This document shows positions 1 to 47,659 of a stretch of 47,659 nucleotides of DNA, piece after piece. A program made the translations under genes and the position numbers. Below the pieces are notes generated by a model, which did no database searches, was not told the DNA's origin, and saw nothing but the letters and a program-made list of their open reading frames with translations. The stretch is from Alphaproteobacteria bacterium (GTDB taxonomy: Bacteria > Pseudomonadota > Alphaproteobacteria > Caulobacterales > Aquidulcibacteraceae). How positions within the stretch are numbered: the first letter of the stretch is position 1; each line of letters opens with the position of its first letter. Location of the stretch: assembly GCA_027488965.1 (NCBI GenBank), contig JAIYAO010000176.1, positions 1 through 47,659 on the forward strand, written 5' to 3'.

Positions 1-88
1 GCGGGGGGGCCTCAGGGTTGCCCCAGTCCACGTAGCGGAGGCGCAGGCGCTGCGAGATGAAGCTGTGGGACGTGGGGCCGGCGATCAT
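1..88 (-). CDS. alpha/beta hydrolase, N-terminal fragment
   Basis: A minus-strand reading frame begins with ATG at 88 and runs off the left edge. It gives 29 residues, starting MIAGPTSHSF and containing LRLRYVDWGNPEAPP. This is the usual N-terminal strand pair of alpha/beta-fold hydrolases, just before the HG oxyanion motif, which would lie outside the window. It is divergent from the crotonase gene at 202, and the roughly 110 bases between them should hold both promoters. Substrate and catalytic residues cannot be judged from this fragment. Confidence 0.7.
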   Translation of the reverse strand, partial: MIAGPTSHSFISQRLRLRYVDWGNPEAPP

Positions 89-201
89 GACGCCTTGATG
101 CCGCGTCGGGGCGCGGGGCGCAACACGCGGCGCTTGATCGCGCCGGGCGGGCTTCGTACGCCATGGCGGGGCGCGCAGCGTCGCGCCCCGGGGAGCACGC
201 C

Positions 202-1017
202 ATGGCCGCCGCTGACACCGTCGCCGCCTTCGATCTCGTGACCTACGCCTGCGCCGATCACATCGCGGTGGTCACCCTCAACCGGCCGGAGCGGCGCAAT
301 GCGCTGAACTACGCGGCCTACGACCAGCTGGAACAATGCCTGCGCTTCGCCAGCGCCGATCCAGCGGCGCGGTGCGTGGTGGTCACCGGCGCCGATCCTG
401 CGTTCTGCTCCGGCGACGACGTGATGGAGATCATGGCCGGTCCGAAGGCGTTTTCGCGCGCGCCCGCCCAGCCTGTGGTGCGCCACCAGATCACGCCCGC
501 CGCGCTGGCCGCGCTCGAGTGCGAGAAGCCGATGATCGCCGCGGTCAATGGCGCCGCGGTCGGGTGGGGGATGGAGCTTGCGCTCTACGCCGACATCCGC
601 ATCGCCTCCGAGAAGGCGAAGTTCGCGGAGCTGTTCATCAAGCGTGGCCTCGTGTGCGATGTGGGCGGCTTCTACCGGCTGCCGGCGATCGTCGGCCCCG
701 CCAAGGCGGCGGAGCTTCTGTTCACCGGCGACGTGATCGATGCCGCGGAAGCGCTGCACATCGGCCTCGTCAGCGACGTGACGGCGCACGACGTGCTGAT
801 GGCGCGCGCCATGGTGCTCGCGGGCCGCATCGCCGCCAACCCGCCGCTGGCGCTGCGCCACATGAAGGAGGGCCTGCGCCGCACCGCCTATGGCGATCCG
901 CGCGAGATCGGCGCCTGGGCCATCGCCACCATTCGGGCGCTGATGCAGACGGAGGATCACAAGGAAGGCGTCGCCGCGTTCATGGAGAAGCGGGAGCCCG
1001 TGTTCCGCGGGAGTTGA
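202..1017 (+). CDS. enoyl-CoA hydratase/isomerase family protein
   Basis: A 271-residue crotonase-fold protein, a normal length for the family. The CoA-pocket segment NRPERRNALN lies near residues 30-40, FCSGDD near 68-73, and the oxyanion-hole segment GAAVGWGMELAL near 118-129. The segment GLVCDVGGFYRLP corresponds to the family's usual GLVPDGGG; Cys-Asp replaces Pro-Asp/Glu, so hydratase activity is not assured and isomerase or other crotonase chemistry is possible. The frame opens 39 bases earlier at 163, but the ATG at 202 is preferred because the family begins here. An SDR gene follows after about 50 bases on the same strand, suggesting a two-gene operon for acyl-CoA or alcohol metabolism. 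Confidence 0.88.
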   Translation: MAAADTVAAFDLVTYACADHIAVVTLNRPERRNALNYAAYDQLEQCLRFASADPAARCVVVTGADPAFCSGDDVMEIMAGPKAFSRAPAQPVVRHQITPAALAALECEKPMIAAVNGAAVGWGMELALYADIRIASEKAKFAELFIKRGLVCDVGGFYRLPAIVGPAKAAELLFTGDVIDAAEALHIGLVSDVTAHDVLMARAMVLAGRIAANPPLALRHMKEGLRRTAYGDPREIGAWAIATIRALMQTEDHKEGVAAFMEKREPVFRGS

Positions 1018-1067
1018 TCGCACCATCTACGACACATTGAAACGACCAAGCCTGATCAGGAAATCCC

Positions 1068-1829
1068 ATGTCGAACTTTGATCTCACCGGCCGCACGCTG
1101 CTCGTCACGGGCGCCTCCTCGGGCCTCGGCCAGCGCTTTGCGCGGATTGCGGCGGCGGCGGGCGCGAAAGTCGCAGTGGCGGCGCGTCGCACGGACCGCC
1201 TCGCGGCGCTGGTGGATGAACTGGGGGCCGATCGCGCCGTCGCGGTCGCCATGGATGTGGAAAGCGAGGCGTCGGTGATCGCCGGCTATGACGCGGCGGA
1301 GGCGGCGCTCGGCCCCGTCGACACGGTCATCGCCAACGCCGGCATGAACAGCGAGGGCATGGCGGCGGATGTTTCCGTCGAGGAGTTTGATCGCGTGTTC
1401 GCGGTCAACGTGCGCGGCGTGTTTCTCACTGCGCGCGAGGGCGCGCGCCGGATGATGGCGGCAGGATCGAAGGAGACGGGCCGCGGCCGCGTCGTGCTCA
1501 TCGCCTCCATCGGGGCGCTGAAGGTGTTGCCGGGCCTCGCGGCCTACTGCGCTTCGAAGGCGGCCGGGGTGCAGCTCGGCAAGGGCATGGCGCGCGAGTG
1601 GATCAACCGCGGCGTCAACGTGAACATCGTCTGCCCCGGCTATATCGAGACCGAGATCAACGCCGACTGGTTCGCCAGCGACGGCGGCAGGAAGCAGATC
1701 GCGGGCTTCCCGCGCCGGCGCCTGATGGAGGCGGGCGACCTCGACGCCATCGTCGGCCACCTCTGCTCCGATGCCGCACGCGCGATCACCGGCAGCGTGT
1801 TCGCCATCGACGACGGCCAGACGCTTTAG
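1068..1829 (+). CDS. SDR family NAD(P)-dependent oxidoreductase
   Basis: A classical short-chain dehydrogenase of 253 residues. It has the Rossmann motif TGASSGLG at residues 14-21, NAG at 90-92, catalytic Ser147, and the YCASK motif with Tyr160 and Lys164. The C-terminus ends in the usual GSVFAIDDGQTL. An AGGAAA ribosome site precedes the ATG. It follows the crotonase gene by about 50 bases, so the two are probably cotranscribed; a 3-hydroxyacyl or alcohol substrate is an inference from this pairing. Its stop overlaps the stop of the convergent yghU-like gene by 4 bases. Confidence 0.92.
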   Translation: MSNFDLTGRTLLVTGASSGLGQRFARIAAAAGAKVAVAARRTDRLAALVDELGADRAVAVAMDVESEASVIAGYDAAEAALGPVDTVIANAGMNSEGMAADVSVEEFDRVFAVNVRGVFLTAREGARRMMAAGSKETGRGRVVLIASIGALKVLPGLAAYCASKAAGVQLGKGMAREWINRGVNVNIVCPGYIETEINADWFASDGGRKQIAGFPRRRLMEAGDLDAIVGHLCSDAARAITGSVFAIDDGQTL

Positions 1830-2698
1830 GTCTTGGCGATCTTGTCGGCGGTCTTCGTGTCGAAGTCGCTGGCGTCGTGGCGTTCGTGCAGCTGGCTCGA
1901 AGGTTCGCCCTGCACGCGGTTGACCATGCGGCCGCGCTGCACGGCGGGGCGCTGGGCGATCTGGTCGGTCCAGCGCTGGACGTGCTTGTAGTCCTGCACC
2001 TGCAGGAATTCGCCGGCGTCGTAGACGAGGCCTTTCACCAGCGCGCCGTACCACGGCCAGATCGCCATGTCGGCGATGGTGTACTCGGACCCGGTCATGT
2101 ACTCGCGTTCCGCGAGGTTGCGGTCGAGCACGTCGAGCTGGCGCTTCACTTCCATGGCGTAGCGGTCGATGGCGTACTCGATCTTCGAGGGGGCGTAGGC
2201 ATAGAAGTGCCCGAAGCCGCCGCCCAGGAAGGGCGTCGCGCCCATCTGCCAGAACAGCCACGACAGCGTCTCCGCGCGCGCCGCGCCCGCCGTCGGCAGG
2301 AACGCGCCGAACTTCTCGGCGAGGTGCACCATCATGGCGCCCGATTCGAAGAGGCGGATCGGCTCCGGGCCGCTGCGGTCGACCAGCGCGGGGATCTTGG
2401 AATTGGGGTTCACGGCCACGAAGCCGCTGGAGAACTGGTCGCCGGCGCCGATGTTGATGAGCCAGGCGTCGTATTCCGCGCCGCTGTGACCGGCGGCCAG
2501 AAGTTCCTCCAGCAGCACCGTCACCTTCACGCCGTTGGGGGTGCCGAGCGAATAGAGCTGGAACGGGTGCTTGCCGACCGGCAGCGCCTTTTCGTGGGTG
2601 GGGCCGGCGATGGGGCGGTTGATGTTGGCGAAGCGGCCGCCGTTGTCCTTGTTCCAGGTCCAGACCTTCGGCGGCGTGTACTCAGTCCCGTCTGCCAT
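1826..2698 (-). CDS. yghU: glutathione-dependent disulfide-bond oxidoreductase, YghU type
   Basis: This 290-residue protein matches the Nu-class glutathione transferase YghU in start (WTWNKDNGGRFANINRPIAGPT), length and domain order. The thioredoxin-like N-domain contains QLYSLGTPNGVKVTVLLEE, and NPNSKIPALVD is the region of the cis-Pro loop. An all-helical C-domain contains EYTIADMAIWPWYG. Family members bind two glutathione molecules and reduce disulfides in the cytoplasm. The gene stands alone on the minus strand, convergent with the SDR gene. No regulatory site is evident. Confidence 0.92.
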   Translation of the reverse strand: MADGTEYTPPKVWTWNKDNGGRFANINRPIAGPTHEKALPVGKHPFQLYSLGTPNGVKVTVLLEELLAAGHSGAEYDAWLINIGAGDQFSSGFVAVNPNSKIPALVDRSGPEPIRLFESGAMMVHLAEKFGAFLPTAGAARAETLSWLFWQMGATPFLGGGFGHFYAYAPSKIEYAIDRYAMEVKRQLDVLDRNLAEREYMTGSEYTIADMAIWPWYGALVKGLVYDAGEFLQVQDYKHVQRWTDQIAQRPAVQRGRMVNRVQGEPSSQLHERHDASDFDTKTADKIAKT

Positions 2699-2777
2699 GG
2701 CGTTCCATCCCTCAAGCGTCTCAGGGCCATGTGGGCGGCTGGGGCCGGTTTGGCAATCGGGGCCGGCTAATCCCCCG

Positions 2778-4049
2778 CTAAAGCGCGCGCCAGCCGATGT
2801 CGCGCCGGCAGAAGCCGCCCGGCCAGTCGATGGCGTCCACCGCGGCGTAGGCCCGGGCTATGGCGCCCGCCAGATCGTCGCCCACCGCCGTCACGTTGAG
2901 CACCCGCCCGCCGGCGGCGCGCAGCATGCCGTCCTCGTCGCGGCGCGTGCCCGCGTGGAAGATCTCCACCCCCTCATGCGCCGCCGCCTCCGGCAGGCCG
3001 CGGATGATCGAGCCGGTCAGCGGCGCCTCGGGGTAGCCCTGCGCGGCCAGCACCACCGTCACCGCCGGGCGGGGATCGAATACGAGCGGCGCGGCGCTGG
3101 AGAGCGTTCCCGTCGCCGCCGCGTGCAGCACGGGCAGGAGATCGGCGTCGAGCCGGCGCAGCAGGGTCTGGCACTCAGGGTCGCCGAAGCGGGTGTTGAA
3201 CTCGATGAGCTTGGAGCCCTCCGCCGTCACCATCACGCCCGCGAACAGCACGCCGCGGAAGGGCGCCCCGTCCGCGGCCATCCCGCGCACGGTGGGGAGG
3301 AAGATGCGCTCCATCGCGTCGGCGATCACCGCGTCGGTGACGACAGGGGCCGGCGAATAGGCGCCCATGCCGCCAGTGTTGGGGCCCTTGTCGCCGTCGA
3401 AGGCGCGCTTGTGGTCCTGCGCTGCGCCCATGAACACGGCGGTCTCGCCGTCGCACAGGGCAAAGAGGCTCGCTTCCTCGCCGGGCAGGAAATCCTCGAT
3501 CACGATGCGTTGCCCCGCCGTGCCGAACTTGCGCAGGAACAGGATTTGGTCGACGGCCTCGTCGGCCTCGCGCCGCGTCTCGGCGATCACCACGCCCTTG
3601 CCGGCGGCCAGCCCGTCGGCCTTGATCACGAACGGCGGTTCGCGCGTGCCAAGATACGCCTTGGCGTGGATCGCGTCGTCGAACACCTTGAAGTCCGCGG
3701 TCGGAATGCCGTGGCGGACACAGAAGTCCTTGGTGAAGGCCTTCGACGATTCCAGCTGCGCCGCCGCCTGCGTGGGCCCGAAGCAGGGGATGCCCAGCGT
3801 GGCGAGCCGGTCGGCGAGGCCCGCCGCCAGCGCGCCTTCCGGCCCCACCACCACCAGGTCGATCGTCTCGCGCGCGGCCAGCGCGGCAAGGCCCGCGGCG
3901 TCGTCGGCGGCCACGTTGACGCAACGGCCGATCGCGGCGATCCCGGGATTGCCGGGTGCGGCCACGATGCCGCTGACCAGCGGGCTCTGCGCGAGTTTCC
4001 ACGCCAGCGCATGCTCGCGCCCGCCCGCGCCGACGATGAGTAGCTTCAT
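2778..4049 (-). CDS. purD: phosphoribosylamine--glycine ligase
   Basis: GAR synthetase joins glycine to 5-phosphoribosylamine with ATP in de novo purine synthesis. The 423 residues are the standard length. The N-terminus MKLLIVGAGGREHALAWKL is diagnostic. The ATP-grasp core shows FVIKADGLAAGKGVVIA near residues 140-156, GPNTGGMGAYSP, and GDPECQTLL near 290. In many alphaproteobacteria purD lies next to xseA. Here the two are separated by about 2.9 kb holding DUF3800, SDR and DUF155 genes, the first of which looks inserted. Confidence 0.97.
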   Translation of the reverse strand: MKLLIVGAGGREHALAWKLAQSPLVSGIVAAPGNPGIAAIGRCVNVAADDAAGLAALAARETIDLVVVGPEGALAAGLADRLATLGIPCFGPTQAAAQLESSKAFTKDFCVRHGIPTADFKVFDDAIHAKAYLGTREPPFVIKADGLAAGKGVVIAETRREADEAVDQILFLRKFGTAGQRIVIEDFLPGEEASLFALCDGETAVFMGAAQDHKRAFDGDKGPNTGGMGAYSPAPVVTDAVIADAMERIFLPTVRGMAADGAPFRGVLFAGVMVTAEGSKLIEFNTRFGDPECQTLLRRLDADLLPVLHAAATGTLSSAAPLVFDPRPAVTVVLAAQGYPEAPLTGSIIRGLPEAAAHEGVEIFHAGTRRDEDGMLRAAGGRVLNVTAVGDDLAGAIARAYAAVDAIDWPGGFCRRDIGWRAL

Positions 4050-4093
4050 GGCGCCCGCTTGCAGCGCCGCGCGGCGGTGGTCAAGAAGTGCTC

Positions 4094-4122
4094 TTGACAG
4101 CGGAAGACTAATTTCCTACATA
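4094..4122 (+). promoter_or_regulatory. putative promoter of the DUF3800 leader and gene
   Basis: A perfect TTGACA (4094-4099) is followed after 17 bases by TACATA (4117-4122), a plausible sigma-70-type -35/-10 pair. It would start transcription near 4130 and give a leader of about 95 bases carrying strong hairpins before the DUF3800 start. The -10 matches the consensus only partly. Confidence 0.45.
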
Positions 4123-4130
4123 GCTTTCAG

Positions 4131-4217
4131 CAACAATGCTAGTCGTTCCGGGAAACCGGGCGGCGGTCCCTATGGCCACCTTCGGGTGGCCATAGTTGTA
4201 TTTGGGCACAGGGGTGC
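4131..4217 (+). ncRNA. structured leader RNA upstream of DUF3800 (candidate DUF3800-type RNA motif)
   Basis: The leader contains a CCGG-GAAA-CCGG hairpin with a GNRA loop (4148-4159). A perfect 11-bp stem, CTATGGCCACC/GGTGGCCATAG, is closed by a cUUCGg loop (4170-4195). A small GCAC/GTGC hairpin (4206-4217) has a purine-rich AGGG loop close to the start codon. Bases 4130-4133 can pair with 4196-4199 and enclose the first two hairpins, giving a junction-like fold. Conserved RNA motifs upstream of DUF3800 genes have been described by comparative genomics; whether this leader belongs to one of them is my inference. A simple attenuator or terminator is less likely because no T tract follows the stem. 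Confidence 0.5.
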
Positions 4218-4223
4218 GCAACC

Positions 4224-5066
4224 TTGCACATCATGTACGTCGATGAGTCCGGGGACCTCGGCGCGATGCCAGCGAGCCCTTCATCACGGGGGAATGATCA
4301 ACCGGTGTTGGTGATCGGCGGATTGATCGTAGATGCAAACCGCCTTGAAACTCTAACACAGGAGTTTCTAAACCTAAAAAGCCGATGGTTTCCCGGCCTG
4401 CCATATCCATCTAACAGGCATCTGGACAAAATCATTCCGGAAGCGAAAGGGGCTGGCCTTAGACGGAATGCGATGCGGGGAAGTCGAAACCAGCGAAGGC
4501 ATGCGATCGGGTTCTTGGACCACTTGGTTCAAATTCTGCAGCACCACCGTGTCAGGCTGGTCGCGCGAGTTTGGGTCAAGCCGCTTGGAAAGCCTTTCGA
4601 CGGCCGCCCCGTCTACACGTCATCAATCCAAGCGCTCTACAGCTATTTTGAGAATTTTCTGATTTCGCAGAATACGTTCGGATTTTGTATCGCCGATAGT
4701 CGCGATTATTTAAAGAATGTGAATGTAGCTCATTCAATATTCACGCAGAAGTACCAGCTAACTTCAGCAACCTACGGACACATTCTAGAACTGCCGACAT
4801 TCGGCCACAGTGAAAATCACGCCGGTTTGCAGATGTGCGATTTAGTTTGCTCCGCACTCCTGTACCCGATTGCTGCCGAGGCCTACTGCACGGGCTTTGT
4901 GGCGAATGTCCACGTACAGCCCAACGCAGCTGCTTTGCGTCAACGATTTGGGCAATCTCTCAAAGCTATGCAGCATCGGTTTCAGGAACCCTCGGGGCGC
5001 TGGGTCGGTGGGATTGTGGTCTCCGACGCCCACGCGCAGAGAAGTTCGGCCCTCATGTTTCGCTGA
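4224..5066 (+). CDS. DUF3800 domain protein (RNase H-like fold family)
   Basis: A 280-residue protein with the DUF3800 signature MYVDESGD at the N-terminus (acidic residues D7, E8, D11 counted from the TTG), an internal ADSRDY segment, and a C-terminal LQMCDLVCSALLYPI that carries the last conserved Asp. The family has a predicted RNase H-like fold and acidic metal-binding residues; its biochemical role is not established. The start at 4224 is TTG, giving MHIMYVDESG. The ATG at 4233 is the alternative. Base composition is clearly less GC-rich than that of purD or the next SDR, and the gene lies in a purD-xseA neighbourhood, both of which suggest horizontal gain. The structured leader upstream suggests RNA-level control or an RNA partner. 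Confidence 0.8.
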   Translation: MHIMYVDESGDLGAMPASPSSRGNDQPVLVIGGLIVDANRLETLTQEFLNLKSRWFPGLPYPSNRHLDKIIPEAKGAGLRRNAMRGSRNQRRHAIGFLDHLVQILQHHRVRLVARVWVKPLGKPFDGRPVYTSSIQALYSYFENFLISQNTFGFCIADSRDYLKNVNVAHSIFTQKYQLTSATYGHILELPTFGHSENHAGLQMCDLVCSALLYPIAAEAYCTGFVANVHVQPNAAALRQRFGQSLKAMQHRFQEPSGRWVGGIVVSDAHAQRSSALMFR

Positions 5067-5082
5067 ACAAGGCTTGCCGCTC

Positions 5083-5874
5083 ATGATCAACAATCAGAAA
5101 TCCATTTTCATCACCGGCGCCGCCTCCGGCATCGGCCTGGCCACGGCGCGCAAGTTCGCAGGCGAGGGGTGGTTCGTGGGCGCGTTCGATGTGAACGCCG
5201 AGGGACTCACCGCGTTGCAGGCCGAACTCGGCGCCGCCCATTGCTTGACGCGCACGCTCGACGTGACGGACCGCGCCGACTACGCGGCGGGGCTGAAGGC
5301 CTTCGGCGAGAAGACCGGCGGCACGATGGACATCCTGTTCAACAACGCCGGCATCGGCCGCGGCGGCCCGTTCGCGGACCAGCCGTGGGAGGACGTGATG
5401 GCGGTGGTCAATGTCAACTTCATCGGCGTGCTGAACGGCATACACCTGGCGCTGCCGCTGCTGAAGGCGACGAAGAATGCGCTGTGCTTCACCACATCGT
5501 CATCCTCGGCCACCTACGGCATGGCCAACATCGCGGTGTATTCGGCCACGAAGCACGCGGTGAAGGGACTCACCGAAGCGCTCGCCATCGAGTTCAAGGC
5601 GTACGGCATCCGCGCCGCCGACACGCTGCCCGGCCTGATCGACACCGCGATCCTGCCGCCGGAAGCGAAGACCCGCGCGCCGGCCGAGGGCATGTTCCGT
5701 CTCATCCAGCCCACCGAGGTGGCCGACGCCGTATGGGCGGCCTATGCGACGGACAAGATTCACTGGTATGTGCCGCCCGAGATCTTCGAACTCGACAAGA
5801 CGGCCACGCTGACGCCGGAGGCGACGCGCGACCAGATGGCCGCGATGGCGGGGTTCATCACGCGCGGGGACTAG
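5083..5874 (+). CDS. SDR family oxidoreductase
   Basis: A 263-residue short-chain dehydrogenase: TGAASGIG at residues 11-18, NNAGIGRGGPF near 87-97, and YSATK with Tyr153 and Lys157. The frame is open upstream into the end of the DUF3800 gene, but the ATG at 5083 places the Rossmann strand at the normal distance from the start. The short 16-base gap after the DUF3800 stop would allow read-through, yet the very different composition of the two genes suggests they are not an old operon. Substrate is unknown. Confidence 0.9.
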   Translation: MINNQKSIFITGAASGIGLATARKFAGEGWFVGAFDVNAEGLTALQAELGAAHCLTRTLDVTDRADYAAGLKAFGEKTGGTMDILFNNAGIGRGGPFADQPWEDVMAVVNVNFIGVLNGIHLALPLLKATKNALCFTTSSSSATYGMANIAVYSATKHAVKGLTEALAIEFKAYGIRAADTLPGLIDTAILPPEAKTRAPAEGMFRLIQPTEVADAVWAAYATDKIHWYVPPEIFELDKTATLTPEATRDQMAAMAGFITRGD

Positions 5875-5920
5875 CGGCCTCGCTGGCGCCGCGCTGCGCG
5901 ATGGGTCATCATCGTGCGGC

Positions 5921-6763
5921 ATGGCCAATCCCCCAAGTTCACCCGATTCGTTCAGTGCACGCCTCATGGCGGCGGCCAGCGAGGGGGCCGTGGAAGCACG
6001 CGCGGTGCTGCTGGGCGATCACATCGACGTGCGCGGGTTCGAGGCCGACGATGTCTTCGGCAAGAGTCCGCTGTCGTTCCGCCCGGCGGGCGGCGGCCTT
6101 GTGGCGGTGTTCCGCTTCGGCGCGGTGGTGTTCATCGCGGTGGACGAGGCCGCCCAGCAGCAGACCATCGAGGCGCTGCGCGCCCGCGTCGACGATCCGG
6201 CCAGCCCCATGGAGGTGGAGGCCGCCATGCTGCACGTCGCCGGCGGCGCCGAGGATTCCGTCACCGCTTCCGGCCGCATCGCACTTGTCGATTTCACCGA
6301 GCCGCGCCTTCTCATCGTCGCCGATGCGCTCGCCAAGAGCGTCGCGCTGGCCGACGATGAACGCTATATCCGCAAGGTGTTCGACCAGATCGAGCCGTTC
6401 GCATCGAACCTCGCCGCCACCGGCCGTACGGCGTTGTCTTCGAAGGCCGTGCTGCAGCTGCTGGGCGAGGCGCTGGTGGCGCAGACGCGGATGATCGGGC
6501 GCGTGGAAGTCCAGGAAAAGCCCGACCTGCTGTGGGACCGGCCGGACCTGCAGCGCCTCCATCTGCGTCTCGCCGACGAGTACGAACTCGACGACCGCGC
6601 CCGCGTGCTCGCCCGCAAGCTCAAGGTGATCGAGGAGGTCGCGTCCACGCTCACCGACGTCACCGACGCCGGGCGCGCGCTGCGGCTGGAGATCGCCATC
6701 GTGGCCATGATCGCGTTCGAGATCGTGCTGTCGCTCTACGCGCTGTGGAGCGGCATGCACTGA
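5921..6763 (+). CDS. RMD1/DUF155 family membrane protein
   Basis: A 280-residue protein resembling the bacterial YagE/RMD1 (DUF155) family, which is related to mitochondrial RMND1. The N-terminal part is soluble. The central segments VAVFRFGAVVFI and RLLIVADALAKSVALADDE are typical. A long helical C-terminal part ends in a single hydrophobic helix, ALRLEIAIVAMIAFEIVLSL (near residues 252-272), that would anchor it in the inner membrane. Bacterial function is not known. The first of two short palindromes follows directly after the stop. Confidence 0.82.
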   Translation: MANPPSSPDSFSARLMAAASEGAVEARAVLLGDHIDVRGFEADDVFGKSPLSFRPAGGGLVAVFRFGAVVFIAVDEAAQQQTIEALRARVDDPASPMEVEAAMLHVAGGAEDSVTASGRIALVDFTEPRLLIVADALAKSVALADDERYIRKVFDQIEPFASNLAATGRTALSSKAVLQLLGEALVAQTRMIGRVEVQEKPDLLWDRPDLQRLHLRLADEYELDDRARVLARKLKVIEEVASTLTDVTDAGRALRLEIAIVAMIAFEIVLSLYALWSGMH

Positions 6764-6770
6764 CATTGTT

Positions 6771-6881
6771 CTTCCCCGGCATGCGGGGGAAGCACCGGCG
6801 AAACCGGGGATGGGGTAGGCTCAGTGCAGACCCCCATTGTCTGGCCTGTGGCCAGCCGCTTCCCCGGCGACACGGGGGAAG
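6771..6881. repeat. pair of short GC-rich palindromes between DUF155 and xseA
   Basis: Two related hairpins lie in one intergenic space: CTTCCCC/GGGGAAG around 6771-6792 and again around 6859-6881, each with the spacer beginning GGC. The first lies 7 bases after the DUF155 stop and could act as a processing or termination hairpin, though no T tract follows. The near-identical arms suggest a small dispersed repeat rather than two independent terminators. Confidence 0.6.
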
Positions 6882-6910
6882 AAATCTCCAGCCTCCTATA
6901 TACTGCGCCC

Positions 6911-8308
6911 ATGGCCGATTCCGCTCCCCCCGCCTCCAACCTCCCCGAGCTGTCCGTTTCGGAAATTTCCCAGGCCGTGAAGCGGACCATGGAGACCACG
7001 TTCGACCGCGTCCGCGTGCGCGGCGAGCTGGGCCGCGTGACCGTCGCCAAGTCGGGCCACATGTATGCGGACCTGAAGGACGAGAACGCGAGCCTGTCGC
7101 TGGTCATGTGGAAAGGCGCGGTGGGCCAGCTCCGGTTCCGCCCGGAGGAGGGGCTGGAGGTGATTGCGGAGGGCAAGCTCTCCACGTTCCCCGGCAAGTC
7201 GTCCTACCAGCTCATCGCCGACCGGCTGGAGCCCGCCGGCGTCGGCGCGCTGCTGGCGCAGCTGGAGAAGCTGAAGCAGAAGCTCGCCGCCGAGGGCCTG
7301 TTCGCGGCCGCGCGCAAGAAGCCGATCCCGTTCCTGCCGGACACCATCGGCGTCGTCACCTCGCCCACGGGCGCGGTGATCCGCGACATCCTCCACCGCC
7401 TCGGTGAGCGCTTTCCGCGCCGCGTGCTGTTGTGGCCCGTGCTGGTGCAGGGCGAGCAGGCGGCGGGGCAGGTGGCGGCGGCGATCCGCGGGTTCAACAG
7501 TTTCGAGGGCAGCCTGCGCCCCGACGTGATCATCGTCGCGCGCGGGGGCGGCTCCATCGAGGACCTGTGGGCGTTCAACGAGGAGATCGTGGTGCGCGCC
7601 GCCGCCGAGAGCGCGATCCCGCTGATCTCCGCTGTGGGCCACGAGACCGACACCACGCTGATCGACTTCGCGTCCGACCTGCGCGCGCCCACGCCCACAG
7701 GCGCTGCGGAGAAGGCCGTGCCGGTGCGCGCGCAGCTGATCGAGCAGGTGGAGAGCTTCGGGGGGCGGCTGTCGGGCGGCCTGCTGCGCGGGATGGAGCG
7801 CCGGCGCACGGAGTTGCGCGCCACGAGCGCGCGCCTGCCGCGGCCGGAGGCGCTGCTCGCCTTCGCGCAGCAGCGGTTCGACCGCGCCGCCGAGCGGCTC
7901 GGCTTTGCCCTGCAGGCCAACACCCGCGCCGCCGCCGCCCGGTTCGACCGTATCGGCGTGCGCCTGCGCGCCGAGACGCTGACGCAGGCCATGGCGCGCC
8001 GGGCCGAGCGCCTCGGCGAACTCGACAAGCGCCTCATCGCCGCCGTCAACCGCGGCCTCGCCGATGATACCCGGCGCCTGCGCCAGACCGGGCGGCTGCT
8101 GGAGACGCTGTCGCACCGCAGTGTGCTAGCGCGCGGTTTCGCCCTCGTCACCGACGAGGCGGGCGGCGTGGTGCGCAGCGCCGGCGCGCTCAGCACCGGC
8201 GATGCGGTGAAGCTCACCTTCGCCGATGGCGCAGCGCCCGCCGTGATCGGCGGCGGGGAGGGCAGGAAGAAGGGCAAGGCCGCGCCGGTGCAGGGGAGCT
8301 TGTTCTAG
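6911..8308 (+). CDS. xseA: exodeoxyribonuclease VII large subunit
   Basis: The catalytic subunit of exonuclease VII, which degrades single-stranded DNA to oligonucleotides with XseB. It is 465 residues from the ATG at 6911; 29 codons of open frame upstream do not match the family. The N-terminal OB-fold (about residues 15-110) contains LPELSVSEISQAVKRTMETTF and KSGHMYADLKDENA. The nuclease domain contains VVTSPTGAVIRDILHRL, VARGGGSIEDLWAFNEE and AVGHETDTTLIDFASD, the family's conserved acidic and His positions. A long coiled-coil helical region with many Arg and Glu residues follows. xseB is not in the window. Confidence 0.96.
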   Translation: MADSAPPASNLPELSVSEISQAVKRTMETTFDRVRVRGELGRVTVAKSGHMYADLKDENASLSLVMWKGAVGQLRFRPEEGLEVIAEGKLSTFPGKSSYQLIADRLEPAGVGALLAQLEKLKQKLAAEGLFAAARKKPIPFLPDTIGVVTSPTGAVIRDILHRLGERFPRRVLLWPVLVQGEQAAGQVAAAIRGFNSFEGSLRPDVIIVARGGGSIEDLWAFNEEIVVRAAAESAIPLISAVGHETDTTLIDFASDLRAPTPTGAAEKAVPVRAQLIEQVESFGGRLSGGLLRGMERRRTELRATSARLPRPEALLAFAQQRFDRAAERLGFALQANTRAAAARFDRIGVRLRAETLTQAMARRAERLGELDKRLIAAVNRGLADDTRRLRQTGRLLETLSHRSVLARGFALVTDEAGGVVRSAGALSTGDAVKLTFADGAAPAVIGGGEGRKKGKAAPVQGSLF

Positions 8309-8391
8309 GCAGTCTTGCGCGTCGCGCCCGCAGCTATTCGTTAACCATCGGTTCGTAGCGTGATGTCTCGCAGTTTCGGGATTCCGCGCCC

Positions 8392-8823
8392 ATGCCGCTC
8401 AAACTCTCGCTCCGGCCCGGCGAACGCTTCGTCGTCAACGGCGCCGTCGTACAGAACGGCGACCGGCGCGGAGCGCTGATCCTGCAGAACAAGGCCTCCG
8501 TGCTGCGTGAGAAGGACATCATGCAGCCGGACGAGGCCGGCAGCCCCGCCCGGCGCATCTACTACCCGATCATGCTGCTCTACCTCGACCAGGGGGACCA
8601 GGAAGCCGCATATGCGGAGTTCGCGGTGCGCCTGGCGGAGTTCACCAGCGCCGTGCGTCACCCTGAAGCGCTTGCCGACTGCGTGGCCGTTTCCCGGGAA
8701 GTAATGGGTGGCGAGTACTATAAAGCGTTGATGCGCTGTCGGAAGCTGATGGCGTACGAAGACGACCTGTTGGGGAATGTGGATGTCGATCCAGGCCTAT
8801 CAGCGCGCCGCGACGCGGGCTGA
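8392..8823 (+). CDS. flbT: flagellar biosynthesis repressor FlbT
   Basis: A 143-residue FlbT homologue with the characteristic start MPLKLSLRPGERFVVNGAV, DRRGALILQNKASVLREKDIM and the segment RRIYYPIMLLYLDQ. In Caulobacter FlbT destabilises flagellin mRNA by acting at its 5' untranslated region and so couples flagellin synthesis to hook assembly. It overlaps flaF by about 41 bases and lies directly upstream of the flagellin gene, its known target class. Confidence 0.95.
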   Translation: MPLKLSLRPGERFVVNGAVVQNGDRRGALILQNKASVLREKDIMQPDEAGSPARRIYYPIMLLYLDQGDQEAAYAEFAVRLAEFTSAVRHPEALADCVAVSREVMGGEYYKALMRCRKLMAYEDDLLGNVDVDPGLSARRDAG

Positions 8824-9133
8824 AAACCCCCGCGAGATCGAGTACCGCGTGTTCGGCGTGGTGACCGCGGCCCTCGTGAAGGCGCGCGAGACCGGGCGCG
8901 CCGATCTCGGCGCGCTGGCGCACGCACTGCAGGAAAACCGCCGCCTGTGGCGCATCCTCGCCGCCGACTGCGCCGATCCGGCCAACGCCCAGTCCGAGGC
9001 CATGCGCGCCCGGATCATCTCGCTTGCGCTGTTCGTGGACCGCTACTCCGGCGAAGTGCTGCGCGACGGGGCCGACATGGAGCCGCTCATCGACATCAAC
9101 CGGTCGATGATGGAAGGCCTCTCGGGTCGCTGA
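8783..9133 (+). CDS. flaF: flagellar biosynthesis regulator FlaF
   Basis: A 116-residue FlaF homologue (MSIQAYQRAATRAENPREIEYRVF). The ATG at 8777 is two codons earlier, but GGGG at 8772-8775 is better spaced for 8783. FlaF acts opposite to FlbT and is needed for flagellin synthesis or secretion in Caulobacter. The overlap with flbT implies translational coupling and a fixed ratio of the two antagonists. Confidence 0.93.
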   Translation: MSIQAYQRAATRAENPREIEYRVFGVVTAALVKARETGRADLGALAHALQENRRLWRILAADCADPANAQSEAMRARIISLALFVDRYSGEVLRDGADMEPLIDINRSMMEGLSGR

Positions 9134-9179
9134 CCGTTAACGCGCTTTAGCCAATTCCCCGGCAAAACGGCCCGAATCA

Positions 9180-9218
9180 TTACGCGCGCGAAACCGGACG
9201 TTTACCTTCGGCGCGTAA
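9180..9218. promoter_or_regulatory. inverted repeat in the flagellin leader region
   Basis: A perfect 8-bp dyad, TTACGCGC (9180-9187) and GCGCGTAA (9211-9218), lies about 95-130 bases upstream of the flagellin start. It could form a hairpin in a flagellin mRNA leader, the type of site through which FlbT acts in Caulobacter, or be an operator. No sigma-54 GG-N10-GC promoter was found by eye here. Confidence 0.35.
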
Positions 9219-9310
9219 ATCTGCCCCCAAGGCGTGACGAAGAATTCGAAATGCCCACAAGGCTGCGCAAAACGTGCGGCTGAAATCATTTCCAGAAGGA
9301 AACTGTCTCC

Positions 9311-10972
9311 ATGGCTAGCGTCAACACCAACTACGGCGCCCTCGTCGCGCTGCAGAACCTCAACTCCACCAACCGGCAGCTCGACGAAGTCCAGAGCCGC
9401 ATCAACACCGGCCTGAAGGTTTCGTCCGCCAAGGACAACGGCGCGGTGTTCGCGATCGCGCAATCGCTGCGCAGCCGCGTGGGCGCTCTCTCGGCCGTCA
9501 ACGAAGGCCTGGACCGCACCGTGACGAACCTCGACACCGCGCAAAGCGCCGGCTCGCAGGTCTCCGACATCCTCAAGACGCTGCAGCAGACCGCTGAACG
9601 CGCCAAGACCTTCACCTCGCCCGAAGACCGCGCCTCCTCGCAGGCCGACTTCGTCGCCGCCCGCGACCGGATCGACGCGATCCTCAACGCCGCCACGGTG
9701 AACGGCGTGAACCTTCTGAACGGCACCAACGTCACGAACGCCCTGACGGTGTCCACCTCCGACATCGGCGCCAACTCGGCCCAGACCGTGCAGCGCACGG
9801 TTGGCGTCGACCCCGCCGCGTCCACCACGACCGCCACGACGCTGGCCACCACCAACACCATCGGCACGGGCGCTGCGAGCGCGACGAACGTCAACATCGA
9901 AGCGGGCGACACCGTCCGGATCGAACTGCTCGACGCCGCCGGCAACGTCACGCAGACCTCGAACATCAACCTGTCAAACACCGCCACCATCGGCGCCCTG
10001 CAAACGGCGATCGATACGCAGACGGGCGGCAAGGTCGCGCTGACGCTGGACGGAAACAACCTCGTCTATGACGCCGACCAGAACTTCCGCGTCTCGTTCG
10101 TCGCGGGCGGCGATCCGGCCACGGCGTCTCTCACAGCGCAAAACAACCGCGCCGGCTTCTTCACCGGCACCACCGGCACGTTTGTCGATGCCGACGTGGC
10201 GGGTGCGGTGACGGGTGCGACCGCCTCCACGGCGGCGCAAACCGGCGGCGGCCGTCAGGTCACGACCCCGTCAGCGGGCCTAGCGGCCGGCACCAACGTG
10301 GGCACGCTGACGACGGCGCTGCTCAACGCCGGCCAGACATCGGGCTCTGTGACGCTGACGACGACTGCCTCCACGGGCATCTCGAACGCCTACACGATCA
10401 ACCTGACCTCCGGCCAGACGCTCGGCCAGTTCCTCAACGAAGTCACCACGCGCACCAACGGCGCCGTGACGGCGGCGTATGACGCGAACTCGCGCCAGAT
10501 CGTCTACAAGAGCGCCCAGGATCTCACGGTGGCCAATACGAACGCGACGTCCTTCGGCGCTGCGTCCTCCACGGCTTCTACCCCGACGATCACCCGTTCG
10601 ACGTCCTCGTCGGCCACGGCCACGATCACGGGCTACGACTACCGCGTGAACGGCGGCGCGCTCGCCGGCCTCGCCAGCCTCGACCTGACGACCGACCCGA
10701 CCACGGCGTCGGCCACGATCGACACGCTGGCCAAGGCGCTCAACAGCTCGCTCTCCTCGCTCGGCGCCCAAGGCCGCGCGCTCGACATCCAGAAGACGTT
10801 CCTGACGTCGCTCTCGGACAACATCGAGAAGGGGATCGGCAGCCTTGTGGACGCCGACCTCGCCAAGGAAAGCGCCCGCCTCCAGTCGCTGCAAGTGAAG
10901 CAGCAGCTGGGCGCGCAGGCGCTCTCCATCGCCAACCAGGGCCCGCAGATCCTGCTGTCCTTCTTCCGCTGA
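9311..10972 (+). CDS. flagellin with a large variable domain
   Basis: The conserved D0/D1 N-terminus (about residues 1-150, SVNTNYGALVALQNLN and GLKVSSAKDNGAVFAIAQSLR) and C-terminus (about 465-553, ending ANQGPQILLSFFR) mark it as flagellin. Between them is a roughly 300-residue Thr/Ser/Ala/Gly-rich surface domain, making the protein 553 residues against about 270 for the Caulobacter flagellins. It shows internal similarity (repeats of the type GT.T.AL..A..TSGSVTL). AAGGAAA precedes the ATG at 9311. It is probably subject to FlbT/FlaF control by the two genes just upstream. Confidence 0.95.
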   Translation: MASVNTNYGALVALQNLNSTNRQLDEVQSRINTGLKVSSAKDNGAVFAIAQSLRSRVGALSAVNEGLDRTVTNLDTAQSAGSQVSDILKTLQQTAERAKTFTSPEDRASSQADFVAARDRIDAILNAATVNGVNLLNGTNVTNALTVSTSDIGANSAQTVQRTVGVDPAASTTTATTLATTNTIGTGAASATNVNIEAGDTVRIELLDAAGNVTQTSNINLSNTATIGALQTAIDTQTGGKVALTLDGNNLVYDADQNFRVSFVAGGDPATASLTAQNNRAGFFTGTTGTFVDADVAGAVTGATASTAAQTGGGRQVTTPSAGLAAGTNVGTLTTALLNAGQTSGSVTLTTTASTGISNAYTINLTSGQTLGQFLNEVTTRTNGAVTAAYDANSRQIVYKSAQDLTVANTNATSFGAASSTASTPTITRSTSSSATATITGYDYRVNGGALAGLASLDLTTDPTTASATIDTLAKALNSSLSSLGAQGRALDIQKTFLTSLSDNIEKGIGSLVDADLAKESARLQSLQVKQQLGAQALSIANQGPQILLSFFR

Positions 10973-11051
10973 CCGGCACGGCGGCGCGGACGGGATCACC
11001 CCGTCCGCGTCGCCGACGCCCGCCCGGAGAAGTCGCCAAGGGAGGTAGGCC

Positions 11052-11387
11052 ATGCGCACAGACGTCGCGCCGTCTCTTTCCGTCGCCCTGCTGCAGACTT
11101 GGCCGGGGCGCGTCCCCGACCCATCCACATCGCCGCGAACTGCTGCGGACCTGAACAGCGAAGACCAGAGCGCCCGTCGCAAGGAAGCGGCGGAGAAGCG
11201 CGCAAAGGACTCGATCCCCATGTCGGGTCACTTGCGCATCGAGCGCGACGAGGCCTCGGGCCTTTATGTGCAGACCCTTTTCGATCCCGCCACGAACGAA
11301 GTGCTGCGCCAGTTTCCCCACGAATCACGGCTTGCGTTCGCGCGGGCCACGCGCGCCTACGTGGATGCGCAGCTCGCGCGCCGATAG
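11052..11387 (+). CDS. flaG: FlaG family protein
   Basis: 111 residues with a disordered N-terminal half and a C-terminal FlaG-type segment, LRIERDEASGLYVQTLFDPATNEVLRQFP. This matches the conserved FlaG pattern, a beta hairpin ending in (I/L)RQ(I/F)P. FlaG proteins influence flagellar filament length. It lies 79 bases after the flagellin gene, with a GGGAGGTAGGCC ribosome site before its ATG. Confidence 0.8.
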   Translation: MRTDVAPSLSVALLQTWPGRVPDPSTSPRTAADLNSEDQSARRKEAAEKRAKDSIPMSGHLRIERDEASGLYVQTLFDPATNEVLRQFPHESRLAFARATRAYVDAQLARR

Positions 11388-11426
11388 GCGTCGGCCGGAG
11401 CGCACATCGTAAATAATCCGTTCACG

Positions 11427-11441
11427 TTAAGAGTTTCTTAA
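11427..11441. promoter_or_regulatory. perfect CtrA box
   Basis: TTAA at 11427-11430, 7 bases, TTAA at 11438-11441, followed by CC. This is the exact CtrA consensus TTAA-N7-TTAAC. It lies about 50 bases upstream of the flagellin-like gene that starts at 11492, the right distance for a CtrA-activated class II flagellar promoter. Confidence 0.75.
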
Positions 11442-11491
11442 CCTCAATGGTTTCTTGCTCCGGTGCGTACTGCGCGCAGAAGGAGCGTCGC

Positions 11492-12301
11492 ATGGTTTCC
11501 AGTATCACGACCCTGCCGCCTCAGGCGTCGCAGGGCGCCGCCGTGCAGTCGTCGTCATCGCGGACAGCGTCGACGACCGAGAATGATCGGCCCGGCGCCG
11601 CCCGCGCGGCGGTGGTCAGCGTCGATCCGGCGCGTCTTGAGCATCGCGAAGACGTGCTGGCCGCCCGCGAGGACGTGGCCTACGCCCGCGACGGCGTGGA
11701 GTTCGCCATCGCCGCCGCGCGCGACGTGCGCGCCTTGCTGGGCGAAGCGCGTGACCTTGCGGTGCGCGCCGCAGATGCTGCTACGCCAGATGCGGCGCGC
11801 GCCGCACAGGATGTGGCGTTCCGCTCCGCGGTGCAGCGCCTCGGCCAGATCGTGGACGGCGCCATCGCCCGCGGCGCGCCGCTGCTGGCGGGTGAGGCCT
11901 TGTCCGTCCGGGCCGATCCCGATTCCGACGCCGCCACCGACATCGCAGGCCTCGACCTGCGGCTCAAATCCGCCGTCACCGGCGACGAGGCCCTGCTGCT
12001 CACCCGCGGCGCCAGCATCGGCGACGCCCTCAGCGCTGCGGAGACCGCGCGCGCGGCGGACAAGTCCCTTGCGCGTCTCGATACGGGCCTTTCGCGGCTG
12101 GAGGGCGAGGCCGTGCGCCTCACCCAGCATGACCGCGTGCTCGGCGCCCTCGACGCCGCCCTCACGGCGGACGTCGCGCCCGATCTCGGCGCCGATGGCG
12201 CGCGGCTGCTGGCGCTTGCGGTACGGCAGGAGCTGTCGCAATCCACCGCGCCCATCGCGGGCGCCAAGCCGAACGCCGTGCTGTCGCTGTTCCGCGAGTA
12301 G
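11492..12301 (+). CDS. flagellin-like protein (divergent)
   Basis: 269 residues from the ATG at 11492, which has AAGGAG six bases upstream; an earlier in-frame start at 11447 lies too close to the CtrA box. The C-terminus AGAKPNAVLSLFRE is the flagellin D0 ending. The middle is an Ala-rich helical protein with the heptad-like character of flagellin D1 (VAYARDGVEFAIAAARDVRALLGEARDLAVRAADA). The N-terminus MVSSITTLPPQASQ lacks the normal flagellin helix, so it may be a modified minor flagellin, a hook-filament junction relative or a regulator. Known flagellins are much closer to each other than this one is to them. Confidence 0.7.
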   Translation: MVSSITTLPPQASQGAAVQSSSSRTASTTENDRPGAARAAVVSVDPARLEHREDVLAAREDVAYARDGVEFAIAAARDVRALLGEARDLAVRAADAATPDAARAAQDVAFRSAVQRLGQIVDGAIARGAPLLAGEALSVRADPDSDAATDIAGLDLRLKSAVTGDEALLLTRGASIGDALSAAETARAADKSLARLDTGLSRLEGEAVRLTQHDRVLGALDAALTADVAPDLGADGARLLALAVRQELSQSTAPIAGAKPNAVLSLFRE

Positions 12302-12319
12302 CGGACGCGCCGGCCCGCG

Positions 12320-13564
12320 TCAGACCTGTTCCAGCTTCCGGTCTTCGCGGCTGCGCCGCTGCGCTTCGGCCTTGGACAACGTCGGCGCCGCGCGTGAAGG
12401 GGCGCCGCCGCCTTCCCACGCCCCGCGCAAGGCCCCGAGCAGGGCGATGTGGGTGGCGATCAGCGCGCCGATGGCGGCCAGCGCCACGGCCAACAGATCC
12501 CCGATCAGCCGCTCGCTCCAGCGGATCGCGCCCTTTGCTGCGTTGAGCACAAGCCCGGCGGGAGAGCGCTTGCCCACGGCCACGGCCCTTTCGCCTGTCG
12601 CCACGGCCAGCAGTTCAAGCCGGCGCAGGTCACGGGAGTCGCGCACATGCGCCAGCAGTTGCGCAGCGCCCGCGGGCGAGGCCGCGCGCGCGGCTGCGCC
12701 GATGTGGGCGAGATCGGCCGTCAGCGCCGCGTAAGCCTCGCGGTCGACGGCGCGTCGGAAGGCGAGCGCCGCAGCCGCGCCCTCGTCCACCACCACTTCG
12801 GGGTTCTGGAAGGCGGCGGCGAGTTCGGCGTGCAGCCGCTCCACCGGCACGGCGGCGGAGACCTTTCGCTCCACCAGTGCGGCGAAGGCCGGCGAAAGGT
12901 GCGCGCCGTTCTTGGCGATCTTGATCACCGAAGCGCCCAGCCGCACGTCGTCCGCGGGCGCGCCGGCCACGGGCAGCGTGGCGCCGCCCAGCGTGAACAG
13001 GAACAGGTCCACCGGTTCTCCCGCCAGCCAGCGCTGCGCGGTGGCGGCGGTCTCGCGCGGATCGCCCAGCACGTCGAAGGCGGCGTTGTCCTCGCCGCCG
13101 CCGATCACGGCGCGGAAGCGCTGGCGCGCGAAGGAGGGCTCGATCAGCGGCAGCGTGGACTGCAGCAGCGCGGCGTCGCTGTCGGCGGGCGTGGCCTGCC
13201 GGCGCACCTTGCCCGCATCGGCCCCGCCCAGCAGGGCGTAGGCGTTGAGCGCAAACCCGCGTGCGGCGGCCACATCGCCCTCAGACATCTCGCGGGCGAT
13301 GAGGTTGTTCCACTGCGCGCGCTTGGCCTCGGCCCCGCCCGGGGCGGCGAAGCGGCGGGCCTCGTTGGCGAGCGCGGCTTCGGTCCGCTGGATGGTGGCG
13401 GGGGTGGGCGTGTAGTCGATCAGGTCAGGCGCGGTGGCGCTGCGCAGCAGCGATGCGCCGGCGAAGGGCAGCATGAGCAAGGACGCGTTGAACACCAGCG
13501 CCGCAATGACGCTGCCGCCGGGCCGACCGCCTCGTCCTGGTTCTGGCGCCGCAGCACGCGTCAT
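12320..13564 (-). CDS. membrane protein of unknown function in the flagellar block
   Basis: About 414 residues, using the ATG at 13564 (start MTRAAAPEP; ATGs at 13591 and 13615 are alternatives). One hydrophobic helix near the N-terminus (VIAALVFNASLLMLPFAGASLL) and one near the C-terminus (LIGDLLAVALAAIGALIATHIALL) flank a large Ala-rich soluble part of about 330 residues. That part contains DLFLFTLGGATLPVAGAPADDVRLGAS. A charged cytoplasmic tail ends EDRKLEQV. I do not recognise the family. The position between flagellar genes, convergent with the flagellin-like gene, suggests a motility or envelope role but is no proof. Confidence 0.65.
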   Translation of the reverse strand: MTRAAAPEPGRGGRPGGSVIAALVFNASLLMLPFAGASLLRSATAPDLIDYTPTPATIQRTEAALANEARRFAAPGGAEAKRAQWNNLIAREMSEGDVAAARGFALNAYALLGGADAGKVRRQATPADSDAALLQSTLPLIEPSFARQRFRAVIGGGEDNAAFDVLGDPRETAATAQRWLAGEPVDLFLFTLGGATLPVAGAPADDVRLGASVIKIAKNGAHLSPAFAALVERKVSAAVPVERLHAELAAAFQNPEVVVDEGAAAALAFRRAVDREAYAALTADLAHIGAAARAASPAGAAQLLAHVRDSRDLRRLELLAVATGERAVAVGKRSPAGLVLNAAKGAIRWSERLIGDLLAVALAAIGALIATHIALLGALRGAWEGGGAPSRAAPTLSKAEAQRRSREDRKLEQV

Positions 13565-13660
13565 GGCGATCTGGTTCCCCGCCGCCTTCATCCCTGAAGC
13601 GGGTGGCCTGTGCAATGCGCAAGGCGTGCCAGTTGCACCCCGCCGGCCCTTAAATCGCCG

Positions 13661-14104
13661 TCAGGCGCGCTGGTCGAGGGCCACGGGCGTGACGCCGCCG
13701 GCGTCGGCGTAGGTTCCCTGCGCCCCGTACCCCGCCGGCCCGCGACGGGCGCGCTGGACCTCCTCGCCCACGGCGCGGACAAGGCCTTCGGTGATCTCGC
13801 GGGCGGCGAACAGGGCAGCGGCGTAGATGTCGAGCCGGACCTGGAGGTGGGCGGTGGCGTCCTGCAGGCGCTGGCGCAGCGGCCGGGGCGCGCCGGCGAT
13901 CAGGCTGCGGTCCTCCCGGATCCGCGCCATTTCAAGCCGGTAGGCGTTGGCCAGCCGGCGCAGCTCGTCGCTCGCGCCCTCGCCCGACAGCGGCTGGCCC
14001 CGAGCCAGCGCTGCGCCTTCGGCGTCCACCAGGGCCGTGAGGCGCCCGGTCAGCAGCAGCAGTTGTTCGGCCCTGTCGGCCGCGTCGTCAGCGATCAGCG
14101 CCAA
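13661..14104 (-). CDS. FlbY-like / FlgN-like flagellar protein
   Basis: 147 mostly helical residues containing IADDAADRAEQLLLLTGRLTALVDAEGAALARGQPL, the pattern of FlgN-type export chaperones. In Caulobacter relatives the protein at this position downstream of flgI is called FlbY; I give that name only tentatively. The start chosen is the TTG at 14104, because AGGAG lies 7 bases upstream and the gene then overlaps the FlgJ-type gene only by its end. A longer frame to 14140 has no such ribosome site. It is the third gene of the coupled chain flgI - rod-binding protein - this gene. Confidence 0.7.
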   Translation of the reverse strand: MALIADDAADRAEQLLLLTGRLTALVDAEGAALARGQPLSGEGASDELRRLANAYRLEMARIREDRSLIAGAPRPLRQRLQDATAHLQVRLDIYAAALFAAREITEGLVRAVGEEVQRARRGPAGYGAQGTYADAGGVTPVALDQRA

Positions 14105-14423
14105 GGGCGGGCTCCTGTGCGGCGGACTGCATGCGGACAAGCTCCGCCATCACCGCATCGGCCACGCCGATGCCGCCGCCGGCGGCGAGGGACTGGGCGT
14201 AGCGGTCGATCAGCATGGGGCGGAACATGGCCTCGCCCGGCCCGCCGCCGCCGAAGCCGTCGGTCTCCAGCCCCTTGAACATCGGCGCCAGCAGCTCGTT
14301 CAGCACCATGCCTTCGAACTCCTCGGCCACCTTGCGGAGGGCTTCTGTCGTTCCGCCCGCCGTAGCCGGCAGCTTCAGCGATGGGCCGGCGGACGCCGGC
14401 GGCACGATGGCGTCGATCCCCAT
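14088..14423 (-). CDS. FlgJ-type rod-binding protein without muramidase domain
   Basis: 111 residues corresponding to the N-terminal rod-binding domain of FlgJ only: LRKVAEEFEGMVLNELLAPMFKGL near residues 30-53 and the helix AMFRPMLIDRYAQSLAAGGGIGVADAVMAEL. Alphaproteobacteria usually lack the fused muramidase, using a separate enzyme. The ATG at 14423 overlaps the flgI stop codon (TGATG), so translation is coupled. Its role is scaffolding of rod assembly in the periplasm. Confidence 0.88.
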   Translation of the reverse strand: MGIDAIVPPASAGPSLKLPATAGGTTEALRKVAEEFEGMVLNELLAPMFKGLETDGFGGGGPGEAMFRPMLIDRYAQSLAAGGGIGVADAVMAELVRMQSAAQEPALGADR

Positions 14424-15532
14424 CACATCACCTCGATTTCGGCCTGGATGGCGCCGGCGGCCTTCAGGGCCTGCAGGATGGAGATCATGTCGCGCGGGGA
14501 CACGCCCAGCGCATTGAGCCCGTCCACCAGGTCCTTCAGGGGCACGCCGCCGCGGATCACGGCGAGGCCGCCGGTCTCCTCGTCCACGGTCACCGTGGAC
14601 TGCGGGATCACCGCCGTCTGGCCCTGGCTGAACGGCGCGGGCTGGCTGACGCCGGGTTGTTCGGACACCGAGATGGTCAGCGCGCCCTGGGCGATCGCCA
14701 CGGTGGACACGCGCACGCTGTCGCCCATCACCACCACGCCGGAAGTTTCGTCGATGACGATCTTGGCGGGCAGGTCGGGGTCGATGGGCAGGCTTTCGAT
14801 GCGGGTGAGCAGGTCGACCATGTCGCCCTCGAACGCCGCCGGCCGCTGCACGACCACCGAGCCCGGGTTGGACGCCCGCGCCACGCCCGCGCCCACGGAA
14901 GTGTTGATGGCGTCGGCCATGCGGCGCGCGGTGGTGAAGTCGGGGTTGCGCAGCGCCAGGCGCAGCTCGCGCTGGCCGGCGAGATCGAACTGCAGCTCGC
15001 GCTCGATGAGGCCGCCGGAGGAGATGCGCCCCGCCGTGGGCACGCCGCGCGTAACTGACGAGCCCGACGATCCGCCCGCCGAGAACCCGCCGATGGCGAT
15101 GGCGCCCTGCGCCACGGCGTACACCTGCTGGTCGGCGCCCACGAGCGGGGTGACAAGCAGCTGCCCGCCGGAAAGGCTCTTGGCGTCGCCCAGCGCCGAC
15201 ACGGTCACATCGATGCGCGCGCCCTGCGAGGCGAAAGGTGGCAGGTTGGCCGTCACCATCACGGCGGCGACGTTGCGGGTGTTGAGGTTTAGGTCCCGCG
15301 TGGTGACGCCGAGGCGCTCCAGCATGGCGGTGAGCGACTGGCGGGTGAACGGCGCGTTGCGCAGCGAATCTCCCGTGCCCTGCAGGCCCACCACCAAGCC
15401 GTAGCCGATCAGCTGGTTTTCGCGGACGCCCTCGAAATCGGCGATGTCCTTGATGCGGGAGGCGGCGTCGCTCTGTCCGCTGAGCAACGCGGTGGCGGCG
15501 ACGGCGGTGAGCAGGGCTTTCAGTGCGCGCAT
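14423..15532 (-). CDS. flgI: flagellar basal-body P-ring protein FlgI
   Basis: 369 residues, the normal FlgI length. A Sec signal peptide (MRALKALLTAVAATALLSGQSDA) precedes ASRIKDIADFEGVRENQLIGYGLVVGLQGTGDS, the most conserved FlgI segment. The rest shows VTANLPPFASQGARIDVTVSALGDAKSL and a C-terminal DLVDGLNALGVSPRDMISILQALKAAGALQAE-like end. It forms the periplasmic ring around the rod at the peptidoglycan layer. It is the first gene of a coupled minus-strand chain and is divergent from fliX, as in Caulobacter. Confidence 0.97.
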   Translation of the reverse strand: MRALKALLTAVAATALLSGQSDAASRIKDIADFEGVRENQLIGYGLVVGLQGTGDSLRNAPFTRQSLTAMLERLGVTTRDLNLNTRNVAAVMVTANLPPFASQGARIDVTVSALGDAKSLSGGQLLVTPLVGADQQVYAVAQGAIAIGGFSAGGSSGSSVTRGVPTAGRISSGGLIERELQFDLAGQRELRLALRNPDFTTARRMADAINTSVGAGVARASNPGSVVVQRPAAFEGDMVDLLTRIESLPIDPDLPAKIVIDETSGVVVMGDSVRVSTVAIAQGALTISVSEQPGVSQPAPFSQGQTAVIPQSTVTVDEETGGLAVIRGGVPLKDLVDGLNALGVSPRDMISILQALKAAGAIQAEIEVM

Positions 15533-15699
15533 GGGGTCACGGTCCTTCGGGTGCGGACCTGTGCCAGAATGGCGCCAGTCTGGGGCTCCATGGCCGCCAT
15601 GGCGCAGCCGCCGGCGGAGTGCGGCCGCCCGGTCAAAGGCGCCGGGCAGGGGCGGCGGCGCCCGGCAATTCCTGCCCGGCGAACATGGTGAGCGCGGTC

Positions 15700-15714
15700 T
15701 TAACCCTCGATCAA
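15700..15714. promoter_or_regulatory. CtrA-like box between flgI and fliX
   Basis: TTAA (15700-15703), 7 bases, TCAA (15711-15714): one mismatch from the CtrA consensus. It lies 26 bases before the fliX start and in the shared flgI/fliX intergenic space. In Caulobacter fliX is under CtrA control, so position and sequence agree. Confidence 0.55.
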
Positions 15715-15740
15715 GCGAAGCAGGCTAACGCCTCACGACG

Positions 15741-16157
15741 ATGAAGATCGACCCCACCCGTCCCGCCGGCGCTGCAGCGCCGGGCCGCCGCGCCGCCGGC
15801 GCCGGCGCGGAAGGATTTGCGCTGCCCGCAACAGCGGAAACGCGGCCGCCCGCGCCCGCCGCACCGGTGGGCGCGCTGGGCGCCGCCCATGCGGTGATGG
15901 CGCTGCAGATGGATTTTGGGGGCCGCCGCCAGCGACAGGCGCGCCGGGGCGCCGCCGCCCTCGATGCCCTCGACAAGCTGCAGGCTGGTCTGCTCGGCGG
16001 CGCTGACTCCGCCCGCGACCTGGAAGATCTCGCCGCACAGTACGCCCAGCGCGAGCCGAGCGGCGATGACGGCCTCGACGATGTCCTGCGCGAGATCGAC
16101 GTGCGCGCCGCCGTGGAACTCGCCAAGCGGGAGCGGCGCGGCGCCGTGCGTGCATGA
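15741..16157 (+). CDS. fliX: flagellar assembly regulator FliX
   Basis: 138 residues with the FliX start MKIDPTRPAGAAAP and the conserved C-terminal half QRRGAAALDALDKLQAGLLGG-like, followed by LDDVLREIDVRAAVELAKRE. FliX couples early basal-body assembly to the sigma-54 activator FlbD in Caulobacter. Its head-to-head arrangement with flgI is the same as in Caulobacter. Confidence 0.92.
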   Translation: MKIDPTRPAGAAAPGRRAAGAGAEGFALPATAETRPPAPAAPVGALGAAHAVMALQMDFGGRRQRQARRGAAALDALDKLQAGLLGGADSARDLEDLAAQYAQREPSGDDGLDDVLREIDVRAAVELAKRERRGAVRA

Positions 16158-16261
16158 GCGGCGGCGCGTCCCGGGCGTCGCACGGCCTGCCGGGCCGGAT
16201 TGAAGCCATACCGGGGCAGGTGTATAGGGCGCCGGCCTGAGATGGCCGCCAAGCGAAACGG

Positions 16262-16687
16262 GTGCTGGAGATGACCCTGACGGTCCCTGCCGATTACCGC
16301 CCGTCCGACGCCGAGCCGTTCATGAATGAACGGCAGCAGGCGTATTTCCGGCGCAAGCTCCTGGCCTGGAAGGAGGAGATCCTCGAGGAATCGCGCTCCA
16401 CCATCGCCAACCTCCAGGAAGACACCGCAGCCCTCGCCGATCTCGCCGACCGCGCCACCAGCGAAAGCGACCGCGCGCTGGAGCTGCGCACGCGGGACCG
16501 CCAGCGCAAGCTGATCTCCAAGATCGACGAGGCCATCCGCCGGATCGACGATGGCAGCTACGGCTACTGCGTGGAGACGGGCGAACCCATCGGCCTCTCG
16601 CGCCTCGAAGCGCGCCCCATCGCCACCCTGTCGCTCGAAGCGCAGGAACGCCACGAGCGCCGCGAGCGCGTCCACCGCGACGATTGA
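16262..16687 (+). CDS. dksA: DksA-type RNA polymerase-binding transcription factor
   Basis: 141 residues from a GTG at 16262 (the ATG at 16271 is the alternative). The coiled-coil tip region LAWKEEILEESRSTIANLQED and the helix SDRALELRTRDRQRKLISKIDEAI are DksA-like. The zinc-finger region reads YGYCVETGEPIGLSRLEARP and retains only one Cys of the usual four, as in other alphaproteobacterial DksA proteins, so it probably folds without zinc. DksA with ppGpp adjusts RNA polymerase at rRNA and biosynthetic promoters. It follows fliX after about 100 bases. Confidence 0.93.
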   Translation: MLEMTLTVPADYRPSDAEPFMNERQQAYFRRKLLAWKEEILEESRSTIANLQEDTAALADLADRATSESDRALELRTRDRQRKLISKIDEAIRRIDDGSYGYCVETGEPIGLSRLEARPIATLSLEAQERHERRERVHRDD

Positions 16688-16768
16688 ACGGCTGGGGGCT
16701 TTGCCGGCGCGCAGCGCAGCCCCACTTGCAGCCTGTGAGCCGATCCGGACTCATTCCGGAGACGCCAC

Positions 16769-17908
16769 ATGTCCCTCGCCGCCTATCGCACACTTGGTTG
16801 TTCGGGCCTTGTCGTCAGTCCGCTGACGCTGGGAACCATGACCTTCGGCGTCAATCGCTGGGGCTCTGACGAGGCGGCGTCGCGGGCGGTGTTCGATGCC
16901 TACATCGACGCCGGCGGCAACGCCGTCGACACGGCCGACATCTACGCCGGCGGCCGCGGCGAGGAGATGGTCGGCGCCTGCATCGCTGCGCGCACCCTGC
17001 GCGAACGGGTCGTGCTCGCCACCAAGGCCGGCTTCAATCGCGCCCCCGGCAATCCCAACGCGGGCGGCAATGGTGCGAAGAACATCCGCGCCGCGCTCGA
17101 AGGCTCGCTGCGCCGGCTGCAGACCGACTACATCGACCTGTTCTGGGTGCATGTCTGGGATGGGGTGACCCTCGCCGAAGACGTGTTGCAGACTCTCGGA
17201 GATCTCGTGCGGGCCGGCAAGATCCGGTACTTCGGCCTGTCCAACGCGCCGGCCTGGTACGTCGCAAGGATGGCGACGCTGGCGACGGCGCACGGCGTGC
17301 CGGGGCCGATCGCGCTGCAGATGGAGTACTCGCTCAGCGAACGCGGCATCGAGCGCGAGCATGTGCCGGCGGCGCGGGCGCTTGGCCTCGGCGTCGTGCC
17401 GTGGAGCCCGCTGTCGGGGGGCTTCCTCAGTGGCAAGTACGACCGCGCGACCGTTGAATCGGCAGATCGCGCGCGACGGAACGCCGAGGCGTCGAGCAGC
17501 GCCGCGTCCGGCGTCGCGGGCGGCGCAGGGAACGGCCGGCTCGCCGGCTCCAACCCGTTCGGCGACGCCAAGTTCACGCCGCGCAACTGGGACATTCTCG
17601 ATGCCTTGAAGGCGGTGGCTGTTGAAACCGGTCGCTCTCCGGCGCAGGTCGCGCTGGCGTGGGCGGCGGCGCGGCCTGGCGTCGCTTCGCTGTTGCTGGG
17701 CGCGAGCACGGTCGATCAGCTCCTGCACAACATGGCGGCGCTGGACGTGGCGCTGACGCCGGCGCAGGCCGCGTCCCTCGACGCGGTGAGCGCGCCTGAC
17801 GCCATCTATCCGTACACGGTGTTCACGCCCGAGGTGCGCAGGATGGTGTTCGGCGGCGCGGACGTGGGCGGCTGGCCGGCGGTGCGCCGCGGAGAGCCCG
17901 CCGCCTGA
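16769..17908 (+). CDS. aldo/keto reductase
   Basis: 379 residues with the aldo/keto reductase tetrad: Asp in AVDTADIYAGGRGE, the following Tyr, Lys in LATKAGFN, and His in LFWVHVWDG. The start RTLGCSGLVVSPLTLGTMTFG and the NADPH-binding segment VVPWSPLSGGFLSGKYDR are typical of the YajO/Tas group. The loop before NPFGDAKFTP is long and Ala/Gly-rich, which explains the extra length over the usual 320-350. GGAG precedes the ATG. It appears monocistronic; the substrate is unknown. Confidence 0.92.
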   Translation: MSLAAYRTLGCSGLVVSPLTLGTMTFGVNRWGSDEAASRAVFDAYIDAGGNAVDTADIYAGGRGEEMVGACIAARTLRERVVLATKAGFNRAPGNPNAGGNGAKNIRAALEGSLRRLQTDYIDLFWVHVWDGVTLAEDVLQTLGDLVRAGKIRYFGLSNAPAWYVARMATLATAHGVPGPIALQMEYSLSERGIEREHVPAARALGLGVVPWSPLSGGFLSGKYDRATVESADRARRNAEASSSAASGVAGGAGNGRLAGSNPFGDAKFTPRNWDILDALKAVAVETGRSPAQVALAWAAARPGVASLLLGASTVDQLLHNMAALDVALTPAQAASLDAVSAPDAIYPYTVFTPEVRRMVFGGADVGGWPAVRRGEPAA

Positions 17909-17966
17909 GGCTGGGACGGCTGCCACAGGGGGTCGTCATCGCGCCGGCGCTTGCGGATTTGGTCGC

Positions 17967-18416
17967 TCAGGGAGCAAACGTCCCCGCCGCCAGGCACAGC
18001 GCCGCGCTGATGGACAGTGGCGCGCGCAGCCGGATGAACCACGCCGGCGCCAGCGCTTCCGTCGCCAGGCGCCGGTCTGCCAGCACGAAGGCGAGGATCG
18101 CCACGGCGACGAGCCACAGGCCGGCCGGATGCGGCGCCAGCAGCGAAGCCCAGCCCAGCAGTTGCGGCGCCACGCCCACGGCGAGCACGCCGGCAAGCCG
18201 CTCCTTGGCGGCCGCCGGCTCGCGCAGCGCAAACCCCCAGTGGATGCCGCCCAGAAACGACAGGATCGTCGCGCCGTACGCGATGAGCGCGCGCTGTGCG
18301 AGGGATGCATGGTCGCCGTCGAGCAGCACCGCCGCGCCCGCAAGGCCGAGAAAGGGCGCAAGCCCGAAGACGCCCAGCCACAGGGCAGGGGCGGGGATGG
18401 CGGCGGCGGTCGTCAT
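17967..18416 (-). CDS. DUF3429 family membrane protein
   Basis: 149 residues, four or five hydrophobic helices, with the DUF3429 core IAYGATILSFLGGIHWGFALRE. The ATG at 18416 overlaps the amidase stop (ATGA), so the two genes are translationally coupled. The function of the family is unknown. The same frame stays open for kilobases upstream in this GC-rich DNA, but only this part has a family match. Confidence 0.85.
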   Translation of the reverse strand: MTTAAAIPAPALWLGVFGLAPFLGLAGAAVLLDGDHASLAQRALIAYGATILSFLGGIHWGFALREPAAAKERLAGVLAVGVAPQLLGWASLLAPHPAGLWLVAVAILAFVLADRRLATEALAPAWFIRLRAPLSISAALCLAAGTFAP

Positions 18417-20023
18417 CGCGCGGGGGCGTATGCCCTCGTGAGGGGCGCGGTGGCGTTCAGCGTGGGCGCGTAGGTGGGCGCCACGCGCCGCGGGGCGGCC
18501 TGCTCGTAGGCGTAGCCCATGGCCAGTAGGTCGCCGTCGCTCCACGCGGCGCCGATGAACGAGAGGCCCACGGGCAGGCCGTTGGCGAGGCCCATGGGCA
18601 CCGTGAGGTGCGGGTAGCCCGACAGCGCAGGCAGGATCGTCGCCACGCTCACGTTGGCGGCGCGGCCGCCGCCGATGGGATCGGTCAGCGCCGGGGGCCC
18701 GGAGGTGATGGCGATGATGGCGTCGAGACGGTCGGCGGACAAAAGCCGGTCGATGCCTTCCGGTCCGGTCAGGCGTTTGCCGCGCGCCAGCGCCTCCACG
18801 TAGGCGGGATCGTCGAGCCCTTTGCGCGCTTGCGCGGCCTCGAAGATCTCCTGGCCGAACAGCGGCATCTGGCGGTCGGCGTTGGCCTTGTTGAACGCGA
18901 TCAGCGCCTCCAGGGACCGGGCCTGCACGGCCGGCGCGGCGGCGGCGAGATAGGCGTTGATGCCGGCCTTGAACTCGGTCTGCATGATCACCGGCGTCAG
19001 CGCGCCGATGGGCTGCAGGTCGGGCGGCTGCTTGATGTCGATCAGCTCCGCCCCGGCGGCGCGCAGGTCCGCCAGCGCCTGCTCGAACAACCGGTCGGTC
19101 TCGGTGTGGCCGCCCACGCCGATGCGCAGCACGCCGAGGCGCCGCCCCTTCAGCGCGTCGGGGCGCAGGGCCGCCGCATAGTCGCGCCGGCGCGCATCGG
19201 CTTCGGCGGTGGCGGGATCGGCGGGATCGGTTCCGGCCAGCGCGGTGAGCACCACCGCCGCGTCCATCACGGAGCGCGTCATGGGGCCGGGGGTGTCCAT
19301 GGTGTGGGAGATCGGCGCCACGTGGGTGCGCGAGACGAGGCCCACCGTGGGCTTCAGCCCCACCAGCCCGTTGAAGCTCGACGGGCACACGATGGAGCCG
19401 GAGGTCTCGGTGCCGACGGCCGCCGCCGCCAGGCTCGCCGCCGCCGCCGCACCGGAGCCGGAGCTGGAGCCGCAGGCGTTGCGATCGAGCGCGTAGGGGT
19501 TGCGCACGAGGCCGCCCACCGCGCTCCAGCCGCTGATGGAGCGGGTGGAGCGGTAGTTGGCCCACTCGGAGAGATTGGTCTTGCCCAGCAGGATGGCGCC
19601 GGCGTCGCGCAGCCGCTTCGCCATGGGCGCATCGCGGCCGGTGGCGTTGGCGGCGAGTGCGAGAGAGCCCGCGGTGGTGGGCAGGTCGCGGGTTTCGATG
19701 TTGTCCTTGATCAGCAGCGGGATGCCGTGCAGCGGCCCGCGCACCTTGCCGGCGGCGCGCTCGGCGTCCAGCGCGCGCGCGTCCGCGGCGGCGTTGGGGT
19801 TGGTGGCGATCACGGACCGCAGGCTCGGCCCCGCGCTGTCGAGGGCGGCGATGCGGGCGAGATAGGCCGCCACCAGCGCCTCGGAGGTGGTGCGCCCGGC
19901 GGCGAGATCGGCCTGCAGCGCCGCGATGGACTTCTCCTCCACGAGGGACGCGCCCTGCGGCGCCGCCGTGGCGCAGCCCGCCAGAAACAGCGCCGAAACC
20001 AGCGCCAACGCCATCGCCCGCAT
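18413..20023 (-). CDS. amidase, lipoprotein
   Basis: 536 residues of the amidase-signature family with a lipoprotein signal ending LAGC near residue 17. The Ser-cisSer-Lys triad is visible: Lys in LLIKDNIETRD, Ser in ACGSSSGSGAAAAASLAAAA, and the nucleophile Ser in VGTETSGSIVCPSS. Such enzymes hydrolyse amides; close relatives are annotated as periplasmic amidases, possibly acting on peptide or aryl amides. It is cotranscribed and coupled with the DUF3429 gene. Confidence 0.93.
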   Translation of the reverse strand: MRAMALALVSALFLAGCATAAPQGASLVEEKSIAALQADLAAGRTTSEALVAAYLARIAALDSAGPSLRSVIATNPNAAADARALDAERAAGKVRGPLHGIPLLIKDNIETRDLPTTAGSLALAANATGRDAPMAKRLRDAGAILLGKTNLSEWANYRSTRSISGWSAVGGLVRNPYALDRNACGSSSGSGAAAAASLAAAAVGTETSGSIVCPSSFNGLVGLKPTVGLVSRTHVAPISHTMDTPGPMTRSVMDAAVVLTALAGTDPADPATAEADARRRDYAAALRPDALKGRRLGVLRIGVGGHTETDRLFEQALADLRAAGAELIDIKQPPDLQPIGALTPVIMQTEFKAGINAYLAAAAPAVQARSLEALIAFNKANADRQMPLFGQEIFEAAQARKGLDDPAYVEALARGKRLTGPEGIDRLLSADRLDAIIAITSGPPALTDPIGGGRAANVSVATILPALSGYPHLTVPMGLANGLPVGLSFIGAAWSDGDLLAMGYAYEQAAPRRVAPTYAPTLNATAPLTRAYAPAR

Positions 20024-20183
20024 GACTACTCCCGCTCACGCCCCGCGCGATCCGATGCGGGGGCGGCGCGATCCTACACACCCGCCGCGCGCCGCCTAGA
20101 CCCCTGGATGACGCCCCCCATGACCGCCCCGCTTGCCACTTTTCGCCCCGGCTGGAATGTTGCGCCGCGAAGCGAGGGCAACG

Positions 20184-21035
20184 ATGCGGCGTCTGGCGAT
20201 CCTGGTGATGGCGATGGTTCTGGCCGGCGGCGCCACGGCGTCGGCGCAGCTGCGCCCCAGCCCCCGCACCCAGCCCATCGCGCCGGCGCAGGAGCTCGCC
20301 CAGTTCCGCGCGCTGGAGAAATCCTTCGCGGAGCTGGCGCCCCAGCGCCGCGGCGTGGTGGACGCCTACGTCCTGTCCGTCGCCCTGTGGGATCAGCACG
20401 TGTTCCAGAACGAGGCGGAGGGCGCCGCCAGCGTGCTCGCGCAGCGCTTCAATGCGGCGGGGCGCACCATCGTGTTGTCCAACGGCGCTGGCGAAGGCGT
20501 GGCGCGCCGCTACGGCGGGGCGCGGCCCAGCGAGGTGGGGGCAGCACTCGCGCGGCTCGGCGAGGTGATGGACAAGGAGGAGGACGTGCTCGTCCTCTTC
20601 ATGACCTCCCACGGCCTGCCGGACGGCTCCATCGGCGTGCAGGACCAGTTCCGCTCCTACGCCATCTTTCCCACGGTGCTGCGCAGCTCGCTCGACGAGG
20701 TGGGCATCAAGAACCGCCTCGTGATCGTGTCCTCGTGCTTCGCCGGCGCCTTCATCCCCGCGCTGCAGAGCGACACCACCATGGTGTTCGCCGCCGCCGC
20801 CCATGACCGCACCAGCTTCGGCTGCGTGCCCGAGAACGACTGGACGTACTTCGGCGACGCCTTCCTCAACCAGACGCTGCGCCAGAACCGCACGCTGCAG
20901 AGCGCGTTCGATACCGCCAAGGTGCTCATCCAGAGCTGGGAAGCGCGCGACAACATCCGGCCCTCGCTGCCGCAGAGCTACGTGGGGCCCAATACGCAGG
21001 CCATCACCGCGGCGATGACCGGCCGCGCGAAGTAG
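20184..21035 (+). CDS. C13 (legumain-like) family peptidase, secreted
   Basis: 283 residues from the ATG at 20184, with a signal peptide (MRRLAILVMAMVLAGGATASAQ). The caspase-like C13 core shows the catalytic His in LFMTSHGLPDGSIG and the catalytic Cys in LVIVSSCFAGAFIPAL, each after a hydrophobic beta strand. The enzyme would act in the periplasm or outside the cell. The earlier in-frame ATG at 20133 would spoil the signal peptide. The next gene begins one base after this stop, so the pair is likely coupled. Confidence 0.88.
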   Translation: MRRLAILVMAMVLAGGATASAQLRPSPRTQPIAPAQELAQFRALEKSFAELAPQRRGVVDAYVLSVALWDQHVFQNEAEGAASVLAQRFNAAGRTIVLSNGAGEGVARRYGGARPSEVGAALARLGEVMDKEEDVLVLFMTSHGLPDGSIGVQDQFRSYAIFPTVLRSSLDEVGIKNRLVIVSSCFAGAFIPALQSDTTMVFAAAAHDRTSFGCVPENDWTYFGDAFLNQTLRQNRTLQSAFDTAKVLIQSWEARDNIRPSLPQSYVGPNTQAITAAMTGRAK

Positions 21036-21036
21036 C

Positions 21037-22269
21037 GTGCGCGGGACGCTCTTCATCGCCGCGCTCGCGCTGCTGGCGTCTGCGGGCGCCGCTGGGGCGC
21101 AGCCGGGCGCGCTGGTGATCGTGGGCGGAGGCCTCTCGCGCGAGAACGCAGCGATCCACGAGGCGTTCATCTCACGCGCAGGGCCGGACGGGCGCATCGC
21201 CATTGTGCCCGCTGCGTCAGCCGAACCGGCGGCCTCGGCGCAGGCGTTCGCCGAAACGCTCGCGCGCTACGGCGTGGCGGCCTCGCGCATCGACATCGTG
21301 AAGCTCGCCGTGCGCGACGACGAGGGCACGCCCGTCGTGGACGAACGCACATGGGCGCAAGGCGGCGCCGATCCCACAGAGATCGCCAAGATCGAGCGCG
21401 CGGGCGCCATCTGGATGACCGGCGGCGACCAGGCCCGCCTCACGCAGACGCTGTACGACGCCGCCGGCGCCGACACGCCGATGCTCGCCGCCATGCGCCG
21501 CCGTCTCGCCACCGGCGCCGTCATCGGCGGCACGAGCGCGGGCGCCGCCGTGATGAGCGCGCGCATGATCGCAGGCGGCGACAGTCTCACGGCGATGCTT
21601 GCGCCGGTGCTGCGCGACGGCCCCGCAGAGGAGGGCGCACTCGTGCTCGCCCGCGGGCTCGGGTTCCTGCCGGACGGAATCGTGGACCAGCACTTCGGCG
21701 AACGTGCGCGGCTGGGGCGGCTGACGCGGGCGCTGTCGGACCCGGGCCTCGCGCGGCGCGTGGGCTTCGGCATCGACGAGGACACGGCGCTCGTGGTCGA
21801 TCTCGCGGCGCAGACGGCTGCGGCCATCGGGGCAGGATCGGTCACGGTGGTGGACGCCACGCGCGCGCTGCTGGTCACGCGCAGCGGCGGCTTCGGCGCG
21901 GACGGCGTGCGGCTCTCGCTGATCAACGATGGCGATACGGTGGCGCTGTCCACGCTTGCCGTGCGCGTCGCGCCGGGCAAGACGCGCATCGCGGCGGGCG
22001 ACGAGCGCTACGACGCGCCCGACCGCGACGGCGCCGGCATGGCGGCCCCCGCACGCAGCCTCGAGGACACGCTGGGCGCCGACCTGCTCGACAACTCAGC
22101 CGCGCGCGCGCTGGAGCGCGTCTCGTTCCGCGCCGACGGCGCGGGCGTCATCTGGCGCTTCGCGGAAGACGCCGCTTCCGCCGCGCACTATGGCGGCGGG
22201 CGCTATGGCGTGCAGGGCGTGACGTTCTCGATCCGGCCGGTGCGGGTGAACGTGCGGGATGCGCGGTGA
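21037..22269 (+). CDS. cyanophycinase-like secreted S51 family protein
   Basis: 410 residues starting at GTG 21037, one base after the C13 peptidase stop. A signal peptide (GTLFIAALALLASAGAAGAQ) is followed by LVIVGGGL, IWMTGGDQARLTQ and VIGGTSAGAAVMSARM, the nucleophile elbow of S51 peptidases. Then come FLPDGIVDQHFGERARLGRL and GFGIDEDTALVV, which are cyanophycinase features. Cyanophycinases cleave the Asp-Arg polymer cyanophycin. An extracellular form next to a C13 peptidase suggests peptide scavenging. Confidence 0.88.
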   Translation: MRGTLFIAALALLASAGAAGAQPGALVIVGGGLSRENAAIHEAFISRAGPDGRIAIVPAASAEPAASAQAFAETLARYGVAASRIDIVKLAVRDDEGTPVVDERTWAQGGADPTEIAKIERAGAIWMTGGDQARLTQTLYDAAGADTPMLAAMRRRLATGAVIGGTSAGAAVMSARMIAGGDSLTAMLAPVLRDGPAEEGALVLARGLGFLPDGIVDQHFGERARLGRLTRALSDPGLARRVGFGIDEDTALVVDLAAQTAAAIGAGSVTVVDATRALLVTRSGGFGADGVRLSLINDGDTVALSTLAVRVAPGKTRIAAGDERYDAPDRDGAGMAAPARSLEDTLGADLLDNSAARALERVSFRADGAGVIWRFAEDAASAAHYGGGRYGVQGVTFSIRPVRVNVRDAR

Positions 22270-22338
22270 GGGCGGTGAGCGTTGGGGTGTGTGTCATCCA
22301 GCAGGGACAACCTCATGGGGTAACAAATCGATCAGCGA

Positions 22339-22758
22339 TCAGAATTTTCGATTGCCCTGGGGGTTTTGTGTTGGGGCACACTCCCCTGTGATCGTAAGTC
22401 TCTTGAATGTTGCGTTCGTTTCCCGGAACTCACCCGTATAACGATTGATCTGTTCACTCACTTGACCAGAAATGAGAAACTCAAAATGGCTCGGGGAGAA
22501 AGCGCAACTCCATCCAACCCTGGTGTTGGTGCAGCGATTTACTCCCCACACGCCCTGAGTTCTGTCGTATTCCTGCCAAATGTTTCGGGAGGGGTTTATG
22601 CGATACGTATCTATGGATGAGGAACCGAGATAAGATATCCGGCAGCTAAGATAAACCTCTTGCGTCGTCTGCGCCGACACTCCGTTCGTGAAGGCGCACA
22701 AGACAGCGCCGATCAAAACAGCACTATTCATTCGCAGTGTTGACGCTCGGTTCTTCAT
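22339..22758 (-). CDS. small secreted protein of unknown function
   Basis: 139 residues with a signal peptide ending near VSAQ (residue 30) and a mature part with four Cys (LSCRISY, NRCTNTRVGWSCAF, GECAP), suggesting disulfides in the periplasm or outside. The DNA is clearly less GC-rich than its neighbours, a sign of recent transfer. No family is recognised. Confidence 0.65.
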   Translation of the reverse strand: MKNRASTLRMNSAVLIGAVLCAFTNGVSAQTTQEVYLSCRISYLGSSSIDTYRINPSRNIWQEYDRTQGVWGVNRCTNTRVGWSCAFSPSHFEFLISGQVSEQINRYTGEFRETNATFKRLTITGECAPTQNPQGNRKF

Positions 22759-22870
22759 CTCTACAGCCCTCGTGACCTAAGGCGACTATTTTACTCTGAG
22801 ATAGTTGAGAGCCTCGCACAGCAAATATTCTGCATAACATTTATCAACCCTGCTTCGATGTCTCTTTTGG

Positions 22871-23332
22871 TTACCATCTTGCGCCACTACGGGCAGTGCG
22901 AAGTGCACTTAGGATCGCGTCTCGGTCGAAATCACACAGGAGTCGGAATCTCCCGCCCGAGAAAGTAACATCGACTGCCTTTCTTCGAACGACCATCAAT
23001 ACAGTCGGTTCAGCAGTGTTTACTCCCGTGATTTCTCGAATGGGAATCGAAATCTTTGCGACCCCGCTGTAGATTGGCAATACTTGAGCAAATGTCGGCG
23101 TAAACACGTATCTGTCGCTGTACACCTCAACGTATCCGGGGAACGGCAATCCGCCGAGCGAACTGCGCGCATGGTCCATGGATGCGTCGCGGACTTGGGA
23201 AAGCGCGCTGGCGCCCACAGCTCGTCCCGCCGAGTCAATCGCGAACTTGGCTAAACCGCCCAAGCCACCCTCGGGAAACACGCCATGTATGGTCTGGGTT
23301 AAAGAGTCGCCTCGCTTCAGTAGTAGTGCCAT
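22871..23332 (-). CDS. hypothetical protein with PH-like C-terminal strand pattern
   Basis: 153 residues from the ATG at 23332, which has a GGGGAAGG ribosome site; the frame extends to 23539 but that part looks non-coding. The N-terminal half is GVFPEGGLGGLAKFAIDSAGRA. The C-terminal half has the beta-strand run VEVYSDRYVFTP...ISIPIREITGVNT...VDVTFSGGRFRLLCD, like a small PH/GRAM-like membrane-binding domain. Its composition is less GC-rich. The function is not known. Confidence 0.6.
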   Translation of the reverse strand: MALLLKRGDSLTQTIHGVFPEGGLGGLAKFAIDSAGRAVGASALSQVRDASMDHARSSLGGLPFPGYVEVYSDRYVFTPTFAQVLPIYSGVAKISIPIREITGVNTAEPTVLMVVRRKAVDVTFSGGRFRLLCDFDRDAILSALRTARSGARW

Positions 23333-23811
23333 GTCCCTTCCCCGCACCGAATTCAAACCCATGGCGTCGTGAGGCATCGCGTTGGGGCCGTCAATCGCAG
23401 TTGTATGACGGTCGCCCGGAAAGGGTGACCCACTCAAATTGAAAGGGTGAAAGCGTGAGAAACACTCAAAAGTGCAACGTGCCGTAGAGCGCAAGCGCGG
23501 ACGGAGGGCGCTTGTCCATGTTTTTGATGGCGGTGACATACACTCAAGTGGGTATCACTCTCCCCGTCACTCCGGGGCTCACAGCACGCGAGAACCCGGA
23601 CTCCAGGCGTTCAAGAGCAACCCAGTCCGCTGGTTTCCGGGTTCATCGCGTGCCGCGATACCCCGGAATGACGGGGAAAGCGAACGCGGCCTTATCGCGT
23701 GTCCATTCTTTCGCGCACCGGCGGGCCATGCGCGCCAAACAAAACAGGCCCGCCAATCCTACACCTCAAGTTCCGTGTTAAACTGCACGCCTCATCAATA
23801 CAGGACGCCGC
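23333..23811. other. 479-base intergenic region holding a long palindrome
   Basis: No convincing gene is present. The region contains the long imperfect palindrome described separately (23562-23676). The remainder is moderately AT-richer DNA with nothing else I can interpret. Confidence 0.5.
23562..23676. repeat. long imperfect palindromic intergenic repeat
   Basis: CCCCGTCACTCCGGGG (23562-23577) is mirrored by CCCCGGAATGACGGGG (23661-23676) with one mismatch. Further in, GCACGCGAGAACCCGG faces CCGGGTTCATCGCGTGC with one extra base. The whole can fold into a hairpin of roughly 50-base arms. This is the form of the CGTCATTCCGGGG family of intergenic repeats common in alphaproteobacteria, spread as small non-autonomous elements. 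Confidence 0.75.
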
Positions 23812-24294
23812 ATGACGCATCGCACGCCCCACCTCCCCGACATCGCCTTCCTCGACCGCGCCACGCACAGCCTGCGGCTGTGGGTGCTCGACGTGCTGGC
23901 GATGCTCGCGGATCTGATGGGCGGCGGGTTTCGCGCGGCGGTGCGGGCGGCGACGCGGGACGCGTGCGCGGACGTGAAGCTGCTGGTGGTGGGCTATGCG
24001 GTGCAGCACCGGCTGGCGGCGGCGCCGCTGGCGTCGGAGCGGAGGCACGGGGCGCCGCGGGGATTTCGCTATGCGCGGGCGCGACGCGGCCTGCGCGCGT
24101 TTACGCGCGGCGTGCGGGTGAAGACGCTCGACGATGTGCGGCGCGTGCTGGGCGATCTTGAGACGGCCGTGGCGCGGATGGTGGCGCGGTTTGCGCGCGC
24201 GCGGGTGCGGCGCAGGCTCGTGGCTGTGGCGTCGGGGGCGGCGCGTGTGGCGTCCGCGTGTGTTCGCTCGCCATGCGCCGATGATACGTCGTAG
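23812..24294 (+). CDS. Arg-rich hypothetical protein
   Basis: 160 residues with no recognised family. The first part, LPDIAFLDRATHSLRLWVLDVLAMLADLMGGGFRAAVR, is amphipathic helix. The rest is rich in Arg and Ala (RYARARRGLRAFTRGVRVKTLDDVRRVL). It may bind nucleic acid or be a degraded gene. It lies between two palindromic repeats. Codon third positions are strongly GC, as in real genes of this genome. Confidence 0.5.
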   Translation: MTHRTPHLPDIAFLDRATHSLRLWVLDVLAMLADLMGGGFRAAVRAATRDACADVKLLVVGYAVQHRLAAAPLASERRHGAPRGFRYARARRGLRAFTRGVRVKTLDDVRRVLGDLETAVARMVARFARARVRRRLVAVASGAARVASACVRSPCADDTS

Positions 24295-24300
24295 CGGGCG

Positions 24301-24390
24301 CGTAGGGTGCATTAGGCCGAAGGCCGTAATGCACCATGTTCATGTGGAAGGTCTCCGGTGCATTACGGCTTCGCCTAATGCACCCTACGG
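24301..24390. repeat. TGCATTA palindromic repeat
   Basis: The left arm 24301-24335 (CGTAGGGTGCATTAGG, then CCGTAATGCACC) faces the right arm 24357-24390 (GGTGCATTACGG, then CCTAATGCACCCTACG) across a 21-base spacer. Each arm is itself nearly palindromic around GAAGG or CTTCG. This GGTGCATTACGG-type sequence is a widespread REP-like element of many bacteria. It sits between the Arg-rich hypothetical gene and the end of the Lrp gene and could end both transcripts. Confidence 0.75.
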
Positions 24391-24396
24391 GCATGC

Positions 24397-24903
24397 CTAC
24401 CGCACGGGGGCGTGCTGCGAGACGAGGCCGAGGGGCGCCGCCGTCGTGCGTTTGGCCACGCGGATCACGATGCGGCTCTGCACATCGGAGACGAGGCCCA
24501 GCGACAGGATCTTGTCGCGGAGAAAATCGTCATAGGCGTGCATGTCGGTGGTCACCACGCGGAGCATGTAGTCGGAGGCGCCGGTGACGGTGGCGCAGTC
24601 CACCACCTCGGGCCACTTGAGCACCTCGCGCTCGAATTTCTCCAGGTTCTCGCGGGTGGGCAGCTGGAGCTTGGCCGAGGCGATCACCTCGAAGGTGAGG
24701 CCAAGGCGTTCGCGGTCCAGCAGGGTCACCTGCCCGGTGATGATCCCGGCCTTCTTCAACCGCTCGATCCGCCGCCAGCAGGGGGAGGAGGACAGGCCCA
24801 CCTTCTCGGCGATATCGGCGATCGACAGGCTCGCGTCCTGCTGCAGCAGGTCGAGGATGCGGGTGTCGATGGCGTCCAGCTCCTCGGACAAGGAATCCTC
24901 CAT
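24397..24903 (-). CDS. Lrp/AsnC family transcriptional regulator
   Basis: 168 residues. The HTH is at about residues 10-60: LDAIDTRILDLLQQDASLSIADIAEKVGLSSSPCWRRIERL, with the SSSPCWRR recognition helix typical of Lrp. A RAM ligand domain follows (WPEVVDCATVTGASDYMLRVVTTDMHAYDDFL). It is a feast/famine-type regulator of amino-acid genes; the target is not visible from the neighbours. It faces the tRNA gene across about 160 bases. Confidence 0.94.
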   Translation of the reverse strand: MEDSLSEELDAIDTRILDLLQQDASLSIADIAEKVGLSSSPCWRRIERLKKAGIITGQVTLLDRERLGLTFEVIASAKLQLPTRENLEKFEREVLKWPEVVDCATVTGASDYMLRVVTTDMHAYDDFLRDKILSLGLVSDVQSRIVIRVAKRTTAAPLGLVSQHAPVR

Positions 24904-25060
24904 TTCTGCCCGCTTGGCGGGTCGTTGAGGATCAGTCTTGCGCCCTTTGGGCTATTCGGCAAACAAAATCGCGCAAAAGACGCGTCCGGCGCGCAGAGGC
25001 GGGCGCGCAGGCCCGCCGCGCTTGCGCCGGGGCCCGCCGCGCACTATCAACCCGCCCTCC

Positions 25061-25137
25061 GGTGGCGTAGCTCAGTTGGTTAGAGCGTGGGATTCATAAC
25101 CCCAAGGTCGGTGGTTCAATTCCACCCGCCACCACCA
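25061..25137 (+). tRNA. tRNA-Met (CAT), elongator type
   Basis: A 77-base cloverleaf with encoded CCA. The acceptor stem GGTGGCG (25061-25067) pairs with CGCCACC (25127-25133); A is the discriminator. The D arm contains GCTCAGTTGGTTAGAGC, the anticodon loop contains TTCATAA, and the T arm contains GGTGGTTCAATTCCACC. The complete acceptor pairing argues against an initiator tRNA. A 6-bp hairpin, CCGACG/CGTCGG, at 25154-25171 may help end the transcript. The recombinase cassette begins about 200 bases further on. Confidence 0.96.
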
Positions 25138-25343
25138 CACAGTCCCGCCCGAGCCGACGACTTCCCGTCGGACCGGGGAAATCGCCGGTTTGCGGGGCTT
25201 TTCGTGGTCTGGCGCCTTCGCAGAGAGATCTCTGCCCGCCGGTTTCGGCCTGACCCGGGCCCATATCTCTCGGGGCTGTTTTTGACCTTTGGGTCGGTTT
25301 GCCAGAGACCTGTTCGCTCTTGAGGGCGACCGGCGGGCAGGCG

Positions 25344-26933
25344 TCAGGCGAAGGCTGAGAAGAGGGTCCGCTGCTCGGCCCAGGCGTGGGGCAGGGCCCG
25401 GTTGATCAGGGCCGCGAGGGTGAGGCGCGCCGGCTGACGGCCGTCAAGAATGGCCTCGACCAGATCAGGGGCCAGGTAGGCGAGCGGGAGGATCTGGCCC
25501 GCATAGATCGAGGAGACGCCATCGCGATCCGCGAGCGCCTGCAATGAGGAGGCGTCGCCCTCCGCAAGCGCACGGACCCAGACTCGCGCGATCACGACCG
25601 CGCGCACGAGGGCGCGATCCATGCGGCCCTCACTTGGCGCGGCGCCGACGATGGACTTCGAGTTCAAAGGCGCCGACAAATCGATCTGCGCCCCGATACG
25701 CACGGTCTCGTCCTGCTGAGCTAGCACCACTCCTGCAGACGCCTCCGCCCGCACATCGATCGCCTCTTTCGCTGCATCGATCTTGAGGCACCCTGCGCCG
25801 AGAACGACCCGATGGATCGCCGGGAATACGCGATCCCTCACCGAAGCATCGGGAAGCCATGATCGAGAAAGCATCGACGACACGAGATCGAGGATGGCGC
25901 CCTCTAGCCGCGGAGCGGACACGCGCGGCAGACTGCCCTTTGCTCTGCGCGTCGCGCAGGCTGTCGAGACATAGTAGTGATAGCGCCGGGCGCCCTTGTT
26001 GCCGTGCGCGCGCGTCATCGGCGTACCCAGATCGTCGAAGAGCTTGCCCAGGAGCGGCGCGCCGGCGCCGCGGACCGGCTTGCCCGGAAGCGGCGGCGCT
26101 CCAACCTTCAGCTTCGCCTGAACGGCCCCAAAGGTCTCGGCATCCACAATGGCGGCGTGTTGTCCGGGATACACGCGCCCGCGATGCACGACCTCGCCGA
26201 GGTAGAGCCGGCTCTTCAGAATGTGGAAGAGCGCGCCATGTGTGAAAGCGCATCCCCCGCGGACGCGCCCGGTGCTGCTGACCCATCGTTTCGAGTGGAT
26301 GCCCTCCGCCGCCAAGGCGTCTCGCAGATCCATCACGCTCCGGACCTCGAGGTATCGACGGTATATGTCCCGGACGGTTTCTGCTTCCGCCGCGTTGATG
26401 TGCAGCGCGCGCTCCCGGATGTCATAGCCGAGCGGGGGATTCCCGCCCATCCACATCCCTTTGGCCTTGGAGGCGGCGATCTTGTCGCGGATGCGCTCGC
26501 CGGTGACCTCGCGCTCGAACTGCGCGAAAGAGAGCAGCATGTTGAGGGTGAGCCGGCCCATGCTGGTGGTGGTGTTGAAGGCCTGGGTCACCGACACAAA
26601 GGATGCGCCGGCGGCGTCAAACACGTCGACGATCTTGGCGAAATCCGACAAGGAGCGCGTCAGGCGGTCCACCTTGTAGACCACGACAACGTCCACGCGC
26701 TTGGCCTCAATGTCCCGCATCAGCGCATGAAGTCCCGGTCGCTCCATCGAGCCGCCGGAAAAGCCGCCATCGTCATAGAGCATCTTGACCCGTTCCCAGC
26801 CCTCGCCAGCCTGGGAGAGAATGTAGGCGCCGCAAGCCTCGCGCTGGGCGTCGAGGGAATTGAAGTCCTGATCGAGGCCTTCGCTGGACGACTTGCGGGT
26901 GTAGATCGCGCAGCGCAGCTTGCGGGCGCTCAT
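25344..26933 (-). CDS. large serine recombinase
   Basis: 529 residues from the ATG at 26933. The resolvase domain (about 1-150) contains the catalytic Ser15 in AIYTRKSSSEG, then SLDAQREAC, YDDGGFSGGSMERPGL, and VVYKVDRLTRSLSDF. The recombinase domain (about 165-280) contains PPLGYDIRE and GGCAFTHGALFHILKSRLYLGEV. A further 250 residues include a degenerate zinc-ribbon region (YYVSTACATRRAKG) and a helical tail. Such enzymes cut and rejoin DNA at att sites. It overlaps the DUF2924 gene by 4 bases (ATGA) as the last gene of a four-gene operon. Confidence 0.95.
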   Translation of the reverse strand: MSARKLRCAIYTRKSSSEGLDQDFNSLDAQREACGAYILSQAGEGWERVKMLYDDGGFSGGSMERPGLHALMRDIEAKRVDVVVVYKVDRLTRSLSDFAKIVDVFDAAGASFVSVTQAFNTTTSMGRLTLNMLLSFAQFEREVTGERIRDKIAASKAKGMWMGGNPPLGYDIRERALHINAAEAETVRDIYRRYLEVRSVMDLRDALAAEGIHSKRWVSSTGRVRGGCAFTHGALFHILKSRLYLGEVVHRGRVYPGQHAAIVDAETFGAVQAKLKVGAPPLPGKPVRGAGAPLLGKLFDDLGTPMTRAHGNKGARRYHYYVSTACATRRAKGSLPRVSAPRLEGAILDLVSSMLSRSWLPDASVRDRVFPAIHRVVLGAGCLKIDAAKEAIDVRAEASAGVVLAQQDETVRIGAQIDLSAPLNSKSIVGAAPSEGRMDRALVRAVVIARVWVRALAEGDASSLQALADRDGVSSIYAGQILPLAYLAPDLVEAILDGRQPARLTLAALINRALPHAWAEQRTLFSAFA

Positions 26934-27361
26934 GACGCGATTCCGAAGAAGCGCGGCCCGCTCTGGTGCGTCCCGGAGATCGCCTTCGCGACCTGCGTCA
27001 GGGAGGGATAGGTGATCTCGCCGTACTGGAACCCCTCGGGGGTGACGAGCACCACGTGGCGGACGCCGTTCCATTCGCGCACAAGCGCGCTGCCGATGCT
27101 CGCGGCGGGGCGGGGCGCGGGGTCAAAAGCGGGGTCAGCAGCGAACTTCGCGGCGAGCGCTGAGAGACGGCGTTTCACTGCCGGACGCACGTCTCCGAAC
27201 TGCTGCACCTGTATCCGGAAGAGGAAAGCCCGCATTAGAAGATCGCGTGACCGGAATGCGGGTGGTTCATCGCTGAATCGTGCGCGCCACGCTGTTCGTA
27301 GGGCGACGACAGAAAGCGGGGATAGTCGATTTATCTCCTGGGCGATCATGGCGTCGGTCAC
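26930..27361 (-). CDS. DUF2924 family protein
   Basis: 143 residues matching DUF2924: the N-terminal EINRLSPLSVVALRTAWRARFSDEPPAFRSRDLLMRAFLFRIQ and the C-terminal GSALVREWNGVRHVVLVTPEGFQYGEITYPSLTQVAKAISGTHQSGPRFFGI. The family is usually encoded beside large serine recombinases in alphaproteobacteria, and its C-terminus resembles a DNA-binding or recombinase-accessory fold. Four-base overlaps on both sides (ATGA) bind it to the 66-aa gene and the recombinase. Confidence 0.9.
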   Translation of the reverse strand: MTDAMIAQEINRLSPLSVVALRTAWRARFSDEPPAFRSRDLLMRAFLFRIQVQQFGDVRPAVKRRLSALAAKFAADPAFDPAPRPAASIGSALVREWNGVRHVVLVTPEGFQYGEITYPSLTQVAKAISGTHQSGPRFFGIAS

Positions 27362-27558
27362 GACTCACCCCGCGTGCGTCCACGCAGGAGCCGGGCTGCG
27401 GCTGCCAGCACGGCGAGTTCTTCCGAAAGGCGCACGATCCGGCCAGCGACGCGCGCATCCGCGCGCCGCTGGCCAGCCACAACGAGGTTGTGCATCGTTT
27501 CGGCGCGCTCGACCATCGCCTGCCAGAGGACGCCGACGGCGTCTGAGCGCGCCGTCAC
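27358..27558 (-). CDS. 66-aa protein of the recombinase cassette
   Basis: A short gene starting with GTG at 27558, which overlaps the DUF3489 stop (GTGA), and ending in TGA that overlaps the DUF2924 start (ATGA). The product is helical and charged: VLWQAMVERAETMHNLVVAGQRRADARVAGRIVRLSEEL. The family is not recognised. The double overlap shows it belongs to the operon and is translated with its neighbours. Confidence 0.7.
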   Translation of the reverse strand: MTARSDAVGVLWQAMVERAETMHNLVVAGQRRADARVAGRIVRLSEELAVLAAAARLLRGRTRGES

Positions 27559-27875
27559 CGGCCCGCCTCGAGGCGATAGCGCCGCTCGCCGTACGATTTC
27601 ACCGACGTGACGACATGACCGCGCTTCTTCAGCGCACCCGCCAGCGCACCTCGCACCGAATGGGCCTGCCAGCCGGTGGCTTCCATCATGTCCGGCACAG
27701 TGACCCCGCGACGGGTGCGCAAGAGCGCGATCAGGGCGTCCAGCTTGGTGGCGGCCTTTGTAGCGACCGCAGGGGCTTCCGAGGTCTTCGCGCGGGGGTT
27801 GCGGAGGGGCGTCTGCCGGCGTGCGACAGTCTTGGTCCTCTTGCGAGGGGCGGGGGCGGGAGATTTCTTGGCCAT
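27555..27875 (-). CDS. DUF3489 family protein
   Basis: 106 residues with a basic disordered N-terminus (KKSPAPAPRKRTKTVARR) and a C-terminal winged-helix-like DUF3489 domain, TKLDALIALLRTRRGVTVPDMMEATGWQAHSVRGALAGALKKRGHVVTS. Such proteins are small DNA-binding partners of serine recombinases. It is the first gene of the four-gene operon; its promoter should lie upstream of 27875. Confidence 0.88.
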   Translation of the reverse strand: MAKKSPAPAPRKRTKTVARRQTPLRNPRAKTSEAPAVATKAATKLDALIALLRTRRGVTVPDMMEATGWQAHSVRGALAGALKKRGHVVTSVKSYGERRYRLEAGR

Positions 27876-28126
27876 CGAGTTGAGGTGCTCCGGAGGGACC
27901 TGCGCCCAGCGCGCCGTCCCACGACCTCAAGCCCGGCGTCCGGGCGATTTCTGTGGGCCCGTCTCGCGGGGGCCGGAGGGGCACTACCGCTCCGTTTCGG
28001 GGGGTAGCCCAGCCGGAAATGCTAGAGAATCGGTTCCGCCGGTAGGGTCAGTTGCGGGGCAATTTGAGACTATCCGCACGAGCAACTACGATCTGATAAC
28101 GGACGTTGTGCACTCGGGCGTGCGCG

Positions 28127-28495
28127 CTACGGTGCTGGCTGCGTTGCCTGCGGCTGGCTGGTGACCGCGGGCGTACTGCTGCCCGCAGGCACTTGCACAA
28201 CCACAGTCGCCGGTGGCATTGCAACGGGCTCCACAAGCTGCACTTGAAGCGCGCTCTGCGATGGCTTTGTCGGCCCTATCGCAAGGCTGGCAACGCAAAG
28301 GACTAAAAGCCAATCGAGCAACCATTTCAGTGCTTGAGAAAGAAGTTGCTGGGCGGGTTGAAGGTACCGCAACTTGTCGGCCGTCTTGGCGGCGATGAGA
28401 TAGGTTTCGCTGACGAGATTCCGGAAATACTGTTGCTTCAGGTCGCTGCGGACGGTTCCCGTCCCGGAAGCTGGCACCGTAGCCCAGTTGTTCAT
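28127..28495 (-). CDS. small hypothetical membrane protein
   Basis: 122 residues with one hydrophobic helix, WLLDWLLVLCVASLAIG (about 60-76), and a Pro/Val/Gln-rich tail (PATVVVQVPAGSSTPAVTSQPQATQPAP). The DNA is less GC-rich than its neighbours. No clear ribosome site is seen. The family is not recognised. Confidence 0.42.
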   Translation of the reverse strand: MNNWATVPASGTGTVRSDLKQQYFRNLVSETYLIAAKTADKLRYLQPAQQLLSQALKWLLDWLLVLCVASLAIGPTKPSQSALQVQLVEPVAMPPATVVVQVPAGSSTPAVTSQPQATQPAP

Positions 28496-28528
28496 CCAAA
28501 CGCGCGGCCGCGCCCGGATGATGCCCGC

Positions 28529-28927
28529 CTAAAAGAGAAGTGACTTAGGGGGACTGTCGCTAGGAGAGATCTTGTCGTGGGCTGGGTACTTGAAGCGCGT
28601 GCGCGTGGCGTGAAAGATGACCAACGCGCCGAGCAAGGCGGTCACAATGAACGCCGCAAAGCAGAGGTACGTCACAAGGATTGCGCCTGAGCCCAGATCC
28701 AGCTGAAGAGCGCCAATCGGATAGTTGTCCTGAAAGCGTGTGAAGAGCACGCCTGCGAATGCGCTGAGGAACGTCGTGACCGTTAGGAGACTATTGGCCC
28801 GGCAGAGGCGGCATAACCTCCGTGTTTTGAGACGCGACAATACGCCAACCTTCGTCCTGCTTTTCCACCACCCACGTGAAAATCCCTCGGCGAGGGGTTC
28901 CGTGTTTGACGTGGCGCACTTTGTCAC
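28529..28927 (-). CDS. hypothetical membrane protein (start uncertain)
   Basis: 132 residues in the longest form. Hydrophobic stretches at LLTVTTFLSAFAGVLF and AILVTYLCFAAFIVTALLGALVIF look like two membrane helices. The N-terminal 45 residues overlap the preceding secreted protein gene and are probably not coding, so the true start may lie near 28790 at a weak codon. The family is not recognised. Confidence 0.4.
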   Translation of the reverse strand: MTKCATSNTEPLAEGFSRGWWKSRTKVGVLSRLKTRRLCRLCRANSLLTVTTFLSAFAGVLFTRFQDNYPIGALQLDLGSGAILVTYLCFAAFIVTALLGALVIFHATRTRFKYPAHDKISPSDSPPKSLLF

Positions 28928-29306
28928 CCGTCGTTTCCCAAACCACCTGAGCGACTGCGACGTCGGGTTTCAGAAAACGAATGACATCGACCCGGCGGTT
29001 ACTCCAGACGCTGTCCTTGAATGCGGTTTTCAGGATCACCGCGTGCCCAGCCTCGAAGGCCGCTCGCCCGCCCCGCCCGAGGCCCGGCGTGTCAGGTCCG
29101 AGAACCGATACGAAGGTTACGTTCGTATCCATTATCGCAGCCAGTCCCGCAGCATCACGCCGATTCCACGCGTCCTGCCAAGCCGATGCCAGAGCCACGA
29201 TAGCGGCTTCATCTGCTGATCTTTCGGTCGCCTCGTCCGCCTTCAATGGATGAGCGAGTACTGCGAACGCCGCGATCAAAACGAACACGAACTTCACAAG
29301 GGCCAC
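28791..29306 (-). CDS. secreted SnoaL/DUF4440-like protein
   Basis: 171 residues from a GTG at 29306 that has AGGAG six bases upstream. A signal peptide (VKFVFVLIAAFAVLAHPLKA) precedes an NTF2-like domain. This shows DEAAIVALASAWQDAWNRRDAAGLAAIMDTNVTFVSVLG, typical of the SgcJ/EcaC and DUF4440 group, and a C-terminal strand GIFTWVVEKQDEGWRIVASQNTEVMP. Such domains bind small hydrophobic ligands or act as isomerases. A periplasmic location is an inference from the signal. Confidence 0.78.
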   Translation of the reverse strand: MALVKFVFVLIAAFAVLAHPLKADEATERSADEAAIVALASAWQDAWNRRDAAGLAAIMDTNVTFVSVLGPDTPGLGRGGRAAFEAGHAVILKTAFKDSVWSNRRVDVIRFLKPDVAVAQVVWETTGDKVRHVKHGTPRRGIFTWVVEKQDEGWRIVASQNTEVMPPLPGQ

Positions 29307-29470
29307 GGCGATCTCCTGACTATCGACGGCAGGCGCCGAAAATGAATGCAATCTCTGCTCCGGTCCAGCCCGCGCTGCGATGACACCCCCATGCTAGAGC
29401 GCCGACCGGGTCAGATAAGTCATAGGCTGGTAAGGCAAGTGCTCGACACACGCGCGGCGTGACGGTTCAG

Positions 29471-29499
29471 TGACGTCCGAGGTCCGTTTGCGGACGTCA
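29471..29499. repeat. perfect 9-bp inverted repeat
   Basis: TGACGTCCG (29471-29479) and CGGACGTCA (29491-29499) flank an 11-base spacer. It could be a terminator stem for a transcript from the left, but it lacks a T tract; an operator for an unseen regulator is also possible. Confidence 0.5.
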
Positions 29500-29690
29500 A
29501 GCTGACGGGGTCTGTTTTGGGGATCTTCCGGTCCTGGGATGCCCCACCGTTACCAATGGCTGGGTAGGGGTGGGTAGCGGTCAGACCGCCCCAAGGTTAC
29601 GGTCGCCCGTCACTGGCCCTTTCGCGTCATTCACGCGGCGCAAAGGAAAGGCGCCGGGACCTATACTGCCTACCGACATCTTTCGCCCAC

Positions 29691-29718
29691 TTGTAAATAA
29701 CTGACCGGTTAGTTATAT
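29691..29718 (+). promoter_or_regulatory. promoter with TetR operator
   Basis: TTGTAA (29691-29696) and TTATAT (29713-29718) are 16 bases apart. In the spacer lies the near-palindrome TAACTGACCGGTTAGTTA (29698-29715), the usual form of a TetR-family operator. A bound repressor would cover the promoter. The TetR start codon follows 8 bases later, so autorepression of the whole operon is expected. Confidence 0.7.
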
Positions 29719-29725
29719 CGGTGCG

Positions 29726-30361
29726 ATGTCTACCGAGCCCGCCCGCCGCTGGTCCCGTCGTTCTGATGCGCGCCCGGATGAAATCCTGGACGCGGCGCTC
29801 GAGGAATTCGAGGCCGCCGGGTTCGACAGTGCCCGCATGGAGGACGTCGCGCGCCGGGCCGGGATCTCCAAGGCCGGCGTCTACCTCTACTTCGACAGCA
29901 AGGAAGCGCTGCTGAAGGCGCTGATCCGCAGGGAGATCACGCCTGTCGCCGCCCGGGTGGAGGTGCTTGCGAAGGCCGGCGAGGCGGATCCGGCCGTCGC
30001 GCTGAAACGCATTTCCGGCGTGGCGCTCTTGCTGCTCGCGCAGCCGCGCATTTTTGCGATTCCGCGCCTGGTCATCTCGATTTCGCAGCGCTTCCCGGAC
30101 ATCGCCGCCCTTTACCGAACCGAGGTGCTGGACCGTCTGCGCGCCGCCCTGACCGGCCTTATCCGCAGCGGCATCGCGCTCGGGCAGTTCCGCGCCGACA
30201 TCGATCCGGAACTGGCGATCCGCACCATCGCAGGTCCGATCATGTTTGAAGCCTTGTGGCGCAATGTGCTCAGTGGCGCACCGGCCATTGCCGATCCGGT
30301 GGAGTTTGCACGGCGGCACATTGACTATGTCCTCCATGGCATCGCGGCGCTGCGGCCATGA
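29726..30361 (+). CDS. TetR/AcrR family regulator of the efflux operon
   Basis: 211 residues. The N-terminal HTH (about 15-62) contains ILDAALEEFEAAGFDSARMEDVARRAGISKAGVYLYFDSKEALL. The C-terminal ligand domain belongs to the common TetR_C group. The start ATG lies within 11 bases of the operator palindrome, and the stop overlaps the next ATG (ATGA), so it is the first gene of the efflux operon and probably its local repressor. Confidence 0.92.
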   Translation: MSTEPARRWSRRSDARPDEILDAALEEFEAAGFDSARMEDVARRAGISKAGVYLYFDSKEALLKALIRREITPVAARVEVLAKAGEADPAVALKRISGVALLLLAQPRIFAIPRLVISISQRFPDIAALYRTEVLDRLRAALTGLIRSGIALGQFRADIDPELAIRTIAGPIMFEALWRNVLSGAPAIADPVEFARRHIDYVLHGIAALRP

Positions 30362-31245
30362 AGAAAGCCATCCTCCTGGTCGCGGCCTGCGCGCTCACCG
30401 GCTGCACAAAGCCGCCGAGCGATACGATGCAGGGCTACGGCGAAGCGCAGTACGTCTATGTGGCAGCCGAGGATCCCGGACGCCTGTCGCAACTGCTCGT
30501 GAAGGAAGGTGACACCGTCGCCGGCGGCGCGCCGCTCTTCCGGCTCGATCCCGCACGTCAGAGAATCACCGCCGAAGGCGCTGGCGCAGCCGCGTCCGCC
30601 GCCGCCGCCCGCACGTCCGGTAACGGCGCCTTCGTGGAAGCGCTGCGCGCGGCGCAGGCCAATGCCGCGCTCGCGAACGCCACCTATGCGCGCTCGCAAA
30701 CGCTGCACGCGAAAGGCTTCGTCGCGCAGGCGCGCCTCGACATCGACGCCGCCGCGCTGCGTGTGGCGAACGCCTCCGTCGCGGAAGCGCGCGCCAACCT
30801 GAACGCCGCACTGCGCGAGAACGGCGCACCGGAAGCAGATGCACGACTGGCGCGTCGCCGGGTCCGCGATCTTGAGGTCACCGCGCCAACGGGCGGCCGC
30901 GTCGAGCGCGTCTATCATCGCGCGGGCGAGGTGCTCGGCGTCGGCGCGCCGGTGCTGGCCTTGCTGCCCGAGGGCGGGATGAAACTCCGCTTCTTTGCGC
31001 CGGAACGCCTGCTGTCGGCGCTGCGCAGCGGCGGCGGCGTTTCGATCCGTTGCGATGGATGCCCGCCGAACCTCAAGGGCCGCATCACCTATGTCGCCAC
31101 CGAGCCCCAGTTCACGCCGCCGGTGATTTACAGCCTTGAGCAGCGCGACAAGCTCGTCTTCCTTGTCGAAGCGACGCCGGATGATGCAACGCACATCCGT
31201 CCTGGACTGCCCGTGGACGTCACCCTCAACCGCGCACGCGAATGA
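30358..31245 (+). CDS. HlyD-family periplasmic adaptor lipoprotein
   Basis: 295 residues with a lipobox LTGC (Cys16). The lipoyl-like half (YVYVAAEDPGRLSQLLVKEGDTVAGGAPLFRLD), a long helical hairpin rich in Ala, and the return segment VTAPTGGRVERVYHRAGEVLGVGAPVLALLPEG are those of membrane fusion proteins of YbhG type. It would bridge the ABC-2 permease to an outer-membrane channel. It is coupled by ATGA overlaps to the genes on both sides. Confidence 0.92.
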   Translation: MKKAILLVAACALTGCTKPPSDTMQGYGEAQYVYVAAEDPGRLSQLLVKEGDTVAGGAPLFRLDPARQRITAEGAGAAASAAAARTSGNGAFVEALRAAQANAALANATYARSQTLHAKGFVAQARLDIDAAALRVANASVAEARANLNAALRENGAPEADARLARRRVRDLEVTAPTGGRVERVYHRAGEVLGVGAPVLALLPEGGMKLRFFAPERLLSALRSGGGVSIRCDGCPPNLKGRITYVATEPQFTPPVIYSLEQRDKLVFLVEATPDDATHIRPGLPVDVTLNRARE

Positions 31246-32165
31246 CCGGCGAGATCGTCATCGACGTCCACGGCCTCACCAAACGGTTCGGGGCGCTGAC
31301 GGCCGTCGAAAACGTGTCGCTCAAGGTGCCCCGGGGCGCGATCTACGGATTTCTCGGCCCCAACGGCTCCGGCAAGACCACGACCATCCGTATGGTGTGC
31401 GGCTTGCTCAAACCCGATGCGGGCAGCGGCCAGTGCCTCGGCTTCGACGTGCTGCGCGACAGCGCGCGCATCAAGGAACGCGTCGGCTACATGACGCAGC
31501 GGTTCTCGCTCTACGAGGACCTGTCGATCCGCGAGAATCTGGAATTCATCGGCCGCCTCTACGCGCTCGATGATCTCGCAACGCGGGTGGAGAAAGCGCT
31601 GGAAGACCTCGGTCTGCAGAGCCGCGCGAAGCAACTGGCGGGCACGTTGTCCGGCGGCTGGAAGCAGCGGCTGGCGCTGGCCGCGTGCATGATCCACGAA
31701 CCCGATCTCCTGCTGCTCGACGAGCCGACGGCCGGTGTCGATCCGAAGGCGCGGCGCGACTTCTGGGACCAGATCCGGCGTTATGCCGCTTCAGGCGTCA
31801 CCACGCTGGTTTCCACGCACTACATGGACGAGGCCGTGCAGTGCGATTCCATCGCCTACATCGCCTACGGCAAGATGCTCATCGACGCGCCGACACGGGA
31901 GATCCCGGCCCATGTCGGTCTCAAGGCGCGACGCGCGGTGGCGGACGATCTGGATGCGCTGGCAGCACACCTGCGGGGAAGCCCGGGCATCGACCTCGTC
32001 GCCCGCTTCGGCGCCGAGCTGCACGTCTGCGCGATGACGGATGAGGCCCTTGATCGTGCGATGGCGACCGCCGCAGGCATGCCGGGCTTTGGGGCGACGC
32101 GCATCGACGCGGGACTGGAAGAGATCTTCATCCACCTGATGGCACAGACCGAAGGCAAGGCCTGA
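31242..32165 (+). CDS. ABC transporter ATP-binding protein
   Basis: 307 residues. Walker A GPNGSGKTTT lies at 39-48, the signature LSGGWKQR near 137-144, Walker B LLLLDEPTAGVD near 157-168, and the H-loop STHYMDEA. The C-terminal ~90 residues form the extension usual for ABC-2 drug exporters of the YbhF type. YbhF itself is a tandem fusion; here a single ATPase domain is present. The ATGA overlap with the adaptor gene and the 2-base gap to the permease show one operon. Confidence 0.95.
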   Translation: MTGEIVIDVHGLTKRFGALTAVENVSLKVPRGAIYGFLGPNGSGKTTTIRMVCGLLKPDAGSGQCLGFDVLRDSARIKERVGYMTQRFSLYEDLSIRENLEFIGRLYALDDLATRVEKALEDLGLQSRAKQLAGTLSGGWKQRLALAACMIHEPDLLLLDEPTAGVDPKARRDFWDQIRRYAASGVTTLVSTHYMDEAVQCDSIAYIAYGKMLIDAPTREIPAHVGLKARRAVADDLDALAAHLRGSPGIDLVARFGAELHVCAMTDEALDRAMATAAGMPGFGATRIDAGLEEIFIHLMAQTEGKA

Positions 32166-32167
32166 CC

Positions 32168-33310
32168 GTGCCGGCGCAATCCTCCCTCTCCTGGTCGCGG
32201 GTGTTCGCGGTGTTCCTCAAGGAACTCGTGCAGATGCGGCGCGACCGCCTGACGTTCGCCATCATGATCGTGATGCCGGTGATGCAGCTCCTGCTGTTCG
32301 GCTACGCGATCAACACGGACCCGCGCCACATGCCGACGGTGGTGCAGGTGCGGGAGGAGGGCCCGCTGACGCGAAGCTTTCTCGCCAGCATCAAGGCGTC
32401 GACGTTCTTCGACATCGTCGCCGTCGCCCATCGCGACGATGAAGCTGACCGGCTCCTGCGCAGCGGCGACGCGATGTTCCTGATCGTCGTGCCGGAAGGT
32501 TTCGAAAGCCGCTTCGTGCGCGGCGAGCGGCCCCAGATCCTCATCGCCGCGGACGCCAGCGATCCTGTGGCCACTGGCGCCGCTGTGCCGGCGGTGGAAC
32601 AGATCGCCGCGCGCGCCTTCGCGCCGGACCTGGAGGGCGCGCTTTCCTACCTCAGCGCCGGGCCAGCGCCCTATGAGGTCGTCGCGCACCGGCGCTATAA
32701 TCCCGCCGGCATTACCGCGTTCAACATCGTGCCCGCGCTGCTGGGCGTCATCCTCACCATGACCATGGTGATGGTGACCTCCATCGCGCTCACGCGCGAA
32801 AGCGAGCGCGGCACGATGGAGACGTTGCTCGCGACGCCGGTCCGGCCCGTGGAGGTAATGATCGGCAAGACGACGCCCTACATTATCGTAGGCGCCATCC
32901 AGGTCGTTATGGTGATGGCGGCGGCGCGGCTGTTGTTCCACGTCCCGTTCACGGGATCGCTTGGCGCCTTCATCGCCGGCGTCACCGTGTTCCTGTTCGC
33001 CAACCTGATGCTGGGCTACCTCATCTCCACCGTGGCGCGCACGCAGATGCAGGCGATGCAGATGACGTTCTTCATCTTCCTGCCGTCGATCCTGCTGTCA
33101 GGGTTCATGTTTCCCTATCGCGCGATGCCGCACTGGGCGCAGGCCATCGGCGAGGCGCTGCCGCTAACGCACTTCCTGCGGCTGGTGCGCAAGATCGTGC
33201 TCAAGGGCGGAGACCTCGCCGCCGTGTTCAGCGACCTGGTCCCGCTGACGGGGATTCTCGTCGCCTTGACAACGCTGGCGCTGCTGCGGTTCCGGCGTAC
33301 GCTGGACTAG
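32168..33310 (+). CDS. ABC-2 type permease (YbhS/YbhR-like)
   Basis: 380 residues from a GTG at 32168. One helix lies near the N-terminus (LTFAIMIVMPVMQLLLFGYAI), then a large periplasmic loop of about 130 residues, then five helices from about residue 180 on. The segment EGVLLT-like GTMETLLATPVRPVEVMIGKTTPYI and the GFMFPYRAMPHWAQAIGEALPLTHFL end are ABC-2 hallmarks. Only one permease gene is seen, so a homodimer is likely. No outer-membrane factor gene follows. Confidence 0.94.
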   Translation: MPAQSSLSWSRVFAVFLKELVQMRRDRLTFAIMIVMPVMQLLLFGYAINTDPRHMPTVVQVREEGPLTRSFLASIKASTFFDIVAVAHRDDEADRLLRSGDAMFLIVVPEGFESRFVRGERPQILIAADASDPVATGAAVPAVEQIAARAFAPDLEGALSYLSAGPAPYEVVAHRRYNPAGITAFNIVPALLGVILTMTMVMVTSIALTRESERGTMETLLATPVRPVEVMIGKTTPYIIVGAIQVVMVMAAARLLFHVPFTGSLGAFIAGVTVFLFANLMLGYLISTVARTQMQAMQMTFFIFLPSILLSGFMFPYRAMPHWAQAIGEALPLTHFLRLVRKIVLKGGDLAAVFSDLVPLTGILVALTTLALLRFRRTLD

Positions 33311-33867
33311 CACCGTCGGGCCTGCTCGTTCGCGCCTGCGTCACCTTCCGGTGACTTGGACCCGGTGGGGCGGCCGGGGCCTGACTGGAAGGTTTTGAGC
33401 GACCCCGCCGTCTGTCACAATATGGCGGCCTTGGCATTGTTGGCCCTAAGCCGCCATTCCCTCTATTCCGCCACTTGTCCGTTCAGGCTGAGAAAGCCGA
33501 CATTGCGGCTATAGTCATTCTCTACTCACCCGGGCGGCAACAGGCTGGGTTAGTGTCGCTGCGGACGGTGTAAGCGGACATTTGCTGGTCTCGTCACCCT
33601 TCGGCGCAGTCTCAGCGCTTTAATCAGCAATGGCTCCCAACCTCTTCACCGAACGCTTTCGAGTGGCGCAAACGCAAAAGAGACGCGGCATTTTCGCGTT
33701 ACCGAGTGCTGACATGGATTCAGCCATATCTCGGGCGGAACCTTGATCTTGGCTTGAAGTGCCGATTGTGGGAGAATTAGCGAAATCCCGACCATCGCCA
33801 GCGAAAGTCTCAGCAGATATTCATTTTCTGCAGAGTTCAGGTAGGTTTCAGAGCCTTAACGCCATTC
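33311..33867. other. 557-base intergenic region
   Basis: No gene is supported. It holds an 8-bp inverted repeat, ATGGCGGC (33422-33429) and GCCGCCAT (33450-33457), which may be a terminator of the efflux operon. A GCGGACATTT string near 33573 is a partial copy of the regulon motif described elsewhere. The last ~100 bases should include the TetR promoter. Confidence 0.45.
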
Positions 33868-34572
33868 ATGCCCCGACCGAGTTCAAGATCGACGCCCGTG
33901 CGTCAGCGCGCAGATTTGTCCCGTGACGGGATCATTGCAGCCTCACTTGAACTGATTGACGCCGAAGGTCTGGCTGCGCTGAACATGCGCGGTCTCGGTA
34001 TCGCGCTCGGTGCGTCCACCATGAGCGTCTATCGTCACTTCACGAACAAGACAGCGCTTCTGGACGCCGTCGTCGATAGCGTGATCCAAGGGTTTGTGCC
34101 GGCGCCAACTAAAGGTCGTTGGCAGGCGCAGGCGCGGACGCTTAGTCTTACAGTGCGCGGCGCGATGCTGGCGCATCCGCAGCTGGCGGATATGATCGGA
34201 CGAGAATTTCGCCGCTCGCCCACCTCGTTGCGTGTGAACACGGAGATTATCGAGCGGTTGCGGGACACCGGCGTGCCGATTGAGCTCCTGCCGGATGTCT
34301 ATTGGACGATCTCAAGCTACACCACTGGCTATGCGCTGCTTGAAGCACAGTCTCTGGTGCGACGCAAAGCGAGGCGCGGAAAGGTCTCGCGGGCTGACCG
34401 CGTGAAGAAGGTGACGGCGCTGCTGCGGGAGGTGGACGACATTCCGAGACAGGCGGTTGAGACTGTCGCAAACGTGTTGTCGCGGCCGCTCGATGATGGA
34501 CAATTTCTGTTTGGGCTGGACTGCATCATCGTCGGCATCGAGCAACGGATAGCCGCTCACAAGGACGCGTAG
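33868..34572 (+). CDS. TetR/AcrR family regulator
   Basis: 234 residues. The HTH (about 20-65) contains IIAASLELIDAEGLAALNMRGLGIALGASTMSVYRHFTNKTALL. The C-domain of about 150 residues is of the TetR_C_1 type seen in TetR(Class H)-like and catabolic regulators. It is convergent with the esterase gene, overlapping it by 16 bases at the stops. No operator is evident near it. Confidence 0.9.
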   Translation: MPRPSSRSTPVRQRADLSRDGIIAASLELIDAEGLAALNMRGLGIALGASTMSVYRHFTNKTALLDAVVDSVIQGFVPAPTKGRWQAQARTLSLTVRGAMLAHPQLADMIGREFRRSPTSLRVNTEIIERLRDTGVPIELLPDVYWTISSYTTGYALLEAQSLVRRKARRGKVSRADRVKKVTALLREVDDIPRQAVETVANVLSRPLDDGQFLFGLDCIIVGIEQRIAAHKDA

Positions 34573-35696
34573 ACCGCCTCCACAATACCTGTGAAACGAG
34601 GATCAGGGGCTCCCTGCGGCTCGCGCATGAAGTTCATGGCATATGCGACGCCGATCCGCTGTACGGGATCAGCGAAGGCGAAGGAGCCGCCCCAGCCGTG
34701 ATGACCGAATGCGCTGGGATTGGGTCCGTACACGCCCATGGCCTTGTTGATGGCGAACCCGACGCCCCAACTCATGGGAAAGCGCAGCACGAGGTCTTCG
34801 TTCTCGATCTGGATGGTCGTCACGGCGTCCAGCGCCGCCTTGCTCACGAGTTCGACCCCCGCAACTCGGCGGTCGGTGGCGAGGGCGCCGTAAAGTCGGG
34901 CGAGACCGCGCGCGTTGCCCTGGCCTGCGGCGGACGGCGTTCCCTGGGCACGCCAGGCGCGTACATTGGCGAGCGCGGCGCGCACCGGCACGTTGACCTG
35001 CGCGAGGCGCTGGTACTCGTTGAAGGTCTCATGGCCGCCGGACTCTGGATTGCCGTCATGAACGATCTCGGCGACCCGGCTCTCCTCGCTGGGCGGCAAG
35101 CCCATGTAGAAATCGATGCCCAAGGGGTCTGCGATCTCGTCGCGGAAGTATTGGCCCACCGATTTTCCTGTGACGCGCTTGAAGAGGCCGTCGCCGAGGG
35201 GGCCTATCGTCAGCGCGTGGTAACCGGACCTGGAGCCGACGGGCCAGTGCGGAGCCTCTGTGGCGAGGAGCGCGGCGAGAAGGTCAGTGTTGAGAAGCTC
35301 AGCCTCGGTGAGTTGCCTTGCAGGGCCGCAAAGCCCCGCCTGATGCGAAAAAAGCTGCGCGACCGTTACGCGTGCTTTGCCGTTTGCTGCAAACTCCGGC
35401 CAGTAGTCTGCGACGGGGCGGTCCAGCGCCAGGCGTCCCTGGTCCAAGAGCCGGGCCACGCAAAGCGCCATCACACCCTTGGTGGTAGACCACACATTGA
35501 CCAGCGTATCACCTCGCCACGGCCGCTCGCGCGCCCCGTCCGTGAAGCCGCCCCACAAGTCGACGACGATCTCCCCGTCCTTGCAGATGCTCAGCGAGGC
35601 GCCGATGTCACCGTGTTCTGCGAAGTTGCGCTGGAACGCGTTGGCGACGGCCGCGAAGACGGGCGGGCAGGTTCCGGCGAGGGGGAGTGCAGTCAT
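34557..35696 (-). CDS. beta-lactamase family serine hydrolase/esterase
   Basis: 379 residues of the class C beta-lactamase/EstB family: SxxK is STTK at residues 70-73, the Tyr is in SGYHAL (Tyr159), and the third motif is HHGWGG near 335. The EstB group hydrolyses esters rather than beta-lactams, and no signal peptide is visible, so a cytoplasmic esterase is likely. It lies 72 bases downstream of the TonB receptor gene on the same strand and may share its promoter. Confidence 0.9.
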   Translation of the reverse strand: MTALPLAGTCPPVFAAVANAFQRNFAEHGDIGASLSICKDGEIVVDLWGGFTDGARERPWRGDTLVNVWSTTKGVMALCVARLLDQGRLALDRPVADYWPEFAANGKARVTVAQLFSHQAGLCGPARQLTEAELLNTDLLAALLATEAPHWPVGSRSGYHALTIGPLGDGLFKRVTGKSVGQYFRDEIADPLGIDFYMGLPPSEESRVAEIVHDGNPESGGHETFNEYQRLAQVNVPVRAALANVRAWRAQGTPSAAGQGNARGLARLYGALATDRRVAGVELVSKAALDAVTTIQIENEDLVLRFPMSWGVGFAINKAMGVYGPNPSAFGHHGWGGSFAFADPVQRIGVAYAMNFMREPQGAPDPRFTGIVEAVYASL

Positions 35697-35768
35697 GTTT
35701 GCGTCCGGTCGGTCGGTGGAGCTTCAGAGAAGCGCCCCCTTCGGCTTTACGAAGGGAGCGAGGCGTCA

Positions 35769-38105
35769 TCACTTCCGGAAGGAGAGGGTGATGCCGTAGG
35801 TCTGGGGCATGCCAGCGAACCGCACTGTGGTGTCGAGGTTCGCATTGCCGGTGGTCCAGTAGTAGGTGTCGCCGACGTTGCGCGCCCAAGCCATGAGCTT
35901 CCATTCGCCGTCTCTGGCTTCGATGCCCGCACGGAGGTCGACCAGAGTGTAGGCGTCCACCTCAAGGCGTGCGAGTTCCCCGAGTTGGCTGTTGGTGTCT
36001 CCCTGGTAAGAGAGATTGCCACCGACGAATGCGTCGAAGCGTTCCGTGGCCGACCAAGTGTAAGACGTGTCGGCCACAAACTGCCATTCAGGGGTGTTGG
36101 GGAAGGATTCTCCGCCGAAGTTTTTCAGCAGGCCGCTTGGATCGAAGTTCGTGAAGTTGTCGAGAATTTCGGAGACGATATAGGAACCGCCCGCCGAGAC
36201 CTTCAGCCCGTCGATCGGCGCCCAGTCGACCTGCATCTCGACGCCGTTGATCTCGGAGTTCGGGACGTTCACGAGACGCAGCAGCGGCCCGAGGAAGGGA
36301 TCGGAGACTTTTCCAAGAATTTGCTTGTCAGAATAGTCGTAGCGGAAGACCGCGCCGTTGAGCTGAAGCGTGCGCTCAAGGAACGTCGCTTTGAACCCGG
36401 CCTCATAGGCAATGACCGACTCCTGCGTCGCGGGCGTAAGCTGGCTTGCGACCGTGGCGGCGAGGGTGGGGAAGCTGCCGGCCTTGTAGCCGCGGCTCAC
36501 ATTGGCATAGAGCATGATCCGCTCCGCCGGGTTCCACTCCGTGCCGATGCGCCAAGAAACGTTGTCTTCCTTCAGGCGATCGAACACCCGTCCCGGGGTG
36601 AAGGTGGCGTCCGCGGTGACACACGCGCCCGCTGGTATCACCGTGCCAAGGAGCGCGCCGAACGAGGCGGCTGCGACGCCATCGCCGGTGTCGGACGTGC
36701 AGCCGTTGAAGTCGTTCTTCATTTCAGTGTAGCGCACGCCGCCATAGATCGAGAGCGAGTCCGTCAGCGAGAGCTCGCCGCTCGCGAACACGGCCCAGGT
36801 CGTTATGTCTTGACGGCTTTCGTCACGAAACGTGTTGAGCGGCGGTGTGAAGGCGATGGCGACAGTGCTTTGGGTTTCATTGAGGAGGCCGACCTCCTCC
36901 ACGACATCGTGCGCGTAGGTGGCGCCGACGACGAAGTGGCCGCGATCATAGTCGCCCGCCAGTCGCAGCTCTTCTGAGACGGACTCGATGTCGCCGATCG
37001 TCAGCTGGTTCAGATTGCTCAGCGCCGTGCCGTCGATATCCTGCAGCTGCCGCTGCGAAAAGGCGCTAAACGAGGTGAGCGAGGTGAGGGTCAGGTGATC
37101 CGAGAACTCGTAGTCGACCCTGACATTCGCCTGTCGAAAATCGTTGTCGCGACCGTAGTCGTCACCCGGATTGAAGTCTGCGGCGCGGTTGTCTTCTGGC
37201 GCCAGCGGATATCCGAGCAGGCCGGGAACGAAGCCTGCGAGGGGCGGAATTGAAGGCGTGATGGCGATGAGTTGTCCGGCCTGCACTTCAGAGCGGTCTT
37301 TCCAGCCGTTGAGATTGACCTCGACGCTGAGTGTGTCCGTCGGTTTCCAGTCCAACAAAAGGCGGCCATTGGTGAAGTCGCCAGCGCCATTGGTATCGCC
37401 GCTCGTGTAGCTGCGTTGCCAGCCATCCATGCGTGTGTGCTCAAGGGCAAGGCGTGCATTGAGCGTTTCCGCAAGGGGTCCGCTCACGAAGCCGCCGGCG
37501 CTCAGCGATGAATAATTGCCCGCGCTCAGCGAGCCTCCAGCCTCAAAGCTCTCTGTGGGCCGGGCCGCAACGTAGTTGATCGCACCTCCGGTGGCGTTCT
37601 GGCCGAAGAGCGTGCCCTGGGGCCCTTTGAGCACCTCCACCCGGGCAAGATCGAGACTCGCGCCCCGCGTTTCGATGGCGAAGGGGATCGGCGCTTCGTC
37701 TGAGTAAATGCTGACCGTCGGGCGGCCGCCGAGACTGATGTCGCTGAATCCAACGCCGCGAAGCGTGAAGATCGGCGAACCGACATACGAGTCCGCGTAG
37801 ATGAAGGCGGGTGTGATCTTGGTCAGGTCGCGCGGTTGGGTGATACCGGCGTCAGAGAGGCGTTCTGCCGTGATGGCCGTGATCGACATGGGCACCGAAT
37901 TGGCGCTCTCCGCGCGCTTTTCGGCGGTCACGATGATTTCATCGAGGCCGACTGACGGCTCCGGCGGTTCCGTGGCGGTCTGGGCGTGTACAGCGGGTGA
38001 AACAAGGAAGGCTGCCATGGAGGCGCCCGTCGCAATGAGCCTGCGAAGGTTCAGCACGCGCTTGTCCTTCGCGGTTGCAAGACGGGTTGTATTCATGTCG
38101 GCCAT
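35769..38105 (-). CDS. TonB-dependent outer-membrane receptor
   Basis: 778 residues with a signal peptide (cut near AVHAQ), a TonB box region (DEIIVTAEKR), the plug domain with SPIFTLRGVGFSDISLGGRPTVSIYSDE and VEVLKGPQGTLFGQNATGGAINYV, and a 22-strand barrel. The C-terminus YGITLSFRK is typical. Alphaproteobacterial receptors of this group import hydrophobic or polycyclic compounds besides siderophores. Its promoter region carries the bipartite motif at 38207-38247. Confidence 0.95.
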   Translation of the reverse strand: MADMNTTRLATAKDKRVLNLRRLIATGASMAAFLVSPAVHAQTATEPPEPSVGLDEIIVTAEKRAESANSVPMSITAITAERLSDAGITQPRDLTKITPAFIYADSYVGSPIFTLRGVGFSDISLGGRPTVSIYSDEAPIPFAIETRGASLDLARVEVLKGPQGTLFGQNATGGAINYVAARPTESFEAGGSLSAGNYSSLSAGGFVSGPLAETLNARLALEHTRMDGWQRSYTSGDTNGAGDFTNGRLLLDWKPTDTLSVEVNLNGWKDRSEVQAGQLIAITPSIPPLAGFVPGLLGYPLAPEDNRAADFNPGDDYGRDNDFRQANVRVDYEFSDHLTLTSLTSFSAFSQRQLQDIDGTALSNLNQLTIGDIESVSEELRLAGDYDRGHFVVGATYAHDVVEEVGLLNETQSTVAIAFTPPLNTFRDESRQDITTWAVFASGELSLTDSLSIYGGVRYTEMKNDFNGCTSDTGDGVAAASFGALLGTVIPAGACVTADATFTPGRVFDRLKEDNVSWRIGTEWNPAERIMLYANVSRGYKAGSFPTLAATVASQLTPATQESVIAYEAGFKATFLERTLQLNGAVFRYDYSDKQILGKVSDPFLGPLLRLVNVPNSEINGVEMQVDWAPIDGLKVSAGGSYIVSEILDNFTNFDPSGLLKNFGGESFPNTPEWQFVADTSYTWSATERFDAFVGGNLSYQGDTNSQLGELARLEVDAYTLVDLRAGIEARDGEWKLMAWARNVGDTYYWTTGNANLDTTVRFAGMPQTYGITLSFRK

Positions 38106-38206
38106 CGCGTCGTTCTCCCCTGTCGTGCTCTGCGTCCTGCCCGTTCTGATTGCAGGCGCGGTCGCTTTGTTTGTGGGCGCAGACTGAACGCTTCGCGATG
38201 ACGCCG

Positions 38207-38247
38207 CTAGGGCTGAAAGTCTCGGGGAAGGGCGGACATTTTCGGAC
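38207..38247 (-). promoter_or_regulatory. bipartite regulon motif, TonB receptor copy
   Basis: On the minus strand, GTCCGAAAATGTCCGC (38247-38232), 15 bases, then TCAGCCCTAG (38216-38207). It lies about 100 bases upstream of the TonB receptor start and just after the araC-type stop codon. The first 16 bases are identical to the monooxygenase copy at 42400 and the spacing is the same. Confidence 0.7.
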
Positions 38248-39303
38248 TCAGTTCGCGCAGGCGCGCTGGCTGCGGTAGGTCGACGGGCTGACGCCGAACC
38301 AGCGCTTGAAGGCGCGCCGAAAGCTGCGCGTGTCGCCGTAGCCGAGCTGTTCGGCGATTGTCTCCACCGTCAGGGCGGCGTGAATCAGTGATGTCGATTT
38401 CTGCATGCGCACTTCATCGCGCACTCTACGGAAGGACCGGCCTTCCTGCTCAAGGCGTCGCGCAACTGTTTTTGTCGACATGCCACAGCGCAACGCCACC
38501 TCTTGCTGATCGACGCCCTGCAGCAATGCGGCGCGCACCCGTTCTGTGAACGCCCCCTCCGGCTTGCCCGCCGAAACACCGATGGCAGCAGTGCAGAGCA
38601 TCTTGTAGGCGCCGTCGAGCCAAGCGTTCACGTCGCGCTCCATGACGGTGGCTTCTGCGCTTTCGGGTGCGAAGGTGATTTCCAGCTCGTCGCCGGCGTA
38701 GGCGATTGGCGCGCCAAGGATATGCAGGAGGGTGGAGCCAGCGTCCTTGCGGGCCGCGGGTGCGCGAACGCGCACGACCGAAAGCGGCTTCCCGGCCAGC
38801 CAACTGAAGACTGCGAAGTAGACGGCGGCTGTTCCCTCCAGCATGATCTGGTGGAGTTCGCTTCCCGGCGCGCTCGGACGCCATCGTAGTGCAACGCCAT
38901 TAGGCTTGCGGGTAACACTTACGGCCACGTCGGGGGTGATCAGCGCTGCAGTTTCGCTATAGGCGTTCATCGCTTCGAGGATCGTCGGGCACAACATCAT
39001 CCGCGCAATCAGGAGGCCCGTGCTGCCGGGCTTCAGCCTGTTGGCGGAGACGCAGTGCATTTCGTCGCCGATGACAGCAGCATGCTCGACGAATATGCGC
39101 CAGCACGCGTCGACCGGCACGATGTGCGCAGGCGCGTCGGCGGCAAGGGGTACGCCATGCGCTTGCAGCAGTTGTTCGGCGTAGGCCGGCGGGCGGCCGT
39201 CGGCGTTCAGATAGATCCGGATGTCCCTGAGCGACATGCCCGGAGACGCCGCAGCGGGCGTCTCGCCCCGAACCATCTTTGAAACGTGCACAGGAGAAGA
39301 CAT
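38248..39303 (-). CDS. AraC family transcriptional regulator (arabinose-binding-domain type)
   Basis: 351 residues from the ATG at 39303 with GGAG six bases upstream; the ATG at 39321 is less well placed. The N-terminal ~200 residues match the domain found in OruR/GbpR-like AraC activators (PVDACWRIFVEHAAVIGDEMHCV). The C-terminal HTH pair contains LRCGMSTKTVARRLEQEGRSFRRVRDEVR and VETIAEQLGYGDTRSFRRAFKRWFGVSPSTYR. It lies within the catabolic cluster next to one copy of the bipartite motif and is the best candidate for its binder. Confidence 0.92.
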   Translation of the reverse strand: MSSPVHVSKMVRGETPAAASPGMSLRDIRIYLNADGRPPAYAEQLLQAHGVPLAADAPAHIVPVDACWRIFVEHAAVIGDEMHCVSANRLKPGSTGLLIARMMLCPTILEAMNAYSETAALITPDVAVSVTRKPNGVALRWRPSAPGSELHQIMLEGTAAVYFAVFSWLAGKPLSVVRVRAPAARKDAGSTLLHILGAPIAYAGDELEITFAPESAEATVMERDVNAWLDGAYKMLCTAAIGVSAGKPEGAFTERVRAALLQGVDQQEVALRCGMSTKTVARRLEQEGRSFRRVRDEVRMQKSTSLIHAALTVETIAEQLGYGDTRSFRRAFKRWFGVSPSTYRSQRACAN

Positions 39304-39477
39304 GACAGTCTCCGTCGTCATGGATCGCGCCGTGGCTGGCGCCGTTTTTCGCGGACTACCGTGGAGACGATGCGTACGCGCGAGGCGTACAACGTACACA
39401 TTCAAGTGGACAGTCGCAAGCGCGCGCAGTAGATCGACGGGATCGGCGCTCTGTGCGCTGCGATCGTGGAGGCCGTC

Positions 39478-40287
39478 TTGAACAGTGCTGCCAGCCGGTC
39501 TGGGGGTCGCTTCGCGGGCAAATCGGTCGTCATAACGGGCGCGGCGAGCGGCATCGGCCGCGCCTGCGCGCTGCGCCTGGCGGAGGAGGGGGCCGATATC
39601 GTTGGGCTCGACCTGTCGGCTGAAGGCCTTGGCGCTCTGGCGGCGGAAGTCACGGCGCGCGGCGCTCGATGCGAAACGGTGGTCGGCAGTGTCGCGGATC
39701 TGGACGTCGTCGCCGCCGCGATCCAGCGGGCGACGGACGTGTTCGGCGGCCTCGACGGGCTTGTGAACAACGCCGGGATTGGCGGCCCGATGCAGCCGTT
39801 CGAGACGGTTAAGTCCGCAGACTTCGACAAGATGATTTCCATCAACCTGAAGCCCGTCTGGTTCGGCATGCAGGCGGCCTGTGCGCCTATGCGGGCGCGC
39901 GGCGGCGGCGGCATCGTGAACGTGGCATCCATGGCCGGCCTTAGGCCGAATCGGAATCATGCGCTCTACGGCATGACGAAAGCGGCCGTGATCAGTCTAA
40001 CCCACCACGCGGCCATGGATTATGCGAGAGACAATATCCGCGTGAACTGCCTGTGTCCCGGTCCGGTGGAGACGCCGATCTTCGAACAGATGCGCGCAGC
40101 GCTCGCGCCCGCGGCCTACGAGTCAGCGAGGGTGCGCGTTCAGCACCGCACCCTGATGAACCGGTTCGGAACGGCCGAGGAACAGGCGGCGGCAGTCGCC
40201 TATCTCCTGAGTGACGAGGCGTCCTTCGTCACCGGCATCGCCATGCCCGTCGACGGGGGCTGGTCGATTTCCGATGGTCGTGTCTGA
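39478..40287 (+). CDS. SDR family oxidoreductase
   Basis: 269 residues with TGAASGIG near residues 20-27, LVNNAGIGGP, and YGMTK as the Tyr-Lys pair. The end SFVTGIAMPVDGG is typical of hydroxysteroid/cyclic-alcohol type SDRs. The start chosen is the TTG at 39478 because GGAGG lies 5 bases before it; a GTG at 39466 has no ribosome site. It is divergent from the AraC gene. A good copy of the bipartite motif is not seen upstream. Confidence 0.9.
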   Translation: MNSAASRSGGRFAGKSVVITGAASGIGRACALRLAEEGADIVGLDLSAEGLGALAAEVTARGARCETVVGSVADLDVVAAAIQRATDVFGGLDGLVNNAGIGGPMQPFETVKSADFDKMISINLKPVWFGMQAACAPMRARGGGGIVNVASMAGLRPNRNHALYGMTKAAVISLTHHAAMDYARDNIRVNCLCPGPVETPIFEQMRAALAPAAYESARVRVQHRTLMNRFGTAEEQAAAVAYLLSDEASFVTGIAMPVDGGWSISDGRV

Positions 40288-40306
40288 TCGCGCGCGCCCA
40301 GCTAAA

Positions 40307-40347
40307 GGCCGAAAATGTCCCCTGGGGCGTGGCCGGTGCGGCCCTTT
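40307..40347 (+). promoter_or_regulatory. bipartite regulon motif, OYE-operon copy
   Basis: GGCCGAAAATGTCCCC (40307-40322), 15 bases, then GCGGCCCTTT (40338-40347). The first element matches 14 of 16 bases of the other two copies and the spacing is identical. It lies 87 bases upstream of the old-yellow-enzyme start and just after the preceding SDR gene. Confidence 0.6.
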
Positions 40348-40434
40348 TGGACGGCTTAGCGTTCGCTAGAACCGCAAGATGCGACACCTTGAGGCGCTGG
40401 TGATGACACGCGACGCTGACCGGGCGGGAGAAAG

Positions 40435-41529
40435 ATGAAAACGCTGTTCGATCCGATCCGATTGGGTGCACTTGCAGCGCCCAATCGCATCCTGATGGCG
40501 CCGCTCACGCGCACGCGAGGGACCAAGGAGCACGCGCCCACCGACATGATGTCTGCGTATTACGCGCAGCGCGCCGGTGCAGGCCTGATCATCTCGGAAG
40601 CCATTGGCGTCAGCCGACAAGGTCTGGGCTGGCCGTTTGCGACCGGTTTGTGGCGTGACGACCAAGTGGCAGGATGGAAGCGGGTGACCGATGCGGTGCA
40701 TGCGGCCGGCGGGCGTATCATCGCTCAACTGTGGCACATGGGCCGGATGGTGCATCCGAGCTTTATCGATGGCGCAGCGCCCGTCTCCTCTTCGGCGACG
40801 CGCGCACCGGGCAGGGCGCACACCTATGACGGTCGTGATCCGTACGCGCTTGCACGGTCGCTCGAACCCGCCGAGATTGGGGGCATCGTGGAAGACTATT
40901 GCCGTTGTGCGGCAAACGCGATGGCGGCGGGCTTCGATGGCGTTCAGGTCCACGCCGCCAATGGCTACCTCATCGACCAGTTTCTTCGCGACAATGCCAA
41001 TCATCGCGATGACATCTATGGCGGGTCCATCGAGAATCGCGTGCGGTTTCTGCGTGACGTCACAGACGCCGTCGTCGCGGAAGTGGGCGGCGACCGCACC
41101 TCAGTGCGTCTGTCGCCCAACGGCGACACGCAGGGCGTGAACGACAGCAATCCCGAACCGCTGTTTGTCGCCGCCGCCCAGACCCTGGGGGACATCGGCA
41201 TTGCGTTTCTCGAACTGCGTGAGCCCCCCCGTGACGGCACGCTCGGCAAGGGCGACCGCGATCCCCTCGCACCCGCGATTCGGCGCGCTTTCCGCGCGCC
41301 GCTTGTGCTCAATTCCGATCTGACGCCTGAACACGGGGCGGCTCTCGTGGCCTCTGGCGCTGCTGATGCCATATCGTACGGGCGCCTCTTTATCTCCAAT
41401 CCTGACCTGCCGATTCGAATTGCGCATAGGCTTCCGCTTGCACCGTGGGACGCCTCAACATTCTACGCGCAGGGTCCCGAAGGCTACATCGACTACGCCT
41501 TTACGGCGCGTGAGGAGGCGCGCATATGA
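40435..41529 (+). CDS. old yellow enzyme family alkene reductase
   Basis: 364 residues, an FMN TIM barrel: NRILMAPLTRTRG near 17-29, AQLWHMGRMVHP near 97-108, the His/Asn pair in VQVHAANGYLIDQFLRDNAN, the strongly conserved DDIYGGSIENRVRF, and the C-terminal FMN-phosphate segment YGRLFISNPDLP. Enzymes of this NemA type reduce activated C=C bonds of enones. It is coupled by an ATGA overlap to the next SDR gene. Confidence 0.95.
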   Translation: MKTLFDPIRLGALAAPNRILMAPLTRTRGTKEHAPTDMMSAYYAQRAGAGLIISEAIGVSRQGLGWPFATGLWRDDQVAGWKRVTDAVHAAGGRIIAQLWHMGRMVHPSFIDGAAPVSSSATRAPGRAHTYDGRDPYALARSLEPAEIGGIVEDYCRCAANAMAAGFDGVQVHAANGYLIDQFLRDNANHRDDIYGGSIENRVRFLRDVTDAVVAEVGGDRTSVRLSPNGDTQGVNDSNPEPLFVAAAQTLGDIGIAFLELREPPRDGTLGKGDRDPLAPAIRRAFRAPLVLNSDLTPEHGAALVASGAADAISYGRLFISNPDLPIRIAHRLPLAPWDASTFYAQGPEGYIDYAFTAREEARI

Positions 41530-42395
41530 GCTGCGGTCGTTTACAGGACAAGGTGGCCGTCATCACGGGCGGTGCGAGCGGGATCGGGCTTGCGACCGCG
41601 CGGCGTTTCCTCGCCGAAGGAGCGCTTGTGATGATCGGCGACTTCAATGCCGAAGCGGGTGAAGCAGCCCATGCTCAGCTCATCGCCGAGGGGTTTGGAT
41701 CGCGTGTCGCGTTCACCAGAGGCGACGTCGCGCAGGAAGCTGACGTGGAGCAGCTGATGGCGACAGCGCTCGACAAGTTCGGCGGCCTCGACATCGTCTT
41801 TAACAATGCCGGCATCGGCGGTGCGATCGGTCCCATCGTGGAAACCGATGTGGACCATTGGGACGTGACGTTTGCGGTGCTCATGCGGGGCGTATTTCTC
41901 GGCGTGAAGCACGCGGCGCGGGTCATGATGCACCGCGACGGAGGCTCGATCATAAACACCGCCTCGATTGGCGGCGTCGCCGGCGGGGTCCTGCCTACGG
42001 CGTACTCGGCGGCGAAGGCCGCTGTGGTCAGCTTCTCGCGCAATGCCGCGACCGAGCTCGCCGAGTACCGCATTCGTGTGAACGCTGTATGTCCTGGCAT
42101 CATCTTCACGCCGCTGATGCACAACGGGCGCGAGACCCAGGCGGAGGCCGTCATCGCCGACATCCAGCCTTGGCCCGACCGCGGAGAGCCACACCATGTG
42201 GCGAGCGCTGTGCTGTATCTCGCCAGCGATGACAGCGCTTTTGTCACCGGAGAGGCGCATGCCGTCGACGGCGGCTATCTCGCCAACGGACTCTTGCGCG
42301 TGCATCCGCTCCCCGGCGCCAAGAAGAAGGCGGACTACGCAGGCATCACCTATGGCAATACCGGTCAGGTCCGCGACGTGCGCCGGCTGCCATGA
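41526..42395 (+). CDS. SDR family oxidoreductase
   Basis: 289 residues with TGGASGIG near residues 15-22, FNNAGIGGA and AYSAAKAA for the Tyr-Lys pair, ending with a ~35-residue Lys-rich extension (GAKKKADYAGITYGNTGQVRD) beyond the usual SDR end. It overlaps the old yellow enzyme stop, so both enzymes are translated together; the monooxygenase gene follows about 100 bases later behind its own motif copy. Confidence 0.92.
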   Translation: MSCGRLQDKVAVITGGASGIGLATARRFLAEGALVMIGDFNAEAGEAAHAQLIAEGFGSRVAFTRGDVAQEADVEQLMATALDKFGGLDIVFNNAGIGGAIGPIVETDVDHWDVTFAVLMRGVFLGVKHAARVMMHRDGGSIINTASIGGVAGGVLPTAYSAAKAAVVSFSRNAATELAEYRIRVNAVCPGIIFTPLMHNGRETQAEAVIADIQPWPDRGEPHHVASAVLYLASDDSAFVTGEAHAVDGGYLANGLLRVHPLPGAKKKADYAGITYGNTGQVRDVRRLP

Positions 42396-42399
42396 CGGC

Positions 42400-42440
42400 G
42401 TCCGAAAATGTCCGCTGGTCCCGCCGTTGTTCGGCCCTAG
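42400..42440 (+). promoter_or_regulatory. bipartite regulon motif, monooxygenase copy
   Basis: GTCCGAAAATGTCCGC (42400-42415), 15 bases, then TCGGCCCTAG (42431-42440). It lies 61 bases upstream of the monooxygenase start and 5 bases after the preceding SDR stop. Its first 16 bases equal those of the TonB receptor copy. Confidence 0.7.
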
Positions 42441-42501
42441 TGAGCCTTTGCCCCGCCTAGCACACCTCTTCGTCACATGAATCGATCCGCTGAAGGACAA
42501 G

Positions 42502-44046
42502 ATGATGTCGTACACCTCGCAAGCCGCGCAGCACTTCGACGTGCTCATCATCGGCGCCGGCATCTCAGGCATCGGCGCGGCCTACGAACTCAAGCGGCAG
42601 TGCCCCGGCTTGTTGTTTGCGGTGCTGGAAGGGTTCGAAAGTTTCGGCGGGACATGGCTCTGGCACAAGTATCCCGGCGTCCGCTCCGACAGCGATCTCT
42701 ATACCTTCGGCTATCGTTTCAAGCCGTGGCTCGGCGCGCCCATCGCATCAGCGCAGGAAATCCTGAAGTATCTCGGTGAAGTCATCACAGAGAATGATCT
42801 CGACCGGCACATTCACTACCAGCATCGTGTCGTGACGGCGGCGTGGAATTCCCAGACCGCGCTCTGGACCATCGACGTCACCTGCGGGGAAGATGCCACG
42901 CCGGCGCGCTTCACTTGCAACTTCCTCTGGATGTGTCAGGGGTATTACCGCCACGCGGAAGGACACACGCCTGCCTGGCCGGACATGCACCGCTTCGCCG
43001 GTCCCGTCATCCATCCACAGACATGGCCGAAGGATCTGTCGTACAAGGGCAAGAAGGTCGTCGTCATCGGTTCCGGCGCCACGGCGGCGACGGTGGTTCC
43101 AGCCATTGCGGACGACTGCGCGCACGTCACGCTACTGCAGCGTTCACCTTCCTATTTCTCTCCCGGCCGCAATCGCCATTGGTTGGCTGATACGCTCAGG
43201 GAATTGTCGGTGGACGAGACCTGGATCCACGAAATTGTGCGCCGTCGCATTGTCGCCGATCAGGCCAAGTTCCTGCGCCACGCCATTGACGAGCCGGAGG
43301 CGGCGACCGAGGAGCTGCTAAAGGGCGTGCGCGCCTATCTGCCCGACGACGTCGTCGACGCCCATTTCACGCCGTCCTACCGCCCCTGGCGCCAGCGCAT
43401 CGCGGTGGCGCCGGATGGCGATCTTTTCAAGTCCATTACCTCCGGTAAGGCGTCGATCGTCACCGATCACATTGAACGCTTTGTGGAGAACGGCATCCTG
43501 CTCAAGTCCGGGCAGACGCTCGACGCCGACATCGTCGTCACCGCGACCGGCTTCGATATCTGCGTTCTGGGCGACATCCGCTTCGTTGTTGACGGAGAGG
43601 CGCTCAATTTCGCCGAGACGGTCACCTATCGTGGCATGATGTTCACAGGCGTGCCCAACATGGCCTGGATATTCGGCTACTTCCGCGCGGCAAGCTGGAC
43701 GCTTCGCGTGGATCTGGTGGCGGATTTCGTCTGTCGCCTGCTGGAACACATGAAGGCGCGGGGCGCCAGGACAGTTGAGGTCGCGCTACGCCCCGAGGAC
43801 TGGGACATGCAACTTCTCCCCTTTATCGACGATGAAGTCTTCAATCCGGGTTATCTGATGCGCGGCATGCATCTTCTTCCCAAGCGTGGCGACAAGCCGG
43901 AGTGGGCCCATAGTCAGGACTATTGGTGGGAGCGGGATGTCTTGCCGCTCGTCAGCCTCGATGACCCCGCCTTCATCTATGACGGCGTGCGGTCTTCACC
44001 GGCGACAGGGGAAAGCCAAGTTCTTGCCGTCCGCGCGATCGCCTGA
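42502..44046 (+). CDS. Baeyer-Villiger flavin monooxygenase
   Basis: 514 residues. The FAD motif GAGISG lies at 18-23 and the Baeyer-Villiger fingerprint FAGPVIHPQTWP at 165-176 (pattern FxGxxxHxxxWP). The NADPH motif GSGATA follows about 15 residues later, then DADIVVTATGFDI. Size and motifs are close to EthA-type enzymes. Such enzymes insert one oxygen from O2 next to a ketone carbonyl, giving an ester or lactone. Either of the first two ATGs may be the start. Confidence 0.94.
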   Translation: MMSYTSQAAQHFDVLIIGAGISGIGAAYELKRQCPGLLFAVLEGFESFGGTWLWHKYPGVRSDSDLYTFGYRFKPWLGAPIASAQEILKYLGEVITENDLDRHIHYQHRVVTAAWNSQTALWTIDVTCGEDATPARFTCNFLWMCQGYYRHAEGHTPAWPDMHRFAGPVIHPQTWPKDLSYKGKKVVVIGSGATAATVVPAIADDCAHVTLLQRSPSYFSPGRNRHWLADTLRELSVDETWIHEIVRRRIVADQAKFLRHAIDEPEAATEELLKGVRAYLPDDVVDAHFTPSYRPWRQRIAVAPDGDLFKSITSGKASIVTDHIERFVENGILLKSGQTLDADIVVTATGFDICVLGDIRFVVDGEALNFAETVTYRGMMFTGVPNMAWIFGYFRAASWTLRVDLVADFVCRLLEHMKARGARTVEVALRPEDWDMQLLPFIDDEVFNPGYLMRGMHLLPKRGDKPEWAHSQDYWWERDVLPLVSLDDPAFIYDGVRSSPATGESQVLAVRAIA

Positions 44047-44064
44047 CCTCAGGGGGGGCGTTGC

Positions 44065-44418
44065 ATGATCAAGATGATGGTTGCGATCCAGCGTCAGGTG
44101 CATCTGACGCGCCCGCAATTTCTTGACTACTGGTCGGATGTTCATGCGCCGCTGGTGGTGGAGCTGTCGCAGGTGCTAGGCATATGTCGGTATCTGCAGT
44201 GTCATCCTGCGTCGGCGCAAGGCGCCGAGGACGCTGGCGGCGTTCGCAGCTGCGACGGCGTCGCCGAAGTCTGGTTTGAGTCCGTTGACCCAGAGCATGT
44301 TCGGCGCGACCACCCCGCCTTTCGGGCAGCCGCAAAGCGCCTTCGCATGGATGAAGACAATTTCATGGATCGATCGCGCTCTATCGTATGGTGGGGCACC
44401 GAGCGGACTATTCTCTGA
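44065..44418 (+). CDS. EthD domain protein
   Basis: 117 residues of a dimeric alpha-beta-barrel EthD type: IKMMVAIQRQVHLTRPQFLDYWSDVHAPLV at the start, with the conserved YW..VHAPLV, and a HPAFRAAAKRLRMDEDNFMD stretch. EthD proteins occur beside oxygenases, with varied roles including decarboxylation of polyketide or small-ring intermediates. It starts 18 bases after the monooxygenase stop, in the same unit. Confidence 0.85.
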   Translation: MIKMMVAIQRQVHLTRPQFLDYWSDVHAPLVVELSQVLGICRYLQCHPASAQGAEDAGGVRSCDGVAEVWFESVDPEHVRRDHPAFRAAAKRLRMDEDNFMDRSRSIVWWGTERTIL

Positions 44419-44949
44419 CCGTCGCTTCAAGCGGCTATCGCCGGACATTGTCATCAGCTGTCCTGAGTTGGGGGTCCAGCGGGCAGACTGCGCGAGTGGT
44501 GCGGCGATGGGTGTCTTCTCCGCTACCATCCACAATAAAAATGGACGTTCGCTAGCAATGTTCGGTAGTCCGCAAACGGAGATCTCCGGCCTGACGCTGG
44601 CGTCGACGGGAAGGGCGGGGTCGTCCCGAACCTGCCATCCGGCGTCCTGGCTGCGCAGGTCGCGCCCCGGCCAGACCAGCCTGACCCCTGCCGGCCGGCA
44701 GGAAAGGGGCGACCCCGTCATTGGCAGGAATGCGGCGGCCCGGGCCTGATTGGCCCTGAGCGGACACTCGCGGCCAGTGTGGCACAGGGTAAGTTTGTCT
44801 CTCAAAGACGACATTTCCAATGACTGGAGCGAATGAGAAGCAATCACCCCGAGGCAGAGCAGGCGGCGTCATCTCGCCCCAGATAGCGACCGCTTCACAT
44901 TTCGCGCCAGCCACGGCAAAGGTCTCCGTTAGGTGGGAGCGACGCAGCC
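44419..44949. other. 531-base intergenic region
   Basis: No gene is convincing; both strands show only low-quality frames. GGACATT and TGGACGTTCGC strings loosely resemble the regulon motif but lack its spacing. The last bases should contain the promoter of the STAND-like gene. Confidence 0.4.
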
Positions 44950-47659
44950 ATGGCGGGATGGTTTGAGGCGATTGGAGATTGGGTGTTGACGTGGGCTGCG
45001 GCCTTGGGGGCGCCGAGCATTTTCGTTTCGTCAGAGGCGGTCGGCGCCGCGGTCACCGGCGGAGGCGGGGCGCTCGCGTTTCTGCTGGTCATATGGGCCA
45101 CCTATATCTCCGGGGGCGAAAAGCGCGCCTTCAAGAAGGCCTTCGGGCCGTTCTGGACCACGTTCAAGACCGCCGTCACCAACCCGGTGAAAGGCGTCGA
45201 AGTCGGGTTTGAGCAAGCTCAGCGGGTCGCTCAGGATTTGCTTGGTCAGACAAACGGCGGGCCTTCCGCCCAAATTCAGGCGGCTCTGGAAGACGCGATG
45301 TGGACAGCCGCGCGCACAGAGCGGAAAGGCTCCTCTAGGGCGCGGCAAACGCAAATCGACGCGGCCTTGATCAAAGCCGCAGCGGTCGCTTTGCCAATCA
45401 GCGAAGTGGCGCGCCTTTATCCCAATGAAACCGACATCACGGGAGCGTTTCTTCAGGCTGCCGAAGCCGTGATCTCTGACCGGGCGGACTTTCTCAGTGT
45501 GCGTGACGTGTTGGCCGCGCTTTATCCGGCGCTGCTCAAACAGGAAGATGTGGTCAATCGGTTGGTTCCGGCGCTGATCGCCGACGGACGTGATGCCGCC
45601 AAGCGCGCGGAAGACGCCGCAAATGCGGGGCGTGCAGCCGCCGAGGGAGCAAAGACCAACACACAGACGATCATCGCCTGGCTGCCGGGCTTTCATCCGA
45701 CTGGCCTGACCAAACTGGAGCCTGACGCCATGGCCCGGCTCACGAATAACCGTCCGACCGCTTTGCTCGTCGCCGATTTCGGCGTGATACCATATGACGA
45801 TAGCCGCGGGCTGTTGGGTAAGCTCGGTGACGGTAAGCCTGAAACACTGCTCGGCTGGGCGACAATTGGCGGTGGAGTTGAAGCGCGCCTCTACGCCGCT
45901 GCGGGTGGTTACGGCAAGACGCGCCTCGCGCTTGAAGCCGTGGAAGCGCTGAACAAAACTCGAGCGTGGAAGGCCGGGCTGCTCAATCGCAATGCCTTGG
46001 CTGAAGCGCTGGCCAAGCCAAAAGGGGGCGGGCCTTCGCCATTTGAAGCGGAACTGCGCGGGCGCGGTGCAAAAGGGTTGTTCGTCGCCATCGATTATGC
46101 CGAAACGCGGATCGAGCAGTTGCAATCGCTGGCCGAGGCGCTGGCGCAAGCGGGGACTGGCGGACCGGTGCGCGTTGCACTGATGGCCCGAGGCGATGGG
46201 TGGTGGGCGCCGTTCCTTGATGGCCTTATCGAAAAGCAGAAGGCGCTTTTCCAACCCCGACCAATCGCAGCGATCGAGACTGAGATCGCCCCGCCGCATC
46301 GCCCGGCCTTCTTTGCAGACGCATGCGTGGCGTTTGAGGAAAAGCTGCGCGCAGCGGATCCGAAGCTGGTGAATTCGAACTGGCAAACGAGCCCTGCGGA
46401 TCTGGAGCGCTTACTCAACGAGGGCAGCCCGCTTTTCCTGGCGTTCCAGGCCTTCCTGCACGTGCGCGGTGCAGCACTGGATGTGAGCCCGTTGGCGGCG
46501 ATGGCGGGTGAAGAGCGCGCGCATGTGAAGCGCGCGTTGAAGGGCGAGGATCGGCTCGTGCTTGCGACGCAGCGCGCAGCGGCCTTGGTGACCTTGTGCC
46601 AGGGATTAGGCGCGCAGCAGCTGAACGACAATGTGTTGACCAGACTGACCGAACTCGCGATCGCGCACGATCCGGCTTTCATCGGTGATGATGCGAAAAC
46701 ACAGGTGCGCACCGCGGACGCAATCAACGCGTCGCTGACCACGCTGTATCAGTCTGGCCCCTGGCTTCAGCCCATCCTGCCCGACATCCTTGGCGAACGG
46801 ATCGTGGCGGAAGCGGTGACGCAATCACCTGGCTTGCTCGGCGCTTACTTCGCGGCGCACAGCGCTGACGCCCGCGCCGCCTTTACCGTGCTCAATCGGA
46901 TCAGCCGGCCGGGGCCAGACGGCGCGCCGGTGCATGATGGGACGGTTGTAGATGGTGCCCAATCGCAGGTGCAGGCCGCCCTCGCGGGCCCCGCTCTTGC
47001 CGCCCTCGCGGACGCCGCCGCCGCCGCGATGAACGCCGAACATGGCAATCTGCAGGTTCCGGTTCTCGCGGCGCTAAACATGCTGACCGGCGCAGAGCAG
47101 GCGGAAGCCGCTTTGGCCCTAATGCGCGCCGGCGCCCGCCACCTCAATCCCAACGCAACACCCGCCCGTCTTCGTTCTCTCTTCGGTGAGGCGGCGAGAA
47201 AAGCCGCGTCGCAAGCCGCAGCGCCCATCCAAGCCCGAAATGAGGAAAGTGCGCTTCGGCGCCAACGTGCTGAAGACGCCGACATTCGGGCAATGCATCT
47301 TTCGAGCGCCGGCGATCGGCCCGGCGCGCTGGCCGCAGCGCAAGAGGCCGTCGCGCTCTATCGGGCCTTGTCCAAAGAGAACCCGCAAGCCTTCGCACCC
47401 AATCTGGCGGGGTCCGTCTCGAACCTCGCGAGCAGACTGTCAGAAGCCGGTGATCGGCCCGGGGCGCTGGGCGCAGGGCAAGGGGCCGTCGCGCTCTATC
47501 GGGCCTTGGCCAAAGAGAACCCGCAAGTCTTCACGCCTGGTGTCGCGATGTCCGTCTCGAACCTCGCGAGCTTCTTGTCACAAGTCGGTGATCGGCCCGG
47601 CGCGCTGGCCGCAGCGCAAGAGGCCGTCGCGCTCTATCGGGCCTTGGCCAAAGAGAACC
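44950..47659 (+). CDS. membrane-anchored STAND-like NTPase with TPR repeats, C-terminus beyond window
   Basis: The frame runs from ATG 44950 to the window edge without a stop, 903 codons. Two hydrophobic segments lie near residues 10-26 and 41-57 (ALAFLLVIWATYI). A helical linker of about 250 residues follows. The P-loop AAGGYGKT is at 317-324, Walker B LFVAIDYAE is at 377-385, and VRVALMARGDGWW at 407-419 resembles the STAND-type LARSAGDWW segment. A helical region leads to TPR units from residue 787: AGDRPGALAAAQEAVALYRA, period 46, at least three copies. Such proteins sense a ligand with the repeats and act through the N-terminal part. Which effector activity this one has is unknown. The opposite strand carries only a shadow frame. 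Confidence 0.85.
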   Translation, partial: MAGWFEAIGDWVLTWAAALGAPSIFVSSEAVGAAVTGGGGALAFLLVIWATYISGGEKRAFKKAFGPFWTTFKTAVTNPVKGVEVGFEQAQRVAQDLLGQTNGGPSAQIQAALEDAMWTAARTERKGSSRARQTQIDAALIKAAAVALPISEVARLYPNETDITGAFLQAAEAVISDRADFLSVRDVLAALYPALLKQEDVVNRLVPALIADGRDAAKRAEDAANAGRAAAEGAKTNTQTIIAWLPGFHPTGLTKLEPDAMARLTNNRPTALLVADFGVIPYDDSRGLLGKLGDGKPETLLGWATIGGGVEARLYAAAGGYGKTRLALEAVEALNKTRAWKAGLLNRNALAEALAKPKGGGPSPFEAELRGRGAKGLFVAIDYAETRIEQLQSLAEALAQAGTGGPVRVALMARGDGWWAPFLDGLIEKQKALFQPRPIAAIETEIAPPHRPAFFADACVAFEEKLRAADPKLVNSNWQTSPADLERLLNEGSPLFLAFQAFLHVRGAALDVSPLAAMAGEERAHVKRALKGEDRLVLATQRAAALVTLCQGLGAQQLNDNVLTRLTELAIAHDPAFIGDDAKTQVRTADAINASLTTLYQSGPWLQPILPDILGERIVAEAVTQSPGLLGAYFAAHSADARAAFTVLNRISRPGPDGAPVHDGTVVDGAQSQVQAALAGPALAALADAAAAAMNAEHGNLQVPVLAALNMLTGAEQAEAALALMRAGARHLNPNATPARLRSLFGEAARKAASQAAAPIQARNEESALRRQRAEDADIRAMHLSSAGDRPGALAAAQEAVALYRALSKENPQAFAPNLAGSVSNLASRLSEAGDRPGALGAGQGAVALYRALAKENPQVFTPGVAMSVSNLASFLSQVGDRPGALAAAQEAVALYRALAKEN
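47308..47659 (+). repeat. 138-bp tandem repeats coding for TPR units
   Basis: Units start at 47308, 47446 and 47584, exactly 138 bases (46 codons) apart, each opening with GGCGATCGGCCCGG or a close variant and sharing long identical stretches such as GCCGTCGCGCTCTATCGGGC. The high DNA identity shows recent expansion or ongoing exchange between units. The array continues past the window end. Confidence 0.9.

What the first reader, a model, noticed from the sequence alone, without database searches (positions are those of the whole stretch)
4094..5066. DUF3800 gene with a strong structured leader RNA
A -35/-10 pair is followed by a GNRA hairpin, a perfect 11-bp UUCG-capped stem (4170-4195), a third small hairpin near the start codon, and a DUF3800 gene. 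Structured RNA motifs upstream of DUF3800 genes are known from comparative work, but their function is not. The gene's low GC and its position in a purD-xseA neighbourhood suggest it moves as a unit. The RNA could be a partner, such as an RNA antitoxin for an RNase H-like toxin, rather than a simple riboswitch; that idea is mine.
Basis: partly seen in the sequence, partly recalled or inferred. Interest (0 to 1): 0.72.

Follow-up and report, generated by a model that had tools for sequence, protein, structure and literature searches.

The report
Nuclease gene with its own RNA
A roaming bacterial gene for a predicted RNA-cutting enzyme carries in front of it a conserved, previously uncatalogued small folded RNA that ends in a likely transcription stop signal, an arrangement that suggests the RNA is made on its own and keeps the enzyme in check.

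Summary
Window 4094-5066 holds a sigma70-like promoter, a folded RNA (P1/P1b hairpin, then P2 at 4170-4195) and a DUF3800 gene. I found the same RNA in 16 further loci on plasmids, phages and chromosomes of alpha- and gammaproteobacteria. In 17 sequences 98.6% of pairing cells are intact and 10 of 18 pairs show changes on both sides. No Rfam model matches. A model trained on 8 sequences and run blind on 289 genomes gave 10 other hits; 8 lie directly before a DUF3800 gene of the same subfamily, and the two without one are weak. 17 of 18 subfamily genes have a terminator-like hairpin 16-30 nt before the start codon, against 1 of 31 distant DUF3800 genes. The protein model resembles RNase HII/H2 (Z 11). 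A related genome has the empty site. Best reading: promoter, small RNA, leaky terminator, nuclease, with the RNA as the nuclease's partner, probably its inhibitor. This works like a type III toxin-antitoxin locus but is not a member: no tandem repeats and no ToxN-type toxin. Structure, linkage and mobility are shown; termination is predicted; inhibition is inferred.

The parts
4094..4122 (+). sigma70-like promoter: -35 TTGACA 4094-4099, 17-nt spacer, -10 TACATA 4117-4122
   Evidence: sequence; TTGAC at a similar place before the RNA in 12 of 17 leaders, end of -10 to P1 18-26 nt in 15 of 17; single promoters are mostly not significant on their own
4129..4140 (+). possible small 5' hairpin AGCA-ACAA-UGCU; similar ones in several homologues, not universal
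   Evidence: sequence; pairing not conserved in the alignment
4142..4164 (+). P1 (4142-4145 with 4161-4164), asymmetric internal loop UU/G, P1b hairpin CCGG-GAAA-CCGG (4148-4159)
   Evidence: covariation in 17 leaders: P1 3 of 4 pairs and P1b 3 of 4 pairs with changes on both sides; RNAalifold on A4 finds the same pairs unasked
4170..4195 (+). P2, perfect 11-bp stem with UUCG loop
   Evidence: 100% of cells paired in 17 leaders, 4 of 10 counted pairs with changes on both sides
4196..4203 (+). U-rich tail TTGTATTT that makes P2 terminator-like
   Evidence: d'Aubenton-Carafa d = 25.2 (rrnB T1 = 19.2 with the same script); 16 of 17 leaders d > 0
4213..4232 (+). third small hairpin over the start region, found only in this window
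   Evidence: MFE fold; absent from aligned homologues
4224..5066 (+). DUF3800 gene, probable TTG start (ATG at 4233 possible), predicted RNase HII-like nuclease
   Evidence: PF12686 60.6 bits; AF2 model pLDDT 85; PDB RNase HII/H2/H3 Z 9-11; D7, E8, E73, D158, D206 conserved
4089..5082 (+). approximate inserted unit between purD and a short-chain dehydrogenase gene
   Evidence: congener G192 has only 79 bp between the two flanking matches

Best explanation
A one-kilobase mobile cassette: its own promoter, a roughly 80-nt structured RNA, an intrinsic-terminator-like hairpin (P2 plus U-rich tail), a ribosome binding site with an often weak start codon (TTG/GTG/ATG), and a DUF3800 nuclease with an RNase HII-like fold. 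Most transcripts would stop after P2 and give a free RNA; a minority would read through and make the nuclease. The free RNA most likely binds the nuclease and keeps it inactive until it is disturbed (for example by phage infection or loss of the element), so the cassette works like a type III toxin-antitoxin or abortive-infection module. Shown: conserved RNA structure, its close linkage to this DUF3800 subfamily, mobility. Predicted: promoter, termination, nuclease fold. Inferred: release of the RNA, binding, inhibition, trigger.
For: RNA structure with covariation in 17 leaders, slid controls far lower. Blind model search: all 6 non-self hits of 39 bits or more, and 8 of 10 overall, have the gene directly downstream; RNA found in Marinobacter whose gene is split. 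RNA and protein distances correlate (Spearman 0.63, 0 of 2000 permutations), so they travel together. Terminator-like hairpin 16-30 nt before the start in 17 of 18 subfamily genes against 1 of 31 generic DUF3800 genes and 1.7% of shuffles, including L097, where P2 lost its U tail but a separate terminator follows, and the diverged L135/L136. The one R1-type RNA with a negative terminator score (L116, d -6.5) stands before a frame-broken gene. Homology between close pairs runs from the promoter to the stop codon. Nuclease residues kept; RNase HII-like fold. Carriers: plasmids, phage contigs next to terminase, integrase, repressor or umuC-type genes. The type III layout of promoter, RNA, terminator, toxin is described in PMC8860590 and PMC4147584.
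Against: No RNA-seq, toxicity or binding data. No tandem repeats. The tail is only moderately U-rich in many alphaproteobacterial members (4-5 U of 8) and UUGU is conserved in sequence, which a terminator alone does not need. T. subterranea keeps RNA and open frame but has D7 changed to A, so nuclease activity may not be needed there. RNase HII enzymes act on RNA-DNA hybrids, not free RNA.
Confidence: 0.45

Rival explanations
1. Cis-acting control only: the leader is an attenuator or autoregulatory site; P1/P1b is read (by the DUF3800 protein itself or another factor) and sets read-through of P2 or translation of the same mRNA. No free RNA partner.
For: The RNA always lies in the 5' leader, P2 ends a few nt before the ribosome binding site; terminator-like hairpin conserved; distances of RNA and protein correlate.
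Against: No antiterminator pairing shared by all members: the most frequent competing helix start occurs in 8 of 17. The ribosome binding site itself is outside the conserved stems. No conserved leader peptide.
Confidence: 0.27
2. The RNA is a working cofactor (scaffold or guide) of an RNA-protein nuclease, as RAGATH-18 RNA turned out to be for IS607 TnpB (PMC11061315).
For: RNase H-superfamily fold with RNase HII and, more weakly, PIWI similarity; a precedent for an orphan RNA next to an RNase H-like nuclease; DUF3800 proteins in some class 2 CRISPR loci.
Against: No variable guide segment: by the predicted promoter the RNA starts about 10-18 nt before P1 and P2 ends at the ribosome binding site. 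T. unzii and T. subterranea carry nearly the same RNA at unrelated sites, so the RNA does not encode the insertion site.
Confidence: 0.15
3. A metabolite riboswitch that controls the gene.
For: Structured leader with terminator-like end.
Against: Sits only before one mobile nuclease subfamily in very different hosts; no shared switching helix; P1b loop and many unpaired nucleotides vary.
Confidence: 0.06
4. Chance hairpins in a GC-rich genome.
For: A simple terminator scan of the region gives 2 sites where 1.5 are expected by chance.
Against: Covariation and blind recovery next to the same gene.
Confidence: 0.01

Closest known systems
DUF3800-associated RNA motifs (Rfam, e.g. DUF3800-I RF02969, DUF3800-IX RF02968; Weinberg and others 2017, from memory)
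   Same: Structured RNAs near DUF3800 genes, function unknown
   Different: No Rfam model matches any of the 17 leaders; this RNA has its own architecture (P1/P1b, P2, UUGU tail)
Type III toxin-antitoxin systems (ToxIN, CptIN, TenpIN, AbiQ)
   Same: Promoter, RNA, terminator-like hairpin, single nuclease gene; small plasmids among the carriers
   Different: RNA is one non-repeated unit, no tandem repeats; protein is DUF3800 with RNase HII-like fold, not the ToxN family; toxicity untested
DUF3800 proteins of CRISPR V-A2 and VI-F loci (PMC10910872, PMC12669027)
   Same: DUF3800 with RNase H-type fold
   Different: Here a stand-alone gene with its own RNA; no CRISPR genes seen beside it
RAGATH-18 RNA with IS607 TnpB (PMC11061315)
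   Same: Orphan structured RNA beside an RNase H-superfamily nuclease on mobile DNA
   Different: No transposon ends and no guide segment seen; the RNA lies upstream of the gene

Membership tests
DUF3800 (PF12686) | Score above Pfam's cut-off of 21 bits | tested here: met
   60.6 bits, residues 3-214
Rfam DUF3800 RNA families | Match to one of the Rfam covariance models | tested here: not met
   no DUF3800 family at E <= 5 in the window, at E <= 1 in seven further leaders, at gathering score in the other loci
Type III toxin-antitoxin | Promoter directly before the RNA | tested here: met
   predicted: TTGACA-17-TACATA; similar position in most homologues
Type III toxin-antitoxin | Tandem repeats in the antitoxin RNA | tested here: not met
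   no direct repeat inside the leader; aligned leaders hold one unit each
Type III toxin-antitoxin | Terminator hairpin between RNA and toxin gene | tested here: met
   predicted only: d = 25.2; 17 of 18 subfamily genes
Type III toxin-antitoxin | Toxin of the ToxN/AbiQ, CptN or TenpN families | tested here: not met
   Pfam gives DUF3800 only; best folds are RNase HII/H2
Type III toxin-antitoxin | Protein toxic alone, neutralised by the RNA | not testable with these tools
   needs growth and binding assays
RNase HII/H2-like fold | Structural match over most of the domain, with acidic DE, D, D residues | tested here: met
   1eke Z 11.2, 176 residues, rmsd 3.8; D7-E8, D158, D206 conserved; clustering of these residues in the model was not measured
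RNA-guided nuclease | Variable guide segment joined to a constant scaffold | tested here: inconclusive
   none seen; same RNA at different sites in two Thiothrix plasmids
Riboswitch | Conserved alternative pairing between aptamer and expression platform | tested here: inconclusive
   no competing helix start shared by more than 8 of 17

The most novel reading that the evidence does not exclude
A new class of RNA-inhibited toxin or abortive-infection module in which a single-copy, non-repeat small RNA, released by a leaky terminator, holds an RNase HII-like DUF3800 nuclease in check; this would explain why different RNA motifs keep turning up before DUF3800 genes.
Probability: 0.35. Interest if true: 0.85.

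Novelty: new member of a known kind. Interest (0 to 1): 0.62.

Why it matters
DUF3800-linked RNAs have been an orphan group since their discovery. This one comes as a compact cassette of about one kilobase with defined ends, a covariance model, a protein fold and a clear prediction (the RNA ends after P2; the protein is harmful without it). That turns an open question into a few standard experiments, and the gene rides on plasmids, including OXA-72 plasmids of Acinetobacter, and on phages.

Tried and rejected
Rfam match: none. Direct DNA search with the leader in 299 genomes of the order: only short GC-rich matches. A DNA pattern for the P2 tail in viral contigs: none. E. coli genomes and GenBank phages: no homologue. 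PADLOC: nothing above noise. Universal 5' hairpin P0: not supported. Leader peptide: start codons not conserved. Conserved antiterminator: none shared by all. Pairing of the two bases after P1 with UU after P2: 85% of cells, one sequence with changes on both sides (L116, GG with CC), left as tentative. R2 in 321 gammaproteobacterial genomes gave only Marinobacter as a true hit; 12 hits of 24-32 bits have no DUF3800 beside them and are probably plain terminators or chance, so R1/R2 hits below about 32 bits need the gene as support. RF02969 (DUF3800-I) rang in none of 100 genomes nor in the controls, which shows nothing about its absence. A sequence search of the PDB found no relative. ToxN-type folds were not among the structural matches listed, which by itself excludes nothing.

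Full report
OBSERVATION. TTGACA 4094-4099 and TACATA 4117-4122 are 17 nt apart. P1 (4142-4145 with 4161-4164) closes an asymmetric loop and the GAAA hairpin 4148-4159. P2 4170-4195 is a perfect 11-bp stem with UUCG loop. A small hairpin 4213-4232 spans the start region. The leader folds better than 200 of 200 shuffles (z -3.08). The gene matches DUF3800 well above the cut-off. No Rfam family matches the region.

THE UNIT IS FOREIGN AND MOBILE. In 299 genomes of the order the protein search finds only this genome. A congener, G192, has purD and the same short-chain dehydrogenase gene next to each other, 79 bp between the matches instead of 1034. Third-position GC is 0.59 against 0.91-0.93 in the neighbours. 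The closest homologues are on plasmids: Thiothrix unzii and T. subterranea (65%), Acinetobacter pittii (41%), a 4.5-kb Klebsiella ColRNAI plasmid (39%), with fragments in Mesorhizobium and A. baumannii. Further ones are on viral contigs: after a terminase gene (L084, L085), by a prophage integrase (L086), and between phage repressor or baseplate genes and a UmuC-type DNA polymerase gene (L135, L136). In close pairs the homology starts at the promoter and ends at the stop codon (T. unzii with T. subterranea, L110 with L111).

THE RNA IS A CONSERVED FAMILY. Eight leaders, found through the protein, align with P1, P1b and P2 fully paired in all cells with letters, 8 of 18 pairs with changes on both sides; RNAalifold finds exactly this structure unasked. 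Examples: P1b is CCGG/CCGG, CUAG/CUAG, CUUG/CAAG or CC/GG in different hosts. A covariance model of these eight (R1) was run on 289 alphaproteobacterial genomes. Of 10 non-self hits, 8 have a DUF3800 gene of the same subfamily directly downstream (profile E 1e-52 to 1e-128); the two without are weak (25-31 bits) and look like plain terminators. In Marinobacter the model found the RNA (57 bits) at the end of one contig while the 3' part of the gene sits at the end of another (L002), so the gene is probably interrupted there. With 17 leaders 98.6% of cells pair, 10 of 18 pairs have double changes, 48 cells in all, against at most 7 in slid controls. None of the leaders matches Rfam. The alignment A6 was fitted to the model, so its counts lean towards the structure; A4 (MAFFT) is free of that. 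About 30 distant DUF3800 loci (20-26% identity) have no such RNA. Protein and RNA distances correlate (rho 0.63, 0 of 2000 permutations). One copy of the RNA exists in this genome.

NOT ALL CLOSE RELATIVES KEEP IT. Of 11 distinct subfamily genes with an intact 5' end found through the protein, 8 have the R1 RNA. G508 (L097) has a diverged version: a GAAA hairpin, then AAAUAUCC and a P2-like stem without U tail, followed by a separate terminator. L135 and L136 have another diverged leader. The tree places these inside the subfamily with weak support.

TERMINATOR. P2 plus tail scores as an intrinsic terminator (d > 0 by the d'Aubenton-Carafa formula, my implementation) in 16 of 17 leaders; rrnB T1 scores 19 and the window 25. 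Searching 150 nt before start codons without regard to the RNA family, 17 of 18 subfamily genes have such a hairpin 16-30 nt before the start, including the diverged L097, L135 and L136; the eighteenth, L117, has its P2 further upstream and bulged (d 18.9). Only 1 of 31 generic DUF3800 genes and 1.7% of shuffles do. The single R1 RNA with a negative score (L116) precedes a frame-broken gene. The terminator is thus kept although its sequence changes, which fits a short separate RNA with limited read-through. It would also fit an attenuator; no shared antiterminator or leader peptide was found.

PROTEIN. AlphaFold2 with 26 sequences gives pLDDT 85, pTM 0.87. The best PDB matches are RNase HII, H2 and H3 (Z 9-11); PIWI domains follow at Z about 7. 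The N-terminal motif Y(I/V)DE(A/S)G is like the DE motif of RNase HII (established knowledge). D7, E8, E73, D158 and D206 are kept in all 16 aligned members except D7 in T. subterranea. Published work calls DUF3800 an RNase H-fold protein linked to ncRNAs and to some class 2 CRISPR loci (PMC10910872, PMC12669027).

MECHANISM. Shown: structure, linkage, mobility. Predicted: promoter, termination, nuclease fold. Inferred: the free RNA binds the nuclease and inhibits it. The layout matches the criteria used for type III loci (promoter, RNA, terminator, toxin frame; PMC8860590, PMC4147584), but two defining features fail: tandem repeats and a ToxN-type toxin. It may work like such a system; it is not a member. 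An RNA cofactor or guide role is possible (precedent RAGATH-18 and TnpB) but no guide segment is visible.

LIMITS. All evidence is computational. The 2017 paper that described the DUF3800 motifs is not in the library, so motifs not in Rfam could not be compared. Single promoter matches are weak statistically. Model hits below 32 bits are unreliable without the gene.

Noticed in passing
L056 4992-5834 (Thiothrix subterranea plasmid): The first conserved Asp of the DUF3800 protein is Ala (MHILYIAESGD) while RNA and open frame are intact.
   Followed up: partly
L116 349-1231 (G879): RNA with a changed tail (CCATTTTC) before a DUF3800 gene whose matches lie in three frames: gene probably broken or misassembled.
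   Followed up: partly
L109 1224-1371 and L002 1-525 (Marinobacter EhC06): RNA and 3' part of the gene sit at the ends of two contigs; the gene may be split by a repeated element.
   Followed up: partly
L085 3882-6241 (viral contig): Downstream of the cassette lie an EcoRI-type methylase and a GmrSD_N/HNH protein: possible defence or counter-defence spot in a phage.
   Followed up: no
L057 and L060 (Acinetobacter pittii plasmids): Cassette on plasmids of rep_cluster_1226, some with OXA-72; the L057 plasmid has a second DUF3800 gene (WP_063099735.1).
   Followed up: no
window 22001-24000: A second low-GC stretch (0.54-0.61 in a 0.67 window), possible further foreign insert; tRNA-Met at 25061-25137.
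   Followed up: no
window 9311-12301: Flagellin-like genes (9311-10972 and 11447-12301), judged from the translation only.
   Followed up: no
L113 2752-4162: Two resolvase-like serine recombinase genes close to the DUF3800 cassette, judged from the translation only.
   Followed up: no

Follow-up and report, generated by a model that had tools for sequence, protein, structure and literature searches.

A candidate bipartite operator at three promoters of a Baeyer-Villiger gene cluster and its predicted AraC/XylS-type regulator

Known regulators of Baeyer-Villiger genes and the cluster in the window

Activators of the AraC/XylS type that control genes of the Baeyer-Villiger monooxygenase (BVMO) type are already known, namely MekR, ChnR and APR1. 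The MekR/mekAB system of Pseudomonas veronii resembles the cluster described here in that an AraC/XylS regulator activates an operon for a BVMO plus an ester hydrolase, and ChnR, also of the AraC/XylS type, has a BVMO gene as its target. For ChnR/PchnB of Acinetobacter johnsonii, PMC4738008 describes a cyclohexanone-responsive regulator of a monooxygenase promoter. APR1 of Acinetobacter venetianus, according to an excerpt of PMC11784139, is an AraC/XylS-type positive regulator of the flavin monooxygenase AlmA; unlike the regulator described here, it is autoregulated and has long-chain alkanes as inducer, and the excerpt shows no operator motif for it.

The MekR operator is quoted in a passage of PMC4514859 as CACC-N5-CTTCAA-N6-CACC-N5-CTTCAA, and the XylS boxes are given there as TGCA-N6-GGNTA, occurring twice. 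In the MtlR operator at PmtlE of Pseudomonas fluorescens, a strong upstream half-site is followed by a weak downstream half next to the -35 region, with boxes 10 bp apart (PMC4514859).

The window, i.e. the whole stretch of 47,659 nucleotides that was analysed, carries three copies of a bipartite element upstream of three transcription units (table 1). The likeness to MekR lies in the regulator type, the targets and the operator layout (directly oriented boxes spaced at about 10 bp). Compared with the MekR operator as quoted, the window element has another box sequence, and its second half is further off and not a full repeat. The regulon predicted here would also add a TonB receptor and the OYE/SDR units to the MekR-type targets.

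Table 1. Candidate operators and genes of the cluster, with positions in the window
Feature	Position	Strand	Remarks
Site A (candidate bipartite operator)	38207..38247	-	exact consensus match; kept in same-genus G132
Site B (candidate bipartite operator)	40307..40347	+	both of its blocks unchanged in G132
Site C (candidate bipartite operator)	42400..42440	+	blocks identical in G132, spacer 7/18
Family VIII (beta-lactamase-fold) carboxylesterase, second after site A	34557..35696	-	PF00144
TonB-dependent receptor, first gene after site A	35769..38105	-	PF00593, PF07715
AraC/XylS-type regulator, 351 aa, proposed binder	38248..39303	-	PF12625 N-terminus, HTH_18 C-terminus
Short-chain dehydrogenase 1 (SDR1), divergent from araC, no operator copy upstream	39466..40287	+	
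Old yellow enzyme (OYE, ene-reductase), first after site B	40435..41529	+	PF00724; PDB 3wjs 5e-142
Short-chain dehydrogenase 2 (SDR2), overlaps OYE stop	41526..42395	+	PF13561
Type I BVMO, first after site C	42502..44046	+	fingerprint; PDB BVMO matches
EthD-domain protein, directly after BVMO	44065..44418	+	PF07110; 75% identical in G132

The gene functions proposed in the initial annotation (receptor, esterase, BVMO pathway genes and AraC-type regulator) were borne out. The BVMO contains the fingerprint FxGxxxHxxxW(P/D) as FAGPVIHPQTWP at residue 165, and also GGTWLWHKYPG. The esterase shows the motifs STTK and HHGWGG, and its best PDB match was the carboxylesterase 5gmx. The EthD-domain gene, which was absent from the initial annotation, lies 18 bp behind the BVMO gene and probably belongs to the same unit.

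In the regulator, the C-terminal domain with two helix-turn-helix motifs scored above the cut-offs for both HTH_18 (70.5 bits) and HTH_AraC (47.7 bits), and the N-terminal ligand-binding domain is of the PF12625 type (57.8 bits, cut-off 27.6). The NCBIfam equivalogs most like it are QhpR, CypR and GliR, but its scores (115.9, 86.9 and 85.4) fell short of their curated cut-offs (250, 500 and 570, respectively), and the regulator belongs to none of them. The structure prediction of the regulator was poor (pLDDT 64) and gave the binder model no support.

Structure and recurrence of the element

All three copies reported in the initial annotation were found, each with a block 1 of 16 bp, a gap of 15 bp, and a block 2 containing CCT. 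Site A reads GTCCGAAAATGTCCGC-N15-TCAGCCCTAG on the minus strand, site B GGCCGAAAATGTCCCC-N15-GCGGCCCTTT and site C GTCCGAAAATGTCCGC-N15-TCGGCCCTAG. As had been described, block 1 is identical in sites A and C, and site B agrees with it at 14 of 16 positions. The block 2 core had been given as GCCCT; the CCT proved invariant, but the G preceding CCCT did not. In eight copies from three genomes the invariant part is GKCCRAWANTGTCCSC, followed by CCT at positions 37-39. Sites A, B and C lie 101, 87 and 61 bp upstream of the start codons of the TonB receptor (receptor/esterase unit), OYE (OYE-SDR2 unit) and BVMO (BVMO-EthD unit), respectively, in agreement with the 60-105 bases estimated before, and each begins at most 20 bp from the stop codon of the preceding gene.

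Block 1 has the form GKCC-N6-GTCC, which in every copy is a direct repeat of 10-bp period and not a palindrome, and it corresponds to an AraC/XylS half-site, in which two boxes stand about one helical turn apart. When block 2 was compared with block 1 as a shifted direct repeat, no shift tested exceeded an identity of 0.39, and no clear repeat was found. A promoter consensus scan detected no sigma-70 -10/-35 pair at any of the three promoters.

Four 16-mers within three mismatches were present in the window (0.70 expected), a number reached in none of 100 shuffles. With leave-one-out matrices the omitted site scored 26-31 bits, and no other position in the window scored above 14.5 bits. Scanning of the 3.28-Mb genome with the consensus gave three perfect matches, all within this cluster, and none with one or two mismatches, all remaining matches carrying three. 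Chance recurrence, which had been considered very unlikely, is excluded by the shuffles, the genome scan and the leave-one-out matrices. Many copies at unrelated genes had been named as evidence that would speak against a regulon, and with three exact matches in the genome these were not found.

The gap between araC and SDR1 holds no operator copy (best score there -2.5 bits). A palindrome, GTACAACGTAC, lies in this gap (window 39387-39399) and is mostly conserved in G132; as a recurrent element it was rejected, with one exact occurrence in the window and a three-mismatch count within chance.

In G132, a genome of the same genus, the whole cluster is kept at 75-92% identity together with all three sites, and the regulator ortholog is 87% identical. 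At site C of this genome the gap and flank were rewritten, and the blocks are identical at 21 of 21 positions. The public record of a Hyphomonadaceae MAG contains a regulator of 86% identity and the same three sites.

Association of the element with the AraC-type regulator

A more distant locus was found in G335, a genome of another family, where the regulator is 44-46% identical and the GC content is 46%, compared with 67% in the window. The esterase there is 64% identical and the TonB receptor only 24%, and the remaining genes differ (two PhyH dioxygenases, an epoxide hydrolase-like protein and an acyl ligase). A matrix built from the three window sites alone was applied to 18 kb of this locus. 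Two G335 sites ranked first and second (23.4 and 20.5 bits), compared with at most 17.0 bits for the best and 13.4 bits for the second-best match in 60 first-order simulated sequences. This ranking is a genuine prediction, because the matrix had not seen those sites. Both are perfect matches to the consensus with the same spacing to CCT, and they occupy the gaps on both sides of araC, 90-91 bp before the genes of a TonB-receptor/esterase unit and a divergent PhyH unit. The regulon reading of the initial annotation thus passes an out-of-sample test. Between the window and G335 regulators, conservation is higher in the HTH region than in the N-terminus, with 55 of 97 identical positions in the DNA-binding domain (19 of 28 in HTH2) and 96 of 230 in the N-terminus. 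A second AraC protein with PF12625 is encoded near the G335 cluster (L017 13573-14622), and no copy of the element was found at the promoter of its gene.

The regulator is present in three of the order's 398 genomes (the window's own, G132 and G335), and exactly these three contain at least two exact sites (two to three each, all at the regulator locus). In 391 genomes the element does not occur, and each of the four others has one stray exact match. Three of these stray matches fall at one and the same orthologous place within a long coding frame, and the fourth is a lone site in a further genome from the family to which the window belongs. A reversed control pattern gave one match in the 398 genomes. 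The perfect scores in the three genomes arise partly by construction, since the consensus was drawn from their sites; the low number of matches outside them does not. With strict cut-offs, and the genome of the window itself set aside, no further orthologs of the regulator were detected in the class (385 genomes), in a phylum sample (369) or in another family (62), and none were found on plasmids. Only two independent lineages in the genomes searched have the regulator.

It was also found that 13 loci with BVMO homologs of 61-68% identity and no regulator reached at most 13.7 bits, compared with at least 32.7 bits for true sites. One such paralog is present in G132 besides the regulated copy, and was included in the whole-genome scan. 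The BVMO gene was rejected on these grounds as the gene that the motif follows. Loss of the motif where the genes are kept had also been named as evidence against the regulon; element-free BVMO homologs do exist, but they lack the AraC gene as well, and they appear to form a separate lineage or to be paralogs. Several of these homologs (L057-L069) were reported with one in-frame stop, which may lie at the match end. Since BVMO homologs without the regulator have no element, and since the local TetR gene has no ortholog in G335, the motif follows the AraC gene, whose product is very probably the binder.

A TetR-type protein (33868-34572) had been named as the alternative binder; it would keep the three units repressed in the absence of an inducer. 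Its gene adjoins that of the esterase and is conserved in G132 (87% identical), but G335 has no ortholog (only a 49-residue HTH match, E 7e-6) although it keeps two perfect sites, and TetR was rejected as the binder for this reason. Moreover, TetR operators are normally palindromic, whereas the 10-bp repeat of block 1 is direct. Because of these two observations and the co-occurrence of the element with the AraC gene across the 398 genomes, AraC is strongly favoured, and control by the TetR protein is very unlikely. We also consider it improbable that AraC binds the element but represses, or that another DNA-binding protein travelling with the cluster is the binder. Some AraC-family proteins act as repressors, and the role of AraC at the element is read from sequence; however, its ortholog is the only regulator common to the G335 locus and the window, which argues against another binder. 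The position of the sites 61-101 bp before the starts with no good -35, as at activator-dependent promoters, is a weak argument against repression. Fixed spacing and a position before genes would also suit the promoter of an alternative sigma factor with blocks 1 and 2 as recognition boxes. This reading is practically out of the question, as the 39 bp from the start of block 1 to the end of block 2 are too long for -35/-10, none of the genes read at the window or G335 locus encodes a sigma factor, and nearly all genomes of the order lack the element.

Predicted mode of action and cargo of the regulon

The element is highly likely to be the operator of the local AraC/XylS-type regulator, which would activate the three units with its ligand. 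By analogy with MekR, MtlR and XylS, the regulator is very probably an activator. One AraC subunit would recognise GKCC-N6-GTCC of block 1 through its two helix-turn-helix motifs. Block 2, whose terminal CCT lies some three to four helical turns from where block 1 begins, may form a weaker contact for a second subunit, either adjacent to the -35 region or overlapping it. We infer this dimer rather than observe it, because block 2 shows no clear repeat and no promoter consensus was found. The weak downstream half of MtlR is the best analogy for the weak block 2, although MtlR governs a sugar-alcohol regulon through different boxes, and its second half is a clear repeat (PMC4514859).

A ligand-bound AraC dimer on the element would activate the three units together, the ligand perhaps being one of the pathway's ketones, alcohols or esters. 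Unit A may serve uptake by the TonB receptor and ester hydrolysis by the family VIII esterase, unit B enone reduction by OYE and alcohol oxidation by SDR2, and unit C ketone-to-ester oxygenation (BVMO, EthD). From the enzyme classes we infer that uptake is followed by reduction of the enone and oxidation of the alcohol, after which the ketone would be oxygenated to an ester or lactone that the esterase hydrolyses.

The literature searched, mostly outside subscription journals, yielded no published account of the motif, in line with the initial annotation. The 14-mer or its complement occurs in eight papers, which judged by title and journal are all mammalian studies; these matches are probably primers. 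What appears to be new is this regulon and its well supported candidate operator, within ordinary bacterial gene control. The regulator-operator pair is testable, and defines from sequence alone which genes of the Baeyer-Villiger cluster belong together; the regulon reading also marks which TonB receptor takes up the substrate. Once the inducer is identified, the compact operator and regulator could become a biosensor.

It is about as likely as not that the regulator and operator, together with the esterase, make up a portable control core, in which the DNA code was kept across regulators of the above divergence and GC contents while the catabolic cargo was exchanged. On this joint reading, BVMO, OYE and SDR would be the cargo in one genus and PhyH, epoxide hydrolase and acyl ligase that in the other family, where a non-orthologous receptor would occupy the same slot. 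A conserved operator with exchanged cargo would make a small, clean case of regulon rewiring.

Two further regions of the window were noted. A large frame (44950-47658) leaves the window; it contains repeated TPR-like units and weakly matches nSTAND-NTPase, and the 32 kb that were read around the G132 cluster held no counterpart. Genes for TetR, HlyD-type, ABC ATPase and ABC-2 permease proteins lie consecutively at 29726-33310 and probably form an efflux operon that includes its own repressor.
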